A stretch of 64,000 nt of DNA. Origin: Erythrobacter sp. (lineage in GTDB: Bacteria > Pseudomonadota > Alphaproteobacteria > Sphingomonadales > Sphingomonadaceae). The stretch covers positions 1 through 64,000 of the forward strand of contig JAHEAV010000005.1 of NCBI GenBank assembly GCA_024642565.1. Reading direction: 5' to 3'. Each line of letters starts with the position of its first letter. The stretch's first letter is position 1. Below the pieces are notes generated by a model. The model made no database searches and was not told the DNA's origin. It saw nothing but the letters and a program-made list of their open reading frames with translations. The position numbers and the translations under genes were made by a program. Below, in pieces: positions 1 through 64,000 of the stretch.

Positions 1-94
1 CGAATTGATGGGCACGATCTTCCCGCACCCCACGCTAAGCGAAATGATGCATGAAAGCGTACTCGCCGCCTATGGCAAGGCGCTGCATATCTAG
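1..94 (+). CDS. lpdA: Dihydrolipoamide dehydrogenase, C-terminal end only (truncated by window start)
   Basis: Frame 2 reads ELMGTIFPHPTLSEMMHESVLAAYGKALHI*, the typical Lpd C-terminus (HPTLSE...AAYGKALHI). Confidence 0.75.
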   Translation, partial: ELMGTIFPHPTLSEMMHESVLAAYGKALHI

Positions 95-115
95 CGCGAC
101 AAAATCAGGGAGTGG

Positions 116-206
116 TGGCGGACAGGGTGGGATTCGAACCCACGGTGAGCTTACACCCACGCCGGTTTTCAAGACCGGTGCCTTAAACCACTCGGCCACC
201 TGTCCG
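116..206 (-). tRNA. tRNA-Ser (anticodon TGA), CCA encoded
   Basis: Reverse complement CGGACAGGTGGCCGAGTGGTTTAAGGCACCGGTCTTGAAAACCGG...GGTTCGAATCCCACCCTGTCCGCCA; long variable arm, acceptor stem and T-arm visible. Confidence 0.95.
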
Positions 207-343
207 CTTGAGCAGCGCCGCTAGCGCGTGTTGCGCGGTTTGTCATCCCGGCAAATTGCATGAAATGCCCATCTCGGGGTCAAATCGGCACCGGATACCG
301 AAAGTTATTTGCGGGTTCAGGTAGGCTGTGACATCACGGGCTG

Positions 344-1363
344 ATGCTTTGTAGACGTATTTTTTCTCTGTTCGTTGCCGCTTCGCTTGCTTCGTCCAGC
401 ACCCCTGCGATGACCCAGGATCTGCCGTTCGATGCCTATATGCAAATATTGGTGGCGCGGGCGCGGGCAGAGGGTGTCAGTGAACCGACGATCCAGCGGA
501 TGACGGTTGGTCTCACGCCCAATAGCCGGGTAATTGAGTTGGACCGGGCGCAGCCTGGAACGCCAAGCGCATCCGGATTCCCGCCGCTCGCGCCCTATCT
601 GGACCGGCATGTCGATAATGCACGGATTAATGGTGGCCGCAGGGTTCTTGCAGGCCTGGGCAGCACGGCTCGCCGTGTCGAAAGCCAGTATGGCGTGCCG
701 GCTGAGATAATCGTTGCGATCTGGGGCCACGAGACGAATTACGGCAGCTACAAAGGGGATTTCGATCTTTCCCGCTCGCTTGCAACCCTGGCGTGGGAAG
801 GGCGACGACGCGAGCTATTCGCCACCGAATGGATAGATTTGCTCAAGATTGCCGATCGTGGTTACGCCCGCTCGACAATGGTCGGCAGCTGGGCCGGGGC
901 CTTTGGCAATCCGCAGTTCCTGCCCAGCGTATATTTGCGGCTGGCGGTGGATGGGGACGGGGACGGACGGGCTGATATCTGGAACAGCCGCGCCGATACC
1001 CTGGCTTCCATTGCCAATTATTTCCGTGATGCCGGCTGGCGGACAGGCCAGCCATGGGGCGTAAGGGCAGCACTGCCCGCAGGTTTCAATCCAGAGGCGT
1101 TTCCCGGCAAGATTCTTTCCCCTGTTTGCCCGCGTGTCCACATACGCCACAGCCAATGGAAAACGGTGAAGGAATGGCGTGCGCTCGGCGTGCAGCCACA
1201 GAAATATCTGGCGGATGACGTTATGACGTCACTGTTTCAGCCTGACGGGCCGGGAAAACCTGCCTGGCTCTTAACGGCAAATTATAGGGTTATCCTCGAA
1301 TATAACTGCTCGAACTATTACGCGATGAGCGTGGGGTTGCTTGCAGATGAGATTGATCAATAA
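344..1363 (+). CDS. Lytic murein transglycosylase (MltB/SLT-2-like)
   Basis: Signal peptide; IVAIWGHETNYGSYKGDF and GNPQFLPSVYLRLAVDGDGDGRADIWNS motifs of the MltB family. Confidence 0.9.
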   Translation: MLCRRIFSLFVAASLASSSTPAMTQDLPFDAYMQILVARARAEGVSEPTIQRMTVGLTPNSRVIELDRAQPGTPSASGFPPLAPYLDRHVDNARINGGRRVLAGLGSTARRVESQYGVPAEIIVAIWGHETNYGSYKGDFDLSRSLATLAWEGRRRELFATEWIDLLKIADRGYARSTMVGSWAGAFGNPQFLPSVYLRLAVDGDGDGRADIWNSRADTLASIANYFRDAGWRTGQPWGVRAALPAGFNPEAFPGKILSPVCPRVHIRHSQWKTVKEWRALGVQPQKYLADDVMTSLFQPDGPGKPAWLLTANYRVILEYNCSNYYAMSVGLLADEIDQ

Positions 1364-2285
1364 CACCATTGGCGGGCTACTGGCCCTTGGCCTGATTGCA
1401 GCGCTGGGCGCTTGCAGTGAAGCAGGGGGCAGCGGCAGAGCCTTATTTTCGGCAGATAATCCGCCGGTTTTGGTGAATTCTACCGGGCCCGAAGGCGACT
1501 ACCCCGTCGTGATCGGCGATCCCTACCTAGTTGATGGCAAGCAATTTGTTCCATCGGACACCATGAGCTACGACGAAGTCGGTTATGCTTTGGCTGGCAG
1601 TCAGGCGGAAACCGGCGTTACCGCCGCGCATAAGACCTTGCCCTTGCCCAGCTATGCTGAGGTAACATCGCTTGAATCGGGCAGGACGATCCTGGTCCGG
1701 GTCGAGCGGCGCGGCCCGATGACGGACGAGGGCCTGGTGGCCCTTTCCCCGGCGGCCTTGGCACAACTTGGGGCAACAGAGGGTGCACCTGTGCGGGTAC
1801 GCCGCGTCAATCCACCAGAAGCAGACCGCTACAAGTTGCGCACGGGCCAGACGGCTCCCGAACGGATGGATACGCCCCAGTCTTTGGTGGCGGTGCTCAA
1901 ACGCAAGCTTCCGGCACGCGGTTCCGCCGATCTCGGCCAACCGGCGATGTTGGTGGAAGCCGCTGTGTTTGCACCCGTTGCGCCTCCTGCGCAGCTGGCC
2001 GCAAACGAGCCGCAAATCGAAGCCGCTATTCCGGTGGAAGGCACACCAGAGGCTTTGCCAGTCCCGAATGAAGCGAAAGGCACCTTCGTGATCCAGGCAG
2101 CCACATTTGCCAGCAAGGCCAACTCGCAAAGGGCCGCTGAAAATTTGCAAGGGTTTGTCAGCCAGACCGGGAACTATTACCGGGTCAAATTGGGTCCCTT
2201 TATCAACCGGGAACAAGCCGATGCAGCACTCGCCAAGGTCCGCGCGGCAGGGTATAGCGACGCGAGAGTTTTAGTTTCAGGCTGA
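1341..2285 (+). CDS. rlpA: Septal ring lytic transglycosylase RlpA-like lipoprotein with C-terminal SPOR domain
   Basis: Lipobox (AALGACSEAG), double-psi beta-barrel region (ILVRVERRGP..), C-terminal SPOR (FVIQAATFASKANSQRAAENL...YYRVKLGPF). Confidence 0.85.
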   Translation: MQMRLINNTIGGLLALGLIAALGACSEAGGSGRALFSADNPPVLVNSTGPEGDYPVVIGDPYLVDGKQFVPSDTMSYDEVGYALAGSQAETGVTAAHKTLPLPSYAEVTSLESGRTILVRVERRGPMTDEGLVALSPAALAQLGATEGAPVRVRRVNPPEADRYKLRTGQTAPERMDTPQSLVAVLKRKLPARGSADLGQPAMLVEAAVFAPVAPPAQLAANEPQIEAAIPVEGTPEALPVPNEAKGTFVIQAATFASKANSQRAAENLQGFVSQTGNYYRVKLGPFINREQADAALAKVRAAGYSDARVLVSG

Positions 2286-2303
2286 TGCACCGGCTAGCTT
2301 CCG

Positions 2304-3479
2304 GTGACGGGAGCGGTTTTGATAAAGTTTCTGCGAATATCGGGTATGGCTCTGGCGCTTGCTACGGCAAGCGCTGCGGGCAGTGTAGCGTCTTCACCGG
2401 CAACCATACCGGCGCCTTCGGAAGCGCCCATTGCCATGCTGTTCGACATGAGTTCAGGCCAGATCCTGGTCCAGCGTGACGTTGACCGCCGCTTCGTTCC
2501 CGCATCGATTACCAAGGTGATGACACTTTTCCTCGCCTTCGAACTGATTGATCAGAAGAAGTTGAACCCGGATCAGATATTCACCGTACGCCCCGAAACA
2601 TTCGAGGTTTGGCATAATCAGGGATCGCGCATGTTCCTGCCGCGCGATGCGCGTGTATCGGTTGACGATCTGCTGATGGGCATCGCAGCGGTTTCGGCCA
2701 ATGATGGCGCGGTGGTTCTGGCCGAAGGCGCGGTCGGTTCGGTCGATAAATGGGTCGCCTTGATGAACGCCGAAGCGCGGGCATTGGGCATGCGGGACAG
2801 CCACTTTGGTACACCCAATGGCTGGCCGGACGAAGGGCGGACCTACACCAGCGCCCGCGATCTGGTTACTCTGGCCCGCGCGCTGATCACACGCCACCCG
2901 AATGAATTTGCACGTTACATCGGGCGCGAAGGCTTCGCCTATAACGGCATAGCCCAGCCTAATCATGACCCGATGATCGGCGCAGTCAAAGGCGCAGATG
3001 GACTGAAAACCGGATTTACCAATGAAGCGGGTTATGGTTTTCTTGGCACGGCGCAGCGCGATGGCCGCCGCCTGGTCATGGTTGTTGCGGCGGTTGATAC
3101 GGGTGCGAAACGCAAATTGGCAGCGCGGGAACTGATGGAGTGGGGATTTGCCAGCCACACTGTCAGGCATCTGTTCAATGCCGGAAGTCCGGTTGCCGCT
3201 GCAGAAGTGCAAGATGGTGAGACAGGGAATGTCGGCTTGATCGCACAAGGTACAATCAATGCCAGCTTTGCGGTTGGGACACAGCCGAACGTAAAATTGA
3301 CCGTGCGGTACGAAGGGCCATTGCAAGCCCCCATCGCCAAGGGCGAGCAGGTCGCCGAACTTGAGATATTGGTCGATGGTCAGCCGCCTTCACGCGTGCC
3401 GCTGGTAACAGATCGCGCAGTAGCCAAGGCCGGTCCTTTCCAGCGGTTGCTCAATGGCTTGAAAGCCCTGATTTCGTGA
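2304..3479 (+). CDS. dacC: D-alanyl-D-alanine carboxypeptidase (penicillin-binding protein 5/6 family), GTG start
   Basis: SITK (ASITKVMTLFLAFE), SAN (VSANDGAVVLAE) and KTG (GLKTGFTNEAGYG) motifs. Confidence 0.9.
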   Translation: MTGAVLIKFLRISGMALALATASAAGSVASSPATIPAPSEAPIAMLFDMSSGQILVQRDVDRRFVPASITKVMTLFLAFELIDQKKLNPDQIFTVRPETFEVWHNQGSRMFLPRDARVSVDDLLMGIAAVSANDGAVVLAEGAVGSVDKWVALMNAEARALGMRDSHFGTPNGWPDEGRTYTSARDLVTLARALITRHPNEFARYIGREGFAYNGIAQPNHDPMIGAVKGADGLKTGFTNEAGYGFLGTAQRDGRRLVMVVAAVDTGAKRKLAARELMEWGFASHTVRHLFNAGSPVAAAEVQDGETGNVGLIAQGTINASFAVGTQPNVKLTVRYEGPLQAPIAKGEQVAELEILVDGQPPSRVPLVTDRAVAKAGPFQRLLNGLKALIS

Positions 3480-4117
3480 CCCGGGGCAAATTCATTGCTC
3501 TCGAAGGCGGCGAAGGCACTGGCAAGAGTACGCAGGCTCGCTTGCTCGCGGCTGCATTGGAAGGCCGTGGCCACAAGATTGTAATCACTCGCGAGCCCGG
3601 CGGAACCGAAGGCGCGGAAGCGATCCGGAACCTATTACTCCATCCTCCCGGCAAGGGATGGGGTGCCCGGGCAGAGGCCTTGCTGTTTGCAGCGGCACGC
3701 TCCGACCATGTCGAGCGCCTGATCAGGCCTGCACTGAACGAAGGGAAATGGGTGATTTGCGACCGCTTTGTCGATTCCAGTCGCGCCTATCAAGGCGGGG
3801 CAGGGGGCCTGGGCGATGACGCGATTCGTGCGCTTCACCAATTCGGCAGCGAAGGCTTTCGGCCTGATATGACGTTACTCATTCAGGTTCCACCGAGTGA
3901 GATTGCCGATCGTTTGGCCACGCGCGATAACGGGGTTTCGGACGCCATCGGCGGAAGAGATGCCGCGTATCACGAACGGGTTGCACAGGCCTTTGCCGCT
4001 CTTGCCGCATCCGAACCGCAGAACTTTTGTGTGATCGACGGACAGGGAAACCCCGATACCGTGCACCAGCATGTCATGGCCGCGCTGGAGCCCTTGCTGG
4101 CGGGTGATGCCCCATGA
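3476..4117 (+). CDS. tmk: Thymidylate kinase (GTG start)
   Basis: FIALEGGEGTGKSTQ P-loop, REPGGTEGAEAIR, DRFVDSSRAYQG. Confidence 0.95.
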   Translation: MTRGKFIALEGGEGTGKSTQARLLAAALEGRGHKIVITREPGGTEGAEAIRNLLLHPPGKGWGARAEALLFAAARSDHVERLIRPALNEGKWVICDRFVDSSRAYQGGAGGLGDDAIRALHQFGSEGFRPDMTLLIQVPPSEIADRLATRDNGVSDAIGGRDAAYHERVAQAFAALAASEPQNFCVIDGQGNPDTVHQHVMAALEPLLAGDAP

Positions 4118-5073
4118 TGGCCGGACATGAAGACGTATGGCGTGAGTGGCGTGATGCGATGGCCGGGCCGCGCATGCATCATGCATGGCTGCTGGCAGGC
4201 AAGGCCGGTCTGGGCAAAATGGAGTTCGCCCTGGCTGCAGCGCGCGAACTTGTGTCCGAACCGGGCTCGCATCAGGCATTCGATCAGCATCCCGATATCC
4301 TTGTTCTGACCCATTTGCCCAAAGACGAGAAAGAAGAACGCAAGCGTGAAGATGGCAAGCCATTTGAATTGAAACGCAATATCGCAATCTCGCAGATACG
4401 CTTGATGCAGAAACGGCTTACCACAAGGCCAACGATCGGAAGCCGCCGGGCGATCATAATCGATCCTGCCGATGATATGGAGAAGGGCGCCTCCAACGCT
4501 CTGTTGAAGAGCCTGGAGGAACCACCCCAAGGCACCTATTTCCTTCTTGTTGCCCATCGGCCGGCGCGATTATTGCCGACGATCCGTTCACGATGTCGGG
4601 TGCTTCGTTTTCCCACTCTGTCCGATCAGGATATGGGCCGATTCCTCATGCGGGAAGCGCCGGAGGAAGATGAAGCTTCGCGGCAGGCGGCGATAAATGC
4701 CGCGGGTGGTTCCCCGGGCGCAGCCCTGGAATTCATCGCCCGTGATTTAGGGCAATTGGATCAATTGATGCGGATGATCACGGATAAAGGCGATCCGGAT
4801 TTCTCCTTGCGGGGGCGGCTTGCCGATACAATTGGCACGCGGCCCGATCGCGCCCGGGTGCAGGCAACTCTCGATCTGGCGCGATCGGTGCTCTCCAGCA
4901 TGGCTGCGGAGTGCCCAATTGACCAGATTCCCGCACTGGCCGACGCGCATGCAGAATTGGTCAGCCTTTCGGCGCAGGCGCCGACCTATAATTTTGACGC
5001 AACGCTGCTGGTAATGGAAATCGGTAGCTTGCTAGCCTCCGCCGCGATGCCTAGGGATCGCGCCCATGTCTGA
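4114..5073 (+). CDS. holB: DNA polymerase III subunit delta'
   Basis: HAWLLAGKAGLGK, NALLKSLEEPPQGTYFLLVAHRPARLLPTIRSRCRVLRF; ATGA-coupled to tmk. Confidence 0.9.
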   Translation: MMAGHEDVWREWRDAMAGPRMHHAWLLAGKAGLGKMEFALAAARELVSEPGSHQAFDQHPDILVLTHLPKDEKEERKREDGKPFELKRNIAISQIRLMQKRLTTRPTIGSRRAIIIDPADDMEKGASNALLKSLEEPPQGTYFLLVAHRPARLLPTIRSRCRVLRFPTLSDQDMGRFLMREAPEEDEASRQAAINAAGGSPGAALEFIARDLGQLDQLMRMITDKGDPDFSLRGRLADTIGTRPDRARVQATLDLARSVLSSMAAECPIDQIPALADAHAELVSLSAQAPTYNFDATLLVMEIGSLLASAAMPRDRAHV

Positions 5074-6643
5074 TCAATGCCCCACGCCGTTCTATATCAC
5101 CACGGCCATTTCCTACCCCAACGGGCGGCCGCACATCGGCCACGCTTATGAAGCGATTGCAGCTGATGTTATTGCCCGGTTCCAGCGCGCGCGCGGACGC
5201 GAAGTTCGATTCCAGACCGGTACGGACGAACACGGCCTGAAAATGCTGCGAAAGGCGGAAGAGCAAGGCCGTAGCGCACGCGACCTTGCCGATGAAATGT
5301 CCGGATATTTCCGCAGCATGTGCGATAGTCTTAATGTAAGTTATGACCGGTTTATCCGTACAGTTGACGATGACCACCACGGTGCCAGTCAAGCCCTGTG
5401 GCAGGCCATGGAAGCCAATGGCGACCTCTATCTTGATCGCTACGAAGGCTGGTATTCGGTTCGGGACGAAGCCTTTTACGACGAAAGTGAACTGGTCACC
5501 GGGGAGGGCGCGGAGCGATTATCTCCCCAGGGAACACCGGTGGAATGGACAGTTGAGGAAAGCTGGTTTTTCCGACTGTCCAATTATCAGGCCAAATTGC
5601 TCGACCTGTTCGAAAAAGATCCGGATTTCCTGAAGCCCGATAGCCGCAGGAACGAAATGATTGCCTTTGTATCGGCAGGACTGCGGGATTTGTCCGTCTC
5701 GCGCACCAGTTTCGACTGGGGCGTGAAGGTGCCCGGCAGCGATGGCCATGTGATGTATGTTTGGGTCGATGCGTTGACCAATTATCTTACAGGACTTGGT
5801 TATCCAGACGAAACCGAATTGATGGCAAAATTCTGGCCGGCCGATATCCATCTGATTGGCAAGGACATCGTGCGGTTTCACGCCGTCTATTGGCCGGCAT
5901 TCTTGATGAGTGCAGGCCTTGCTTTGCCCAGGCAGGTTTTCGGGCACGGGTTTCTGCTCAACCGCGGTGAGAAGGAAAGCAAATCGCTGGGCAATGTTAC
6001 GGACCCGATCGAGCTGGCCGAGCAGTTTGGGGTCGATACCTTGCGGTATTTCCTCATGCGCGAGGTCGCCTTTGGTCAGGATGGCAGCTATTCACCTGAA
6101 GCCATTGTAACCAGGGCCAATGCGGAACTGGCGAACAGTTTTGGCAATCTGGCGCAGCGTACATTATCGATGATTTTCAAGAATATGGATGGGGTTCCTT
6201 CCGCGCAATACGAAGCTGATAACGCGGATGAAGCGCTTGAAACGCTGGTCAATAACGCCTGTCTAACCGTTCTTCCTGATGAATTTGAGGCTCTGAATTT
6301 CTCTGAAGGTCTGGCGGAATGGATGCGGGCCGTATTCGCCTGCAACCAATATGTCGACGAACAGGCGCCTTGGGCGCTCCGCAAGGAAGACCCGATCCGG
6401 ATGGTTGCCGTGCTGATGACCTTGTTCCGACAGGTTCGAACGTTGGCGGTTGCGATCCGCTGCGTAGTGCCCGATTCCGCCGATCGCCTGCTGGACCAAT
6501 TAGGTATTGCGCCGGATCAACGGGATTTTGCCGCCTTGGAAAATACGCACTGGCTTGAAGAACTGACAGCGTCCGGCTTCACACTCACCAAGCCTGAAGG
6601 CGTGTTCCCACGAATTGAGCTGCCAAATGGTGAGCCGGCCTGA
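5066..6643 (+). CDS. metG: Methionyl-tRNA synthetase
   Basis: YITTAISYPNGRPHIGHAYEAIAADV (HIGH) and KESKSLGN (KMSKS-like) motifs. Confidence 0.95.
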   Translation: MSDQCPTPFYITTAISYPNGRPHIGHAYEAIAADVIARFQRARGREVRFQTGTDEHGLKMLRKAEEQGRSARDLADEMSGYFRSMCDSLNVSYDRFIRTVDDDHHGASQALWQAMEANGDLYLDRYEGWYSVRDEAFYDESELVTGEGAERLSPQGTPVEWTVEESWFFRLSNYQAKLLDLFEKDPDFLKPDSRRNEMIAFVSAGLRDLSVSRTSFDWGVKVPGSDGHVMYVWVDALTNYLTGLGYPDETELMAKFWPADIHLIGKDIVRFHAVYWPAFLMSAGLALPRQVFGHGFLLNRGEKESKSLGNVTDPIELAEQFGVDTLRYFLMREVAFGQDGSYSPEAIVTRANAELANSFGNLAQRTLSMIFKNMDGVPSAQYEADNADEALETLVNNACLTVLPDEFEALNFSEGLAEWMRAVFACNQYVDEQAPWALRKEDPIRMVAVLMTLFRQVRTLAVAIRCVVPDSADRLLDQLGIAPDQRDFAALENTHWLEELTASGFTLTKPEGVFPRIELPNGEPA

Positions 6644-7419
6644 TGCTTGTCGATAGCCATTGCCATCTGGAATATGAAGGGCTGGTAGAAGACCAGGCTG
6701 GTGCCTTGGCGCGGGCAAGGGCGGCAGGCGTGCAGGGATTTCTCAACATCTCGACCCGCCAAAATGAGTGGGACCGGGTAATCGGCACGGCCTTGCGCGA
6801 ACCGGATGTCTGGGCCAGCGTGGGCATCCACCCGCATGAAGCCGATGCTCATGCCGATCTTGGCGCCGAAGCGCTTCGTAAGGCCGCCGAAAATTCGCGT
6901 GTGATCGGCATCGGCGAAAGCGGATTGGACTATTATTACGACAAGTCTGATCGCAATGTGCAGAAATCCCTGTTCCGGATGCACATTGGTATTGCCCGGG
7001 AAACCGGGCTCCCCATCATCATCCACACACGTGATGCTGAGGACGATACCTATGCCATTTTGGCAGAGGAAATGGAGAAGGGCACCTTCCCCGCGCTGAT
7101 CCATTGCTTCACCGCTTCGGCAGAATTTGCGCGCAAAGTGCTCGAACTCGGTTTGACAATTTCACTGTCTGGAATTGTAACATTCAAGAATGCCAAGGAT
7201 CTGCAGGAAATTGCCTCACAATTGCCTGATGACCGAATTCTCGTCGAAACGGACAGTCCCTTCCTTGCTCCGGTACCGCATCGGGGCCGGCCATGCGAGC
7301 CGGCCTTTGTTCGGAACACAGCAGAATTTGTGGCCAATCTTCGCGGGGAAACTCTTGATTCACTTGCGAAAAAGACGACCAGTAATTTTTACTCCTTGTT
7401 CAAAAGGGCCGCTGCGTGA
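6643..7419 (+). CDS. TatD family metal-dependent hydrolase
   Basis: MLVDSHCHLEYEG, GIGESGLDYYY, ILVETDSPFLAPVPHRGRPCEPA. Confidence 0.93.
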   Translation: MLVDSHCHLEYEGLVEDQAGALARARAAGVQGFLNISTRQNEWDRVIGTALREPDVWASVGIHPHEADAHADLGAEALRKAAENSRVIGIGESGLDYYYDKSDRNVQKSLFRMHIGIARETGLPIIIHTRDAEDDTYAILAEEMEKGTFPALIHCFTASAEFARKVLELGLTISLSGIVTFKNAKDLQEIASQLPDDRILVETDSPFLAPVPHRGRPCEPAFVRNTAEFVANLRGETLDSLAKKTTSNFYSLFKRAAA

Positions 7420-8183
7420 AACTCCTGATGCTTGGGGCGGGCACCTCAACAGGTGTTCCGCGTATCGGCAATGATTGGGGTGAATGCGACCCGCTCGAAC
7501 CGAAGAATCGGCGCTCTAGAGTGTCGATCATGGTTGAAAGCAATGCAGGCAAGCGCCTGTTGGTCGACACTTCGACCGATTTACGCCTGCAATTGCTCGC
7601 CAATGAAATCGATCGGATCGATGCGGTTTTCTGGACGCATGACCATGCGGATCATTGCCACGGAATCGATGATTTGCGGCCACTGCGCTATGGCCGAAGT
7701 GGTGCGATTCCGGGCTATGCAGCGCAAGAAACCGTGAGGCGCCTTCGCCAGCGCTTCGACTATGTCTTTGCCGGGCAGCACGGCTATCCAACCATCGTCA
7801 GCCTTGAACCGCTGGACCGGATTCGACTGTGCGCCGGGTTCGCCGTTAAATGGTGCATAATGCCGCATGGACCGGCAAAGAGCACCGCCTTTCTTTTTGA
7901 AGAAGATGGTTTTTCAATTGGTTATGCGACAGACTTCAGTGGCATTACCGATGAAATGGTTGCGCTTTTTTCGGGCGCGGATCTGCTGGTCACCGATTGC
8001 CTGCGCCGCGAACCGCATCCAACTCACGCAAACCTCGAAATGGCGCTTGAACTGATCAAACGCAGCCGGGTTAAGCGAGCCGTCCTGACGCATTTGGATA
8101 AGAGCATGGACTACGCCACTTTGTCGAGCGAGGTGCCTGATCATGTAGCCGTTGGCTTCGACGGGCTGGAGATTGTGCTATGA
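7416..8183 (+). CDS. MBL-fold metallo-hydrolase (PhnP-like)
   Basis: LGAGTSTGVPRIG, FWTHDHADHCHGIDDLRPL, TDCLRREPHPTHANLEMAL. Confidence 0.88.
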   Translation: MKLLMLGAGTSTGVPRIGNDWGECDPLEPKNRRSRVSIMVESNAGKRLLVDTSTDLRLQLLANEIDRIDAVFWTHDHADHCHGIDDLRPLRYGRSGAIPGYAAQETVRRLRQRFDYVFAGQHGYPTIVSLEPLDRIRLCAGFAVKWCIMPHGPAKSTAFLFEEDGFSIGYATDFSGITDEMVALFSGADLLVTDCLRREPHPTHANLEMALELIKRSRVKRAVLTHLDKSMDYATLSSEVPDHVAVGFDGLEIVL

Positions 8184-8350
8184 GACAAGTGGATTCGCTG
8201 CAGATCGTGTATCTGCTTGGCTGCCTTGTCCTGGTAGGCAGCGCGCTGGGCGCATACCGGCTCAAGTGGAGGTCGGGTTTGGTAATGGCGCTGGCCTGGG
8301 TAGCGATCTTTGCTATCGTATTCCTGTTTATCGACCTGGTTAAGCCGTGA
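8180..8350 (+). CDS. Small membrane protein, 56 aa (below the size cutoff of the supplied ORF track)
   Basis: ATGA overlap with the upstream MBL gene; reads MRQVDSLQIVYLLGCLVLVGSALGAYRLKWRSGLVMALAWVAIFAIVFLFIDLVKP*, two hydrophobic segments. Confidence 0.7.
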   Translation: MRQVDSLQIVYLLGCLVLVGSALGAYRLKWRSGLVMALAWVAIFAIVFLFIDLVKP

Positions 8351-8416
8351 AAGGGCGACCTTCTGGCTTCACTAATTTAACATAATATATATTATCATTC
8401 CAATTGACCAGAGGCT

Positions 8417-9172
8417 ATGACAGTAAATCTTACCCGCCTCCTCTCAATCATGGCCACCCTGCGCGACCCTGAACGGGGATGCGAATGGGACCGCGCGCAA
8501 AACTTCAAGACCATCGCGCCCTATACAATTGAAGAAGCCTACGAAGTGGCCGACGCAATTGAGCGCGGCGCCATGGATGAATTGCGTGAGGAACTCGGCG
8601 ACCTGCTGCTGCAGGTTGTCTTCCACGCGCAAATGGCTGACGAATTGGGTGCGTTCTCCTTCGATGATGTCGCCGCCGCAATCGCAACCAAGATGGAAGC
8701 TCGCCACCCGCATATATTTGGCGGTGAGACCGGATCCATGGCGGAAAAACGTTGGGAGACTCTGAAGGCCGCCGAACGCAAGGCGAAAGGTGCCACCAGC
8801 GCAATGGACGGCGTGGCCCAGGCTCTGCCTGCGTTGCTAAGAGCAGAAAAACTTCAGAAACGCGCGGCTCGTGACGGTTTCGATTGGCCGGACACGATTG
8901 GTCCGGCGGCCAAGCTGGTGGAAGAAATGCAGGAACTCGCCGAAGCAGCCACCTCAGAACAGGTCGAAGAAGCCGGGGACCTGCTGTTTGCTGCGGTCAA
9001 TCTGGTGCGCGCCTATGGCATTGCGCCCGAAGACGCCTTGCGATCGGCAAACGAGAAATTCGAGCGGCGCTATCGCGCAATGGAGGCGCTGGCCCCGGAC
9101 AATTTCGCCAAGCTGTCTCTCGATGCGCAAGAATCCTTGTGGCAGCAAGTGAAGGCAAGCGAGCTTAAATGA
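8417..9172 (+). CDS. mazG: Nucleoside triphosphate pyrophosphohydrolase MazG
   Basis: LRDPERGCEWDRAQNFKTIAPYTIEEAYEVADAIE, ELGDLLLQVVFHAQ. Confidence 0.95.
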   Translation: MTVNLTRLLSIMATLRDPERGCEWDRAQNFKTIAPYTIEEAYEVADAIERGAMDELREELGDLLLQVVFHAQMADELGAFSFDDVAAAIATKMEARHPHIFGGETGSMAEKRWETLKAAERKAKGATSAMDGVAQALPALLRAEKLQKRAARDGFDWPDTIGPAAKLVEEMQELAEAATSEQVEEAGDLLFAAVNLVRAYGIAPEDALRSANEKFERRYRAMEALAPDNFAKLSLDAQESLWQQVKASELK

Positions 9173-10361
9173 CGCCCCGCCCGGCTCGCTCCGCCATGTC
9201 CTCCAGGGACCAGCCAAACGCCTCGCCATAGACTTCGGCATTGTCCTGCCCGGGAATTGCCGGAGCCGGCCGCCGAATGGATGAAGGTGTTCCGGAAAAC
9301 TTTGGAAAGGCGTTCTGCATCTTGAGCCTGCCGTGGCGAATGGTGTCGACCTCCACGATGGCCTCGCGCGCCTTGAAGTGGGGATCTTCCAACATATCCG
9401 GCGCCCGGTAGACCCGGCCTGCCGGGATCGAATGCGCAATCATCAGTGCATCAACTTCATCCACGGTCAGCGTTGCGGTCCAGGCATTGATCCGATCATC
9501 CAGTTCAATCTGGCTATGCCCGCGGGCCAGATGCGTTGCATAACGAGGATCGTCAGCAAGTTCAGGCTGAGCCATAGCTTGGGCCAGGCGCGCGAAAATC
9601 GCATCGTTATTGGCCCCGATCATAAAATGACCATCCTTGCAGCGATACACATTCGACGGAGCAATACCTGGCAGGATCGAGCCGGAGCGTTCCCGAATAA
9701 AGCCGTTGCGGTCGTATTCCGGCACCAGCCCTTCCATTACCTGCAGCACCGCTTCGTACAGGGCCGTGTCGACTACCTGCCCTTCCCCGGTCTTGTCACG
9801 GTGGTGCAAAGCAGCCAGCACGCCCATGCAGCCATAAGTGGCGCACAGAGTGTCTCCGATCGAAATACCCATGCGCGCAGGTGGCCGGTCTGGTTCGCCG
9901 ACGATGTAACGCCACCCGCCCATCGCCTCGCCTATTCCGCCAAAACCGGCCCGATCCGAATAAGGGCCGCTCTGGCCATAACCGGACATTCGCGCGATAA
10001 TCAGTCGGGGATTGTCAGCGTGAAGTTGAGCAGGCGACATCCCCCATTTTTCCAGAGTGCCCGGTTTGAAGTTCTCGATCAAAACGTCGGCAGTGGCGAT
10101 CAGTTTGCGTGCAATTTCCTGACCTTCGGGGATTCGCAGATTACAGGTAACCGAACGCTTGTTGCGCGCAATCACTTCCCACTGCACCTTTTCTTCACCC
10201 TGCCCCCACAGGCGCATCGGATCGCCCTGCCCCGGCGGCTCTATCTTGGTTACATCCGCGCCCATGTCCCCAAGCAATTGACCGCAAAAGGGGCCGGCCA
10301 GGAGTTGCCCCAACTCCACCACACGCAGCCCGGTCAATGCCCCCGTGTTTTCGGAATTCAT
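9165..10361 (-). CDS. CaiB/BaiF (class III) CoA-transferase
   Basis: GLRVVELGQLLAGPFCGQLLGDMGADVTKIEPPGQGDPMR; start chosen at MNSENTG, overlapping the hyuB stop. Confidence 0.92.
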   Translation of the reverse strand: MNSENTGALTGLRVVELGQLLAGPFCGQLLGDMGADVTKIEPPGQGDPMRLWGQGEEKVQWEVIARNKRSVTCNLRIPEGQEIARKLIATADVLIENFKPGTLEKWGMSPAQLHADNPRLIIARMSGYGQSGPYSDRAGFGGIGEAMGGWRYIVGEPDRPPARMGISIGDTLCATYGCMGVLAALHHRDKTGEGQVVDTALYEAVLQVMEGLVPEYDRNGFIRERSGSILPGIAPSNVYRCKDGHFMIGANNDAIFARLAQAMAQPELADDPRYATHLARGHSQIELDDRINAWTATLTVDEVDALMIAHSIPAGRVYRAPDMLEDPHFKAREAIVEVDTIRHGRLKMQNAFPKFSGTPSSIRRPAPAIPGQDNAEVYGEAFGWSLEDMAERAGRGVI

Positions 10362-12253
10362 TCGGCGGCCTCCGCCAGGGCATGATCGGGCCATTCAGGT
10401 TGAATTGGTGCCGGCAGACCGGTTTCCGCCAAGCAATTTTCCCGCAATTCCTCAATCGAAAGGCCATAATTGAACAACTGACCCGGCGTACGGCTGGACT
10501 TCATCTCTTCGCGCAGAGCCGTGGTTGCGGTGTTATCCACCTTCCCGTCGGCACCGGCGACCACGCCGTAATCCCGCGCGCCCTCAGGTGTTACGAGGCC
10601 CTGCCGGATCTCGAGGCCAACCAGTTCCGGATCGCGGGCAAGTGGATCACCCCATCCACCACCGCCCCAGGTGATGAAGTGCAGCTGGTCACCCGCCGCA
10701 ACGGTAATATCATCCACCTTGTTACCGACGATTTCGGTGCTGCCATCCAGTTTTTCGAGTATCTTGGTCGCGCGTTTGCCCGGCAAACCGTCATTAACGC
10801 CCCATGGCGGCACGAACCATCGGTCATCATGGATTGCAATCTGGCCATCGGCCAGAAAGCGGTAAGTCATGTGAATACCATTGCCGCCGCGATGCAGGCC
10901 CGCCCCGCCGCTGTCCGGCTCCGTTTCGTAACGTTCGATCCGCAAGGGAAAATACCGCTCCAGAAATTCATTTGGGACATTGGTGAAGCCCGGCCACAAG
11001 GAATGTCCATCAGGGCCATCACCGAGCGGACGCCCCGGAATTCCGCCAAAGCCGATCTGGAACAGCTGGAACCATTCACCCTTTTGACCGGCGCGATTAT
11101 CCCAACCGGAATAGAACAAGTGCGGCGATGAACTGAAGCCCGCCGCATTCAGGAATTCAGGCGTTTTCTGACCCAAAAGGCCGCCAAGAATATCGAATAT
11201 CCGGCCCAATGCATGGGTCCGCCCGGACAAAGCGGCCGGGAATTTCGGCTTGAGCAGCGAACCTTCGGGAATGCGCACATCAATAAGATCGTAGAACCCG
11301 TCGTTGAACAGAATCTGCGGATCGAACACCATGATCATATAAATTCCGAAGAACATCTTGAACATGTTTTCGTTGAGGAAGAAATTTATCGAAGCTGCGC
11401 TTTGTGGATCAGTGCCCGCAAAATCCAGCACAACCTTGTCGCCTTCACGCCACATCGTGCATTTGATTTTGTAAGGCCCATAGCCGAGCCCATCGTCACA
11501 GATATAATCTTCGAAACTGACCGGTTCTTCGGCAATGGCCATGGCGATAAGCGATTTCATCGCGCGATAATTACGGTCGAGCAGATTCTGCGTGGCAGAG
11601 ACATAGACATCGTCCCCGAAACGATCCGCCATCTCCACAATCCGGCGCGAGGCCACGCGGCAGGAGGCAATCAGTGCATTAAGATCGGCCTGGCACCAAT
11701 CCGGCTTGCGTGTCTGATGCATCACCAGCTTGATCAAATCTTCGTTATATTCGCCGCGTTTCCAGATTTTCACGGGCGGGATGCGTACACCTTCCTCAAA
11801 GATGGACCGTGCATCGATTGGCATGGAGCCAACCACCTTACCACCGATGTCGGACTGGTGGCCGAACATGGCAGTATAGGCGATCAGGCGCCCGTCCTTG
11901 AACACCGGCAGCATGACCAGCCAATCGTTCGAATGGCTGATCGCACCGCCACAGCTGTATGGATCGGAGAGGAAAATCATGTCCCCATCCTCAATCGTGC
12001 CATCAAAATCTTTCAGGAAACCGTCGATGAAGCTGCCAAACTGGCCGACGATCATCTTGCCCGCCGGATCCGCGATAAGCGGGAAGGCGTCACCTTGTTC
12101 GCGGATACCGGGCGACATGGCCGTTCGCACCAGCGTGGCGTCCATTTCGATCCGCGCGTTACGCAGGGCATTTTCAATGATGTCCAACGTGACCGGGTCG
12201 ATATCGACCTTTTTGAAGGGATTGGTGTTCGTCTGGATGATCTCGGCAGGCAT
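10358..12253 (-). CDS. Hydantoinase B / oxoprolinase family subunit (HyuB-like)
   Basis: DPVTLDIIENALRNARIEMDATLVRTAMSPGIREQGD, RIERYETEPDSGGAGLHRGGNGI. Confidence 0.9.
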   Translation of the reverse strand: MPAEIIQTNTNPFKKVDIDPVTLDIIENALRNARIEMDATLVRTAMSPGIREQGDAFPLIADPAGKMIVGQFGSFIDGFLKDFDGTIEDGDMIFLSDPYSCGGAISHSNDWLVMLPVFKDGRLIAYTAMFGHQSDIGGKVVGSMPIDARSIFEEGVRIPPVKIWKRGEYNEDLIKLVMHQTRKPDWCQADLNALIASCRVASRRIVEMADRFGDDVYVSATQNLLDRNYRAMKSLIAMAIAEEPVSFEDYICDDGLGYGPYKIKCTMWREGDKVVLDFAGTDPQSAASINFFLNENMFKMFFGIYMIMVFDPQILFNDGFYDLIDVRIPEGSLLKPKFPAALSGRTHALGRIFDILGGLLGQKTPEFLNAAGFSSSPHLFYSGWDNRAGQKGEWFQLFQIGFGGIPGRPLGDGPDGHSLWPGFTNVPNEFLERYFPLRIERYETEPDSGGAGLHRGGNGIHMTYRFLADGQIAIHDDRWFVPPWGVNDGLPGKRATKILEKLDGSTEIVGNKVDDITVAAGDQLHFITWGGGGWGDPLARDPELVGLEIRQGLVTPEGARDYGVVAGADGKVDNTATTALREEMKSSRTPGQLFNYGLSIEELRENCLAETGLPAPIQPEWPDHALAEAAE

Positions 12254-12263
12254 TATTCGTTCC

Positions 12264-14312
12264 TCAAGCCGGAGTAATCAGGATGTTGCCAACGGCGTCG
12301 ATTTTCGCAACGCAGCCCGCTTCGACCAGTGTGGTGGAGTCCATTTCTGTGATGATTGCCGGCCCCTTGATCATATCGCCCTGCCGCAGCCGCGACCGAT
12401 CGTATATGGCACCCTGCTGATCACGACCGTCCATCCACATCGTATGATCGCGGATCTTGGCGGCGGCCGGATTGCCATCGCCCTTGGGCAGTTGTGCGGC
12501 GGGTAATTCCGGCGCTTCGCCCATGGCAACCGCGCGCAGGTTCACAATTTCGTGCGGCGTATCCATGTTGAAGGTGAACAGCCGCAAATGTTCTTCGTTA
12601 AAGCGGCCCAGAATGCCTTCTATCCCCTTGCTGTTGAGCGTGGCCTGATCAATGGTCAGCGGGACTTCGAAAGCCTGACCGGCATAGCGGACATCAACTT
12701 CGAACAGGCTGGTTATGCTGGTCTCTGGAATTCCATCTGCGGCAAGTTCCGCACGGGTCTGCGCAGCCATTTCATCGAGCAGAGCGACAAGTTCTGCGAC
12801 ATTGGTGTCTTTTGCCAGTCGGCTAAAGCTGCGCGCGGTTTCGGTCCGCATCCGTGTTGTCGCATCACCCAGGGCACACAGAACGCCGGGCGATACCGGC
12901 GAAATCGCTGGCCAGCTGCCCATCAAGCGCGCCACCGCGTTCACATGCAGTGGACCGGCACCGCCAAATCCCATCAGGGCAAAATGCCGTGGGTCGTAAC
13001 CTTGCTGGACGGAAATCATCCGCAAGGCGCCAAACATGTTCTCGTTGACGATGTCGATAATTCCGCGCGCGGCCGCCATCAGGTCTATCTTGAGCGCATC
13101 GGCAATCTTCTGCACCGAACGTTTGGCGCCTTCGCGGTCAAGCTTGAAGGTGCCGCCAAGCAAATCTTCCGGCAAATAGCCCAGAACCACATTTGCATCG
13201 GTGACCGTTGGTTCCTCACCGCCCTTGCCATAGGCAACAGGTCCCGGAACGGCACCTGCACTTTGCGGGCCAACCCGCAGTGCGCCGGTCAATTCGGGAA
13301 CATAGGCGATTGATCCCCCGCCCGCCCCGACAGTTTTGACATCCAGGGACGAAGCGCGAACCGAAAGGTGGCCGACTTCGGTGGTGCGAACGCGCCGCGG
13401 CTCCAACCCTTCGATCAGGGCAACATCAGTCGATGTGCCGCCAACGTCCAGCGTCAGTATGTTGTCGAACCCGGCATTCTTGGCCACCCACAAGGCACCT
13501 GTAACGCCGCCCGCTGGCCCGGACATTAGTATGTTGACCGGGTGCTCCTCCGCCTTTTCGGAGCTCATCAACCCACCATCGGACCGCAGCAACGAAAGTT
13601 TGCCGGTAACACCGGCATCTTTCAGTTTGGTTCGTAAATTGGAAATGTAGTTGCTGACAACCGGGCGCACAGCGGCGTTGGCTACGGTTGACAGAGTGCG
13701 CTCATATTCCTGCATTTCGGGCAGCACTTCATGGCTGAGCGACACCGAGATATCGGGCATCATTTCCTTGGCGATTTCGCCAATCCGCTTTTCATGGCTG
13801 CCATTCACAAAGGCGTTGATCAGGCTGACCGTGATCGCTTCCACCCCGCTCTCACGCAAATTCGCAAGCACTTCCCGGACCTGCGCCTCATCAAGCGGCC
13901 GTACTTCCGCGCCATCGGCGCCAATTCTGCCTTTCACCGTAACGGTATCTTCCAGGGCAGCCAGCGGTTGCGGCTTTGGCCAGATAATCCATGCGGCCAG
14001 CCCGCCCGGCACGAAGCTGCGAGCGATCTGCATGATGTGGCGATATCCCTCAGTCGTGATCAGGCCTACGCGGGCGCCTTTTCCTTGCAGCACGGCGTTG
14101 GTTGCCACAGTCGTTCCGTGCAGAAAAAATTCGATTTCCGCCGGATCAACACCGGCATCGGAAGTGATCGCATTAACCCCGTTCAAAATGCCTTCGGAAC
14201 TGTCATGCGGTGTCGATGGGGTCTTGTGCCGCCAGAAGGCGCCCGTTTCATTGTCGAACAGCAACAGATCGGTAAACGTACCACCAACATCGACGCCAAG
14301 CCGGTAACGCAT
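12264..14312 (-). CDS. Hydantoinase A / oxoprolinase family subunit (HyuA-like)
   Basis: YRLGVDVGGTFTDLLLFD, HGTTVATNAVLQGKGARVGLITTEGYRHI, LTLDVGGTSTDVALI. Confidence 0.92.
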   Translation of the reverse strand: MRYRLGVDVGGTFTDLLLFDNETGAFWRHKTPSTPHDSSEGILNGVNAITSDAGVDPAEIEFFLHGTTVATNAVLQGKGARVGLITTEGYRHIMQIARSFVPGGLAAWIIWPKPQPLAALEDTVTVKGRIGADGAEVRPLDEAQVREVLANLRESGVEAITVSLINAFVNGSHEKRIGEIAKEMMPDISVSLSHEVLPEMQEYERTLSTVANAAVRPVVSNYISNLRTKLKDAGVTGKLSLLRSDGGLMSSEKAEEHPVNILMSGPAGGVTGALWVAKNAGFDNILTLDVGGTSTDVALIEGLEPRRVRTTEVGHLSVRASSLDVKTVGAGGGSIAYVPELTGALRVGPQSAGAVPGPVAYGKGGEEPTVTDANVVLGYLPEDLLGGTFKLDREGAKRSVQKIADALKIDLMAAARGIIDIVNENMFGALRMISVQQGYDPRHFALMGFGGAGPLHVNAVARLMGSWPAISPVSPGVLCALGDATTRMRTETARSFSRLAKDTNVAELVALLDEMAAQTRAELAADGIPETSITSLFEVDVRYAGQAFEVPLTIDQATLNSKGIEGILGRFNEEHLRLFTFNMDTPHEIVNLRAVAMGEAPELPAAQLPKGDGNPAAAKIRDHTMWMDGRDQQGAIYDRSRLRQGDMIKGPAIITEMDSTTLVEAGCVAKIDAVGNILITPA

Positions 14313-15256
14313 CAGGCAATTTCCTCTTCAACTGTATTCACACGAGGGAGCGGAAATCCGCCCGCCTTTCCGACCATTGCCGGCAAATCTTTCTTCATCA
14401 CTTGCCCGAGCCAGTGGTTCACCGAAATCAAGGCATCGAGGTCGACACCGGTCGCAATCCCGGCGCGCTCGAGCATGTAAACCACATCCTCGGTGGCGAC
14501 GTTTCCTGCCGCTCCGGGGGCAAATGGACAGCCGCCGATGCCGCCGATAGAGGCATCGATGATTGTCGCACCCGCCCCCAGTGCTGCCCAAACATTGGCC
14601 AGGCCGGTCCCGCGCGTGTTGTGAAAATGAACGCGGACCGGAAGCGGGGCGATTGTCTCGCGCACCATCGTGACCAATCGGGCAACATGCCGCGGATTGG
14701 CGACACCGATAGTATCGGCAAGCCCGATTTCTGTGGCACCGGCGGCAGCCAGTTCCGCAGCCATGGCCACAATCCGCGCTTCAGGCACCTCACCGTCAAA
14801 TGGACATCCAAAGCTGGCCGCAATTGTCGCCTGCCCGGAAAGGCCGGCCGCTTTCGCCAGGGCAATAATCTCGCGCGCAGCCTTGACCGAACCATCGCTG
14901 GTTTGACCTTGATTGGCCATGGCAAAGCGGTCCGTGCTGACGGACACTGCGCCTAGCTGATCGATGCGACCCGTCGCTATCGCCCTTTCGGCGCCGCGCC
15001 GGTTCATAACCAGCCCGATGAAGGTAACGTCCCTGCGTCTGGGCAGTCCGGCGCAGACGGCTTCGGCGTCGGCCATCTGCGGCACGGCGCGCGGATTGAC
15101 GAAGCTGGTGACTTCAATCCGTCTGGCACCGGCCTCTATGGCGCGGTTGATCAGTTCCAGCTTGCTCGCTGTAGACAGGTTATCAGGTTCGTTCTGCAGG
15201 CCATCACGGGGGCTCACTTCGACCAATTCAACCCGTTCTGTATACATTTCAGTCAT
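14312..15256 (-). CDS. Hydroxymethylglutaryl-CoA lyase family protein
   Basis: VELVEVSPRDGLQNE, ASFGCPFDGEV, GGIGGCPFAPGAAGNVATEDVVYML (HMG-CoA lyase active-site loop). Confidence 0.9.
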   Translation of the reverse strand: MTEMYTERVELVEVSPRDGLQNEPDNLSTASKLELINRAIEAGARRIEVTSFVNPRAVPQMADAEAVCAGLPRRRDVTFIGLVMNRRGAERAIATGRIDQLGAVSVSTDRFAMANQGQTSDGSVKAAREIIALAKAAGLSGQATIAASFGCPFDGEVPEARIVAMAAELAAAGATEIGLADTIGVANPRHVARLVTMVRETIAPLPVRVHFHNTRGTGLANVWAALGAGATIIDASIGGIGGCPFAPGAAGNVATEDVVYMLERAGIATGVDLDALISVNHWLGQVMKKDLPAMVGKAGGFPLPRVNTVEEEIA

Positions 15257-15936
15257 CAGGCCTTGGCCCGTTGCCGCGTTCGATCAATGGAACTCAGGCC
15301 CCGGTGCGCATCGGCATAAGCATGGAATGCGCGACGGATATGGCCGGTCATGATCGAATCCGCCCAGCCCCCATCCCGTCGGGCAAAAGCGGCAAGCAAT
15401 TCATCATGCTCCCGGTGCGAACGGCGCAGTTCCTCTCGTCCGTAATGATGCGCGGTCCGCCATACCACGGGCTGTTCGATGAGGCTGCCAAGCAGCGAGG
15501 TCAAACGCGGTGAGGATGCGATATCCAGAATCAAGGAGTGGAATATCCGGTTCCCTTCCAGAAACGCATCGATATCGGGTTCCTGCCCGGAAATTGCGGT
15601 GCCAATCCGCTCATTGCTCTCACGCAATTTGCCCAAAGTTGCCTGATCCATCCGCTCGGCAGCGCGCCGCGCGGCATGGCCTTCCAGCATTGCGCGCAGC
15701 TCAAATACATCTTCGATCTCGTCCAATGACCAATCGGCAACGAAGCTTCTTTGCGATTCCGTGCGGCGAACCAGCATTTCCGCTTCGAGCCGCCTAAGCG
15801 CTTCGCGCACAGGCGTTCGCGACACGCCGCAGGAATCGGCCAGCGCCTCTTCGCCCAAAGGTGCGCCAGCTGGCAGCTCGCCGGAAATAATCATCCCGCG
15901 AATGCCTTCATAAGCCCGATCGGAGGCGCGTGACAT
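15256..15936 (-). CDS. GntR family transcriptional regulator, FCD (FadR C-terminal) subfamily
   Basis: YEGIRGMIISGELPAGAPLGEEALADSCGVSRTPVREALRRLEAEMLV winged HTH; FCD-like C-terminus; start placed at MSRASDRAYEG. Confidence 0.9.
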   Translation of the reverse strand: MSRASDRAYEGIRGMIISGELPAGAPLGEEALADSCGVSRTPVREALRRLEAEMLVRRTESQRSFVADWSLDEIEDVFELRAMLEGHAARRAAERMDQATLGKLRESNERIGTAISGQEPDIDAFLEGNRIFHSLILDIASSPRLTSLLGSLIEQPVVWRTAHHYGREELRRSHREHDELLAAFARRDGGWADSIMTGHIRRAFHAYADAHRGLSSIDRTRQRAKA

Positions 15937-15954
15937 TAAAACTCCCAAAATCGC

Positions 15955-15983
15955 TTGACCTGTGTGATTTGTATACAATAGAC
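15955..15983 (+). promoter_or_regulatory. Candidate sigma70-type promoter of the TonB receptor containing the GntR operator candidate TTGTATACAA (15969-15978)
   Basis: TTGACC at 15955-15960; ATAGAC-like -10 about 17 bp downstream; perfect 10-bp palindrome TTGTATACAA in the spacer, in the gap between divergent gntR and the TonB receptor. Confidence 0.5.
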
Positions 15984-16043
15984 ATTGAGACTGGCAAGCA
16001 GGAAAATCCCGCTACACGCGGTAAAAGGTTTGGGGAAACTATC

Positions 16044-18557
16044 ATGCTACGCATCACAAAGCCGTTTTTGTATACTTCGATTGCACTTGGAGCGCTGATT
16101 TCGGCACCAGGGTTTGCGCAGGAAAGCGCGGGAACCGAAGCCGAAGAAAGTTCGGACACGATTATCGTTACCGCACGGCGTCAGAGCGAGCGGCTGCAGG
16201 ACGTTCCTGCATCCGTCTCTGTCCTGACCACTGCGGCACTGGAGCGAACTGGAGCTGATAATGCAGCGGGTTTTGCGCAGCTTACGCCTGGCGTAACGAT
16301 CGTGACCGGCACCGCAGAAGCTGGTGACACACAGATCAACATTCGCGGGATAAATGGCGCGCGCGATGCGGAAAGCTCGGTTGCTTTGGTCGTGGACGGA
16401 ATTCTGAAGACGAACACGGCCCAGTTGAACCAGTCGCAAGGCACATTGCGGCAGGTCGAAATTCTGAAAGGGCCGCAGGGGGCCATCTATGGCCGCAATG
16501 CTGCTGCGGGTGCCATTGTGATCCAGACACTGAAGCCGGGCGACAGCTTCGAAGGAGCAGTCAAGGCTTCCTATGCCAATGAAAAAACAATTGAAGGTGC
16601 GGCCCATATAGCCGGACCAATCGGCGACAACATCGGCTTTGTCCTGTCAGGTTATTATCGCACGACGGACGGTTTTTTCACGAACCGTTACCTCAATGAT
16701 AAAGTAGTGGACGATCAGGAAACGTGGAGCGTCGATGGCCGTCTGCTGAGCAAGCTTGGCGACGCGACCGAGATTGATGTGAAGGCGCGCTATGCAAAGC
16801 TGAAAGGTGCCTCGATCAATTTCAACTCGGTGTTTCACCTCCCCAACTTTGCTGGCGTAAATCCAGCCTTTTACGAGAGCGTGGATGCGCATAAATTCGA
16901 TTATTACGGGAACATCAGGCCAACCAACGAGCAAGACAGTTTCGACATTTCAGCCAAAATTGATCACGATTTCGGCGGCTTGAAGCTGACTGCCTGGGCG
17001 CTTTATTCGGATGTCGACCAATCTTTGACTGCCGATGGAACCTCCGCTGACTTTGCACGCTACATTTTTGCGGCCAACCCGGCAGCGCAGCCTGCTGTAA
17101 ATGCCTGCTTCGCGTCGACTGCAGCGCTCACCGGCTTTGCGGTGAACCAACCTGCATTTATTGGGACAAGTCCGGTACCGTTCATTTTCGATCCGGCCAA
17201 TGGTTCAACCTTTGGCGCCTATAGCCCAACGACTTGCGACGGTACCCAATACCAAACTCGCGCGCAGAAGGACATCAGCGGCGAAATACGTTTGGCGTCG
17301 GACAGTGATGGTCCACTCGAGTGGCAGTTGGGCGTTTATTACCTCAATATTGATCGGCAAGTGGGTGTTAGCCTGGGTGCGGATACAGGGGCCGGAGTGA
17401 TCCAGAACCTATACAATGCGCCGAACAGCGCGAATCCGACTTCGCTGTTGCTGGCCGACCAATTCGACACCAATGTGTACGCTGCCTTCGGCTCGTTCAA
17501 TTATGAGGTCACTCCGCAAGTTATACTAGGTGTTGCGCTGCGCTACGACATCGAAGCGCGAAAGACCTCGACCTTGGTGCCCAATGCGATTGATCCATTT
17601 ACCGGTGGCCCGATCAATCCCGGGCAGGCATTTGGCGCGCTCACACCGAAAGAGGCAACGTTCAAGCAACTGCAGCCTAAAGTTAGCCTCAGCTGGCAAC
17701 CGAGCGATAACATCAATATCTATGGCAACTGGGGCATTGGGTTCAAATCTGGCGGGTTTAACAACCAGGGATCATCGGCACTGATCGATGCCAACTTCAA
17801 TCAGTTCATTGGTGCCGATGTTTCCATTGATGACCAATATCGGAAGGAGAAATCATCAGCTTTCGAGCTTGGCATCAAGGGCAATTTCTTTGATAATCGC
17901 GTCACCTTCGATCTTGCAGGTTATTACACCAAGATTGACGATATGCAGTTCTTTGAATTCTTCGTTGGCAGCTTTGGGCTGCTGCGGGTCGTTTCCAACA
18001 TCGACAAGGTGGATGTAAAGGGTGCCGAACTGAACGTGACTGGCCGTATCGTAAAGGGTTGGAAGCTCTACGGCTCGTTCAATGTGACCGACAGCGAGAT
18101 CAAGGCGAACAGTTCGCGGGCCTATACGGTTGGCAACAAATCACCTTATACCGCTGATTATACGATCAATTTGGGTAGCGAAATGACCGCACCGCTGACG
18201 TCGGCTATCGATCTGATTGTACGGGCAGATTACCGGATTACCGGGCCGACATGGTTCCACTCAGTCCAGGATCAGGAGCGGCCGACGCTATTCTCAGGTT
18301 TGCTGCCGATATCGGCGCTTATGCTTCCCGGTTTTGTCGGCAATGCCCGATACGATGTGGCAAGGCGCGATGCGTTTGGGGTTCTGAACCTGCGCGCTGG
18401 AATTGATGCGGGCAATTTCACGGCAACGGTTTTTGCCGAGAACATGCTGAACCGCAAATATATTAACGAAGCAATCCCCGCGATCGAATTCGGAGGTTCC
18501 TTTATCTCTCCCGGTGCGCGGCGGCTTGTGGGTGTGGAGCTTGGCTACAAGTTCTGA
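16044..18557 (+). CDS. TonB-dependent receptor
   Basis: Signal peptide MLRITKPFLYTSIALGALISAPGFAQ; TonB-box-like DTIIVTARRQSERLQDVPASV; plug GAIYGRNAAAGAIVIQT; C-terminal GVELGYKF. Confidence 0.93.
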   Translation: MLRITKPFLYTSIALGALISAPGFAQESAGTEAEESSDTIIVTARRQSERLQDVPASVSVLTTAALERTGADNAAGFAQLTPGVTIVTGTAEAGDTQINIRGINGARDAESSVALVVDGILKTNTAQLNQSQGTLRQVEILKGPQGAIYGRNAAAGAIVIQTLKPGDSFEGAVKASYANEKTIEGAAHIAGPIGDNIGFVLSGYYRTTDGFFTNRYLNDKVVDDQETWSVDGRLLSKLGDATEIDVKARYAKLKGASINFNSVFHLPNFAGVNPAFYESVDAHKFDYYGNIRPTNEQDSFDISAKIDHDFGGLKLTAWALYSDVDQSLTADGTSADFARYIFAANPAAQPAVNACFASTAALTGFAVNQPAFIGTSPVPFIFDPANGSTFGAYSPTTCDGTQYQTRAQKDISGEIRLASDSDGPLEWQLGVYYLNIDRQVGVSLGADTGAGVIQNLYNAPNSANPTSLLLADQFDTNVYAAFGSFNYEVTPQVILGVALRYDIEARKTSTLVPNAIDPFTGGPINPGQAFGALTPKEATFKQLQPKVSLSWQPSDNINIYGNWGIGFKSGGFNNQGSSALIDANFNQFIGADVSIDDQYRKEKSSAFELGIKGNFFDNRVTFDLAGYYTKIDDMQFFEFFVGSFGLLRVVSNIDKVDVKGAELNVTGRIVKGWKLYGSFNVTDSEIKANSSRAYTVGNKSPYTADYTINLGSEMTAPLTSAIDLIVRADYRITGPTWFHSVQDQERPTLFSGLLPISALMLPGFVGNARYDVARRDAFGVLNLRAGIDAGNFTATVFAENMLNRKYINEAIPAIEFGGSFISPGARRLVGVELGYKF

Positions 18558-18563
18558 TTGAAA

Positions 18564-19868
18564 TCAGAGACTCTCGAAGCGCCCATACTCTTTGGGAGAC
18601 AGCCGAACCTGGATTGCGCGCAGGGGGCCGGTATTGCCGACCCCTGCGTCAGTCTCAGAAATGATCTGACCATGCGCGTGTAGCCATGCCAGTTTCTGAC
18701 CATCAGAAGCTGACAAAACCACCTCGTATAATTTTGCCCCGGCAGTCAGCAATCCATCAAGTCGCAGGATTAACGCATCAATGCCTTTGCCGGTGAGGGC
18801 CGAGATCGGAACAATATTTTCGTCTCCAGCGGCAACAGCAGACAATTCCTCTGCCTGCTCGTGATCAAGGAGATCACATTTGTTCCAAGCCTCCACCAGC
18901 GGAATGGCATGATCGCCTTCTGCAGCTTCCATCACACCCAATTCCGCCAAAACCTCAAGAACCTGAGCCTTTTGTGCGTCCGAAACGGGGCTGGAAATAT
19001 CACGCACATGCACGATTACATCCGCTGCCGTGACTTCTTCCAGGGTGGCTCGGAAAGCCGCAACAAGCTGCGTTGGCAGGTCTGAAATAAAACCAACCGT
19101 GTCTGACAAAATTGCCTTTTCCACACCGGGCAACCGTATCGCACGCATCGTCGGGTCCAGGGTGGCGAACAGCAGATCCTCTGCCATCACTTCAGCCCCC
19201 GTCATCCGGTTGAACAAGGTTGATTTGCCAGCATTGGTATACCCGACCAGCGCGATAACCGGCCATGGCGCGCGCCCACGGCGTTCCCGGTGCAGTGCGC
19301 GGGTGCGGCGTACCTGGTCAAGTTCCTTACGCAGTCGCGCCATTCGCTGCCGGATCATGCGGCGGTCGGCTTCGATCTGAGTTTCGCCTGGCCCGCCTAG
19401 AAAACCGAAACCGCCGCGCTGACGCTCAAGGTGCGTCCAACTGCGGACAAGACGGCTTTGCTGGTAATCGAGATGGGCCAGTTCAACCTGCAGGCGCCCC
19501 TCTGCGGTCGCGGCCCGCTCACCGAAGATTTCGAGGATCAACCCGGTTCGGTCGATCACTTTACGTTTGAGCTTTTCCTCCAGATTGCGTTGCTGAATTG
19601 GGGACAAAGCGCCATCGATGATGACCAGCTCAGCCTGTTCCACCTCACATTTCGTCGCAATAATTTCGACCTGACCGGATCCAAACAGAGTACCCGGCTT
19701 CACATCTCTGACTGATACGACAATGGCTTCAGCCACTTCGATGCCAATTGCGAGGGCTAGGCCGCAAGCCTCCTCCAACCGCGACGCGGCATCGAGATCG
19801 TGCTTGGCTCCGCGTATATCCGGACAAACGACCACGGCCCGCGCCCCGCGGGATACTTCATCCATCAA
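18564..19868 (-). CDS. hflX: GTPase HflX
   Basis: GTLFGSGQVEII, GPGETQIEADRRMIRQRM, VALVGYTNAGKSTLFNRMTG-type G1 motif, DTVGFISDLPTQLVAAFRATLEE. Confidence 0.95.
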   Translation of the reverse strand: MMDEVSRGARAVVVCPDIRGAKHDLDAASRLEEACGLALAIGIEVAEAIVVSVRDVKPGTLFGSGQVEIIATKCEVEQAELVIIDGALSPIQQRNLEEKLKRKVIDRTGLILEIFGERAATAEGRLQVELAHLDYQQSRLVRSWTHLERQRGGFGFLGGPGETQIEADRRMIRQRMARLRKELDQVRRTRALHRERRGRAPWPVIALVGYTNAGKSTLFNRMTGAEVMAEDLLFATLDPTMRAIRLPGVEKAILSDTVGFISDLPTQLVAAFRATLEEVTAADVIVHVRDISSPVSDAQKAQVLEVLAELGVMEAAEGDHAIPLVEAWNKCDLLDHEQAEELSAVAAGDENIVPISALTGKGIDALILRLDGLLTAGAKLYEVVLSASDGQKLAWLHAHGQIISETDAGVGNTGPLRAIQVRLSPKEYGRFESL

Positions 19869-19882
19869 GTTATCGTCAAAAC

Positions 19883-20434
19883 TCAGTCGTTTTCACTTTC
19901 CCAATCACCCGACAAATCGACAGGTGTGGTGGGTTGAATTGTTGATACCGCATGTTTGTAAGCGAGCTGAACAAAGCCATCCCGTTCCAGAAGCATGCAA
20001 AAGAGATCGTAAGTCGCAATTCGGCCTTGCAGCATCACGCCATTGACCAGAAACATCGTCACCTGCGCTTCGGCTTCGCTGACACGTGAAAGAAATACAT
20101 CCTGAAGCAAGCGCTGTTTGTGATTGCTTTCCGCGCTGACAAACTGGCTTACATCCATTGGCTGTCCTGGCATCAGCGTGGAAATTGCATGTTTGTATAC
20201 CAATTGGGATTCGCCATCACGGCGCAACAATATCGAAAAATTGTCGAACCAGGTGACGATGCCTTGCAGTTTCACCCCTTTGACCAGGAACATTGTAACT
20301 GGGGTCTTGTTCTTGCGTAGCAAGTTCAGAAAGGAATCTTGCAGACTGGCTGGCTTACCCTTTCTTGCCGGATCGATTTCAACCGGCTCCGGTTTAGGCT
20401 TCGCGCGCGCGGAGAGTGTACGTCCTTCAGACAT
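19883..20434 (-). CDS. hfq: Two-domain (tandem) RNA chaperone Hfq
   Basis: Two Hfq/Sm repeats: [59 protein letters not shown] and [59 protein letters not shown]. Confidence 0.95.
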
Positions 20435-20586
20435 TGTCTTTCACCTTCTTTTTTTTGGCGGCCGCTTTTGCAGTCCGCAATCTGGCCCTTCCCCCCTAAA
20501 CGAAGAGAAAGACCGTAAGTGTCTCGCTAATATGACGGTATTGCTTAGGCCATGCAATCGGATTCATTGCCTAAGATAATTGGCCG

Positions 20587-21972
20587 TCAGTCCTGGCTCT
20601 CTTCAGGATTACGATCTCCCATTCCGAGGATTTTCAGCTTTCGATGAAGTGCCGAGCGCTCCATCCCAATAAAGCTCGCTGTCTTCGAAATGTTACCTGA
20701 AAAGCGCCGTATCTGGATGCTGAGATATTCGCGTTCGAAACTTTCCCTCGCTTCGCGCAGTGGCACACCCATCAAGGCCGAAACCCCAGTCACTCCGCCT
20801 AATTTGCCGCCAATGACTTCACTCGGAAGCATGTCGGCCTCAACCTCAGCGAGGCGTTCGCGCGGCGTCAGGATAATCGTGCGTTCCACCACATTGCGCA
20901 GTTGCCGCACATTACCCGGCCAATCGTAAGCTTGCAGCGCTGCCATCGCTTCATCTGTAAGATCGGGCGGCGAAATGCCCTGTTCGGCAGCATAGCGGGT
21001 GAAGAAATGCTCCGCGAGCGCCGGAATGTCATCCCGCCGTTCAGCAAGTGACGGGATAGTCACGGGCACCACATTGAGACGGTAAAACAAATCTTCACGG
21101 AAGTTCTTGTTTTCCATTTCGAACTGCAAGTCGCGCGAGGTCGAAGACACAACGCGAACGTCAACCCCGATCTGCCGATTGCCGCCAACGCGCACAAAGC
21201 TTTGTTCAGTGAGGACCCGCAATATTCGGGCTTGGGTCGAAAGAGGCATGTCGGCCACTTCATCGAGGTAAAGCGTCCCTCCGTCCGCCACTTCTAGCAA
21301 GCCAGGGCGGATCAGCTTTCCATCGGCCTCCTCCCCAAACAGTTCCTGTTCAAAGCGTTCAGGCGTAATTCTGGCTGAATTTACAATCACAAAGGCATAA
21401 TTGTTCCGCGTGCTCCAGCTGTGGAGTAGGCGCGCGGCCACTTCCTTACCGGCCCCCGCTGGCCCTGTAATCAGAACCCGGCTACCAGTGCTTGCCACCC
21501 GTTTCAGAGTTGCACGCACCTGATTGATAACGGAGGAATTACCGGTGAACTCCTCCCCTTTCGAAAAACCCTGACGCAAACGCGTATTTTCGCGCCGCAA
21601 CCGCTCGGTTTCGGTCGCTCGCCCGACCAACAACAGCAGCCGTTCAGCTTCGAAGGGCTTTTCGATAAAATCCATCGCCCCGCGGCTGACGGCGGATACG
21701 GCCGTGTCGATATTGCCATGGCCCGAGAAAATTATGACCGGCAATTCGGGCTCGCGCTGCTTGATTGCATCCAGCACTTCGAGCCCATCCATTGCGCTGC
21801 CATGGAGCCAAACATCGAGCAGCACCAAGCTTGGCCGCCGTTCGTCGATTGCCGCGAGCGCGGCGGTACTGTCCGCCGCAGTGCGGCATTCATAACCTTC
21901 GTCGCTGAGCACGCCCGAAACCAACTCGCGAATGTCGCGTTCATCGTCGACGATGAGAATTTCTAGCGCCAT
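20587..21972 (-). CDS. ntrX: Nitrogen-regulation response regulator NtrX (AAA+, Fis HTH)
   Basis: Receiver domain ILIVDDERDIRELVSGVLSDEGY; AAA+ LITGPAGAGKEVAARLLH; HTH TASFIGMERSALHRKLKILGM; adjacent to ntrY. Confidence 0.92.
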   Translation of the reverse strand: MALEILIVDDERDIRELVSGVLSDEGYECRTAADSTAALAAIDERRPSLVLLDVWLHGSAMDGLEVLDAIKQREPELPVIIFSGHGNIDTAVSAVSRGAMDFIEKPFEAERLLLLVGRATETERLRRENTRLRQGFSKGEEFTGNSSVINQVRATLKRVASTGSRVLITGPAGAGKEVAARLLHSWSTRNNYAFVIVNSARITPERFEQELFGEEADGKLIRPGLLEVADGGTLYLDEVADMPLSTQARILRVLTEQSFVRVGGNRQIGVDVRVVSSTSRDLQFEMENKNFREDLFYRLNVVPVTIPSLAERRDDIPALAEHFFTRYAAEQGISPPDLTDEAMAALQAYDWPGNVRQLRNVVERTIILTPRERLAEVEADMLPSEVIGGKLGGVTGVSALMGVPLREARESFEREYLSIQIRRFSGNISKTASFIGMERSALHRKLKILGMGDRNPEESQD

Positions 21973-21994
21973 GACGGCAGTTTCCTTCCATGAA

Positions 21995-24223
21995 TCATGC
22001 AGCAGTCCCGCCGCCGAGATTATTCAACCCCTGCGTAAGTGGGCTACGGGCGAAGCGCAGCGAAACACGCGTCCCTCCGCCAGTGGCAGTCGAGAAATTC
22101 ATATCCCCCCCGTGTTCCTCGACAATCTTGTTCACAATCGCGAGACCCAGTCCGGTGCCCTTCTCGCGCGTGGTGACATAAGGTTCGACTATGCGGTCCC
22201 GATCTTGCGGAAGGCCGATGCCATTGTCTTCAACTATGACCACTAGATCACCGTCCTGATCTGATACCTCGACGGAAATTTTTCCGCGGAAATCGGGCTC
22301 AGCCATCTTGGATCGGGCTTCCACGGCTTCAACGGCATTCTTGAGGACATTGGTCATCGCCTGGCCCAATTGGTGCCGATCACAGGAAATGGGGAATGGT
22401 CCCGCTTGCTCAGTGATCAGACTGTAATTGACCTGGGGGTGCGCGACTTCCTGAAGGAACAAGGACTGCCGCACCAGATCCAATGCATCTTCTTCGCGAA
22501 ACACGGGTTTGGGCAGGCGTGCGAATGACGAAAATTCATCCACCATGGCGCGTAACGCACCAACCTGACGAACGATTGTGTTGGTCAGTTCGTCAAACAG
22601 TTCGCCATCACTTTCGATCTGCCGTCGATAGCGGCGCTTAAGCCGTTCAGTGGCCAGTTGGATCGGGGTCAACGGGTTCTTGATTTCATGCGCAATACGC
22701 CGCGCCACATCAGACCAGGCTGCCTGGCGCTGATCGAGCAACTGGCGGGTTATGTCTTCGAATGTGATTACCTTGCCTTCGGACGTATCGGCAATCTTGA
22801 CTGCCAATGTAAGAAGTTCGCTGCCCTTATTGTAATTCACTACGCCGCTAGCAAGATGTGCATCGACCAGTGCCGCAATCTGGGGAGACAATTTGGCCAA
22901 GGGCAATTCGAGAGCTCTTGGTCCGCGTTCGTCGAGCAACAATTGCTGCGCGAGCGAGTTCATCAACAGCACCTGGCCGCCCGCATTTATCGAGATGATG
23001 CCAGCGGTTACAGATTCCAGTACGGTTTCCATGAAGGCGCGGCGGGCGTCCAACTGGCTATTGGCGCTGACCAATGCGTCTGTCTGCGCCTCGATCTGTG
23101 AGGTCATCCTGTTGAATGCGCGATTGAGCTGGCCAATTTCGTCATTGCCGGTACGGCCATCAACCCGAAGCGAAAAATTCCCGGCCCCGACCTTGCGAGC
23201 CGCGCCAACGAGTTCAGTCAGTGGCTCCACCTGCCGGTCAGCAAAGCGCAAGGCGAACCAGACCGCGATCATCACCAGCAAGATCGCAACAAAAAACAAC
23301 GCCAGATTAAAACGAAGCTGAAGCGCCCTCGCCCGGCTTGTCAGCACGTCATAAGCCGACGCGATACTCTTGGCGCTTTCGAAGGATGAGAATGAGGATG
23401 CTTCGGCGGTCCGGGCATTATAGAGATAAATACCACTCTTGCGGTCGATCGCTGCAATCGCTTCAATCCGCGTAGGGCTGCCTTCGACCACAACCTGCTG
23501 GCCATTACGCAGCTTGTCAAAAATGCGCTTGTCCAGTTTTTGCGGCTCGTTGTCTGCTGAAAGATTGAACATTGCCGCCGTGCGAAGGCTGCCATCTGGC
23601 ATCTGCTGGAGAATTGCGGATTCGGTAATTTCACGGGGCTGTGCCTGAAACCGATAGTAATCGGCAAAATCACGGTCAGTCAGCTTACCCTGTTCGAGCC
23701 AATACCGCATATCGCCCGCCATGGGGATGGTCTGATTGGCCACTTCGACCTGGTTCTGTTCATAGTAATCACTCGCCAGCTGCTTCGCATTCTTCATCAG
23801 ACCGCGCGAGTCATCGGAAAACCAGAAATCAACTCCTGACTGGAACAGGATTGCCGCAAAAGCTGCCACCAACAAGGTCGGCACAGCCGCCACCAGCGAA
23901 AAGAAAAACACCAAACGCACATGCAGGCGTGCCGTGCTGCCAGCGGCTCTGCTCAACGCCACCCGGCGACCGATCAGCACGACCAGGGTCATCGCGGGAA
24001 TCAGGGTGCCAATAAGCAAGGTGGCGACCTGCCCTGATGGCAATAATTCACCGTCAGGCGGCGCACTCGTAAATGCGTAATAGGTACTGGCGACCATCAG
24101 AATGAAGGCGGTACTTGCCAGAATTTCCAATATTAGAAAAAAGTTCGCTCGCCGCGATGTGACGATTAAACGCCGCCACCAGCGCGGGCTTCTGCGTTGT
24201 GTCGGTGGGGGGGAACCAATCAT
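21995..24223 (-). CDS. ntrY: Sensor histidine kinase NtrY
   Basis: Multiple TM segments, HAMP (VEPLTELVGAARKVGAGNFSLRV), [37 protein letters not shown], HATPase boxes. Confidence 0.93.
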   Translation of the reverse strand: MIGSPPPTQRRSPRWWRRLIVTSRRANFFLILEILASTAFILMVASTYYAFTSAPPDGELLPSGQVATLLIGTLIPAMTLVVLIGRRVALSRAAGSTARLHVRLVFFFSLVAAVPTLLVAAFAAILFQSGVDFWFSDDSRGLMKNAKQLASDYYEQNQVEVANQTIPMAGDMRYWLEQGKLTDRDFADYYRFQAQPREITESAILQQMPDGSLRTAAMFNLSADNEPQKLDKRIFDKLRNGQQVVVEGSPTRIEAIAAIDRKSGIYLYNARTAEASSFSSFESAKSIASAYDVLTSRARALQLRFNLALFFVAILLVMIAVWFALRFADRQVEPLTELVGAARKVGAGNFSLRVDGRTGNDEIGQLNRAFNRMTSQIEAQTDALVSANSQLDARRAFMETVLESVTAGIISINAGGQVLLMNSLAQQLLLDERGPRALELPLAKLSPQIAALVDAHLASGVVNYNKGSELLTLAVKIADTSEGKVITFEDITRQLLDQRQAAWSDVARRIAHEIKNPLTPIQLATERLKRRYRRQIESDGELFDELTNTIVRQVGALRAMVDEFSSFARLPKPVFREEDALDLVRQSLFLQEVAHPQVNYSLITEQAGPFPISCDRHQLGQAMTNVLKNAVEAVEARSKMAEPDFRGKISVEVSDQDGDLVVIVEDNGIGLPQDRDRIVEPYVTTREKGTGLGLAIVNKIVEEHGGDMNFSTATGGGTRVSLRFARSPLTQGLNNLGGGTAA

Positions 24224-24318
24224 CGTTGCAATACTACAACGCTACTGTTGCAAAAATGCAAGGGGTTTGCGCTAAGTCGATGCAATTGATCGGCAGATAA
24301 TCGCGGAAACTGCAATGC

Positions 24319-25737
24319 TCACACAGAAAATGTATCTGGATCAATCTCAAGCTCATCCAACCGCTTACGCAATGTGTTTCGGTTAATTCCAAGCAATTGC
24401 GCGGCTCTCAATTGATTTCCGGCGGTCTGGCGCAGTGCATGTTCGAACAGTGGCCTCTCAAACGCAGCCAAGGCGCTGTGATAGAGCCTGCCATCGGTAG
24501 CGCCTGCAGTTGGCAGCCATGTTTCCAGAGCAGTCGCAAAATTGTCATTCTCGGCACCGTCATTTCTTAAGGCAATCGCTTCGTCGAGCACGCTCGCAAT
24601 TGTCTCGGTATCGATCACATCATCACGCGCCATCAAGGCAAGACGGTAGATCGTATTCTGTAATTCCCGCACATTCCCGCGCCACACCTGCCGCTCGAGC
24701 AGCGTGATAGCTGCGGCGTCCAATTGGCGTAACGGCAAGCCATCATCCGCTGCCCGGCGTAAAAAATGCCGCGCCAGAGCGCCTATATCGTCCGCCCGCT
24801 CCCTCAACGGCGGAAGCTGGATTGGCACGACGTTAAGCCGGTAAAACAAGTCCTCGCGAAACTTGCCTGCTGCTATCATCGGCTTAAGATCGCGATTGGT
24901 TGCCGCAACGATACGCACATCGACAGCAATTTCCTGTCGTCCGCCCACCCGGCGAATCCGGCCAGACTGCAAAGCCCGCAACAAGCGGGTCTGGGCGTCA
25001 GCAGGCATATCACCAATTTCGTCCAGAAACAGGGTCCCGCCATTGGCCTGCTCAAACTTGCCGATTGCTTGCGAAATCGCTCCTGTAAAAGCGCCCTTTT
25101 CGTGACCGAACAGCTCACTTTCGATCAAGTCCCCCGGTATCGCAGCGGCATTTACTGCAACAAAAGGACCGGTTTTTCGGTGACCAAGCTGATGAATTGC
25201 GTCAGCAACCAGTTCCTTGCCGGTGCCGGACTCCCCGAGAATCAGCACCGTCAAATCATTCCGCAGAACGCGGGTGATCATGCGGAACACGCCCTGCATT
25301 GCCTGACTGCGGCCGACCAGCGGCAGGGCTTCTCCGGGCTCTTCGCGTGATCGATCGATGATTTCCCGCGTGCCTGCGGCTTGCAGCACGGCCCGCACCA
25401 GATCATCCAGATCGAACGGTTTTGGGAAGTATTCAAAGGCACCCGTATCGGTCGCGCGTACCGCTGTATCGAGCGTGTTTTGCGCCGACAAAATTATGAT
25501 CGGCATGTCAGGGTGCAACTGCCTGACCGCATTGAGACTTTCGATACCGTCACCATCGGTCAGCACAACATCGGTTAACATGGCATCGAAGGATCGACTG
25601 GCCAGAAGCCGATCCCTGCCTGCGATGCTGTCTGATTTGCTTACCTCAAAGCCTTCATCCTCCAGCGCCGCTGTCACCACGGTGGCGATGGCGTTGTCGT
25701 CCTCAACCAGCAGAATATGGCCTTGCATCTGGTCCAC
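24319..25737 (-). CDS. ntrC: Nitrogen regulation response regulator NtrC
   Basis: Receiver domain; GESGTGKELVADAIH; ELFGHEKGAFTGAISQAIGKFEQANGGTLFLDEIGDMP; Fis-type HTH AAQLLGINRNTLRKRLDEL. Confidence 0.95.
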   Translation of the reverse strand: MDQMQGHILLVEDDNAIATVVTAALEDEGFEVSKSDSIAGRDRLLASRSFDAMLTDVVLTDGDGIESLNAVRQLHPDMPIIILSAQNTLDTAVRATDTGAFEYFPKPFDLDDLVRAVLQAAGTREIIDRSREEPGEALPLVGRSQAMQGVFRMITRVLRNDLTVLILGESGTGKELVADAIHQLGHRKTGPFVAVNAAAIPGDLIESELFGHEKGAFTGAISQAIGKFEQANGGTLFLDEIGDMPADAQTRLLRALQSGRIRRVGGRQEIAVDVRIVAATNRDLKPMIAAGKFREDLFYRLNVVPIQLPPLRERADDIGALARHFLRRAADDGLPLRQLDAAAITLLERQVWRGNVRELQNTIYRLALMARDDVIDTETIASVLDEAIALRNDGAENDNFATALETWLPTAGATDGRLYHSALAAFERPLFEHALRQTAGNQLRAAQLLGINRNTLRKRLDELEIDPDTFSV

Positions 25738-25739
25738 CC

Positions 25740-26813
25740 CTATTTCGCAACTGGCAAGTTAATGCGAAAATGGGTCAGGCCCGCGCTATCATCCCGACTG
25801 TAGGAAATCCGCCCCTCCATATCGGTTACCAACTTCTTCACAAGCGCGAGGCCAAGGCCCTGACCGCCCTTTTTTGCCGTAACAAATGGTTCGAACATTC
25901 GATCGACCAGATGCGGATCAACACCGGGCCCATTGTCGGTCACCGTCACTTCAATGGGGACCTTTACCGAGCGGCCCAGACGGATTGCGCTCATCGCCAG
26001 GCCGCTGACAAAGCGGGTCTTTACGGTAATTTGTGCGGCTTGCGTAGCGGAACTGGCGTCGCAGGCGTTGGACAGCAGATTGATCAGAACCTGTTCCAAT
26101 GCATCCCGGCTTGCGAGGACCTTGGGCAAGGATGGGTCAAATTCCTCTGTCAGCTCCACATTGGCCGGGGCGCTGGCACGAACTGTGGCCATCGCATGTC
26201 TGATGGCTTCATGGAGATTGAAAGCCTCCACCGGATCCGGCGTATTACTGCCCAGTTTCTGCATACGATCAACCAGCCGTGCAATCCGGTCAACTTCGTT
26301 CGAGATCATTGCGGCCAAGGGACGATCTTTCTCATCCAGCTTTCGCGCCAGCAATTGTCCTGCGCCCCGGATGGCAGCCAGCGGGTTCTTGATCTCATGC
26401 GCCAGTACCGCAGGAGCCCCAATTACGCTTTCGACGTCGGCATCGCCAACCGTGTCGTCGCGGCCGACATCCGAAAGCGTGAGGACCCGCCAGCCGGGAT
26501 TTGGCGCGATGGGAGAGACCGTGAGATTGAGGCGTTTACGCACTCCGCCGACCGTCACGACTATTCCGCGCGCCAGCATTTGTTGTTCCTCGCTCGCAAG
26601 CCGGTCCTGCAAACGACTCTCCCCAAAATCAACGAGCTCGGTAAATCGCATGCCGATAAGCCGCTTGCTACTGCGCCCCAGCAAGCTTTCCGCGGCCGGA
26701 TTGACTTCCGCGATCGTCAAATCGCGATCAAGCAGCAAAACTGCAAAGATCAACCCCCCGATCTGGGCCGCAGCAGTTGGGGGATTGGCCGATACCGGCA
26801 TTTGCACATTCAC
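25740..26813 (-). CDS. ntrB: Nitrogen regulation sensor kinase NtrB
   Basis: PAS domain; [62 protein letters not shown]. Confidence 0.93.
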
Positions 26814-27826
26814 GCCGCGCGGCGGTGAAGGAAGGGAGAATAGAACCGTTCCAATTCGCCAAGAACCTGATGTGGGTCATCGATAAAGTTCACATGATTC
26901 CGAAATTCGGCAGAACCATGCAAACCCTTGGTATACCAACCCAAGTGCTTCCGCGCGACTTTTACGCCGACTTCAATCCCGTAATGATCCAGCATCGCGC
27001 GATAATGCTCTACAAGCACCAGAAATTGTTCATTCAGGCTCGGGTTTGGCAGGGCATCACCCGTTTTTAACCAGTGCATTACCTGACCCAGAAGCCACGG
27101 CTTGCCATAGGCGCCCCGCCCGATCATCACCCCGTCCGCACCGGATTGTTCGAGCGCAGCGGCTGTATCTTCGATTCCGCAAATGTCCCCGTTGACGATG
27201 ACCGGGATTGAGACCGCGTCCTTTACTTCGCGGACGAAAGCCCAATCCGCATGTCCCTTGTACATCTGGTTACGGGTCCGCCCATGGACGGTAATCATCT
27301 TGGCGCCCAGATCTTCGGCAATATGCGCCAATTCCGGAGCATTGAGTGAACAATGATCCCATCCCATACGCATCTTGACCGTAACCGGCACATCGACAGC
27401 CTTTACCGTGGCCTCAATCAGACTGGCAGCCAAGGGCAGGTCACGCATCAAGGCCGAACCGGCGTCGCCATTGACCACCTTCTTTACCGGGCAGCCCATA
27501 TTGATATCGATTATCGCCGCGCCTCGGTCCGCATTCAGTTTGGCAGCCTCAGCCATCTCGGCAGGGCTACATCCAGCCAGTTGAAGAGAAACGGGTTCTT
27601 CCACAGTGTCCCAAGCTGCCTTTTGCAGCGATTGACGGGTCTCCCGGATCATTGCCGGGCTGGCGATCATCTCGGTTACATTCAATCCTGAGCCATAACG
27701 CCGTACGAGCGTGCGGAACGGCATGTCCGTGACCCCTGTCATAGGCGCCAGGACAACCGGACAATCTATCGCGACTGGCCCAATCTGGATTGGCTTGAGC
27801 TCAGGGGGAACTGGTAAAGTTGACAT
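26810..27826 (-). CDS. dusB: tRNA-dihydrouridine synthase (DusB/NifR3)
   Basis: [61 protein letters not shown]; start at [14 protein letters not shown]. Confidence 0.93.
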
Positions 27827-27836
27827 TTTGCTTGGG

Positions 27837-27853
27837 TGCCTAAATTTTAGGCA
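27837..27853. promoter_or_regulatory. Perfect inverted repeat TGCCTAAA-T-TTTAGGCA in the divergent dusB/ispDF intergenic region
   Basis: Direct reading; arms of 8 bp with a 1-nt spacer. Confidence 0.5.
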
Positions 27854-27902
27854 GCGCATAGTGCATTGCAGCATGTGGTGCAAGGCGCTAGCGCGCAGGG
27901 TA

Positions 27903-29054
27903 ATGGCTCTTCGCCCATCCCTTTCCCCCTTTGCGGCGGTGATTGTTGCCGCAGGACAAGGGTTGCGCGCAGGTCAGCCTGTACCAAAGCAGTTTGCACT
28001 GTGGCGCGGAAAGCCTGTGCTTCGCCATGCGGTCGAGGCAGTCTCTGCGGCAGGGGCGGATCCAATCGTGGTCGCGATCCCCGAAAATGGTGAAGACTTG
28101 GCGCGCGAGGCGCTGGACGGAATTGCCAATGTGCATTTTGTCGCCGGCGGCGCAACGCGCCAATCGTCCGTGCGGGCTGCACTTGAAGCGATCGAAGCGA
28201 GTGCTCCGGACAGAGTGCTCATCCATGACGCCGCCCGACCAATCCTTCCACAGGAGGTAATTGAACGTTTGCTGGCCGCATTGGAGCTTCATGACGCGGC
28301 AATTCCGGTGCTTCCAGTGGTCGACAGCTTGTCGATTGAGGTGGAAGGCTTCATGCACGGATCTGCCGATCGCGGCTCTTTGCGCCGGGTCCAAACCCCG
28401 CAAGCCTTTCGCTTTGAACGGATACTTTCCGCCCATAAAGCTTGGATTGGTAAAGCCGATGCAGGAGACGATGCCCAGATAGCATTGGCGTCTGGCGTTG
28501 TAGTTGCCCATGTCGCCGGCGACGAGGCTCTAAAAAAACTGACTTTTGCAGAGGACTTCATGACAGCAAAACTGGCTGTGCGAACCGGTCTTGGCTACGA
28601 TGTTCACCGACTGGCGGCAGGCGAGGAATTATGGCTTGGCGGGGTCATGATTCCCTATGATCGGGGTTTGGTGGGGCATAGCGATGCGGATGTGGCGCTC
28701 CACGCAGTGGTTGATGCGTTGCTGGGAGCCATTGGCAAAGGCGACATTGGCCAGCATTTCCCTCCTAGCGACCCCAAATGGAAAGGTGCCCCTTCGTCGC
28801 GTTTCGTTGAATACGCCGCCAATTCCGTGACCGAATTCGGTTACCGAATTGGCAATGTTGACCTGACGATTATCTGCGAAGCACCCAAGATCGGGCCACA
28901 TCGGGATACCATCCAACTGCGGATTGCCAATTTACTGGGCGTTGACAAGTCTCAAGTGAATGTCAAAGCCACCACAACCGAGCGCCTTGGCTTTACCGGT
29001 AGGGAAGAGGGAATTGCGGCCCAGGCTATTGTGACTCTTGTCTCGGAAAATTAG
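27903..29054 (+). CDS. ispDF: Bifunctional 2-C-methyl-D-erythritol 4-phosphate cytidylyltransferase / MECDP synthase
   Basis: Isp[14 protein letters not shown]...PKQF, HDAARP; Isp[56 protein letters not shown]. Confidence 0.95.
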
Positions 29055-29067
29055 GATCGCACGTATC

Positions 29068-29619
29068 ATGAAGTTAAAGTTTGCAGCCGGTGCCGCCGCC
29101 ATATTGTCTATGGCGCAACCGCAGATAGCCTTTGCCCAAGCTGCAAAGACCCAGTGCATCAAGGAGGCCGATCTTTCGGACGCCATCGTCTATGCCATGC
29201 CCTCTTTGTTTGCAGCGTTTCGTACAAAATGCATAGCGACGCTTCCGAAAGACGGGTTCACACGGGTCAAGGGTGATGCATTTGCCAGCAGCTTCACGAC
29301 TTTGCAGGACCAAACGTGGCCTGGGGCGCAAAGGGTGCTGCTTGTATTTGCCAGCGCCGGGTCCGGCAAATCAGGCACAAATGATCAAATGGTGACTTTG
29401 ATGAAGTCACTTCCCGGCGAAGCAGTCCGACCTTTCATCGATGCGATCATCGAGCAAAAGATTGCCGAAGAAATTCAAGTGAGCCGGTGCGCCGATATCG
29501 AACGGGGGGTATCCCTGCTTGCGCCGCTGCCCCCACAGAATATCGGCGGTTTGCTGAGCTTCATCATGCAGTTCGCAAACACCAAAGAACCCGAGATCTG
29601 TCCGAAGGACCGCAAATGA
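29068..29619 (+). CDS. Secreted hypothetical protein
   Basis: Signal peptide MKLKFAAGAAAILSMAQPQIAFAQA; no family recognised. Confidence 0.65.
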   Translation: MKLKFAAGAAAILSMAQPQIAFAQAAKTQCIKEADLSDAIVYAMPSLFAAFRTKCIATLPKDGFTRVKGDAFASSFTTLQDQTWPGAQRVLLVFASAGSGKSGTNDQMVTLMKSLPGEAVRPFIDAIIEQKIAEEIQVSRCADIERGVSLLAPLPPQNIGGLLSFIMQFANTKEPEICPKDRK

Positions 29620-30116
29620 GACACGCCCTTCTCCCGAAAGAAATTGAGGCAATGGCAAAGCGCGTAGTCGAAGCCAATATTGCCGCCGGACGCACGATTA
29701 CCGTTGCGGAAAGCTGCACAGGCGGGCTTGTGGCTGCCGCCCTGACAGAAGTCGCCGGCTCCTCCAAAGTGCTCGATCGCGGCTTCGTAACATACTCCAA
29801 TGACGCCAAGATGGAGATGCTCGGTGTATCAAGCGATATCATCGAGACTTTTGGCGCAGTATCGATTGCCTGCGTCTGGGCGATGGCCAATGGAGCCTTG
29901 CAAAAAAGCACCGCTGATGTGGCCGTCGCCGTTAGTGGGATAGCCGGACCCGATGGCGGCACTGATCTGAAGCCGGTCGGAACGGTGGTTTTCGCACGCT
30001 CCATTCGCAACAGCGAAGCTGAGCCGGAGGGCGAATTGCGGAAGTTCGATGGCAAGACGCGGGCAGAAATTCGCCTTCAGGCTACATTATCTGCACTGGA
30101 ATTGTTGCTACCATAA
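29616..30116 (+). CDS. pncC: CinA C-terminal family protein / nicotinamide-nucleotide amidase
   Basis: TITVAESCTGGLVAAALTEVAGSSKVLDRGFVTYSNDAKMEMLGV, VAVSGIAGPDGGTDLKPVGTV. Confidence 0.93.
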   Translation: MRHALLPKEIEAMAKRVVEANIAAGRTITVAESCTGGLVAAALTEVAGSSKVLDRGFVTYSNDAKMEMLGVSSDIIETFGAVSIACVWAMANGALQKSTADVAVAVSGIAGPDGGTDLKPVGTVVFARSIRNSEAEPEGELRKFDGKTRAEIRLQATLSALELLLP

Positions 30117-30538
30117 AGCTGTTCGGCACGTGTTTCGAATGCCGCGACCATTTTGCGGAAAGCGCGATCAAAGTACTGACCGGCCAGAGCCTCGAACACC
30201 TTATTCTTGAAAGTGAAGTCGACACTGAAATCGACCTTGCAGCCGCCTTCTGGCAGGGCCTGAAAGTGCCAGCGATTGTCAAGATCGCGCAGCGGTCCGT
30301 CGACATATTGCACGTCAATCAACCCCGGACGCTGCTTGGTCACCCGAGACGTGAATTTCTCGCGCAAGCTCTTGAAACCAACCACCATGTCAGCGACCAT
30401 TTCGGTTTCGTTGTTGGAACGCACCCGAGTGGCGACAACCCATGGCAGGAAGTCCTGATACCTGCCGACGTCAGCAACCAGGTCGAACATCTGTTCACTT
30501 GTCCAGGGAAGAACCCTCGTCTCCTGTATTCCTGGCAT
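30077..30538 (-). CDS. START-like/COQ10-family protein (RatA/Coq10 type)
   Basis: [39 protein letters not shown], typical RatA/Coq10 N-terminus. Confidence 0.9.
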   Translation of the reverse strand: MPGIQETRVLPWTSEQMFDLVADVGRYQDFLPWVVATRVRSNNETEMVADMVVGFKSLREKFTSRVTKQRPGLIDVQYVDGPLRDLDNRWHFQALPEGGCKVDFSVDFTFKNKVFEALAGQYFDRAFRKMVAAFETRAEQLYGSNNSSADNVA

Positions 30539-31485
30539 TACGCCGTCTGCTGTTTTGCCAGTTTTGCTTCACGCGAAGCGCGCATGCGGGCAAAATCGTC
30601 TCCCGCATGGTAGCTTGAACGCGTCAGCGGGCTGGAGGCAACCTGCAAGAAACCCTTGGCCCGAGCAATCGCGCCGAAGGCATCAAAGGCCTTTGGCGTT
30701 ACAAAATCTTCAACACGCGCATGTTTCGGCGTGGGTTGGAGGTATTGCCCCATCGTCATGAAATCTATGTCTGCGCTGCGCATGTCATCCATCACTTGAT
30801 GAACTTCGAGCCGCTGCTCGCCAAGGCCCAACATTATTCCCGATTTGGTGAATATCCTCGGATCATGATTCTTCACCTCTTCAAGCAGGCGCAGCGATGC
30901 ATAATAACGCGCACCCGGCCGAATGGTCGGGTAAAGCCGTGGAACCGTTTCGAGATTGTGATTGTAAACATCTGGTCCGGCTTCACAAATCGCTTCGACC
31001 GCCGGCCGCATCTTACCGCGGAAATCGGGTGTCAGGATTTCGATGGTCGTATTAGGCGTTTCGCGGCGTAGCGCCTGGATCACCTTGACGAACTGCCCTG
31101 CACCGCCGTCTGGCAAATCGTCCCGATCCACCGAGGTTACCACGATATGTTCCAGGCCCAATTTGGCCGCTGCAGCTGCTGTATGTTCGGGCTCAAGCGG
31201 ATCTACGATCCTGGGCATGCCGGTCTTTACATTGCAAAAGGCACAGGCCCGCGTGCAAACATCACCCAATATCATCACAGTGGCGTGCTTTTTCGTCCAG
31301 CATTCGCCGATATTGGGGCAGGCCGCTTCTTCGCATACCGTGTTGAGATTGAGGTCACGCATCAGCTTGCGCGTTTCGTGATACCCCTTGCTAACCGGGG
31401 CTTTTACGCGAATCCAGTCAGGCTTGCGCTGCCGTTCGGGCCGCGCAGCATCCGGGGTGTTTGCCAAATCGTTCATTCGGGCCAT
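30538..31485 (-). CDS. lipA: Lipoyl synthase
   Basis: [36 protein letters not shown] (both Fe-S cluster motifs). Confidence 0.96.
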
Positions 31486-31607
31486 TTAGGCGGCTCTCGG
31501 CGATGCCGCAAGGCACACCTCCCACCTGATTTTGCAGGATCAGAAAATGGGTACCAATTTGTTGTTCAATCTTGCTGAACAAACCAAATGTCGCCACATG
31601 CGACGGC

Positions 31608-32246
31608 ATGAAATCATTCGACCAAATGATCGACGGATACCGTCAGTTCCGGTCCGGAGACTGGAAGCGCCAGCATGACCGGTGGGAAGAACTGCAAGAT
31701 GGCCAATCCCCTCAGGTCATGATCATCGCATGTTCGGATAGCCGGGTTGATCCGGCGCAGATTTTCGCAGTCGACCCCGGTGAACTTTTCGTGGTGCGCA
31801 ATGTCGCGGCAATGGTTCCTCCCTTTGAAACCACTCCGGGCAGGCACGGTGTATCCGCCGCGCTTGAATTTGCAGTCCAATTTTTGAAAGTGCGTGAAAT
31901 CGTGGTGATGGGCCATGGTATGTGCGGAGGCTGCAAGGCTGCATTGACGCAGGAAATGCATGGCACTGAGCTGGGCCAAGGCGGTTTTGTGGCAAGCTGG
32001 ATCGCCCTGCTTGACGACGCCCGCGATGCAATTGCCCGCGAATTGGGCACCGAAGGGCGCGTTGCCGAACGGGCAATGGAACAGGCGGGCGTCAAGGTCA
32101 GTCTGGCAAATCTGCGTACCTTCCCCTGTGTGCGGGAAAAGGAAGCAAACGGCAGCCTGAAATTGCGCGGGGCATTCTTCGCCATTTCAGACGGAGTGCT
32201 GCATCTTCTTGATGAAGCAACAGGCGACTTCGCGCCGGCGAGCTGA
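31608..32246 (+). CDS. Beta-class carbonic anhydrase
   Basis: VMIIACSDSRVDPAQIF, GHGMCGGCKAAL zinc-ligand motifs. Confidence 0.93.
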   Translation: MKSFDQMIDGYRQFRSGDWKRQHDRWEELQDGQSPQVMIIACSDSRVDPAQIFAVDPGELFVVRNVAAMVPPFETTPGRHGVSAALEFAVQFLKVREIVVMGHGMCGGCKAALTQEMHGTELGQGGFVASWIALLDDARDAIARELGTEGRVAERAMEQAGVKVSLANLRTFPCVREKEANGSLKLRGAFFAISDGVLHLLDEATGDFAPAS

Positions 32247-32295
32247 TGCAGCTTGCAGCTTGCCCCGATACAGCATTCGGCGGTAACACAGCGGC

Positions 32296-33024
32296 ATGAC
32301 CTATAAAGCGCTGAATAATATCGCACTGCTCATTGATGCTGACAATATCGATCCCAAAGGCATCGACCCTGTGCTTACGGTTATGGCCGAACTGGGGCAG
32401 GTAAATATTCGCCGCGCCTATGGAAATTTTGCCAAACAGGCCTTGGTCAACTGGGACAAAATTACAAATAAGTTTGGCATTCGGCCACAACAGCAGTTCG
32501 ACGTTTCAAAAGGCAAGAACGCGACCGATATGGCCATGACGATTGATGCAATCGATCTGCTCAATCAAGGTAAGGTCGATGGCTTCGGTATAATGACATC
32601 CGATAGCGATTTCACACCGCTTGTGACCCGCCTTCGGCAGGACGGAATAGTGGTTTACGGCTTTGGTGACAGCAAGACACCCGAAGCCTTTCGCTCGGTT
32701 TGCACCCGCTTCATCGATACCCAGAAATTGATCGCCAGCAATGTTGCTGACCATGCCCCGCCATCGAGTGTGAAAGCGAACATCAAATCGCCAGTCATTG
32801 ATCCAGAATTGGTTGAGCTTCTTGGCGATGCGCTCAAGGCGGCCAAACGCGATGATGAAGGATTTGCGTCCATGAGCGAAGTCGGAAATATCGCCGGCAA
32901 CCGATCAAGCTTTGATGTGCGCAATTACGGCTACAAGCGGCTATCTGAGCTGTTTCGTGCCCTCGATCAATTTAAGGTGGAACGGCGTGACAACGGTCAT
33001 CTCTACGTTAAACGCCTGCGATAA
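32296..33024 (+). CDS. NYN domain (LabA/DUF88-like) protein with C-terminal OST-HTH/LOTUS-like domain
   Basis: IALLIDADNI, GKNATDMAMTIDAIDLLNQGKVDGFGIMTSDSDFTPLVTRLRQDG; C-terminal YGYKRLSELFRALDQFKVERRDNGHLYVKRL. Confidence 0.87.
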   Translation: MTYKALNNIALLIDADNIDPKGIDPVLTVMAELGQVNIRRAYGNFAKQALVNWDKITNKFGIRPQQQFDVSKGKNATDMAMTIDAIDLLNQGKVDGFGIMTSDSDFTPLVTRLRQDGIVVYGFGDSKTPEAFRSVCTRFIDTQKLIASNVADHAPPSSVKANIKSPVIDPELVELLGDALKAAKRDDEGFASMSEVGNIAGNRSSFDVRNYGYKRLSELFRALDQFKVERRDNGHLYVKRLR

Positions 33025-33044
33025 ATAGCCCGGGTCTCCCACAA

Positions 33045-33076
33045 ATAAAAGGGCGCAAACCGAAGTTCGCGCCCTC
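33045..33076 (-). terminator. Rho-independent terminator for the minus-strand TPR-like gene
   Basis: Minus strand GGGCGCGAAC-TTCG-GTTTGCGCCC-TTTTATTT; stem with TTCG loop followed by a T tract. Confidence 0.8.
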
Positions 33077-33099
33077 TTGAATCAGTCCGTCGCAGTTGG

Positions 33100-34416
33100 T
33101 CAATTTGCTGGTGCTGGTGCAGGTGCCTTTTGGTCTGCGTAAAGCGTCCACAAATTCGCAATCGATTTACGATTACCTTCAATCTTCGCGAACGTAGCCT
33201 TGGCGTCGGCAGTCTTGCCCTGATCGACTTGAGCAATGCCAAGGCGAGTCAGGACGCGCTGTGTATCCGCGCCAGGTTTGGTCAGTGCAATACTGTACAT
33301 TTCTTCGGCTTGGGCATTCTTGCCGTAGCTCAGAAATGCATCGCCAGCAGCCGTTGCCGTCAAGGCAGTCGAACCCGGTTTACGCGCATCGCGTTCTAGG
33401 GCTGGCAAATCCGCTTGGTCGGCAGCGATCCGTGCCTTGGCCACTGCGCGAACCTCCGAAACGAAAATGTCTTTGGCATTCAACTTTCCGGCTACGATCC
33501 CGGCTTCGATAATTCTGGACACCTCACCTGGCAGTCGCCGGGCATCGGCGGAGTCGGCATAGTCCACATAGTCCCGCTCGGATCGCATGCTACCAGTCCG
33601 ATCAGCCAAACGGAGCAAATCAAGCATTTCCTGGTTGTCAAAAGTCAGCATGTTGCGCTGAATCGCAATGGCATCCCCCCAACTCGTCTGATTGGGATAA
33701 TATTTCACCAGAAGGCTCGAATAGCGGGTAGCTTCGCCCGCCATATCGGACTTGTAAGCAACTGAAATACCGCGTTTCAGCCAGTTTTCGTCAATCGTCT
33801 GGCCAGCCGCGGCGCGCTTGTTGATTGCATCAGCCAGATAAGCCAGACCCTCAGCCTGCTTGTCATCCGCAAAATATGCCTCAGCCACAATGGCCTCTGG
33901 ATCATTTGCGGTATAGCCAGCAGCAATGCCGGCCATCATCCGTGTCCGCGCAGTTGCCCAGTCACCATCCTGATAGGCGAGCTGGCCAGCCAAAAATAAG
34001 TAGCTGCCTTGCGCCTCAGCAGGCACCTTCCCGCTTTCGATCATCATATCGACACCCTGCCGCTCGAAAGAACGTGTCTTGCTGGCAAGGCCGACATTAT
34101 AGATCAAATTACCAGCAGCAAATCGATCATCGGGCGTTTCAACCGCAGCAACCAAACCTGGAATCGCGGCGGCAATGCCAGCGTTATCCTTCGGCTCTGC
34201 CTTGCTCATGACTTCGAGTGGCTTGTATGCTTCGATAAAGGCTTTCGAATAATTGGCTTTCGAAGCCGGCGCCTTCTTTTCCTTCTTGGCGGCATAGGCT
34301 GGCGTTGCCATTGCAGTGGCACCAAGTACCGTTCCGGTAGCAAGTGCAAGAGCGAACGCAAGTGATGACCCGCTGCGCTCTGGACGCACAGCAAGGTTGC
34401 GGAGGAAAAACTGCAT
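33100..34416 (-). CDS. Secreted TPR-like hypothetical protein
   Basis: Signal peptide (MQFFLRNLAVRPERSGSSLAFALALATGTVLGATAMATPAYA); helical repeats; start moved to MQFFLR. Confidence 0.7.
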   Translation of the reverse strand: MQFFLRNLAVRPERSGSSLAFALALATGTVLGATAMATPAYAAKKEKKAPASKANYSKAFIEAYKPLEVMSKAEPKDNAGIAAAIPGLVAAVETPDDRFAAGNLIYNVGLASKTRSFERQGVDMMIESGKVPAEAQGSYLFLAGQLAYQDGDWATARTRMMAGIAAGYTANDPEAIVAEAYFADDKQAEGLAYLADAINKRAAAGQTIDENWLKRGISVAYKSDMAGEATRYSSLLVKYYPNQTSWGDAIAIQRNMLTFDNQEMLDLLRLADRTGSMRSERDYVDYADSADARRLPGEVSRIIEAGIVAGKLNAKDIFVSEVRAVAKARIAADQADLPALERDARKPGSTALTATAAGDAFLSYGKNAQAEEMYSIALTKPGADTQRVLTRLGIAQVDQGKTADAKATFAKIEGNRKSIANLWTLYADQKAPAPAPAN

Positions 34417-34720
34417 CTGGAAATCTCCCAAGGTTATAACAGATCGGCCATCTGGCCCAAAAACGGATTGGTAAGGCAGTAGTTCCGCCTTCGCCCGGAT
34501 TGCAAATGATTTAGGTAGAATGGGGTGAACTGCGATTGAACGCAACTCCTGGCATTCCAATTGGCCATACCTGCAGGATTGGCAGACAAATGTGGAAAAC
34601 CCTTGCAGAAAATCGACTGAAACGGGGCTTTTGGTGGCGGTTTGGCCAGCAATACCCTAACCTGTTTCAAACGCCGCAGTCCTTTGCGAGCTTTGCCGAC
34701 AGATATAGAAAAGAGTCACC

Positions 34721-37507
34721 TTGAGCGACGATATTGAAATCATGGATCCTCCGGTGCCGATGGGCGAATACGCCCGCATCGACATCGTTGAGGAAATGAA
34801 AACTTCCTACCTCGATTACGCGATGAGCGTGATTGTCAGCCGCGCGTTGCCCGATGTACGTGATGGCTTGAAACCCGTGCACCGGCGTATCCTGTTCGCC
34901 AGTCAGGAAGGTGGTTTCGTTGCCGGGCGCCCCTATCGCAAGAGTGCGAAGATCGTCGGTGACGTGATGGGCAACTACCACCCGCATGGCGACAGCGCGA
35001 TTTACGATGCTCTCGCACGTATGACGCAAGATTGGTCCATGCGTGTGCCCCTGATCGATGGTCAGGGCAACTTCGGCTCCATGGACCCAGATCCGCCAGC
35101 CTCGATGCGTTATACCGAAGCGCGTCTGGCCAAAGTCGCGAACTATTTGTTGGACGATCTCGACAAGGATACGGTCAATTTCGTCGAAAATTACGATGGT
35201 TCACGGCGCGAACCTTCCGTTCTTCCAGCACGATTCCCCAATCTGCTGGTCAATGGTGCTGGCGGTATTGCGGTTGGCATGGCCACCAATATTCCGCCGC
35301 ATAATCTGGGTGAAGTGATTGATGGTTGCTTCGCCTATATGGACAATCCCGGAATTACCTCGGAAGAATTGTTCGCCATTATTCCTGGCCCGGATTTCCC
35401 GACCGCGCCTTTGATCCTTGGAAATGCAGGGGCCCGTGCGGCCTACACAGGCGGCCGTGGATCGATACTGCAGCGTTGCCGGCATGAAATCGAAACCAAA
35501 CGGGGTGACCGGGAGAGTATCGTTCTTACCTCGATGCCCTATCAGGTGGGCAAGTCCGGCCTTGTCGAAAAGCTGGCCGAAGCCGCCAAGGACAAGCGGA
35601 TCGAAGGCGTGTCCGACATTCGTGACGAATCCAGTCGCAAGGGCGTTCGCGTTGTAATTGACCTGAAACGCGATGCCACAGCTGAAGTGGTTCTAAACCA
35701 GATTTGGCGCCACACCCCGGCCCAATCGAGTTTCCCTGCCAATATGCTGGCGATCCGCGGCGGGCGACCTGAAACGCTAATGTTGCGCGATTTCATCCAG
35801 GCCTTCATCACTTTCCGCGAAGAAGTCATTACCCGCCGGACGAAGTACGAACTGAACAAGGCGCGCGAGCGGGCCCATATCTTGCTCGGCCTGGTGGTCG
35901 CGGTATCAAACCTTGACGAAGTCGTCGCGATGATTCGCAGTTCGACCAATCCGGCAATCGCGCGCAGCAAATTGCTCGCGAAGGAATGGCCGATCGGTGA
36001 TATTGCGCAATATATCCGACTGGTCGAAGCGATCGAGCCTGACGCGGACCAGGAAGGCGGAACGTACCGCCTGTCCGAACGCCAGGTTAAGGCAATTCTG
36101 GACCTCAGGCTCCACCGCCTGACGGCCCTCGGCCGCGATGAGATCGGCGAGGAATTGCAGGGATTGTCGGATGCTATTGCCGGATATCTGGAAATTCTTG
36201 GCGACCGGGTAAAGCTATACGCAGTCATGCGCGGCGAACTTCAGGAAATTCGAGACAATTACGCGACGCCCCGCCTGTCAGAAATCGCCCCTGCTTGGGA
36301 TGGACTCGATGATGAAGACCTGATCGAGCGTGACGAAATGGTCGTAACTGTCACTCTGGATGGTTATATCAAACGCACTCCGCTTTCCACTTTCCGCGCC
36401 CAGAACCGCGGCGGCAAAGGCCGCGCCGGCATGGCCACCAAAGATGAAGATGCGGTCAGCGAAATGTTCGTGACCAGCACCCATAACCCGGTGCTGTTCT
36501 TCTCTACGGCGGGCAAAGTTTATCGCTTGAAAGTGTGGAAGCTGCCTGAAGGCGGGCCAGCCACACGCGGACGGCCGATCGTCAATTTGCTTCCTGCTCT
36601 GGACGAAGGCGAAACTATTCGCACTGTCCTGCCATTGCCAGAAGACGAGGAAAGCTGGGGGGCGCTTACGGTTGTGTTCGCCACGGCCAAGGGCAATGTC
36701 CGCCGCAACAGCATGGATAGTTTTGCCAATATCCCGAGCAACGGCAAATTCGCCATGCGCTTCGACGAAGGCAGCGATGACCGCTTGATTGGTGTGGCCT
36801 TGCTTGAGGCGGGTGACGATGTGCTTCTCGCGACCAAGATGGGCAAAGCAATCCGGTTTAGCGGGGAAGACGTTCGCGAATTCGTCAGTCGCACTTCGAC
36901 CGGTGTGCGCGGCATGAAGTTCAAGGAAAAGGGCGACGAAGTCGTGTCGCTGGCGATCCTGCATGCGGGAAGTGCTTCGCCTGAAGAACGCGATGCCTAT
37001 TTGAAGTCTGCACCATGGAAGGCAAATGAAGATGCCGCGCCGCTGTCAGCCGATCATCAGGAGATGGCCGATGCGGAGCAATTCATTCTGACCGTTTGCG
37101 CCAATGGCTATGGCAAATTGTCCTCCGCTTACGAATACCGTCAAGCGGGCCGTGGCGGGATGGGCATCACCAATATCGACAATATCAAGCGCAACGGCAC
37201 GGTTGTGGCCAGTTTCACAGCCACAAAGGGCGATCAGTTGATGCTGGTAACAGATCAGGCAAAGCTGATCCGCATCGGCCTGGACACACTGCGGGTCATC
37301 GGACGGGCAAGCGCCGGCGTGAAGTTGTTCGATGTGGCCAAGGGCGAAACAATAGTCGGCGCGGTTCGGCTGGACGAACAGGAAGAACCTGAAAGCGAAG
37401 CCGAAGAAGCGATTGTTGAAGAGATCATCGGCCGTGTGACGGAGGATACCTCTCCATCAACTACAATCGACCGCGATGATAATTTAGAGGAAAGCGGGGA
37501 AAGTTGA
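34721..37507 (+). CDS. gyrA: DNA gyrase subunit A (TTG start)
   Basis: [54 protein letters not shown] GyrA-box-like motif. Confidence 0.95.
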
Positions 37508-38346
37508 ACCTTTCGATAGAACCGTCTGGCGCAATCTGCGGTGCAAACTTGCGGGGCATCGACCTTTCAGCCCCGTTAAGCTCGGAAGCCACTGCAGCTA
37601 TCCGCGCCGCCTGGTTGAAACATCGCGTTGTCGCATTCCCCGATCAGGTGATGGATGACGACGCGTTGGAACGGTTTACCGTGGCCATGGGGGGTTTTGG
37701 CGAAGACCCCTTCTTCGATCCTATTCCCGGCCGCAGGCACATCGCTGCAATCCTGCGCGAAGCCACGGAACAGACCCCCCTATTCGCAGAAAACTGGCAT
37801 AGCGATTGGAGTTTTCTGGATACTCCCCCTGCTGGAACCTGCCTGCTATCGATCGAAATTCCGCCGGTGGGAGGGGACACTTTGTTCGCCGATCAAATCG
37901 CGGCCTTTGCGGCACTGCCCGAAGAACGAAAAGACTTTCTGCGCGGTTTGAAGGCGATCCACAGTGCACGAGGTGCCTATGCACCAGACGGAGCATATGG
38001 CACGAAAGACCAAGGCCGCACCATGGCAATTCGGCCCAGCGAAGCGGCGCTGGCAACGCAAACCCACCCACTTGTTCAAATCCACCCCGAAACCGGTGAG
38101 GAAGGTCTGTTCAGCTGCGCCGGCTACATCGTCGGGATAGAAGGTATGGCGGACACCGACGCTATCGCATTGCTGGTAGATCTGCTCGCCTGGCAAGGCC
38201 GCGAGGAATTTACTTATCGCCACCAGTGGCAAACCGGAATGCTGGTTTTATGGGATAATCGATCGGTCCTGCACAAGGCAACAGGCGGCTATGAAGGCCA
38301 CCGGCGCGAATTGCACCGCACCACAATTGCCGCTTGGCAAGGTTGA
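37504..38346 (+). CDS. TauD/TfdA-family 2-oxoglutarate/Fe(II)-dependent dioxygenase (TTG start)
   Basis: ENWHSDWSFLDTPPAGTCLLSIEIPPVGGDTLFADQ (HxD), DNRSVLHKATGGYEGHRRELHRTTI. Confidence 0.9.
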   Translation: MNLSIEPSGAICGANLRGIDLSAPLSSEATAAIRAAWLKHRVVAFPDQVMDDDALERFTVAMGGFGEDPFFDPIPGRRHIAAILREATEQTPLFAENWHSDWSFLDTPPAGTCLLSIEIPPVGGDTLFADQIAAFAALPEERKDFLRGLKAIHSARGAYAPDGAYGTKDQGRTMAIRPSEAALATQTHPLVQIHPETGEEGLFSCAGYIVGIEGMADTDAIALLVDLLAWQGREEFTYRHQWQTGMLVLWDNRSVLHKATGGYEGHRRELHRTTIAAWQG

Positions 38347-38349
38347 GAA

Positions 38350-39012
38350 TCACTCTTCGCGAAGTTCGTGACGCAAGGTCTGGATCACACCGGTTGCGAT
38401 CAGGAACTGGCCGCCAAAATAGGTGGGCCAGATCAGCCATGATGTGATTTCCTGTGGCAAGGCACCGCCGATCCGAGCAAAGATCAACAAATCCGAAATC
38501 ACAAACAGAACTGCACCCAGGCCCACACGGTAACGGGGGAAACTGCTGGTCCATGCGAGTCCGGCCATCCCCCCAAGCGCCAAAGCGTAGATGGCAACGG
38601 GCATCCCATTGCCGGTTTCGGCGACCAGTATCCAGGCGGTTAGTGGAGTCAGAAACAGCAAGGCCGCAGCAAGAAGTCCCTGGCTTTGGGTCATATTCTG
38701 GCGCCTGTGGCGCAGGTAAAGTGCCATGGCTGCCACATGGCTGAGGAAGAAGGCAAAACCCCCGGCTGCCTCATCCAGTTCCAGAACCATATCGCCGAGG
38801 GCAGCAAGCGCCATGACCAGAGCCAGAAGATGCGCATCAGTGCCCCGGTTACGCAGCAACGAATAGGCGGCCAGCAATCCCACCCCTGCCCCCTTGAGCA
38901 AAATCAGCCAGGCCCCACCAATCGGCGCATCGGCAAGAAAAAAGTAGGCGATTCCGGCAACCAGACTTGCCAAAATCCATGGCCGATGTTCGATAAGTGC
39001 GCGCTTGGGCAT
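38350..39012 (-). CDS. Lysoplasmalogenase (YhhN family) membrane protein
   Basis: Polytopic; FFLADAP, LGDMVLE, ALGGMAGLAW..RVGLGAVLFVISDLLIF pattern of the YhhN family. Confidence 0.8.
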   Translation of the reverse strand: MPKRALIEHRPWILASLVAGIAYFFLADAPIGGAWLILLKGAGVGLLAAYSLLRNRGTDAHLLALVMALAALGDMVLELDEAAGGFAFFLSHVAAMALYLRHRRQNMTQSQGLLAAALLFLTPLTAWILVAETGNGMPVAIYALALGGMAGLAWTSSFPRYRVGLGAVLFVISDLLIFARIGGALPQEITSWLIWPTYFGGQFLIATGVIQTLRHELREE

Positions 39013-39077
39013 GTTTCCCCCCTGATGCCGCCTCCCTAGCGCTTGCACGCCAGCCGTAACAAGCTTTAGGTAGCCCC

Positions 39078-40433
39078 ATGGGTTACGATATACATATTAT
39101 TGGCGGCGGGTTGGCCGGAAGCGAAGCCGCATGGCAGTTGGCGCAGCGCGGCTTTCGCGTTCGCTTATCGGAAATGCGTGGCGGCGGGGATACCACACCG
39201 GCACATCAAACAGACGGGCTGGCGGAAATGGTGTGTTCCAATTCCTTCCGTTCCGACGATGATGAGAAGAACGCGGTAGGTCTTCTGCATCACGAAATGC
39301 GGCGGCTCGATTCCTTGATCATGGCTGCAGGCGAAGCAGCGCGGGTCCCGGCGGGAACAGCGCTTGCTGTCGACAGGGATGTGTTTTCGGCATTCGTCCA
39401 ACGTGCCCTGGACGAACATCAAAATGTCTCGGTGGTGCGGGAACGTATCGATAATTTGCCTGACAGCGGGCTCACAATCGTGGCGACTGGGCCGCTTACC
39501 GCGGCATCGCTAGCGAGCAGTATTGGCAAGGCAACCGGTCAGGAAAGTCTGGCCTTCTTCGATGCCATTGCCCCGATCGTTCATCGCGACAGCATCAATA
39601 TGGACATTTGCTGGTTCCAATCGCGTTGGGACAAACCGAGTGCGGGCGGCGATTCCCAGGCTGCCGGCAAGGATTACATCAATTGCGCGATGAATCAGGA
39701 ACAATATCTGGCTTTCCACCAAGGCCTGATCGATGGCGAAAAAACCTCGTTCAAGGAATGGGAGGCAAACACCCCGTACTTCGAAGGCTGTATGCCGATA
39801 GAAGTCATGGCATCGCGGGGTTTGGATACTTTGCGTTATGGCCCGATGAAGCCTGTCGGTCTTGACGATCCACGGACCGGGCGCTGGCCTTACGCCGTTG
39901 TACAATTACGGCAGGATAACAAACTGGGCACTCTGTGGAACATGGTTGGCTTCCAGACCAAGCTCAAACACGCGGCACAAGTTGCTCTTTTTCGGACCAT
40001 TCCCGGCCTCGAGAACGCCGAATTTGCACGATTGGGCGGGCTGCACCGCAATACGTTCCTCAATTCGCCTGTGCTGCTGGACAGGCAGTTGCGGCTGAAG
40101 CAAGCCCCCCATATCCGCTTTGCCGGCCAGATCACAGGTTGTGAAGGCTATGTCGAAAGTGCGGCAATCGGTCTGATCACGGGGATGATGGCGGCAGCGG
40201 AGTTGACCGGCAAAACCTGGGCCAGCCCGCCGGCCACGTCTGCCATGGGTGCCCTTCTGGCGCACATTACTGGCGATGCGGAAGCCGAAACCTATCAGCC
40301 GATGAATATCAATTTCGGCCTTTTCCCCCCGCTTCACGATGTGAAGAAGAAATCGCGCAAGGAAGCTTACACGGCACGCGGCAAAGCGGAATTTGGGGAT
40401 TGGCTAAGCCACGAACACTTGGTCACTGCCTGA
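39078..40433 (+). CDS. trmFO: Methylenetetrahydrofolate-tRNA-(uracil-5-)-methyltransferase
   Basis: [65 protein letters not shown]. Confidence 0.95.
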
Positions 40434-40892
40434 TCAGCAACGGCACGCAGGTTTCGCGGCGGCTTTTGGCTTGGTCAGAGCAAATTCGGCAGGTGTCAAT
40501 TCGCGGTTACGATCCTTGTCCGCCTGGTCGAAGCGTCTGGCCGTAGCGACTGCCCATTCTTCGAAGGACAGCAAATTATTGCCGTCGGTGTCGAGCTTGC
40601 GGAAGTCTGCAGTGCGGGCAGACAGCATTTCATTTCGTGAGATCTTGAGATCCCGATTGCGATCATAGCGGAAAAACCGGCGCTGTTCCCGCGTCAGTTC
40701 GGTTGCCTCTGGCGGCGTTGGCCCCTTCAAATCTCCGGGATCTGCCGCAGGTATGTCCAGCTCTGCCCGTGCGTTGTCTGCCGGCATGGGCGGCGGAGCG
40801 CCTATTTCGACCTGGGCCCTTCCCTGCCACCAGAACAGGCCGACGGCTACCAAGACCAGCGCACCAAACGCCCCAAGCAGCAACCGGTTCAT
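40434..40892 (-). CDS. Membrane-anchored EF-hand domain protein
   Basis: N-terminal TM segment; EF-hand-like loops DRNRDLKISRNE, DTDGNNLLSFEE, DKDRNRELTPAE; ends PACRC. Confidence 0.75.
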   Translation of the reverse strand: MNRLLLGAFGALVLVAVGLFWWQGRAQVEIGAPPPMPADNARAELDIPAADPGDLKGPTPPEATELTREQRRFFRYDRNRDLKISRNEMLSARTADFRKLDTDGNNLLSFEEWAVATARRFDQADKDRNRELTPAEFALTKPKAAAKPACRC

Positions 40893-40927
40893 GGCATAGA
40901 TTCCTTATTCCTTAACAGTGATATAGA

Positions 40928-41608
40928 CTAGCGCCCGAACAAGCCAAGCCGGATCGCATGTAAGGCGGCCCACCTATCGCCAAGCAAGGGTGTTCCGCCC
41001 CGCCGGATCGATTTGCGGGCAAGCCCGTCCAGCACCGCCAACGGGCGCATTGTGCGCGGAAGATCCATGCGCTCATCACCCAAGGCACGAGCGGCCGTGA
41101 TCGCCGCATCCCTTTCCACCGGGCGGGAGAGATTCGCCGATAAATCGGCCAGCGCCCAGCGCTTTGCGGCAACCCTAACTGCTTGTTGACGGGTAACGGA
41201 CTTGGAAATCCGTGCCAGAGCGACAAAGGCCTCAGCCCGTGCGTCGACGAACCCGTCGATAATATCAGCGGTTAGCGGGGGCTCGCTCAGCAATTGCTCC
41301 CATCCATCGACCAATCCTAGCAGGACGGCTTCTTCGCCCCGCCAGAATTGGCCGATCACTTCAAGCAGGGGATCGCCTTTTGAACGGTTGGCAGGCGGCT
41401 TGGCCAGTTCATCGCGCCACCACGCAATACGCATCTGCGCAAGGATGGGTTCGTGCGCCTGTCTGACAAAATTGGCCAGACGCTGGTCCAGGACCATTAA
41501 GCCAAGTGTCGCGTGACGGATAGAAGCGGGTGCGTAACTTACTGCGAGCCGAAGCGGCAGTGAGAGTTCGTCAGGCGTCAAAATGATCATCACCCTGTCC
41601 AACGCCAC
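40928..41608 (-). CDS. Squalene/phytoene synthase-like protein (short, divergent)
   Basis: LAVSYAPASIRHATLGLMVLDQRLANFVRQAHEPILAQMRIAWWRDEL resembles the Sqs/Psy fold N-terminus. Confidence 0.6.
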   Translation of the reverse strand: MALDRVMIILTPDELSLPLRLAVSYAPASIRHATLGLMVLDQRLANFVRQAHEPILAQMRIAWWRDELAKPPANRSKGDPLLEVIGQFWRGEEAVLLGLVDGWEQLLSEPPLTADIIDGFVDARAEAFVALARISKSVTRQQAVRVAAKRWALADLSANLSRPVERDAAITAARALGDERMDLPRTMRPLAVLDGLARKSIRRGGTPLLGDRWAALHAIRLGLFGR

Positions 41609-41766
41609 GCGGGTTCATTCAAGTCAACCATGATCGGTTTGCTCGAGCGAGGAAAAATAATTGCCCGTGCAAGCTGCAATTAACCAACTCTTTTACAAAC
41701 CGCGTTACCACCATGCGGATATAGGCTGTTCAATAGGCCAAAATTTTTTACTGGAAGGTACATCCG

Positions 41767-43053
41767 ATGGGACCAATCCGTCGCTTTTTCGGGAAGCTCC
41801 GCTCCAATTTGAGCGGCAACGCGACCATGCTTGTGGCGATCGGCATGCCGGCGATGATTGGCGGTGCCGGCTATGCGGTTGATACAGCGCAATGGTACAT
41901 GTGGAAGAGCGAACTGCAGCATTCGGTCGATCAGGCTGCATATGCTGGTGCATGGGCCTTGGCGCGCAGCGATTCTGCATCAACCTATAACGCCCGCGCC
42001 TTGCAGGAATATGATGCGAACCTGTCCAAGACGAAGTCTTTTGCATCCAGACCCAACGTCAAATTGGCAAGCTATGCCGGCGGCGCAAACAATAGCATCA
42101 TTGTTACTGCCACGGCATCGAAGAGCCTGCCGTTCAGCAGTTTTCTTACCGGCAGGGCCGCCACCATTCGGGCCACGGCTCAGGCGAGTTTCGCAAAAGG
42201 CGCGACATATAACGCATGCCTCGTGTCGCTTGCAGAGGATGGAACCGGGACATCGATCGGCGGCAACGCAACCGTTCGCGCGCAATGTGGCCTTGCCGCC
42301 CTATCCTGCAGCGATGATGCCATAAATATTGACGGTTCAGCCCATGTGAGCACGGATTCAATCGTTACATGCGGTACGGCAACCGTCCCTGCAGGTCTTG
42401 AATCAACGGTCACTGAAAAAGTCACTACGCTGGAAGATATCTACAAGGACCTGACGCCGCCGACGAATAACACCACACGGTCTGACGCTTGCACGGGTAC
42501 TGGCAACAACAAGCAGGCTTCTCTGCTGCCCGGCACCTATAAGGGCGGACTCATAGTGAAGTGCAAGACTACCATGGCCAGCGGCATTTACGTGATTGAC
42601 GGCGGTGATCTGGATCTGACTGCCAATTACAATATCACTGGTACCGGCGTCATGTTCATCCTCAAAAATGGGGCAACAATGAAATTTGGGGGCAGCGGCA
42701 ACGGGAACAAGGTAACCCTTACCCCGCCGACAGCCGCAGATTTCATCGGCACGCCCTATGCTGACAAGGCGGACAAATATGCCGGTATTCTGGTGTTCGA
42801 GGATCGGGATAACAACGCGGCTAGCCCGGGTCATATCCTCAACGGTAATTCCAATTCGCTGATCGAAGGGCTGATCTACCTTCCCGATGGGAATTTGCGT
42901 ATCAACGGTACGGCAAATGTGGCGGCGCAGTGCCTGCAGATCTCTGCATACACACTCAACATCCTGGGTAACGCAACACTGGAAACGCTCTGTCCCACGG
43001 ACAAGGCGACATCTGTTGGCAGCTCTATCCCACAAGTTAAGATGGTGCGATAA
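41767..43053 (+). CDS. TadG-like pseudopilin with C-terminal beta-rich region
   Basis: LRSNLSGNATMLVAIGMPAMIGGAGYAVDTAQWYMWKSELQHSVDQAAYAGAWALA (Tad-type N-terminus). Confidence 0.85.
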   Translation: MGPIRRFFGKLRSNLSGNATMLVAIGMPAMIGGAGYAVDTAQWYMWKSELQHSVDQAAYAGAWALARSDSASTYNARALQEYDANLSKTKSFASRPNVKLASYAGGANNSIIVTATASKSLPFSSFLTGRAATIRATAQASFAKGATYNACLVSLAEDGTGTSIGGNATVRAQCGLAALSCSDDAINIDGSAHVSTDSIVTCGTATVPAGLESTVTEKVTTLEDIYKDLTPPTNNTTRSDACTGTGNNKQASLLPGTYKGGLIVKCKTTMASGIYVIDGGDLDLTANYNITGTGVMFILKNGATMKFGGSGNGNKVTLTPPTAADFIGTPYADKADKYAGILVFEDRDNNAASPGHILNGNSNSLIEGLIYLPDGNLRINGTANVAAQCLQISAYTLNILGNATLETLCPTDKATSVGSSIPQVKMVR

Positions 43054-43055
43054 TC

Positions 43056-43508
43056 ATGAACCCGTTCATCCGAAACCTTGGCAATGACCTCCGCGGTTCA
43101 ATGGCCATTGAAACCGCGATCGTCGCACCGGTACTGATCCTGATGGCACTCGGCACCTTCGAGGTTAGCCGCGTCGTATCACGGCAGCATGAATTGCAAT
43201 CAGCGGCTTCGGAAGCGGAAATCATTGCGGTTGCCGCTGCGGCTGGGGCAACCACGCAGACGACCACGATCAAGAATATCCTGAAGACATCTCTCCGCCT
43301 CAACGATGGCCAGGTCGCTATCAGTCGGTTCTATCGCTGCAATGCCAATACCACGACGGTTTCCTCGGCTTCCAACTGTTCCACCGGCGATACGGTGAGT
43401 TCCTATATCCGGCTGACACTGACGGATGCCTACACGCCGGTCTGGACGAATTTCGGAGTAGGCAGCCCAATCAACTTCAACGTTGTGAGGACGGTACAAT
43501 TGTCATGA
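43056..43508 (+). CDS. TadE family protein
   Basis: NDLRGSMAIETAIVAPVLILMALGTFEVSRV. Confidence 0.85.
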   Translation: MNPFIRNLGNDLRGSMAIETAIVAPVLILMALGTFEVSRVVSRQHELQSAASEAEIIAVAAAAGATTQTTTIKNILKTSLRLNDGQVAISRFYRCNANTTTVSSASNCSTGDTVSSYIRLTLTDAYTPVWTNFGVGSPINFNVVRTVQLS

Positions 43509-43945
43509 CAAAAGATAGAATCCTGCACCGCTTGATTGCCGACCGTACTGGCGCAATGGCGGTGGAATTCGCGCTACTGGCTCCACTGCTGTTCACCATG
43601 ATGATTGGCATATTCCAGGTCGGCGTTTTCATGCAGAATTACAATGCTGTGCGTTCGCTTGCGTCGGACACCGGCCGCTATGTCATGGTGGAATATCAGA
43701 AGGGCAACAATGTCAACGATACCGACATCCAATCTGTTGCCCGCAGTTTTGCGGTGAATGCACCCTATTTGCTTGATACCAACAGATTGACAGTGACCGC
43801 GACGACCCAAGGGACTTCAAGGATCACCGGGGCGAAGGAAATTTCGGTAAACTTCAATTACCAGCTCGAAGATTTTCTGCCCTTCGTGACGCTTCCGGGC
43901 ACAAATGTAACCTATTCGCGCCCGATCTTTGTCGTAAATAACTAG
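43505..43945 (+). CDS. TadE family protein
   Basis: RTGAMAVEFALLAPLLFTMMIGIFQVGVFMQNYNAVR; ATGA-coupled to the upstream tadE-like gene. Confidence 0.85.
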   Translation: MTKDRILHRLIADRTGAMAVEFALLAPLLFTMMIGIFQVGVFMQNYNAVRSLASDTGRYVMVEYQKGNNVNDTDIQSVARSFAVNAPYLLDTNRLTVTATTQGTSRITGAKEISVNFNYQLEDFLPFVTLPGTNVTYSRPIFVVNN

Positions 43946-43957
43946 TTCGGTTGGCCG

Positions 43958-45316
43958 CTAAACGTAGCAAACCTTTTTCACGGCAGCGATGATGGAAGCG
44001 CTGTTCAACAAGGCGATTTTCTCGAGATTGGCGGCGTAAGGCAGCGGCACATCTTCATTGCAAACGCGCATGACGGGCGCATCCAGATTGTCGAAGCCAT
44101 CTTCCATGCAGATCGCAATGATTTCAGACGCGATCGAGCATGTTGGCCAACCCTCTTCCGCCACCACCACACGATTTGTCTTGGCCAGACTATCCAGAAC
44201 CGCCTGCTTGTCGAGCGGCCGCAGCGTGCGCAGGTCGATGACTTCCGCCTCGATGCCCTCTGCCGCTAATGTATCGGCCGCTTCCAGTGCGAGCCCGACG
44301 CCGATTGAATAGCTGACGATGGTCACATCGCTGCCTTCGCGCATGATCCGCGCCTTGCCAATGGGCAGCACATGATCATCCAGTTCCGGCAATTCAAAAC
44401 TGCGGCCATAAACAAGCTCATTCTCCAGAAAGACCACTGGATCTTCTGAACGTATGGCGGCCTTCATCAGGCCTTTGGCATCGGAAGCATCATAAGGGGC
44501 GATTACGATCAGACCCGGAACGCTGGCGTACCAAGGTCCATAATTCTGGCTATGCTGCGCGCCAACACGACTGGCTGCACCATTTGGCCCGCGGAACACA
44601 ATCGGACAGCGCATCTGCCCACCAGACATGTAATTTGTCTTGGCCGCAGAATTGATGATGTGGTCGATCGCCTGCATGGCGAAGTTGAAGGTCATGAATT
44701 CCACGATCGGCCGCAAACCGCCCATGGCGGCGCCAGCGCCAATCCCGGCGAAGCCATATTCCGTAATCGGAGTGTCGATAACCCGCTTCGGTCCAAATTC
44801 GGCGAGCAGGCCCTGCGTTACCTTGTAAGCCCCCTGATATTCCGCAACTTCTTCACCCATCACGAAAACACGATCATCACGGCGCATTTCTTCCGCCATA
44901 CCGTCACGCAAGGCTTCGCGCACGGTGACCGTCGCCATATTGGTCCCGGCAGGAATTTCGGGATCATTTTTCGGCTGGATCGCAGCCGGTTTTGCGGCGG
45001 CGGGTGCCGTGTGCACCTCTGCTGTTGTCGGGGCCGATACGGGGGCGGATGCAGGGGCCGGAGCGGCATCCTCGCCCTCACCCGAAATCAAGGCGATTAC
45101 GGTGCCAACGGCAACATTTTCCGTGCCTTCGGGCACCAGGATTTTGCCAACGGTGCCTTCATCGATAGCCTCGAACTCCATCGTCGCCTTGTCGGTTTCG
45201 ATCTCTGCCAGAATATCGCCTGGGCCGACTTGATCGCCTTCCTTGACCAACCATTTGGCAAGCGTGCCTTCCTCCATTGTCGGAGAAAGCGCGGGCATTT
45301 TCAGTTCGACAGCCAT
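43958..45316 (-). CDS. pdhB: Pyruvate dehydrogenase E1 component subunit beta with N-terminal lipoyl domain
   Basis: N-terminal [44 protein letters not shown] lipoyl domain; E1-beta body [39 protein letters not shown]. Confidence 0.95.
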
Positions 45317-46398
45317 CAGTAAGACTCCACCAGCACGTCCGTGTAGAGCTCGGCCGGTTCGGGTTCGGGTGAGTTTTCTGCAAAATCGGCAGCCTCGGCC
45401 ACGCGGGCCCGGATTGCCTTGTCGATGGCCTTGATATCGGCTTCGCTACGCCCGCGTTCGGCCAGTTCCTTTTTCAGGCGTTCGATCGGGTCGTTATGAT
45501 CGCGCTGTTCCTGCACTTCTTCGCGGCTGCGGTATTTCGCCGGATCAGACATCGAATGACCGCGGTAACGGTATGTGTTCAGCTCCATCAGAACAGGGCC
45601 TTTGCCCTCACGCACATGCGCGAAGGCGATTTCGGCTGCAGCGCGCACTTCCAGCACGTCCATTCCGTTCACATCCATCCCCGGAATACGGAAAGCTGTG
45701 CCGCGCCGATAGAATTCGGTTTCAGCAGAGCTTCGCTTCACCGCCGTACCCATGGCATAACCGTTGTTTTCGATAACAAATACAATTGGCAGGTTCCACA
45801 GCGCCGCCATGTTGAAAGTTTCGTAAACCTGGCCCTGGTTCGCCGCACCATCACCGAAATAGGCAAGACACAGCCCGCCATCTTCCTTGTATTTATGCGC
45901 AAGCGCCAGACCGCCGCCCAAAGCCACTTGTGCACCAACGATACCATGGCCGCCGTAAAACTTATGTTCGGTGGAGAACATGTGCATCGATCCGCCCTTG
46001 CCCTTGGAAATCCCGGCCTGGCGCCCAGTCAGTTCGGCCATGATAACTTTGGGATCAATGCCATAGGCCAGCATGTGCCCGTGGTCACGATAGCCGGTAA
46101 TAACGCTGTCGAGCCCTTCCTTAAGGGCCGACTGCAAACCCACTGCAACCGCTTCCTGACCAATGTAGAGATGGCAAAAGCCGCCGATCAAACCCAGACC
46201 ATAGAGTTGCCCCGCCTTTTCTTCGAACCGGCGGATAAGCAGCATCTGTTCATAAAATTCCAGCAGCTGATCATCACTTGCCGCAAACTTTCGGTTCGCT
46301 TCATGATCGGCCTGAAGGCTGTGCAGAGCGAAATCGGGATCGGTGCTTGCAGCAGTTGGTTTCGCGGCAACTTTGCGTGTCCGGGCGGGTTTAGCCAA
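45316..46398 (-). CDS. pdhA: Pyruvate dehydrogenase E1 component subunit alpha
   Basis: [77 protein letters not shown]. Confidence 0.96.
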
Positions 46399-46544
46399 TG
46401 TCTGGAATCCTCAAATTTTCGCTTTTGACGGGCCAAGAAGCCCCCCCTTTGGTCGGGGATGTTATGCCGCAAGCAATCGGGGGGCGCAACGTCCATGCAT
46501 ACGAAATCCGTTACGGCAGCCAAACGCCGCGACCGGGGCAAGCA

Positions 46545-46898
46545 TCACTCGCTGTCGATGATATAAACCACTTCGTCATCATGAACGACGTTGAATTCCT
46601 TGCGGAGCTGTTCGCCCACCATATCCGGATCGGCGTGATCGGGGTTTAACAATGCCACACGGTTGGCAAGTTCATGGTGCTGTTTTTCCAGAACCGCTAT
46701 CTGCGCCTTGCGTTCATCCAGCAAACGCAGATTTTCGCCCCATGCAAGCAGGCCACTCGGCCCCGCTATCGCCAGACCGCCCAGAACAAGCAAAGCCACC
46801 AGGGCAAGCCCTTGCGTCATCTGCTCCCGAGGCAGGCTGATCCGATGTTCCCCCTTTTTCACATTACCACCAGAATCACAGTTAACCCGCCGATTCAA
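46545..46898 (-). CDS. Septum formation initiator (FtsB/DivIC) family protein
   Basis: TM segment followed by coiled coil LLDERKAQIAVLEKQHHELANRVALLNPDHADPDMVGEQLRKEFNVVHDDEVVYII; exact start uncertain. Confidence 0.85.
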   Translation of the reverse strand: MNRRVNCDSGGNVKKGEHRISLPREQMTQGLALVALLVLGGLAIAGPSGLLAWGENLRLLDERKAQIAVLEKQHHELANRVALLNPDHADPDMVGEQLRKEFNVVHDDEVVYIIDSE

Positions 46899-46916
46899 GC
46901 CTTAAATGTGACGCGA

Positions 46917-48074
46917 TCAATAGGATCGCGGCAAGCCGAGTACGTGCTCGGCCAAATAGCTCAAGATCAGATTGGTCGAAATCGGGGCAACGGTGTAAAG
47001 CCGCGCCTCGCGGAACTTGCGTTCGACGTCATATTCCTCAGCAAAACCAAAGCCTCCATACGTCTGCACACACATATCTGCCGCAGCCCAACTGGCTTCC
47101 GATGCCAGCAGTTTTGCCATATTCGCCTCAGGCCCCGGATTTCCGCCGGCGTCATAGGTTTTTGCGGCATGGTGAACCATCAGTTCAGCGGCTCGCATTT
47201 GCGCAAAGCATCGCGCGATTGGAAACTGGACGCCCTGATTCTTGCCTATCGGATTTCCGAACACCTCACGGCTGCCAGCATATTCTGTGGCCCGTTCGAT
47301 AAACCACTTTGCATCGCCGATGCATTCTGATGCGATCAAAATCCGTTCCGCGTTCATGCCTGACAGGATGTATCGGAAGCCCTTTCCTTCCTCTCCTACC
47401 AATGCTGTGGCGGGTATCCGCATATCGTCGAAGAATATCTCGGTCGTCGAATGATTCATCATGGTGCGGATCGGCTTGATTGTCATACCATTGCCGACAA
47501 GCTTGCGCATGTCGACGAGGAAGATCGAAAGGCCATCGGTCTTGTTCGCCACCTGATCACGCGGTGTCGTTCTGGCGAGCAGCAGCATCAGATCGGAATG
47601 CTCCGCCCGGCTGGTCCAGATCTTTTGCCCGGTGATGACATATTCATCACCGTCACGCCGCGCAAATGTGGTTAGTGAAAGCGTATCTGTTCCGCTGGTC
47701 GGTTCAGAGACGCCAAAAGCTTGCAGTCGCAGTTTGCCAGCCGCAATTCCAGGAAGATAATCCTGCTTCTGTGCTTCGCTGCCATAGCGAAGCAGTGTGT
47801 TCATGACATACATTTGGGCATGGGCCGCTGCACCGTTACATCCTGCGGCCTGGATCTCCTCCATGATCACACAGGCATCATCCAGACTAAGCCCGCTTCC
47901 GCCAAATTCTTCCGGGATCAGGGCGGCCAGATACCCTGCCCTGGTCAACGCATCGACGAATTCGCCTGGGTACGCCCGCTCGCGATCTTTCGTGCGCCAG
48001 TATTCACCGGGAAATTCTTCGCACAAGCCGCGCAGGGCGCGGCGAATCTCGGCTTGTTGATCACTGTCTTGCAT
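46917..48074 (-). CDS. Acyl-CoA dehydrogenase
   Basis: LRLQAFGVSEPTSGTDTLSLTTFARRDGDEYVITGQKIWTS, QTYGGFGFAEEYDVERKFREARL. Confidence 0.93.
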   Translation of the reverse strand: MQDSDQQAEIRRALRGLCEEFPGEYWRTKDRERAYPGEFVDALTRAGYLAALIPEEFGGSGLSLDDACVIMEEIQAAGCNGAAAHAQMYVMNTLLRYGSEAQKQDYLPGIAAGKLRLQAFGVSEPTSGTDTLSLTTFARRDGDEYVITGQKIWTSRAEHSDLMLLLARTTPRDQVANKTDGLSIFLVDMRKLVGNGMTIKPIRTMMNHSTTEIFFDDMRIPATALVGEEGKGFRYILSGMNAERILIASECIGDAKWFIERATEYAGSREVFGNPIGKNQGVQFPIARCFAQMRAAELMVHHAAKTYDAGGNPGPEANMAKLLASEASWAAADMCVQTYGGFGFAEEYDVERKFREARLYTVAPISTNLILSYLAEHVLGLPRSY

Positions 48075-48146
48075 CTGAGTTCCCTAGCAGCCCTTGCAAC
48101 GGACTTCTTCCCCTCTTGTGAACGCACTCCCCATCTCCGTACAACT

Positions 48147-48176
48147 TTGACAAGGACCCAAGAATGGGTGTATATA
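48147..48176 (+). promoter_or_regulatory. Candidate sigma70-type promoter of hppD with an inverted repeat in the spacer
   Basis: TTGACA-N18-TATATA; spacer contains ACCCA-AGAA-TGGGT. Confidence 0.6.
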
Positions 48177-48210
48177 GTTTCTATTGCAACTAACTCATGG
48201 TGATATCCCA

Positions 48211-49317
48211 ATGGCAGACCTGTTCGAAAATCCGATCGGCCTCGACGGCTTCGAATTCGTGGAATTCAGTGCGCCCGAAAAAGGCAAGCTGGAACCTGTA
48301 TTCCAGGCGATGGGCTTCACTATGGTCGCCCGGCACCGTTCGAAAGATGTCCAGCTCTGGCGTCAGGGCGGGATCAATCTGATCGCCAATTACGAACCCA
48401 GGAGCCCGGCAGCCTATTTCGCGGCCGAACATGGGCCCTCCGCCTGCGGAATGGGATTTCGCGTTCGCAACGCCAAATTAGCCTATGAAGAAGCCATCGC
48501 CCGCGGGGCGGAACCTGCGGAAACCCGCACGGGCCCGATGGAACTGCATATTCCCGCAATCCGCGGTATTGGGCATTCGCTGATCTATCTGATCGACCGT
48601 TATGCGGATGAACACCATCAGGGATTATCAATCTACGATATTGATTTCATCTATGAAGATGGCGCCGACAAGTGGCCCGTCGGCGCCGGCATGAAGGTGA
48701 TCGATCACCTAACACACAATGTTTATGGCGGCCGGATGGCGCACTGGGCAGCCTTTTACGAACGCATCTTCAACTTCCGCGAGATTCGCTATTTCGACAT
48801 CAAGGGTGAGTATACCGGCCTCACATCCAAAGCGATGACCGCCCCCGATGGCAAAATCCGTATTCCGCTCAACGAAGAAGGCGCAGGTGGCGGCGGCCAG
48901 ATCGAGGAATATCTGCGCGAATACAATGGCGAAGGCATCCAGCATATCGCGCTGTCGAGCGAAGACCTTTACACTTCCTGGGACCAACTGAAGGCCTTCG
49001 GGACTCCCTTCGCCAGTGCTCCACCTGCTACCTATTACGAAATGCTGGAAGATCGCCTGCCCGGACACGGTGAACCGGTCGAACAGCTCCGCAGCCGCGG
49101 AATTCTTCTCGATGGATCGACCGCTGATGGAGATCCCCGTCTTCTGTTGCAAATCTTTGGCCAGACCGTGATCGGCCCGGTATTTTTCGAATTCATCCAA
49201 CGCAAGAAGGACGAAGGATTTGGAGAAGGCAATTTCACGGCCCTGTTCAAGTCCATCGAAGCGGATCAATTGAAGCGTGGTGCACTTAATCTGGACAGCA
49301 AGGAGCCGGCAGAATGA
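48211..49317 (+). CDS. hppD: 4-hydroxyphenylpyruvate dioxygenase
   Basis: [73 protein letters not shown]. Confidence 0.95.
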
Positions 49318-49859
49318 CAAGTCATGCGGTCAAACTCGGCGGCGTTCATCACGCGGCCTATCGCTGCAAGGATGCCAGAGAAACGGTCGAATGGTATGGC
49401 CGCGTGCTGGGCATGGAATACACGTCGGCCTTTTCGGAAGACAAGGTGCCATCCACCGGGGAACATGACCCCTATATGCATGTCTTCCTGGACGCCGGGA
49501 ATAACAACATATTGGCCTTCTTCGAACTGCCAACGCAACCGGACATGGGCCGCGATCCCAACACGCCGATGTGGGTCCAGCATCTGGCGTTTCGCGTTGC
49601 ATCAGAAGAAGACCTGCTGGCCGCGAAGGCCCATATCGAAGCGCAAGGTGTGGACGTGTTGGGCCCCACGCACCACGGCATATTCAAGTCGATCTATTTC
49701 TTCGATCCAAACGGCCATCGAATCGAGCTGGCAGCCGATATCGGTACGCCAGATCAATACGCCGAATTGAAACGGGTGGCGATGCCCATGCTGGAGGAAT
49801 GGAGCCTGACCAAGAAGGCTCCGCGCCATGCAGACTGGCTGCACGCCGCGAACGAATAA
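49314..49859 (+). CDS. VOC (glyoxalase/bleomycin resistance) family protein
   Basis: [49 protein letters not shown]; coupled to hppD. Confidence 0.88.
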
Positions 49860-49875
49860 GCCCATTAGGAAATGA

Positions 49876-49952
49876 TGGTGCGCCCGACAGGATTTGAACC
49901 TGTGGCCCCCAGATTAGGAATCTGGTGCTCTATCCTGCTGAGCTACGGGCGC
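49876..49952 (-). tRNA. tRNA-Arg (anticodon CCT), CCA encoded
   Basis: Reverse complement GCGCCCGTAGCTCAGCAGGATAGAGCACCAGATTCCTAATCTGG...GGTTCAAATCCTGTCGGGCGCACCA. Confidence 0.95.
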
Positions 49953-49992
49953 ACTCGGGACGCCGTTTAGATAGCGCAGCCGCGCTTGGCAA

Positions 49993-50454
49993 TCAGTTGA
50001 GATCGTCTGGCGGCGCAACCGGGAATGGCAAAGGTGCAACGGCAATGCCTTCGTCAACCAGATCCTGTGCCTCTTTCAGTGTTGCCTGACCATGGATGCT
50101 TTCCGCATTCACTTCCCCATAATGGATAGCGCGCGATTTCTCCGCAAATTTATCACCCACCCAGGTGCTGTTCCGCAGCGCTTTGGCTTGCGCCTGCGCA
50201 AGGCTGGCCATCGCCTGAGCGACTTCGGGCGGCATCGTCATGTTCGTTACCGGCTTCGCGGATACAGCCGGCGCCTTTTGCCGATTTCCTTTTGTCGGCA
50301 CAGCCGGTGCCATAGGTGCCTTTGCCACGTGCACAGAATCGCATTGTGGGCAGGTAAGTAATCCGCGCGCCTGCTGGTTGGAAAAATCCTCAGTGGACGC
50401 GAACCATCCTTCAAAGCGGTGCCCATCGTGGCAGGAAAGATCGAAGACTATCAT
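49993..50454 (-). CDS. DUF1178 family protein (zinc-ribbon-like)
   Basis: MIVFDLSCHDGHRFEGWFASTEDFSNQQARGLLTCPQC. Confidence 0.87.
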   Translation of the reverse strand: MIVFDLSCHDGHRFEGWFASTEDFSNQQARGLLTCPQCDSVHVAKAPMAPAVPTKGNRQKAPAVSAKPVTNMTMPPEVAQAMASLAQAQAKALRNSTWVGDKFAEKSRAIHYGEVNAESIHGQATLKEAQDLVDEGIAVAPLPFPVAPPDDLN

Positions 50455-51275
50455 GGCGTCCCTGATCTAGGGATATCGCGGCGATTGGCAAGGCTGGGCA
50501 GCTGAGCGCGAACCTCTGAAATGCGTCCAAGATCAATCTCAGCAAAACCCACACCCTGCTCTATCCCCATGTCCAGCAGGACTTCACCCCATGGATCGAC
50601 CACCAGACTGTGTCCGAAGGTGCTTCGGCCATCGTCATGCGTGCCAGTCTGCGCGGCTGCAACGACATATGCACTCGCTTCAATGCCGCGGGCGCGTTGC
50701 AAGACATGCCAATGTGCCCGGCCGGTCGGCACGGTAAAGGCAGCCGGTATGGCGATAACGTCGCAGGCCAACCGCCCAAGCGCATCGAATAGTGCAGGAA
50801 ACCGCAAATCGTAACAAATCGTGAGGCCCACTCGGCCCAATGGTGTTTCCGCTGTCACCACCTCACTGCCGGCGCGGTAGGCTGAGGATTCACGCCAACT
50901 CTCGCCCGATGCAAGATCGACATCAAACATATGCATCTTGTCGTAGCGAACCGAAATTGCGCCTTCATCGTCGATCAAAAAGGATCGGTTGACCCATTTT
51001 CCATCGTCCGCGGCGACAGCGAGCGAGCCCAGGGCCACCCAAACCCCGTTTGCACGGGCCGCCGCACATACGGCAGCAAGAACCGGACTTTGGCCTTCCG
51101 CCACGATATGCGGTTCCGCGCGTTTGCGATCCCGGTCCAGCAAACCCGACATTTCCGGTGTGAAAAGCATTGCTGCACCGCCTTGCCGGGCCTGGCCCAC
51201 AGCAGCAACAATCACGTCAGCATTGGCCATGGGATCAATCCCACTGGTCATCTGCAGGACAGCAACGCGGACCAT
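50451..51275 (-). CDS. Carbon-nitrogen hydrolase (nitrilase superfamily)
   Basis: LFTPEMSG, YDKMHMFDVDL, VGLTICYDLRFPALFDAL (E-K-C triad). Confidence 0.93.
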   Translation of the reverse strand: MVRVAVLQMTSGIDPMANADVIVAAVGQARQGGAAMLFTPEMSGLLDRDRKRAEPHIVAEGQSPVLAAVCAAARANGVWVALGSLAVAADDGKWVNRSFLIDDEGAISVRYDKMHMFDVDLASGESWRESSAYRAGSEVVTAETPLGRVGLTICYDLRFPALFDALGRLACDVIAIPAAFTVPTGRAHWHVLQRARGIEASAYVVAAAQTGTHDDGRSTFGHSLVVDPWGEVLLDMGIEQGVGFAEIDLGRISEVRAQLPSLANRRDIPRSGTP

Positions 51276-51277
51276 GC

Positions 51278-51541
51278 CTATCGGCCCAGCAATGCGTCGA
51301 GCTTGCCCGCGCGTTCAAGGGCCATCAGATCGTCCGAACCGCCCACATAGGTTTCGCCAATGAAAATCTGTGGAACCGTTTGCGCATTTGGTGCCCGTTC
51401 AAGCATCTCGACTTTTTTTGGTCCGCCCATGGTGATGTCAAATTCGTTATAGCGGGCGCCCTTGCCGTCCAGCAGCTGCTTGGCACGAAAACAGTAACCG
51501 CATCCGAACTTGGTATAAATGTCGATCGTGGGTTGGTTCAT
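51278..51541 (-). CDS. grxC: Glutaredoxin 3
   Basis: IDIYTKFGCGYCFRAKQLLDGKGARYNEFDI, TVPQIFIGETYVGGSDDLMAL. Confidence 0.95.
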   Translation of the reverse strand: MNQPTIDIYTKFGCGYCFRAKQLLDGKGARYNEFDITMGGPKKVEMLERAPNAQTVPQIFIGETYVGGSDDLMALERAGKLDALLGR

Positions 51542-51581
51542 TGATGATCCTTAATTCGTGCGCGGCCGCACCTGGCAAAAT

Positions 51582-51610
51582 CTTGACGCGCGAAGTTCCC
51601 TTCCTATCTT
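51582..51610 (+). promoter_or_regulatory. Candidate RpoH (sigma32) heat-shock promoter upstream of hsp20
   Basis: CTTG-N17-CCTATCTT, close to the alphaproteobacterial RpoH consensus CTTG-N17/18-CYTATNT. Confidence 0.65.
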
Positions 51611-51715
51611 ACAAGTAGCGTCGTGCGCCGCAACGGGCATGACGCATTCATTGCAAGGAACGTTTCAATTGCGGGCCTTGTGCTGTTCAAATTGCTCAAC
51701 AGAGGATTTGCCTAC

Positions 51716-52195
51716 ATGTCACGTTTTGATTTTACTCCTTACCGCCGCTCCACTGTCGGTTTTGACCGCTTGTTCGATTTACTCGAAAGTCAGGCGCGCA
51801 CCGCTGGCGGCGACAATTACCCGCCCTTCAACATTCTCAAGCAGGGCGAAGATAATTACCGCATCACCTTGGCCGTCGCCGGCTTCAAGCCTGCTGATCT
51901 CGATATTACGGCACAGCAAAATCTGCTGATCGTGCAAGGTAGAAAGCGCGACGAAAACGAAGCCGATGGGGAATTGCTGCATCTCGGCATTGCCAATCGC
52001 GGCTTCGAACGCCGCTTTGAGCTGGCCGATTTCGTTCGCGTGGAAAACGCGAAGTTGGAAGACGGCCTTCTGGCAATCGACCTGATCCGGGAAGTTCCCG
52101 AAGCAATGAAGCCTAAAAAGATCATGGTGAATGGCCAGGCCACGCTCGAAATCGTCAATAATGACAAAGGCTCAGGCAAAGCCAACGCAGCCTGA
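51716..52195 (+). CDS. Small heat-shock protein Hsp20 (IbpA-like)
   Basis: YRRSTVGFDRLFDLLESQ...NYPPFNILKQGEDNYRITLAVAGFKPADLDI, RGFERRFELADFVRVENAKLEDGLLAIDL; start moved to MSRFDF. Confidence 0.93.
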   Translation: MSRFDFTPYRRSTVGFDRLFDLLESQARTAGGDNYPPFNILKQGEDNYRITLAVAGFKPADLDITAQQNLLIVQGRKRDENEADGELLHLGIANRGFERRFELADFVRVENAKLEDGLLAIDLIREVPEAMKPKKIMVNGQATLEIVNNDKGSGKANAA

Positions 52196-52213
52196 TCAAG
52201 CCATCCCTGAACC

Positions 52214-52246
52214 GCGGCCCGTTCCTCATCGAGCGGGCCGCTTTTT
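52214..52246 (+). terminator. Rho-independent terminator downstream of hsp20
   Basis: GCGGCCCG-loop-CGGGCCGC followed by TTTTT. Confidence 0.88.
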
Positions 52247-52277
52247 GGTGCGCGGGTCGGAATGAAAAGAGTTCACG

Positions 52278-52309
52278 AATAAAGGGGACGAACCATTACA
52301 GTTCGCCCC
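52278..52309 (-). terminator. Rho-independent terminator (minus strand) in the hsp20-pyrG gap
   Basis: Minus strand GGGGCGAAC-TGTAATG-GTTCGTCCCC-TTTATT. Confidence 0.7.
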
Positions 52310-52430
52310 CCACGACGCTGATGCGCCGCCTTGTCCGAGTGCCATCGTCCGGGTCGCAGAAGGCGATGACCCACGGTACAAGCCCAACAACAGTGAAGCC
52401 CCCTCCACATCAGCGGATTCGGTAAATAAC
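52278..52430 (-). ncRNA. Candidate structured ncRNA of unknown class, about 150 nt, ending in an intrinsic terminator
   Basis: Minus strand: CGCTGATG...CATCAGCG 8-bp closing stem (52408-52415/52316-52323) enclosing CTTGT/ACAAG, CCG/CGG and GGGTC/GACCC helices, followed by terminator GGGGCGAAC-loop-GTTCGTCCCC-TTTATT (52278-52309); 5' end approximate. Confidence 0.5.
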
Positions 52431-52601
52431 TACCGTTAACGCTCTATGGTGATACGCCATTCTTTTGCAAAGATAAAGTGCGGAAAAACAAGCTGAACCA
52501 AAGCTGGACACGAAAAGCTTTGCGCTCGAAAAACAGGATTGCCGAATTGCGATTGAAGCTGGCGGTTAGCGGCCGCCAGCGCAACACTGTTATCTAGTCA
52601 A

Positions 52602-54236
52602 TCACACGAGTCGGGATTGCCGGACTGCCGCAGCGATAAAACCATCAAACAAGGGGTGCGGATCGAATGGACGTGACTTGAGTTCGGGATGGAACTGCAC
52701 TCCGACAAACCAGGGGTGATCCGGCCGCTCGATGATCTCGGGTAACAGGCCATCGGGCGACATACCCGAAAACACCAAGCCGCCACGCTCAAGCGCATCA
52801 CGGTAGGCTACATTGACTTCGTAACGATGCCGATGCCGCTCCGAAATCTCCGTTGCGCCGTGGTAAATCGCGCTGACATGACTGTTACCGTTCAATTTTG
52901 CCGGATAGGCGCCAAGCCGCATGGTTCCGCCCATATCGCCGCCAGCTTCTCTTTGCTGCAGGCCTTCCTTGCTCATCCATTCGGTAATGATCCCGACAAC
53001 GGGTTCGTCAGTCTCACCAAATTCCGTCGATGAAGCTTTCGTATGACCTGCTGCACGTGCCCCTTCGATACATGCCATCTGCATGCCCAGGCATATGCCG
53101 AAAAAGGGTACATTGCGTTCACGGGCGAACCGAACGCTGGCAATTTTGCCTTCCGAACCACGTTCGCCAAAGCCGCCTGGCACCAGAATGGCATGCAGCG
53201 GCTCAAGCTGCGGCGTCAAATCACCGTCCGCTTGTTCGAAGACTTCGGCGTCAATCCAGCGGATATTGACCCTGACCCGGTTTGCCAGGCCTCCGTGAAT
53301 CAACGCTTCGTTGAGTGACTTATAAGCGTCCTGAAGTCCGACATACTTGCCCACGACCCCGATTGTAACTTCGCCTTCGGGATGGAAATAACGATCAGTA
53401 ACATCCTGCCACCGGCCAAGATCAGGAGCCGGAGCGTCCGTGATGCCAAAGGCACGCAACACCTGATCATCCAGACCTTCCTGGTGATATTGTAGCGGCA
53501 CGGAATAGATGGACGGGGCGTCGAGCGCAGGAATTACCGCTTCCGGGCGCACATTGCAGAACTGCGCAATCTTGCGCCGATCGCTTTCCGGCAGTGGATG
53601 TTCGCTGCGGCATAGCAGCACGTCAGGCTTGATACCCAAACTCGCCAATTCGCGCACCGAATGCTGGGTTGGTTTTGTTTTCAGCTCTCCGGCCGCAGCA
53701 ATATACGGAACCAGAGTAACGTGGACGCTGAGTGTCTGAAGCGGTTCCAATTCGTTCCGTAATTGCCGAATCGCTTCCATGAACGGCAGCGATTCAATGT
53801 CTCCAACCGTTCCGCCAATTTCGCACAATACGAAATCAAGATCATCGGTTTCGGCAAGCGCGAATTCTTTGATCGCGTCCGTCACATGGGGAATAACCTG
53901 CACCGTTGCCCCCAGGTAATCCCCACGCCGTTCGCGCGCGATAATCTGCTGGTAGATGCGGCCACTGGTTACATTGTCGGATTGCCGCGCAGAAACCCCT
54001 GTAAAGCGTTCATAATGGCCAAGGTCGAGATCCGTTTCCGCACCGTCATCCGTCACATAGACTTCGCCGTGCTGATACGGGCTCATTGTTCCCGGATCGA
54101 CGTTTAGGTAGGGGTCAAACTTCCGGATACGCACCTTGAAGCCGCGCGCCTGCAGCAATGCTGCGAGGCTTGCTGCCATGAGACCTTTGCCGAGCGAGGA
54201 GACCACGCCGCCGGTAATAAAAATGAACCGCGCCAT
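52602..54236 (-). CDS. pyrG: CTP synthase
   Basis: [77 protein letters not shown]; glutaminase [14 protein letters not shown]. Confidence 0.97.
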
Positions 54237-54280
54237 GGGATTTGGGCCTTAAGGTCGGAAGCGGAGTCGGGGCAAGCAAA

Positions 54281-54302
54281 TTGCGGCATCAACGTGCCGC
54301 AA
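54281..54302 (-). terminator. Hairpin between secG and pyrG (possible attenuator/terminator)
   Basis: TTGCGGCA-tcaacg-TGCCGCAA perfect 8-bp stem; short T run on the minus strand. Confidence 0.4.
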
Positions 54303-54324
54303 TCCACAGTTACGCGGAAAAAGC

Positions 54325-54696
54325 TTACTCTGTAGCGCCCTTGAGTGGGTCGTTTGAGGGTGCCGGCGCGCCTGACGCAGCTGGAACTGCATCAGCCTGA
54401 CCCGCCAGCGGATCGGGCGCGGGCGCTACTGTTCGATCAATCGTCGAAGTGATTTCGCCGACACTGCTCGTCTTGACCGCCACTGCGGCCATCACAATTG
54501 AGAGGAGCACAAAGGAAATCGCCAACCATTTGGTGGCACGGGTCAGAAAATCAGCCGCACCGCGCGCGCTCATCATCCCGTTTGGGCTGCCACCCACACC
54601 CAGGCCACCACCCTCGGAACGTTGCATCAGGATCACCCCGACCAAAGCTGCTGCAACCAGCGCCTGAACTACGGTGAGGAATAGGAAAACAGACAT
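54325..54696 (-). CDS. secG: Preprotein translocase subunit SecG
   Basis: LTVVQALVAAALVGVILMQRSEGGGLGVGGSPNGMMSARGAADFLTRATKWLAISFVLLSIVMA. Confidence 0.94.
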   Translation of the reverse strand: MSVFLFLTVVQALVAAALVGVILMQRSEGGGLGVGGSPNGMMSARGAADFLTRATKWLAISFVLLSIVMAAVAVKTSSVGEITSTIDRTVAPAPDPLAGQADAVPAASGAPAPSNDPLKGATE

Positions 54697-54780
54697 GACT
54701 TGGACTTCTCTATTTGCTTGGCACCGCATGTAGGGGCGCAATTGCACAAGGGCAAGCTATGCCCTCATCCTGTTCGGCTC

Positions 54781-55542
54781 TTATTCGGGTAGCTCTGCCG
54801 CGGCGAGAACGATCCCGAGAAAACTCTCAGCCGTCAGACTTGCTCCGCCGACCAATGCTCCACCAACTTCATCCGCACCTAGCAGTTCGAGCGCATTGTC
54901 TGGCTTGACCGAACCGCCGTAGAGTATCCGCACAGCGGCGCCGTGTTCTTCGCCGTAAAGTTGAACCAGAAGCGCGCGGATCGCACGGTGCATTGCACCG
55001 ACATTTTCAGCACTTGGCGTTTTTCCAGTGCCGATTGCCCAGATCGGTTCATAGGCAATGGTCAACGTTGCCGCCGCATTGTCGAGATCATCCGGCAGCG
55101 ATGCTCTGATTTGCCCCAAAACAAAGGACTCCTCTTCGCCAGCATCGCGAACGGCTTCCGATTCGCCGCAGCAAATGATGATTCGCAAGCCAGCCGCAAT
55201 TGCGGATGCGGCCTTGGACTTGACCATCGAATCATCTTCGCCATGGCCCTGACGGCGCTCACTATGGCCAAGAATCACGAATTTCGCGCCAGCATCGAGC
55301 ACCATCGCGGCCGAAACATCGCCTGTGTGTGCAGTGCCCTCAGCCGGGTGGCAGTCCTGCGCGCCCACACCGATCTGCTCCACTTCTTTATGCACGGCAT
55401 GAATCAGTGTGTAAGGCGGAGCCAGAGCGACTTCGACCTTCATCAGCCGTTGTGATGCGCGGTCGATTGCTCGTGCCTCGGACAGCATCGACCTGGTGCC
55501 GTTCATTTTCCAGTTACCGACGATAAAGGGCCGCTCGGCCAT
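54781..55542 (-). CDS. tpiA: Triosephosphate isomerase
   Basis: FIVGNWKMNG, ILGHSERR, IAYEPIWAIGTGKTPS; start moved to MAERPFIVGNWKMNG. Confidence 0.96.
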   Translation of the reverse strand: MAERPFIVGNWKMNGTRSMLSEARAIDRASQRLMKVEVALAPPYTLIHAVHKEVEQIGVGAQDCHPAEGTAHTGDVSAAMVLDAGAKFVILGHSERRQGHGEDDSMVKSKAASAIAAGLRIIICCGESEAVRDAGEEESFVLGQIRASLPDDLDNAAATLTIAYEPIWAIGTGKTPSAENVGAMHRAIRALLVQLYGEEHGAAVRILYGGSVKPDNALELLGADEVGGALVGGASLTAESFLGIVLAAAELPE

Positions 55543-55747
55543 AGGATTTTCCTGAGATCTTTGTGGGGACAGATAATTTGTGCACTGCGCCATATAGGAT
55601 GCAGTGGCCGCGCAACTAGTGCGAAGTGTCTCTCAGGTCAAAACACTTGCCCGCCTGTTGCGACAACACCTCAGGAGAGATAAGGGGTTCCGTCCTTTAA
55701 CGGCGGTGCATTCTTGCCCGCACATCTTTTCGGAATTGCACCTCGAC

Positions 55748-57679
55748 ATGCTCACCTTTTTCCGCAGCTTTTTCAAATCAAAGGTCGGCGTAGTCGTTAC
55801 CTTGGCCTTCTTGGCGCTGATCGCCCTTGCTTTTGCTAGCAGTGATGTCGCGAATACAGGCACATTTGGCGGAGTCGCCGGGGGCGACCGGGTGGCTTTG
55901 GTCGGTGACAGCAAGATTGGCAGCGCGGATCTTGTCCGATCAGCCAATTCCGCACTCGAACAGGTTCGCCAGGATAATCCGACCATTTCAATGCCAGCAT
56001 TCATTGAACAAGGTGCATTGAACGATGTGCTCGACCAAATGATCGATCGCTTTGCTATTGGCGGATTTGGTGAAAAATACGGAATGCGCGCGGGCGATAA
56101 TTTGATCAACAGCGAGATCATTGCGATTCCTGCGTTCCGGGGCACAGACGGTAATTTTAGCGAAGAAACCTATCGTCAGGTAATTTCATCGCGGGGCCTC
56201 ACCGATTCGATGGTGCGACAGGATCTTGGGGCAGGACTTCTGGCGAAACAGGTTTTGGTACCGGCTTCCTTTGGAGCAACCATTCCAGACAAGCTTGTCA
56301 GCCGCTATGCTGCCTTGCTCAAGGAAACACGCAAGGGTGCTATCGCCATTATCCCAAGCGGAGCTTTTGCTCCCTCAGGCAATCCAACCGATCCCCAGCT
56401 GCAAAGTTATTATACTGCCCATCGCAGTGACTATATCCGGCCAGAGCGGCGGGTTATCCGCTACACCAGCTTTGGCGAACAGGCAGTTGCGACCTCTGTC
56501 GAACCGACCGCACAAGAAGTCGCAGCGCGGTATCAACGCGAGCGGGCACAATATGCGTCCGGCGAAAAACGCCGTTTCAGCCAGCTGATCGTACCCACCC
56601 GGCAGGCTGCCAAGTCCATCGCAGACCGCGTGAAAGCCGGCGGGTCGTTCGAGACAGCGGCTAACGAAGCTGGACTTGCGCTGGCCAAGCTCGGCCCAAT
56701 TACGACTGAGGCGATGTCGGCCCAAACCTCGCAAGCTGTCTCCCAGGCGGCTTTCGCGGCATCGCAGGGCAGCATTGCAGAGCCGGCCAGAAGCGGGCTT
56801 GGCTGGCACGTAATCCGTGTGGACGGAATCGAAAAAATTGCCGGCAAGACGTTAGCACAGGCGACTGCCGAGATAACCACAGCGCTGCGTGAAGAAAAAC
56901 GCCGCAGCGCCTTGTCCGACCTATCCGCATCGGTTGAGGAACGCCTCGATTCGGGTGAAGCGCTTGGTGATATTGCGCGGGAATTGAAGCTGACGATTGA
57001 AACCACCCAGCCGCTTGTCGCCAACGGTCAGGTCTATGGCGCGCAAGGCCAGACCGCTCCAGAGGTCTTGAATCCGATTCTCAAGACCGCGTTCCAGATG
57101 GAAGAGGGCGAACCGCAACTTGCTGAGGTTGAACCTGGCAAGACTTTCCTGATTTTTGAAGTCAGCAACGTCACATCCTCTGCCGCCGCCCCGCTCAAGG
57201 AAATTCGAGACGACGTGATCTTTGCATGGCGCCGGGCCCAAGGTTCCGAATCTGCCCGGCAGGCTGCGGACCGCATTCTCAAGCGGGTATCTGGCGGTTC
57301 GACGCTGGCAGCGGCTTTGGCCGCGGAAAAAAGGCCCCTGCCGCCCGTCGATTCGATCAATTTTTCCCGAGACCAATTGGCCGCTGCCGGCAGGGTACCC
57401 CCGCCGCTGGCACTGATGTTCAGCATGGCTAAGGGCACGACCAAGAAATTGGCCGCACCCCAGGATGGTGGCTGGTTTATTGTCGCGCTCGACAACATTA
57501 CGCCGGGCTCCATCGCCGCGGCCGACCCGGCATTTCAGCAGGCAAAACGCGAATTGGGTCAGGCCATCGGGCGTGAATATGCGGATGGACTGCGCGTTGC
57601 GATGCGCGAGGAATTGGGCGTCGAGCGCAACGAAACCGCAATCTCGGCCGTTCGCAAGCAGCTGTCTGGCGAGCGATAG
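55748..57679 (+). CDS. PpiD/SurA-type peptidylprolyl isomerase, membrane-anchored
   Basis: MLTFFRSFFKSKVGVVVTLAFLALIALAFA anchor; SurA_N-like region; rotamase region RFSQLIVPTRQAAKSIADRVKAGGSFETAANE. Confidence 0.88.
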   Translation: MLTFFRSFFKSKVGVVVTLAFLALIALAFASSDVANTGTFGGVAGGDRVALVGDSKIGSADLVRSANSALEQVRQDNPTISMPAFIEQGALNDVLDQMIDRFAIGGFGEKYGMRAGDNLINSEIIAIPAFRGTDGNFSEETYRQVISSRGLTDSMVRQDLGAGLLAKQVLVPASFGATIPDKLVSRYAALLKETRKGAIAIIPSGAFAPSGNPTDPQLQSYYTAHRSDYIRPERRVIRYTSFGEQAVATSVEPTAQEVAARYQRERAQYASGEKRRFSQLIVPTRQAAKSIADRVKAGGSFETAANEAGLALAKLGPITTEAMSAQTSQAVSQAAFAASQGSIAEPARSGLGWHVIRVDGIEKIAGKTLAQATAEITTALREEKRRSALSDLSASVEERLDSGEALGDIARELKLTIETTQPLVANGQVYGAQGQTAPEVLNPILKTAFQMEEGEPQLAEVEPGKTFLIFEVSNVTSSAAAPLKEIRDDVIFAWRRAQGSESARQAADRILKRVSGGSTLAAALAAEKRPLPPVDSINFSRDQLAAAGRVPPPLALMFSMAKGTTKKLAAPQDGGWFIVALDNITPGSIAAADPAFQQAKRELGQAIGREYADGLRVAMREELGVERNETAISAVRKQLSGER

Positions 57680-57717
57680 GCCGGATTAGTGCGAGTTAGT
57701 CCGATGACCAGTGAGCG

Positions 57718-59241
57718 ATGAGCGTTCAGCCGGGCCATTTGCCCGATAATGCGCAGCAGGCAATCGCGGCCCTGACCCTTGGCCAGCATGCGCTTGTGTG
57801 GCGCAAGGTGGTGGCGGATACCGAAACTCCCGTTGGCGCAGCGCTCAAACTAATTGAACCGGGCAGAGGCGATTTCCTGCTGGAATCGGTCGAAGGGGGT
57901 GATATCCGCGGGCGCTATAGCTTGCTGGGATTGGATCCTGATCTGGTCTTTCGCGCAACAGGTTCCAGGGCATTCATCAATTCCCAATGGCGCGAAGACC
58001 GTGAGGGATTTGTTGCGGCGGAGCAGGACAGCTTGGCCGCCCTGCGCACTCTGGTGTCACAATGTCGCATTGATGTTCCCGAAGAGCTGCCCCCGGCGCT
58101 CGCCTGCCTGGTCGGCTATTTCGGTTATGAAACGATTGGCCTGGTCGAATCGCTGCCGCGGGCACCGGATAGCCCCCTCGATCTGCCTGACATATTGTTT
58201 GTCCGGCCGACCTTGATCCTTGTCTTTGATGGATTGAGCGAGGAACTCTTCGTAATTGCGCCCCTTTGGGCTGGTAGTGGAGAAGCACGGCACGCAGTCG
58301 AGATGGCTGGCGAACGGATCGACAATGCCCTGCGGCAACTCACCCACGCTGCAAAACCGGCCGGTTCCGCCCCGCCCTTGCCCGACATGGCGTTGAGCCC
58401 GGCAATTACCGAAGGCGGCTATCGCGACATGGTGCTCCGCGCGAAGGATTATATTGCGGCAGGCGATATTTTTCAGGTGGTGCTGGCGCAACGCTTCACT
58501 TGCCCCTTCCCCCTGCCTCCCTTTGCTCTCTATCGCGCGCTTCGACGGGTTAATCCGTCGCCGTTCCTTTATTTCCTCGATTTGCCAGGGTTTGCTGTAG
58601 TCGGGTCCAGCCCGGAAATTCTGGTGCGGGTACGCGATGGCGAAGTCACTATTCGCCCGATTGCCGGAACGCGTCCCCGGGGTAAAACCGATGCGGAAGA
58701 CCGGGCCGCAGAAGAGAGCCTGCTTGCCGATCCGAAAGAGCTTGCCGAACATCTCATGCTGCTCGATCTGGGGCGCAACGATGTCGGCCGGGTGGCGGCC
58801 AAAGGCACCGTAGAAGTCACGGCCAGTTACACGATCGAGCGTTATAGCCATGTCATGCATATCGTCAGCAATGTCATTGGCCAGCTGGATTCGGCCCATG
58901 ATGCGATAGACGCCCTGTTCGCCGGTTTTCCTGCCGGCACTGTTAGCGGCGCTCCGAAAATTCGTGCCTGCCAGATCATCGCTGAACTCGAACCCGAAAC
59001 GCGCGGAGCCTATGCTGGCGGGGTCGGCTATTTCGCACCCGATGGGTCGGTCGATAGTTGCATTGTGTTGCGGACCGCCGTGGTCAAGGACGGTGTAATG
59101 CACGTCCAGGCAGGCGCAGGTATCGTTGCGGATAGCGATCCAGCCTACGAACTGCGCGAATGCGAAGCCAAGGCAGGCGCGCTTATTGCGGCGGCTCGTG
59201 AAGCTGCGCGGATCGCCAGTGAACCGGGATTCGGCCAATGA
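57718..59241 (+). CDS. trpE: Anthranilate synthase component I
   Basis: LLESVEGGDIRGRYSLLGLDPD, VRPIAGTRPRGKT-like IRPIAGTRPRGKTDAEDRA, LDLGRNDVGRVA, FPAGTVSGAPKIRA. Confidence 0.95.
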   Translation: MSVQPGHLPDNAQQAIAALTLGQHALVWRKVVADTETPVGAALKLIEPGRGDFLLESVEGGDIRGRYSLLGLDPDLVFRATGSRAFINSQWREDREGFVAAEQDSLAALRTLVSQCRIDVPEELPPALACLVGYFGYETIGLVESLPRAPDSPLDLPDILFVRPTLILVFDGLSEELFVIAPLWAGSGEARHAVEMAGERIDNALRQLTHAAKPAGSAPPLPDMALSPAITEGGYRDMVLRAKDYIAAGDIFQVVLAQRFTCPFPLPPFALYRALRRVNPSPFLYFLDLPGFAVVGSSPEILVRVRDGEVTIRPIAGTRPRGKTDAEDRAAEESLLADPKELAEHLMLLDLGRNDVGRVAAKGTVEVTASYTIERYSHVMHIVSNVIGQLDSAHDAIDALFAGFPAGTVSGAPKIRACQIIAELEPETRGAYAGGVGYFAPDGSVDSCIVLRTAVVKDGVMHVQAGAGIVADSDPAYELRECEAKAGALIAAAREAARIASEPGFGQ

Positions 59242-60068
59242 GGCGGCTGCTTGCGATCTCTTTGGTTCTGCTGGCCGCCTGCGGGCAGGAACCGGCCGGA
59301 AAGCCCGTCATGCGGACCGAGATAGGTAGCGGCAAGGCGGAAGTTCAGACATCAGAGACACCGGAAGCGGCACTGCCCAAGGCCGTCTCCGCTTGTGAAA
59401 AGGTCACTTTTGAACAGGTCGCGCTGACCCATTGTGTAGCCGATCCGGCGATTCACCGGATTACGACTGCACTCGGCCCCAAGGGTGCTAAACCTTGGCG
59501 CAGCCTGACCGATCTCGCCGCGAGCCGATCTGCGGATGCTCCGTCTGTCGTTTTTGCGATGAATGCCGGCATGTTCGATGGTGAAGGCAAGCCGATTGGA
59601 TATTACGTCGAGAATGGCGACCGTCGGAAGGAGCTGAACCGGGCGGAAGGTCCCGGCAATTTCCACATGATGCCCAACGGCGTTTTTTATGGGACGGGCA
59701 GCAAATGGAGCGTCCGCACCGCTGACGATTTCTATCGCAATGTCGGTGACCGTCCCGATTTCGGCACACAATCCGGTCCAATGTTGCTGATTGAAGGCAA
59801 GCTACATCCCGAGATAGCCGATGATGGCCCGTCCAGAGCAATCCGCAATGCCGTGGGCGTTGACGCACAGGGGCGAGCGCATTTCGTGATTTCGGACGCG
59901 CCGCTTAGCTTTGGAAAGCTGGCTCGCTATTTCCGTGACGTTTTGAAAACGCAAAATGCGCTTTTTCTGGATGGCAATGTTTCGCAGCTTTGGGACCCGG
60001 CAAGCGGCAGGCTTGATAGCGGTGTTCCCATCGGCCCCATGCTGGTGATCGAAGAGAAGGGTAACTGA
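59238..60068 (+). CDS. Phosphodiester glycosidase (NAGPA-like) family lipoprotein
   Basis: Lipobox VLLAACGQ; FAMNAGMFDGEGKPIGYYVENGDRRKELNR, SGPMLLIEGKLHP, NALFLDGNVSQLW. Confidence 0.83.
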   Translation: MRRLLAISLVLLAACGQEPAGKPVMRTEIGSGKAEVQTSETPEAALPKAVSACEKVTFEQVALTHCVADPAIHRITTALGPKGAKPWRSLTDLAASRSADAPSVVFAMNAGMFDGEGKPIGYYVENGDRRKELNRAEGPGNFHMMPNGVFYGTGSKWSVRTADDFYRNVGDRPDFGTQSGPMLLIEGKLHPEIADDGPSRAIRNAVGVDAQGRAHFVISDAPLSFGKLARYFRDVLKTQNALFLDGNVSQLWDPASGRLDSGVPIGPMLVIEEKGN

Positions 60069-60069
60069 C

Positions 60070-61029
60070 ATGGAATATGAACGGAAACTCTATCCGCCGA
60101 TCGAACCTTACCAGATCGGGATGCTAGATGTTGGTGGTGGCCATTCGATTTATTGGGAACGGTGCGGCACCAAAGGCAAGAAACCGGTTGTGTTCCTTCA
60201 TGGCGGGCCCGGTTCAGGCTGTAGCCCTGACCAACGGCGCCAGTTCGATCCGGAACTTTACGACATATTGCTGTTCGATCAGCGCGGCTGTGGCAGGTCA
60301 ACGCCATTCGCCAACCTTGAGAACAACACCACCTGGGACATCGTTGCCGATATCGAGCGTTTGCGCGAAATGTGCGGCCACGATCAATGGCAGGTGTTCG
60401 GCGGAAGCTGGGGATCCACCCTTGCGCTATGCTATGCGCAAACCCATCCCGGACGTGTCAGCGAATTGATCTTGCGCGGCATCTTTCTGGCCCGTCAGGC
60501 CGAGGCTGACTGGCTTTACCGGTTTGGTGCGAGTGAAATTTACCCCGAAGGATGGGCCGAATTCACCGGTCTGATTCCGGAAGACGAGCGCGCCGATCTG
60601 GTTGCGGCCTATCACGCCCGGCTCACCAGCGATGATCAACAGATACGATTGGCGGCAGCCAAAGCCTGGAGCACGTGGGAGGGCCTGACGGTCACCCTTT
60701 TGCCAGATCCCGCAATGATGGAAGAATTCACCGAAGACGATCATGCAATCGCCATCGCGCGGATCGAAAACCATTACTTTCGGCACGATTGCTGGCTTGA
60801 AGAAGGCCAGTTACTGGCCAATGCCCATCGCCTGGCGGCCATTCCCGGAATTATCATCCAGGGACGCCATGATTGCTGCACGCCGCCATCGGCTGCATTC
60901 GCGCTGAAGCAGGCCTGGCCCGAAGTCGACCTGCGTATCGTGGCGGACGGCGGCCATCTGTTTACCGAACCCGGCATCACAGACGGCCTCATTCGTGCTA
61001 GTGACCATTTCGCTGGCAAGACCGCCTGA
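60070..61029 (+). CDS. pip: Proline iminopeptidase
   Basis: [76 protein letters not shown]. Confidence 0.93.
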
Positions 61030-61064
61030 CCCGCCGCAGTGATTTATCGAGAGACCCAAACCCC

Positions 61065-61667
61065 GTGATCCTTGTCATCGACAATTACGACAGCTTCACC
61101 TTCAATCTGGTCCATTATCTGATGGAACTGGGGGCGGAAGTTAAGGTGGAACGCAACGACGCGTTGACTGCAGCGCAGGCCGTTGCCAGCGGTGCCGAGG
61201 GCATACTCATCTCTCCCGGCCCATGCACCCCTGATGATGCCGGAATCAGCCTCGATCTGGTGGCAGCTTGTGCTGATAAGGCATTGCCATTGCTTGGTGT
61301 ATGCCTGGGGCATCAGGCCATCGGACAGCATTTTGGCGGCGCAGTGGTTCGCGGCGGATTGATGCATGGCAAGACATCGCCCGTCACCCATGACGGCAGC
61401 GGCGTATTTGCCGGCCTGCCCAGCCCCTTTATCGCAACCCGTTATCACTCGCTGATTGTGGAAGATATTCCAACAGCACTAGTGGTCAACGCAACCAGCT
61501 CTACACCGGGATCCGAAGGGCTGGCGGTCATGGGCTTTCGTCACCAGACCTTGCCGATCCACGGTGTGCAGTTCCATCCGGAAAGCATTGCAACCGAACA
61601 TGGCCATGCGCTGCTCGCCAACTTCCTGGCGATTTGCGGTGTCCCGGCGGCGAAGCTACCCGCATGA
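61065..61667 (+). CDS. trpG: Anthranilate synthase component II (GTG start)
   Basis: [62 protein letters not shown]. Confidence 0.95.
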
Positions 61668-62656
61668 GAATTCTCCCTGGCGTCGATCACCATTTGACCG
61701 CAGCCGAAGCCGAAGAGGTATTCGGCGCACTACTTGACGGTGAAACCACCGATGAAGAGATTGCCCGTTTTCTGACGCTCCTTTCGGATCGCAACGAGAC
61801 TTCGGAAGAGATTGCCGGTGCCGCGCGCGCACTTCGCGCCAGGCTGATCCCCATTGCCGCGCCGGACAATGCGATCGACGTATGCGGAACTGGCGGCGAT
61901 GGTCATCATACGCTCAACGTCTCGACCGCAGTCAGCCTCGTGGTTGCCGCCAGCGGAGTTCCGGTTGCCAAGCATGGCAATCGCGCGGCTTCTTCCAAGG
62001 CCGGTGCAGCCGACACGCTGGAGGCGCTGGGCCTGGACATGGAAGCGGCCGGGCGGACGGCCGAAAAAACGCTGGCGGAAATCGGGATCTGTTTCCTGTT
62101 CGCAAAGAACCATCATCCCGCAATGGGCCGTATTCAGCCGATCCGGCAGAAATTGGGCCGACGAACCATCTTCAACCTGATGGGCCCGCTATCCAATCCT
62201 GCCGGAGTGAAGCGCCAGCTGATCGGCATCGCCCGGCCCGCCTATGTCCCGATTTACGCTGCTGCAAAGGCGCAACTCGGCACGGAAAGGACCATGATCG
62301 TTTCCGGGGACGAAGGTCTGGACGAGTTGAGCCTGGCAGGTGGCAACGAAATTGCGGACGTAAGGGGCAATGATTTCGAAATGCAGCGTGTCGATTGTTC
62401 CGTCGCAGGTATGGCGCATGCGCCGGTAGAGGCGATCCGGGGCGGCGATGCGGCGCATAATGCGAAGGCGCTGGTGGCGCTCCTGCAAGGCACCCCCGGA
62501 CCTTATCGCGACGCGGTGTTGTTCAATGCGGCTGCGGCGCTGCTTGTGGCGGGGGCAGGATCGGATTGGCAGCAAGGGGTAGCGCGGGCCAAAGAAACTC
62601 TTGATTCCGGTGCGGCGAAGGACTTGCTCGAAAACTGGATTGCGATGGCTGTATGA
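61664..62656 (+). CDS. trpD: Anthranilate phosphoribosyltransferase
   Basis: [52 protein letters not shown]. Confidence 0.96.
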
Positions 62657-63438
62657 ACAAGCTCGACGAGATATGCGCGACCAAGCGGAGCGAAGTTGCC
62701 GCCCGCAAAGCCGCAGCAACAATCAACCATCTGGATGCTCTTGCCCGCGAACAAAGCGCGCCGCGCGGTTTTCACGCCGCCCTGGTGGCCAAATCCGTAA
62801 AGGGCTTCGGACTGATCGCAGAGATCAAGAAAGCTTCTCCATCCAAAGGATTGATCCGTAAAGATTTTCATCCAGCAGAACATGCCGCGGCTTATGAAAG
62901 TGGTGGGGCAGCCTGTCTCTCGGTCCTCACCGATGCGCCCTATTTTCAAGGGCATGAAGACTATCTGATTGCCGCGCGTGCGGCCTGCACACTGCCAGTT
63001 CTGCGCAAGGACTTCATGGTCGATCCCTGGCAAGTGGCCGAAGCCCGTGCGATAGGCGCCGATGCCATCCTGATCATCGTTGCGGCTCTTGAAAATGAAG
63101 TGATGGCCGAAATCGAAAAGGCTGCGTTGGAGCGCGGGATGGATGTGCTTGTCGAAGTGCATAATGAGGCAGAAATGGAACGCGCCTGCCAACTGCAATC
63201 GCGACTGATTGGCGTCAACAATCGCGATCTCAAGCGCTTTGTGACGGATCTGGGCGTAACCGAACGGCTGGTTGCCTTGGCGCCACAGGGGGCGCTTCTG
63301 GTCAGTGAGAGCGGGATTTCTTCCCATGCCGATTGTCAGCGGCTGTCTCTTTCGGGTGTGCGCAACTTTCTTGTTGGAGAAAGCCTGATGCGCGCGGATG
63401 ATGTTTCCGCTGCAACGCGGGCTCTTCTGGAAGGTTGA
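62653..63438 (+). CDS. trpC: Indole-3-glycerol phosphate synthase
   Basis: [67 protein letters not shown]. Confidence 0.96.
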
Positions 63439-63439
63439 A

Positions 63440-63913
63440 ATGGCGGAACTGACCCACCTCGATCATAATGGCCACGCCCGCATGGTGGATGTTGGCGGCA
63501 AGCCGGATACCACCCGCACGGCCACGGCAACGGGCCGGATCGCCATGGCTCCTGCAGCCCTGGCGGCGATCCGTTCGGGCAACGCGCCCAAAGGGGATGT
63601 TCTTGCCGCCGCGCGGATTGCGGGGATCATGGCTGCAAAGAAAACTGCCGAACTTATCCCCCTATGCCATCCGCTCGCGTTGGACAGTGTAACAGTTGAT
63701 TTTGTTATCGAGGGCGATGCCGTTCGTGCCACCGCCACGGCTTCCCTTACCGGCAAAACCGGCGTAGAAATGGAAGCTCTTACAGCTACTTCGGTCGCAC
63801 TCCTGACAATTTACGATATGGCCAAGGCCCTCGACAAGGGTATGGTAATCGAGAATGTGCGCCTCCTGACCAAGACCGGCGGCAAATCGGGCAACTGGAC
63901 CGCGCCAGAATGA
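63440..63913 (+). CDS. moaC: Cyclic pyranopterin monophosphate synthase
   Basis: [71 protein letters not shown]. Confidence 0.96.
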
Positions 63914-63923
63914 TTACCGGGGC

Positions 63924-64000
63924 ATGACAGCACCTCTACCCCTTCTGGAAGCACAAGCGCGGCTGTTCAACCTTGTCTCCCCGCTTGCTGTTGAAGCGGT
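63924..64000 (+). CDS. moeA: Molybdopterin molybdotransferase MoeA, N-terminus only (truncated by window end)
   Basis: MTAPLPLLEAQARLFNLVSPLAVEA immediately after moaC; typical MoeA N-terminus and synteny. Confidence 0.65.
   Translation, partial: MTAPLPLLEAQARLFNLVSPLAVEA

Follow-up and report, generated by a model that had tools for sequence, protein, structure and literature searches.

A conserved structured RNA family in the pyrG-hsp20 interval of Erythrobacter and its relatives

The gap between hsp20 and pyrG in an Erythrobacter genome, located in a 64,000-nt stretch of DNA (hereafter the window), raises the question of whether it encodes an RNA and, if so, of what kind. The original prediction placed a structured non-coding RNA gene with a terminator on the minus strand at 52278-52430, and all the strings that it quoted were found at their positions. 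As it had claimed, the gap carries no convincing gene: the ORFs that overlap there are 33-60 aa long, their would-be wobble positions are identical in the loop described below, and the stems covary. The existence of an RNA gene was strongly supported by homology and covariation. Its core, about 103 nt long, and the two genes that border the gap are as follows:

52281..52386, minus strand: structured RNA core (P1-P4), matched by covariance model R1 with 81.9 bits (E 7e-11) and by model R2 with 73.7 bits; pair counts below refer to 91 homologues
52602..54236, minus strand: pyrG (CTP synthase; Pfam CTP_synth_N), the upstream conserved neighbour, syntenic in 91/91 loci
51716..52195, plus strand: hsp20 (Pfam HSP20), the convergent conserved neighbour, in 89/91 loci

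A DNA search returned matches in 12 of 61 genomes, the window's own included, with the relatives aligning to the 3' part of the query. All these matches sit between pyrG and hsp20, and their alignment revealed a common fold and a common CTTCTGCGACCCGG block. The first covariance model (R1) was made from these 12 sequences and the second (R2) from 91. Of the 401 genomes of the order searched with R1, 138 carry the RNA, always as a single copy; they come from 26 of 85 genera and all belong to the window's GTDB family. R2 repeated this tally (138 genomes, 26 genera). A class-wide draw of 289 genomes gave matches in three genomes only, all of the same GTDB family, and none outside it. An exact pattern scan of a species-level genome collection gave 54 matches, including Novosphingobium, Erythrobacter, Qipengyuania, Tsuneonella, Pelagerythrobacter, Allopontixanthobacter and relatives. 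In the genomes sampled, the RNA family is confined to part of its host's GTDB family, on the Erythrobacter-Novosphingobium side.

In all 91 loci examined, pyrG lies upstream of the RNA on the same strand, its end being 112-407 nt away in 90 of them, and a convergent hsp20 gene lies opposite the RNA in 89. As the genome-wide search was blind to pyrG, this synteny provides independent evidence. The neighbours hsp20 and grxC are as conserved as pyrG, and given this the linkage to pyrG may reflect plain vertical inheritance. Because hsp20 is convergent, the RNA has no same-strand downstream gene to control in cis. In some Novosphingobium-type genomes (L061, L075, L087 and L160) an extra gene is present between pyrG and the RNA, which is retained despite the changed upstream gene. 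The inserted gene ends 38-46 nt before the loop in these four genomes, the core starting shortly past its stop codon; in L061, the one scanned, it encodes a cNMP-binding protein of the Crp/Fnr type by Pfam. In genomes with the inserted gene, the RNA may be made as the 3' tail of that gene.

The conserved fold comprises, in order, an irregular stem P1, a stem P2 with an apical loop, a hairpin P3 that was missing from the structure originally proposed, and a terminator hairpin P4:

52374..52382, minus strand: 5' strand of P1, CTTGTACCG, an irregular stalk pairing with 52330-52337
52330..52337, minus strand: 3' strand of P1, CGGACAAG, pairing with the 5' strand of P1
52343..52368, minus strand: P2 hairpin, CATCGCC / GACGATG with its apical loop; 97.4% of cells paired, double-sided changes in 6/7 pairs
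52351..52357, minus strand: heptamer GCGACCC of the apical loop, a putative recognition element, identical in 91/91 homologues
52312..52329, minus strand: P3 hairpin, GCGGCGC-ATCA-GCGTCGT; 96.4% paired, double-sided changes in 5/6 pairs
52283..52311, minus strand: P4, the predicted intrinsic-terminator hairpin, followed by TTTATT; 98.9% paired

Among the 91 homologues (89 distinct), standard pairs occupy 95.0% of cells, compared with 41-52% when the structure is slid along the alignment. The covariation check suggested at the outset found 29 of the 32 pairs changed on both sides in these 91 homologues, which had been aligned to the model structure, a procedure that favours it; none of 500 shuffles reached any of the observed measures. 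Double-sided changes were already present at 13 pairs in the 12-sequence MAFFT alignment, which predates any model, and P3 was 97% paired on a separate, structure-free MAFFT alignment. The outer four pairs of P1 are 94% paired, with double-sided changes in all four. The single-sequence fold reached -64.1 kcal/mol versus -53.95 kcal/mol for dinucleotide shuffles (z = -2.54; 1 in 200 as good), and over the 91 homologues the mean folding z was -5.7 for the core and -3.1 for P1-P3 without the terminator hairpin. The existence of a conserved structured RNA family is, in our view, close to certain. Covariation in the aligned homologues shows P1 and P2 as an irregular stalk that displays the invariant GCGACCC loop; both the stems and the letters preceding the heptamer vary among the 91 homologues. 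Pairing of the loop with the variable 5' region into a pseudoknot was also considered; its mean rank against shuffles was 0.41 (0.51 for a reversed-loop control), too weak to claim.

This fold differs in part from the one first proposed. In 11 homologues, the 8-bp closing stem (CGCTGATG/CATCAGCG) is paired in 49% of cells, and pairing of the inner helix GGGTC/GACCC reaches 47% in relatives. Neither is conserved, and the large asymmetric bubble arises only from that closing stem. The helices CTTGT/ACAAG and CCG/CGG held up better, with 91% and 70% pairing in homologues. CATCG/CGATG, regarded as an alternative pairing that hinted at switching, is in fact part of the real P2 (85% paired); as it is the only one of the two competing helices to be conserved, switching is unsupported.

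The string TTGCAA-N17-ATAGAG, taken for a weak promoter, is present, but what homologues conserve is another pair of blocks about 7 nt further upstream:

52449..52477, minus strand: putative promoter TTTATC-N17-TATCAC, from which transcription would start near 52442

In 18 of 91 loci, against 0.08 expected, an TTTATCTTT block precedes the core by 75-116 nt, and in the window's relatives a second element follows this block at a fixed spacing of 17 nt. CTTGC-N17-TAACG-like pairs are found in other lineages; over the whole family, the excess of the two-block motif over shuffles is modest. The RNA thus probably has its own promoter. At the other end, at least 4 T within a 6-nt window are found just past P4 in 64 of 91 homologues, versus 11% of random places, the T-rich tract being slightly delayed. 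P4 and this tract are a predicted intrinsic terminator, in agreement with the one originally placed on the minus strand, and in the window the interval from pyrG to P4 showed no further terminator.

The RNA could not be assigned to any known family, as had been anticipated. None of the 4227 families of Rfam 15 matched the RNA at gathering score, in the window or in 12 homologous loci, and none did so convincingly below it, with E values of up to 10 considered in the window. The sole matches with E < 1 in the gap, to Xoo2 (RF02241) and suhB/mmgR (RF00519), lie on the opposite strand, on the hsp20 terminator, and far under their gathering scores; they are a chance likeness of the terminator hairpin. 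No description of the RNA was found in the literature covered on small RNAs of sphingomonads, Novosphingobium, Erythrobacter and Zymomonas, which included few subscription journals. It is a new family, absent from Rfam, of a known kind, namely a structured bacterial small RNA.

The suggestion that the locus resembled 6S RNA, a rod with a central bubble, was examined specifically. The RNA is similar to 6S RNA (RF00013) in length, in being intergenic and single-copy and in the rod-like shape of its single-sequence fold. However, the 6S model found nothing at this locus up to an E of 10, the helix that would close the bubble is the unconserved closing stem, and the genome carries its own 6S RNA at another locus, G000:C3:49411-49578 (L013:1501-1668; 37 bits, E 6e-6), between zapA-like and 5-FTHF cyclo-ligase-like genes (names read from translations), the usual 6S context. 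The pyrG-linked RNA has another conserved fold at another locus, without a conserved closing stem or central bubble. On structure and synteny, the reading of the RNA as a diverged 6S RNA or 6S paralogue is refuted. The genome's own 6S RNA scores below the Rfam cut-off of 46.4 bits despite its usual context, so 6S RNAs of this clade may escape Rfam.

CcsR/'cuckoo' and AbcR RNAs are alphaproteobacterial trans-acting sRNAs with exposed C-rich loops. They share with the RNA a small size, an intergenic position, a terminator at the end and a C-containing displayed loop, whereas the RNA has no sequence or Rfam match to them, is single-copy and has a unique fold, and GCGACCC is not of the anti-Shine-Dalgarno CCUCC type. 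With 3'-UTR-derived sRNAs, a functional class, it shares its constant position after a protein-coding gene (pyrG) and its terminal intrinsic terminator, but in many genomes the RNA is preceded by its own promoter-like blocks, and the gene ahead of it may differ.

What does the RNA do? We propose a new small regulatory RNA family with its own promoter, a terminator at P4 and a loop that would base-pair in trans, a statement to which, taken as a whole, we give a probability of about 0.5. A transcript of about 160 nt would start near 52442 from a sigma-70-type promoter and end at P4; the P1/P2 stalk presents the invariant GCGACCC loop, with hairpins P3 and P4 after it, and the displayed loop would serve as a seed for pairing with other RNAs. 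An unvarying displayed loop amid varying stems is the pattern expected of a recognition element. That the RNA is an independent sRNA and not a tail of pyrG is probable; base-pairing in trans as its mode of action is the leading guess, with odds that come close to even.

An element of the pyrG mRNA 3' end, either a structured terminator region with a message-stabilising role or a processed 3'-UTR-derived RNA, would need no promoter of its own. It would account for the invariable position after pyrG and its distance, for the single terminator seen in the window and for the four genomes in which the core begins just past the inserted gene's stop codon with little promoter room outside that gene. 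The promoter-like blocks conserved in the window's relatives and the retention of the RNA where pyrG is no longer adjacent argue against it, as does an invariant loop that would exceed the needs of a terminator or stability element; the linkage itself loses weight if, as the equal conservation of hsp20 and grxC suggests, it reflects vertical inheritance. We consider this reading unlikely. A short protein-coding gene is highly improbable: although ORFs of 45 and 60 aa cover the RNA, the double-sided changes in nearly all pairs, the length changes between conserved parts that are not multiples of three and the lack of wobble-position variation in the loop all speak against translation.

Searches for targets of the loop bear on the mode of action. 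The complement of the loop occurs at chance level in four genomes, with no enrichment. GGGTCGC was found 2-12 nt before ATG at about 130 places in two genomes of the same genus; five are plausible starts and none is common to both. A loop that is constant in 91 genomes without enriched or conserved complementary sites would also fit an RNA that binds a protein, as a scaffold, a sponge or an enzyme inhibitor, with GCGACCC as the protein's recognition site. The RNA is not 6S and has no known partner, and to our knowledge GCGACCC is not a known CsrA-type (GGA) motif, all of which counts against a protein-binding role; we regard it as rather improbable. A further, doubtful proposal makes the RNA a clade-wide core regulator whose invariant loop contacts a single partner that is universally conserved, either a stable RNA or a protein, and not a set of drifting mRNA seeds; such a partner would account for a loop that stays constant while mRNA sites are not enriched.

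One candidate target, the 5' leader of a DEAD-box helicase gene, contains a 10-nt match to the RNA and was rejected. The leader's GGGTCG is present also in genomes without the RNA, so that the control failed, and several RNA-bearing genomes read GGGTCGT or GGGCGGT at the site in a related helicase leader. The exact GGGTCGC is associated with the RNA in helicase leaders (14/16 versus 3/11, Fisher p = 0.003), an association confounded by ancestry. The most likely source of the match is the hairpin of the leader itself.

With its strong covariation and its invariant loop, the RNA is a new family, retained apparently by vertical descent in Novosphingobium, Erythrobacter, Qipengyuania, Tsuneonella and relatives, and the covariance model makes it easy to annotate. 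The genetic tools of Novosphingobium make transcript mapping and deletion directly possible. If the loop does have a single universal partner, the RNA would point to a new clade-wide regulatory mechanism.

Other RNA features were observed on the way. A tRNA-Pro(TGG) gene (L185:1457-1533) carries GGGTCGCAG, which is complementary to nine letters of the loop region of the RNA; the string is also found in the same-genus copy L215, and the complementarity is probably a coincidence. Rfam showed no match at gathering level in the leader of the window's hsp20 (about 51600-51715), and hsp20 leaders in homologous loci (L003:809-905, L008:871-963, L030:2259-2358, L136:3211-3279) resemble ROSE thermometers, below the gathering score. 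Finally, DEAD-box helicase genes of sphingomonads are preceded by a 5' leader that is conserved and apparently structured (L224-L268, the last 200-330 nt ahead of start codons; for example L224:2104-2303 on the minus strand), and which in the window's own genome lies in G000:C37, just upstream of 31532 (minus strand). Located 75-130 nt ahead of the start codon, it comprises invariant, complementary AGCGTGA and TCACGC blocks and, after them, a hairpin with GGGTCG. The leader gave no Rfam match, is present in two helicase paralogue groups, whether or not the genome has the pyrG-linked RNA, and is possibly a separate new cis-regulatory RNA.
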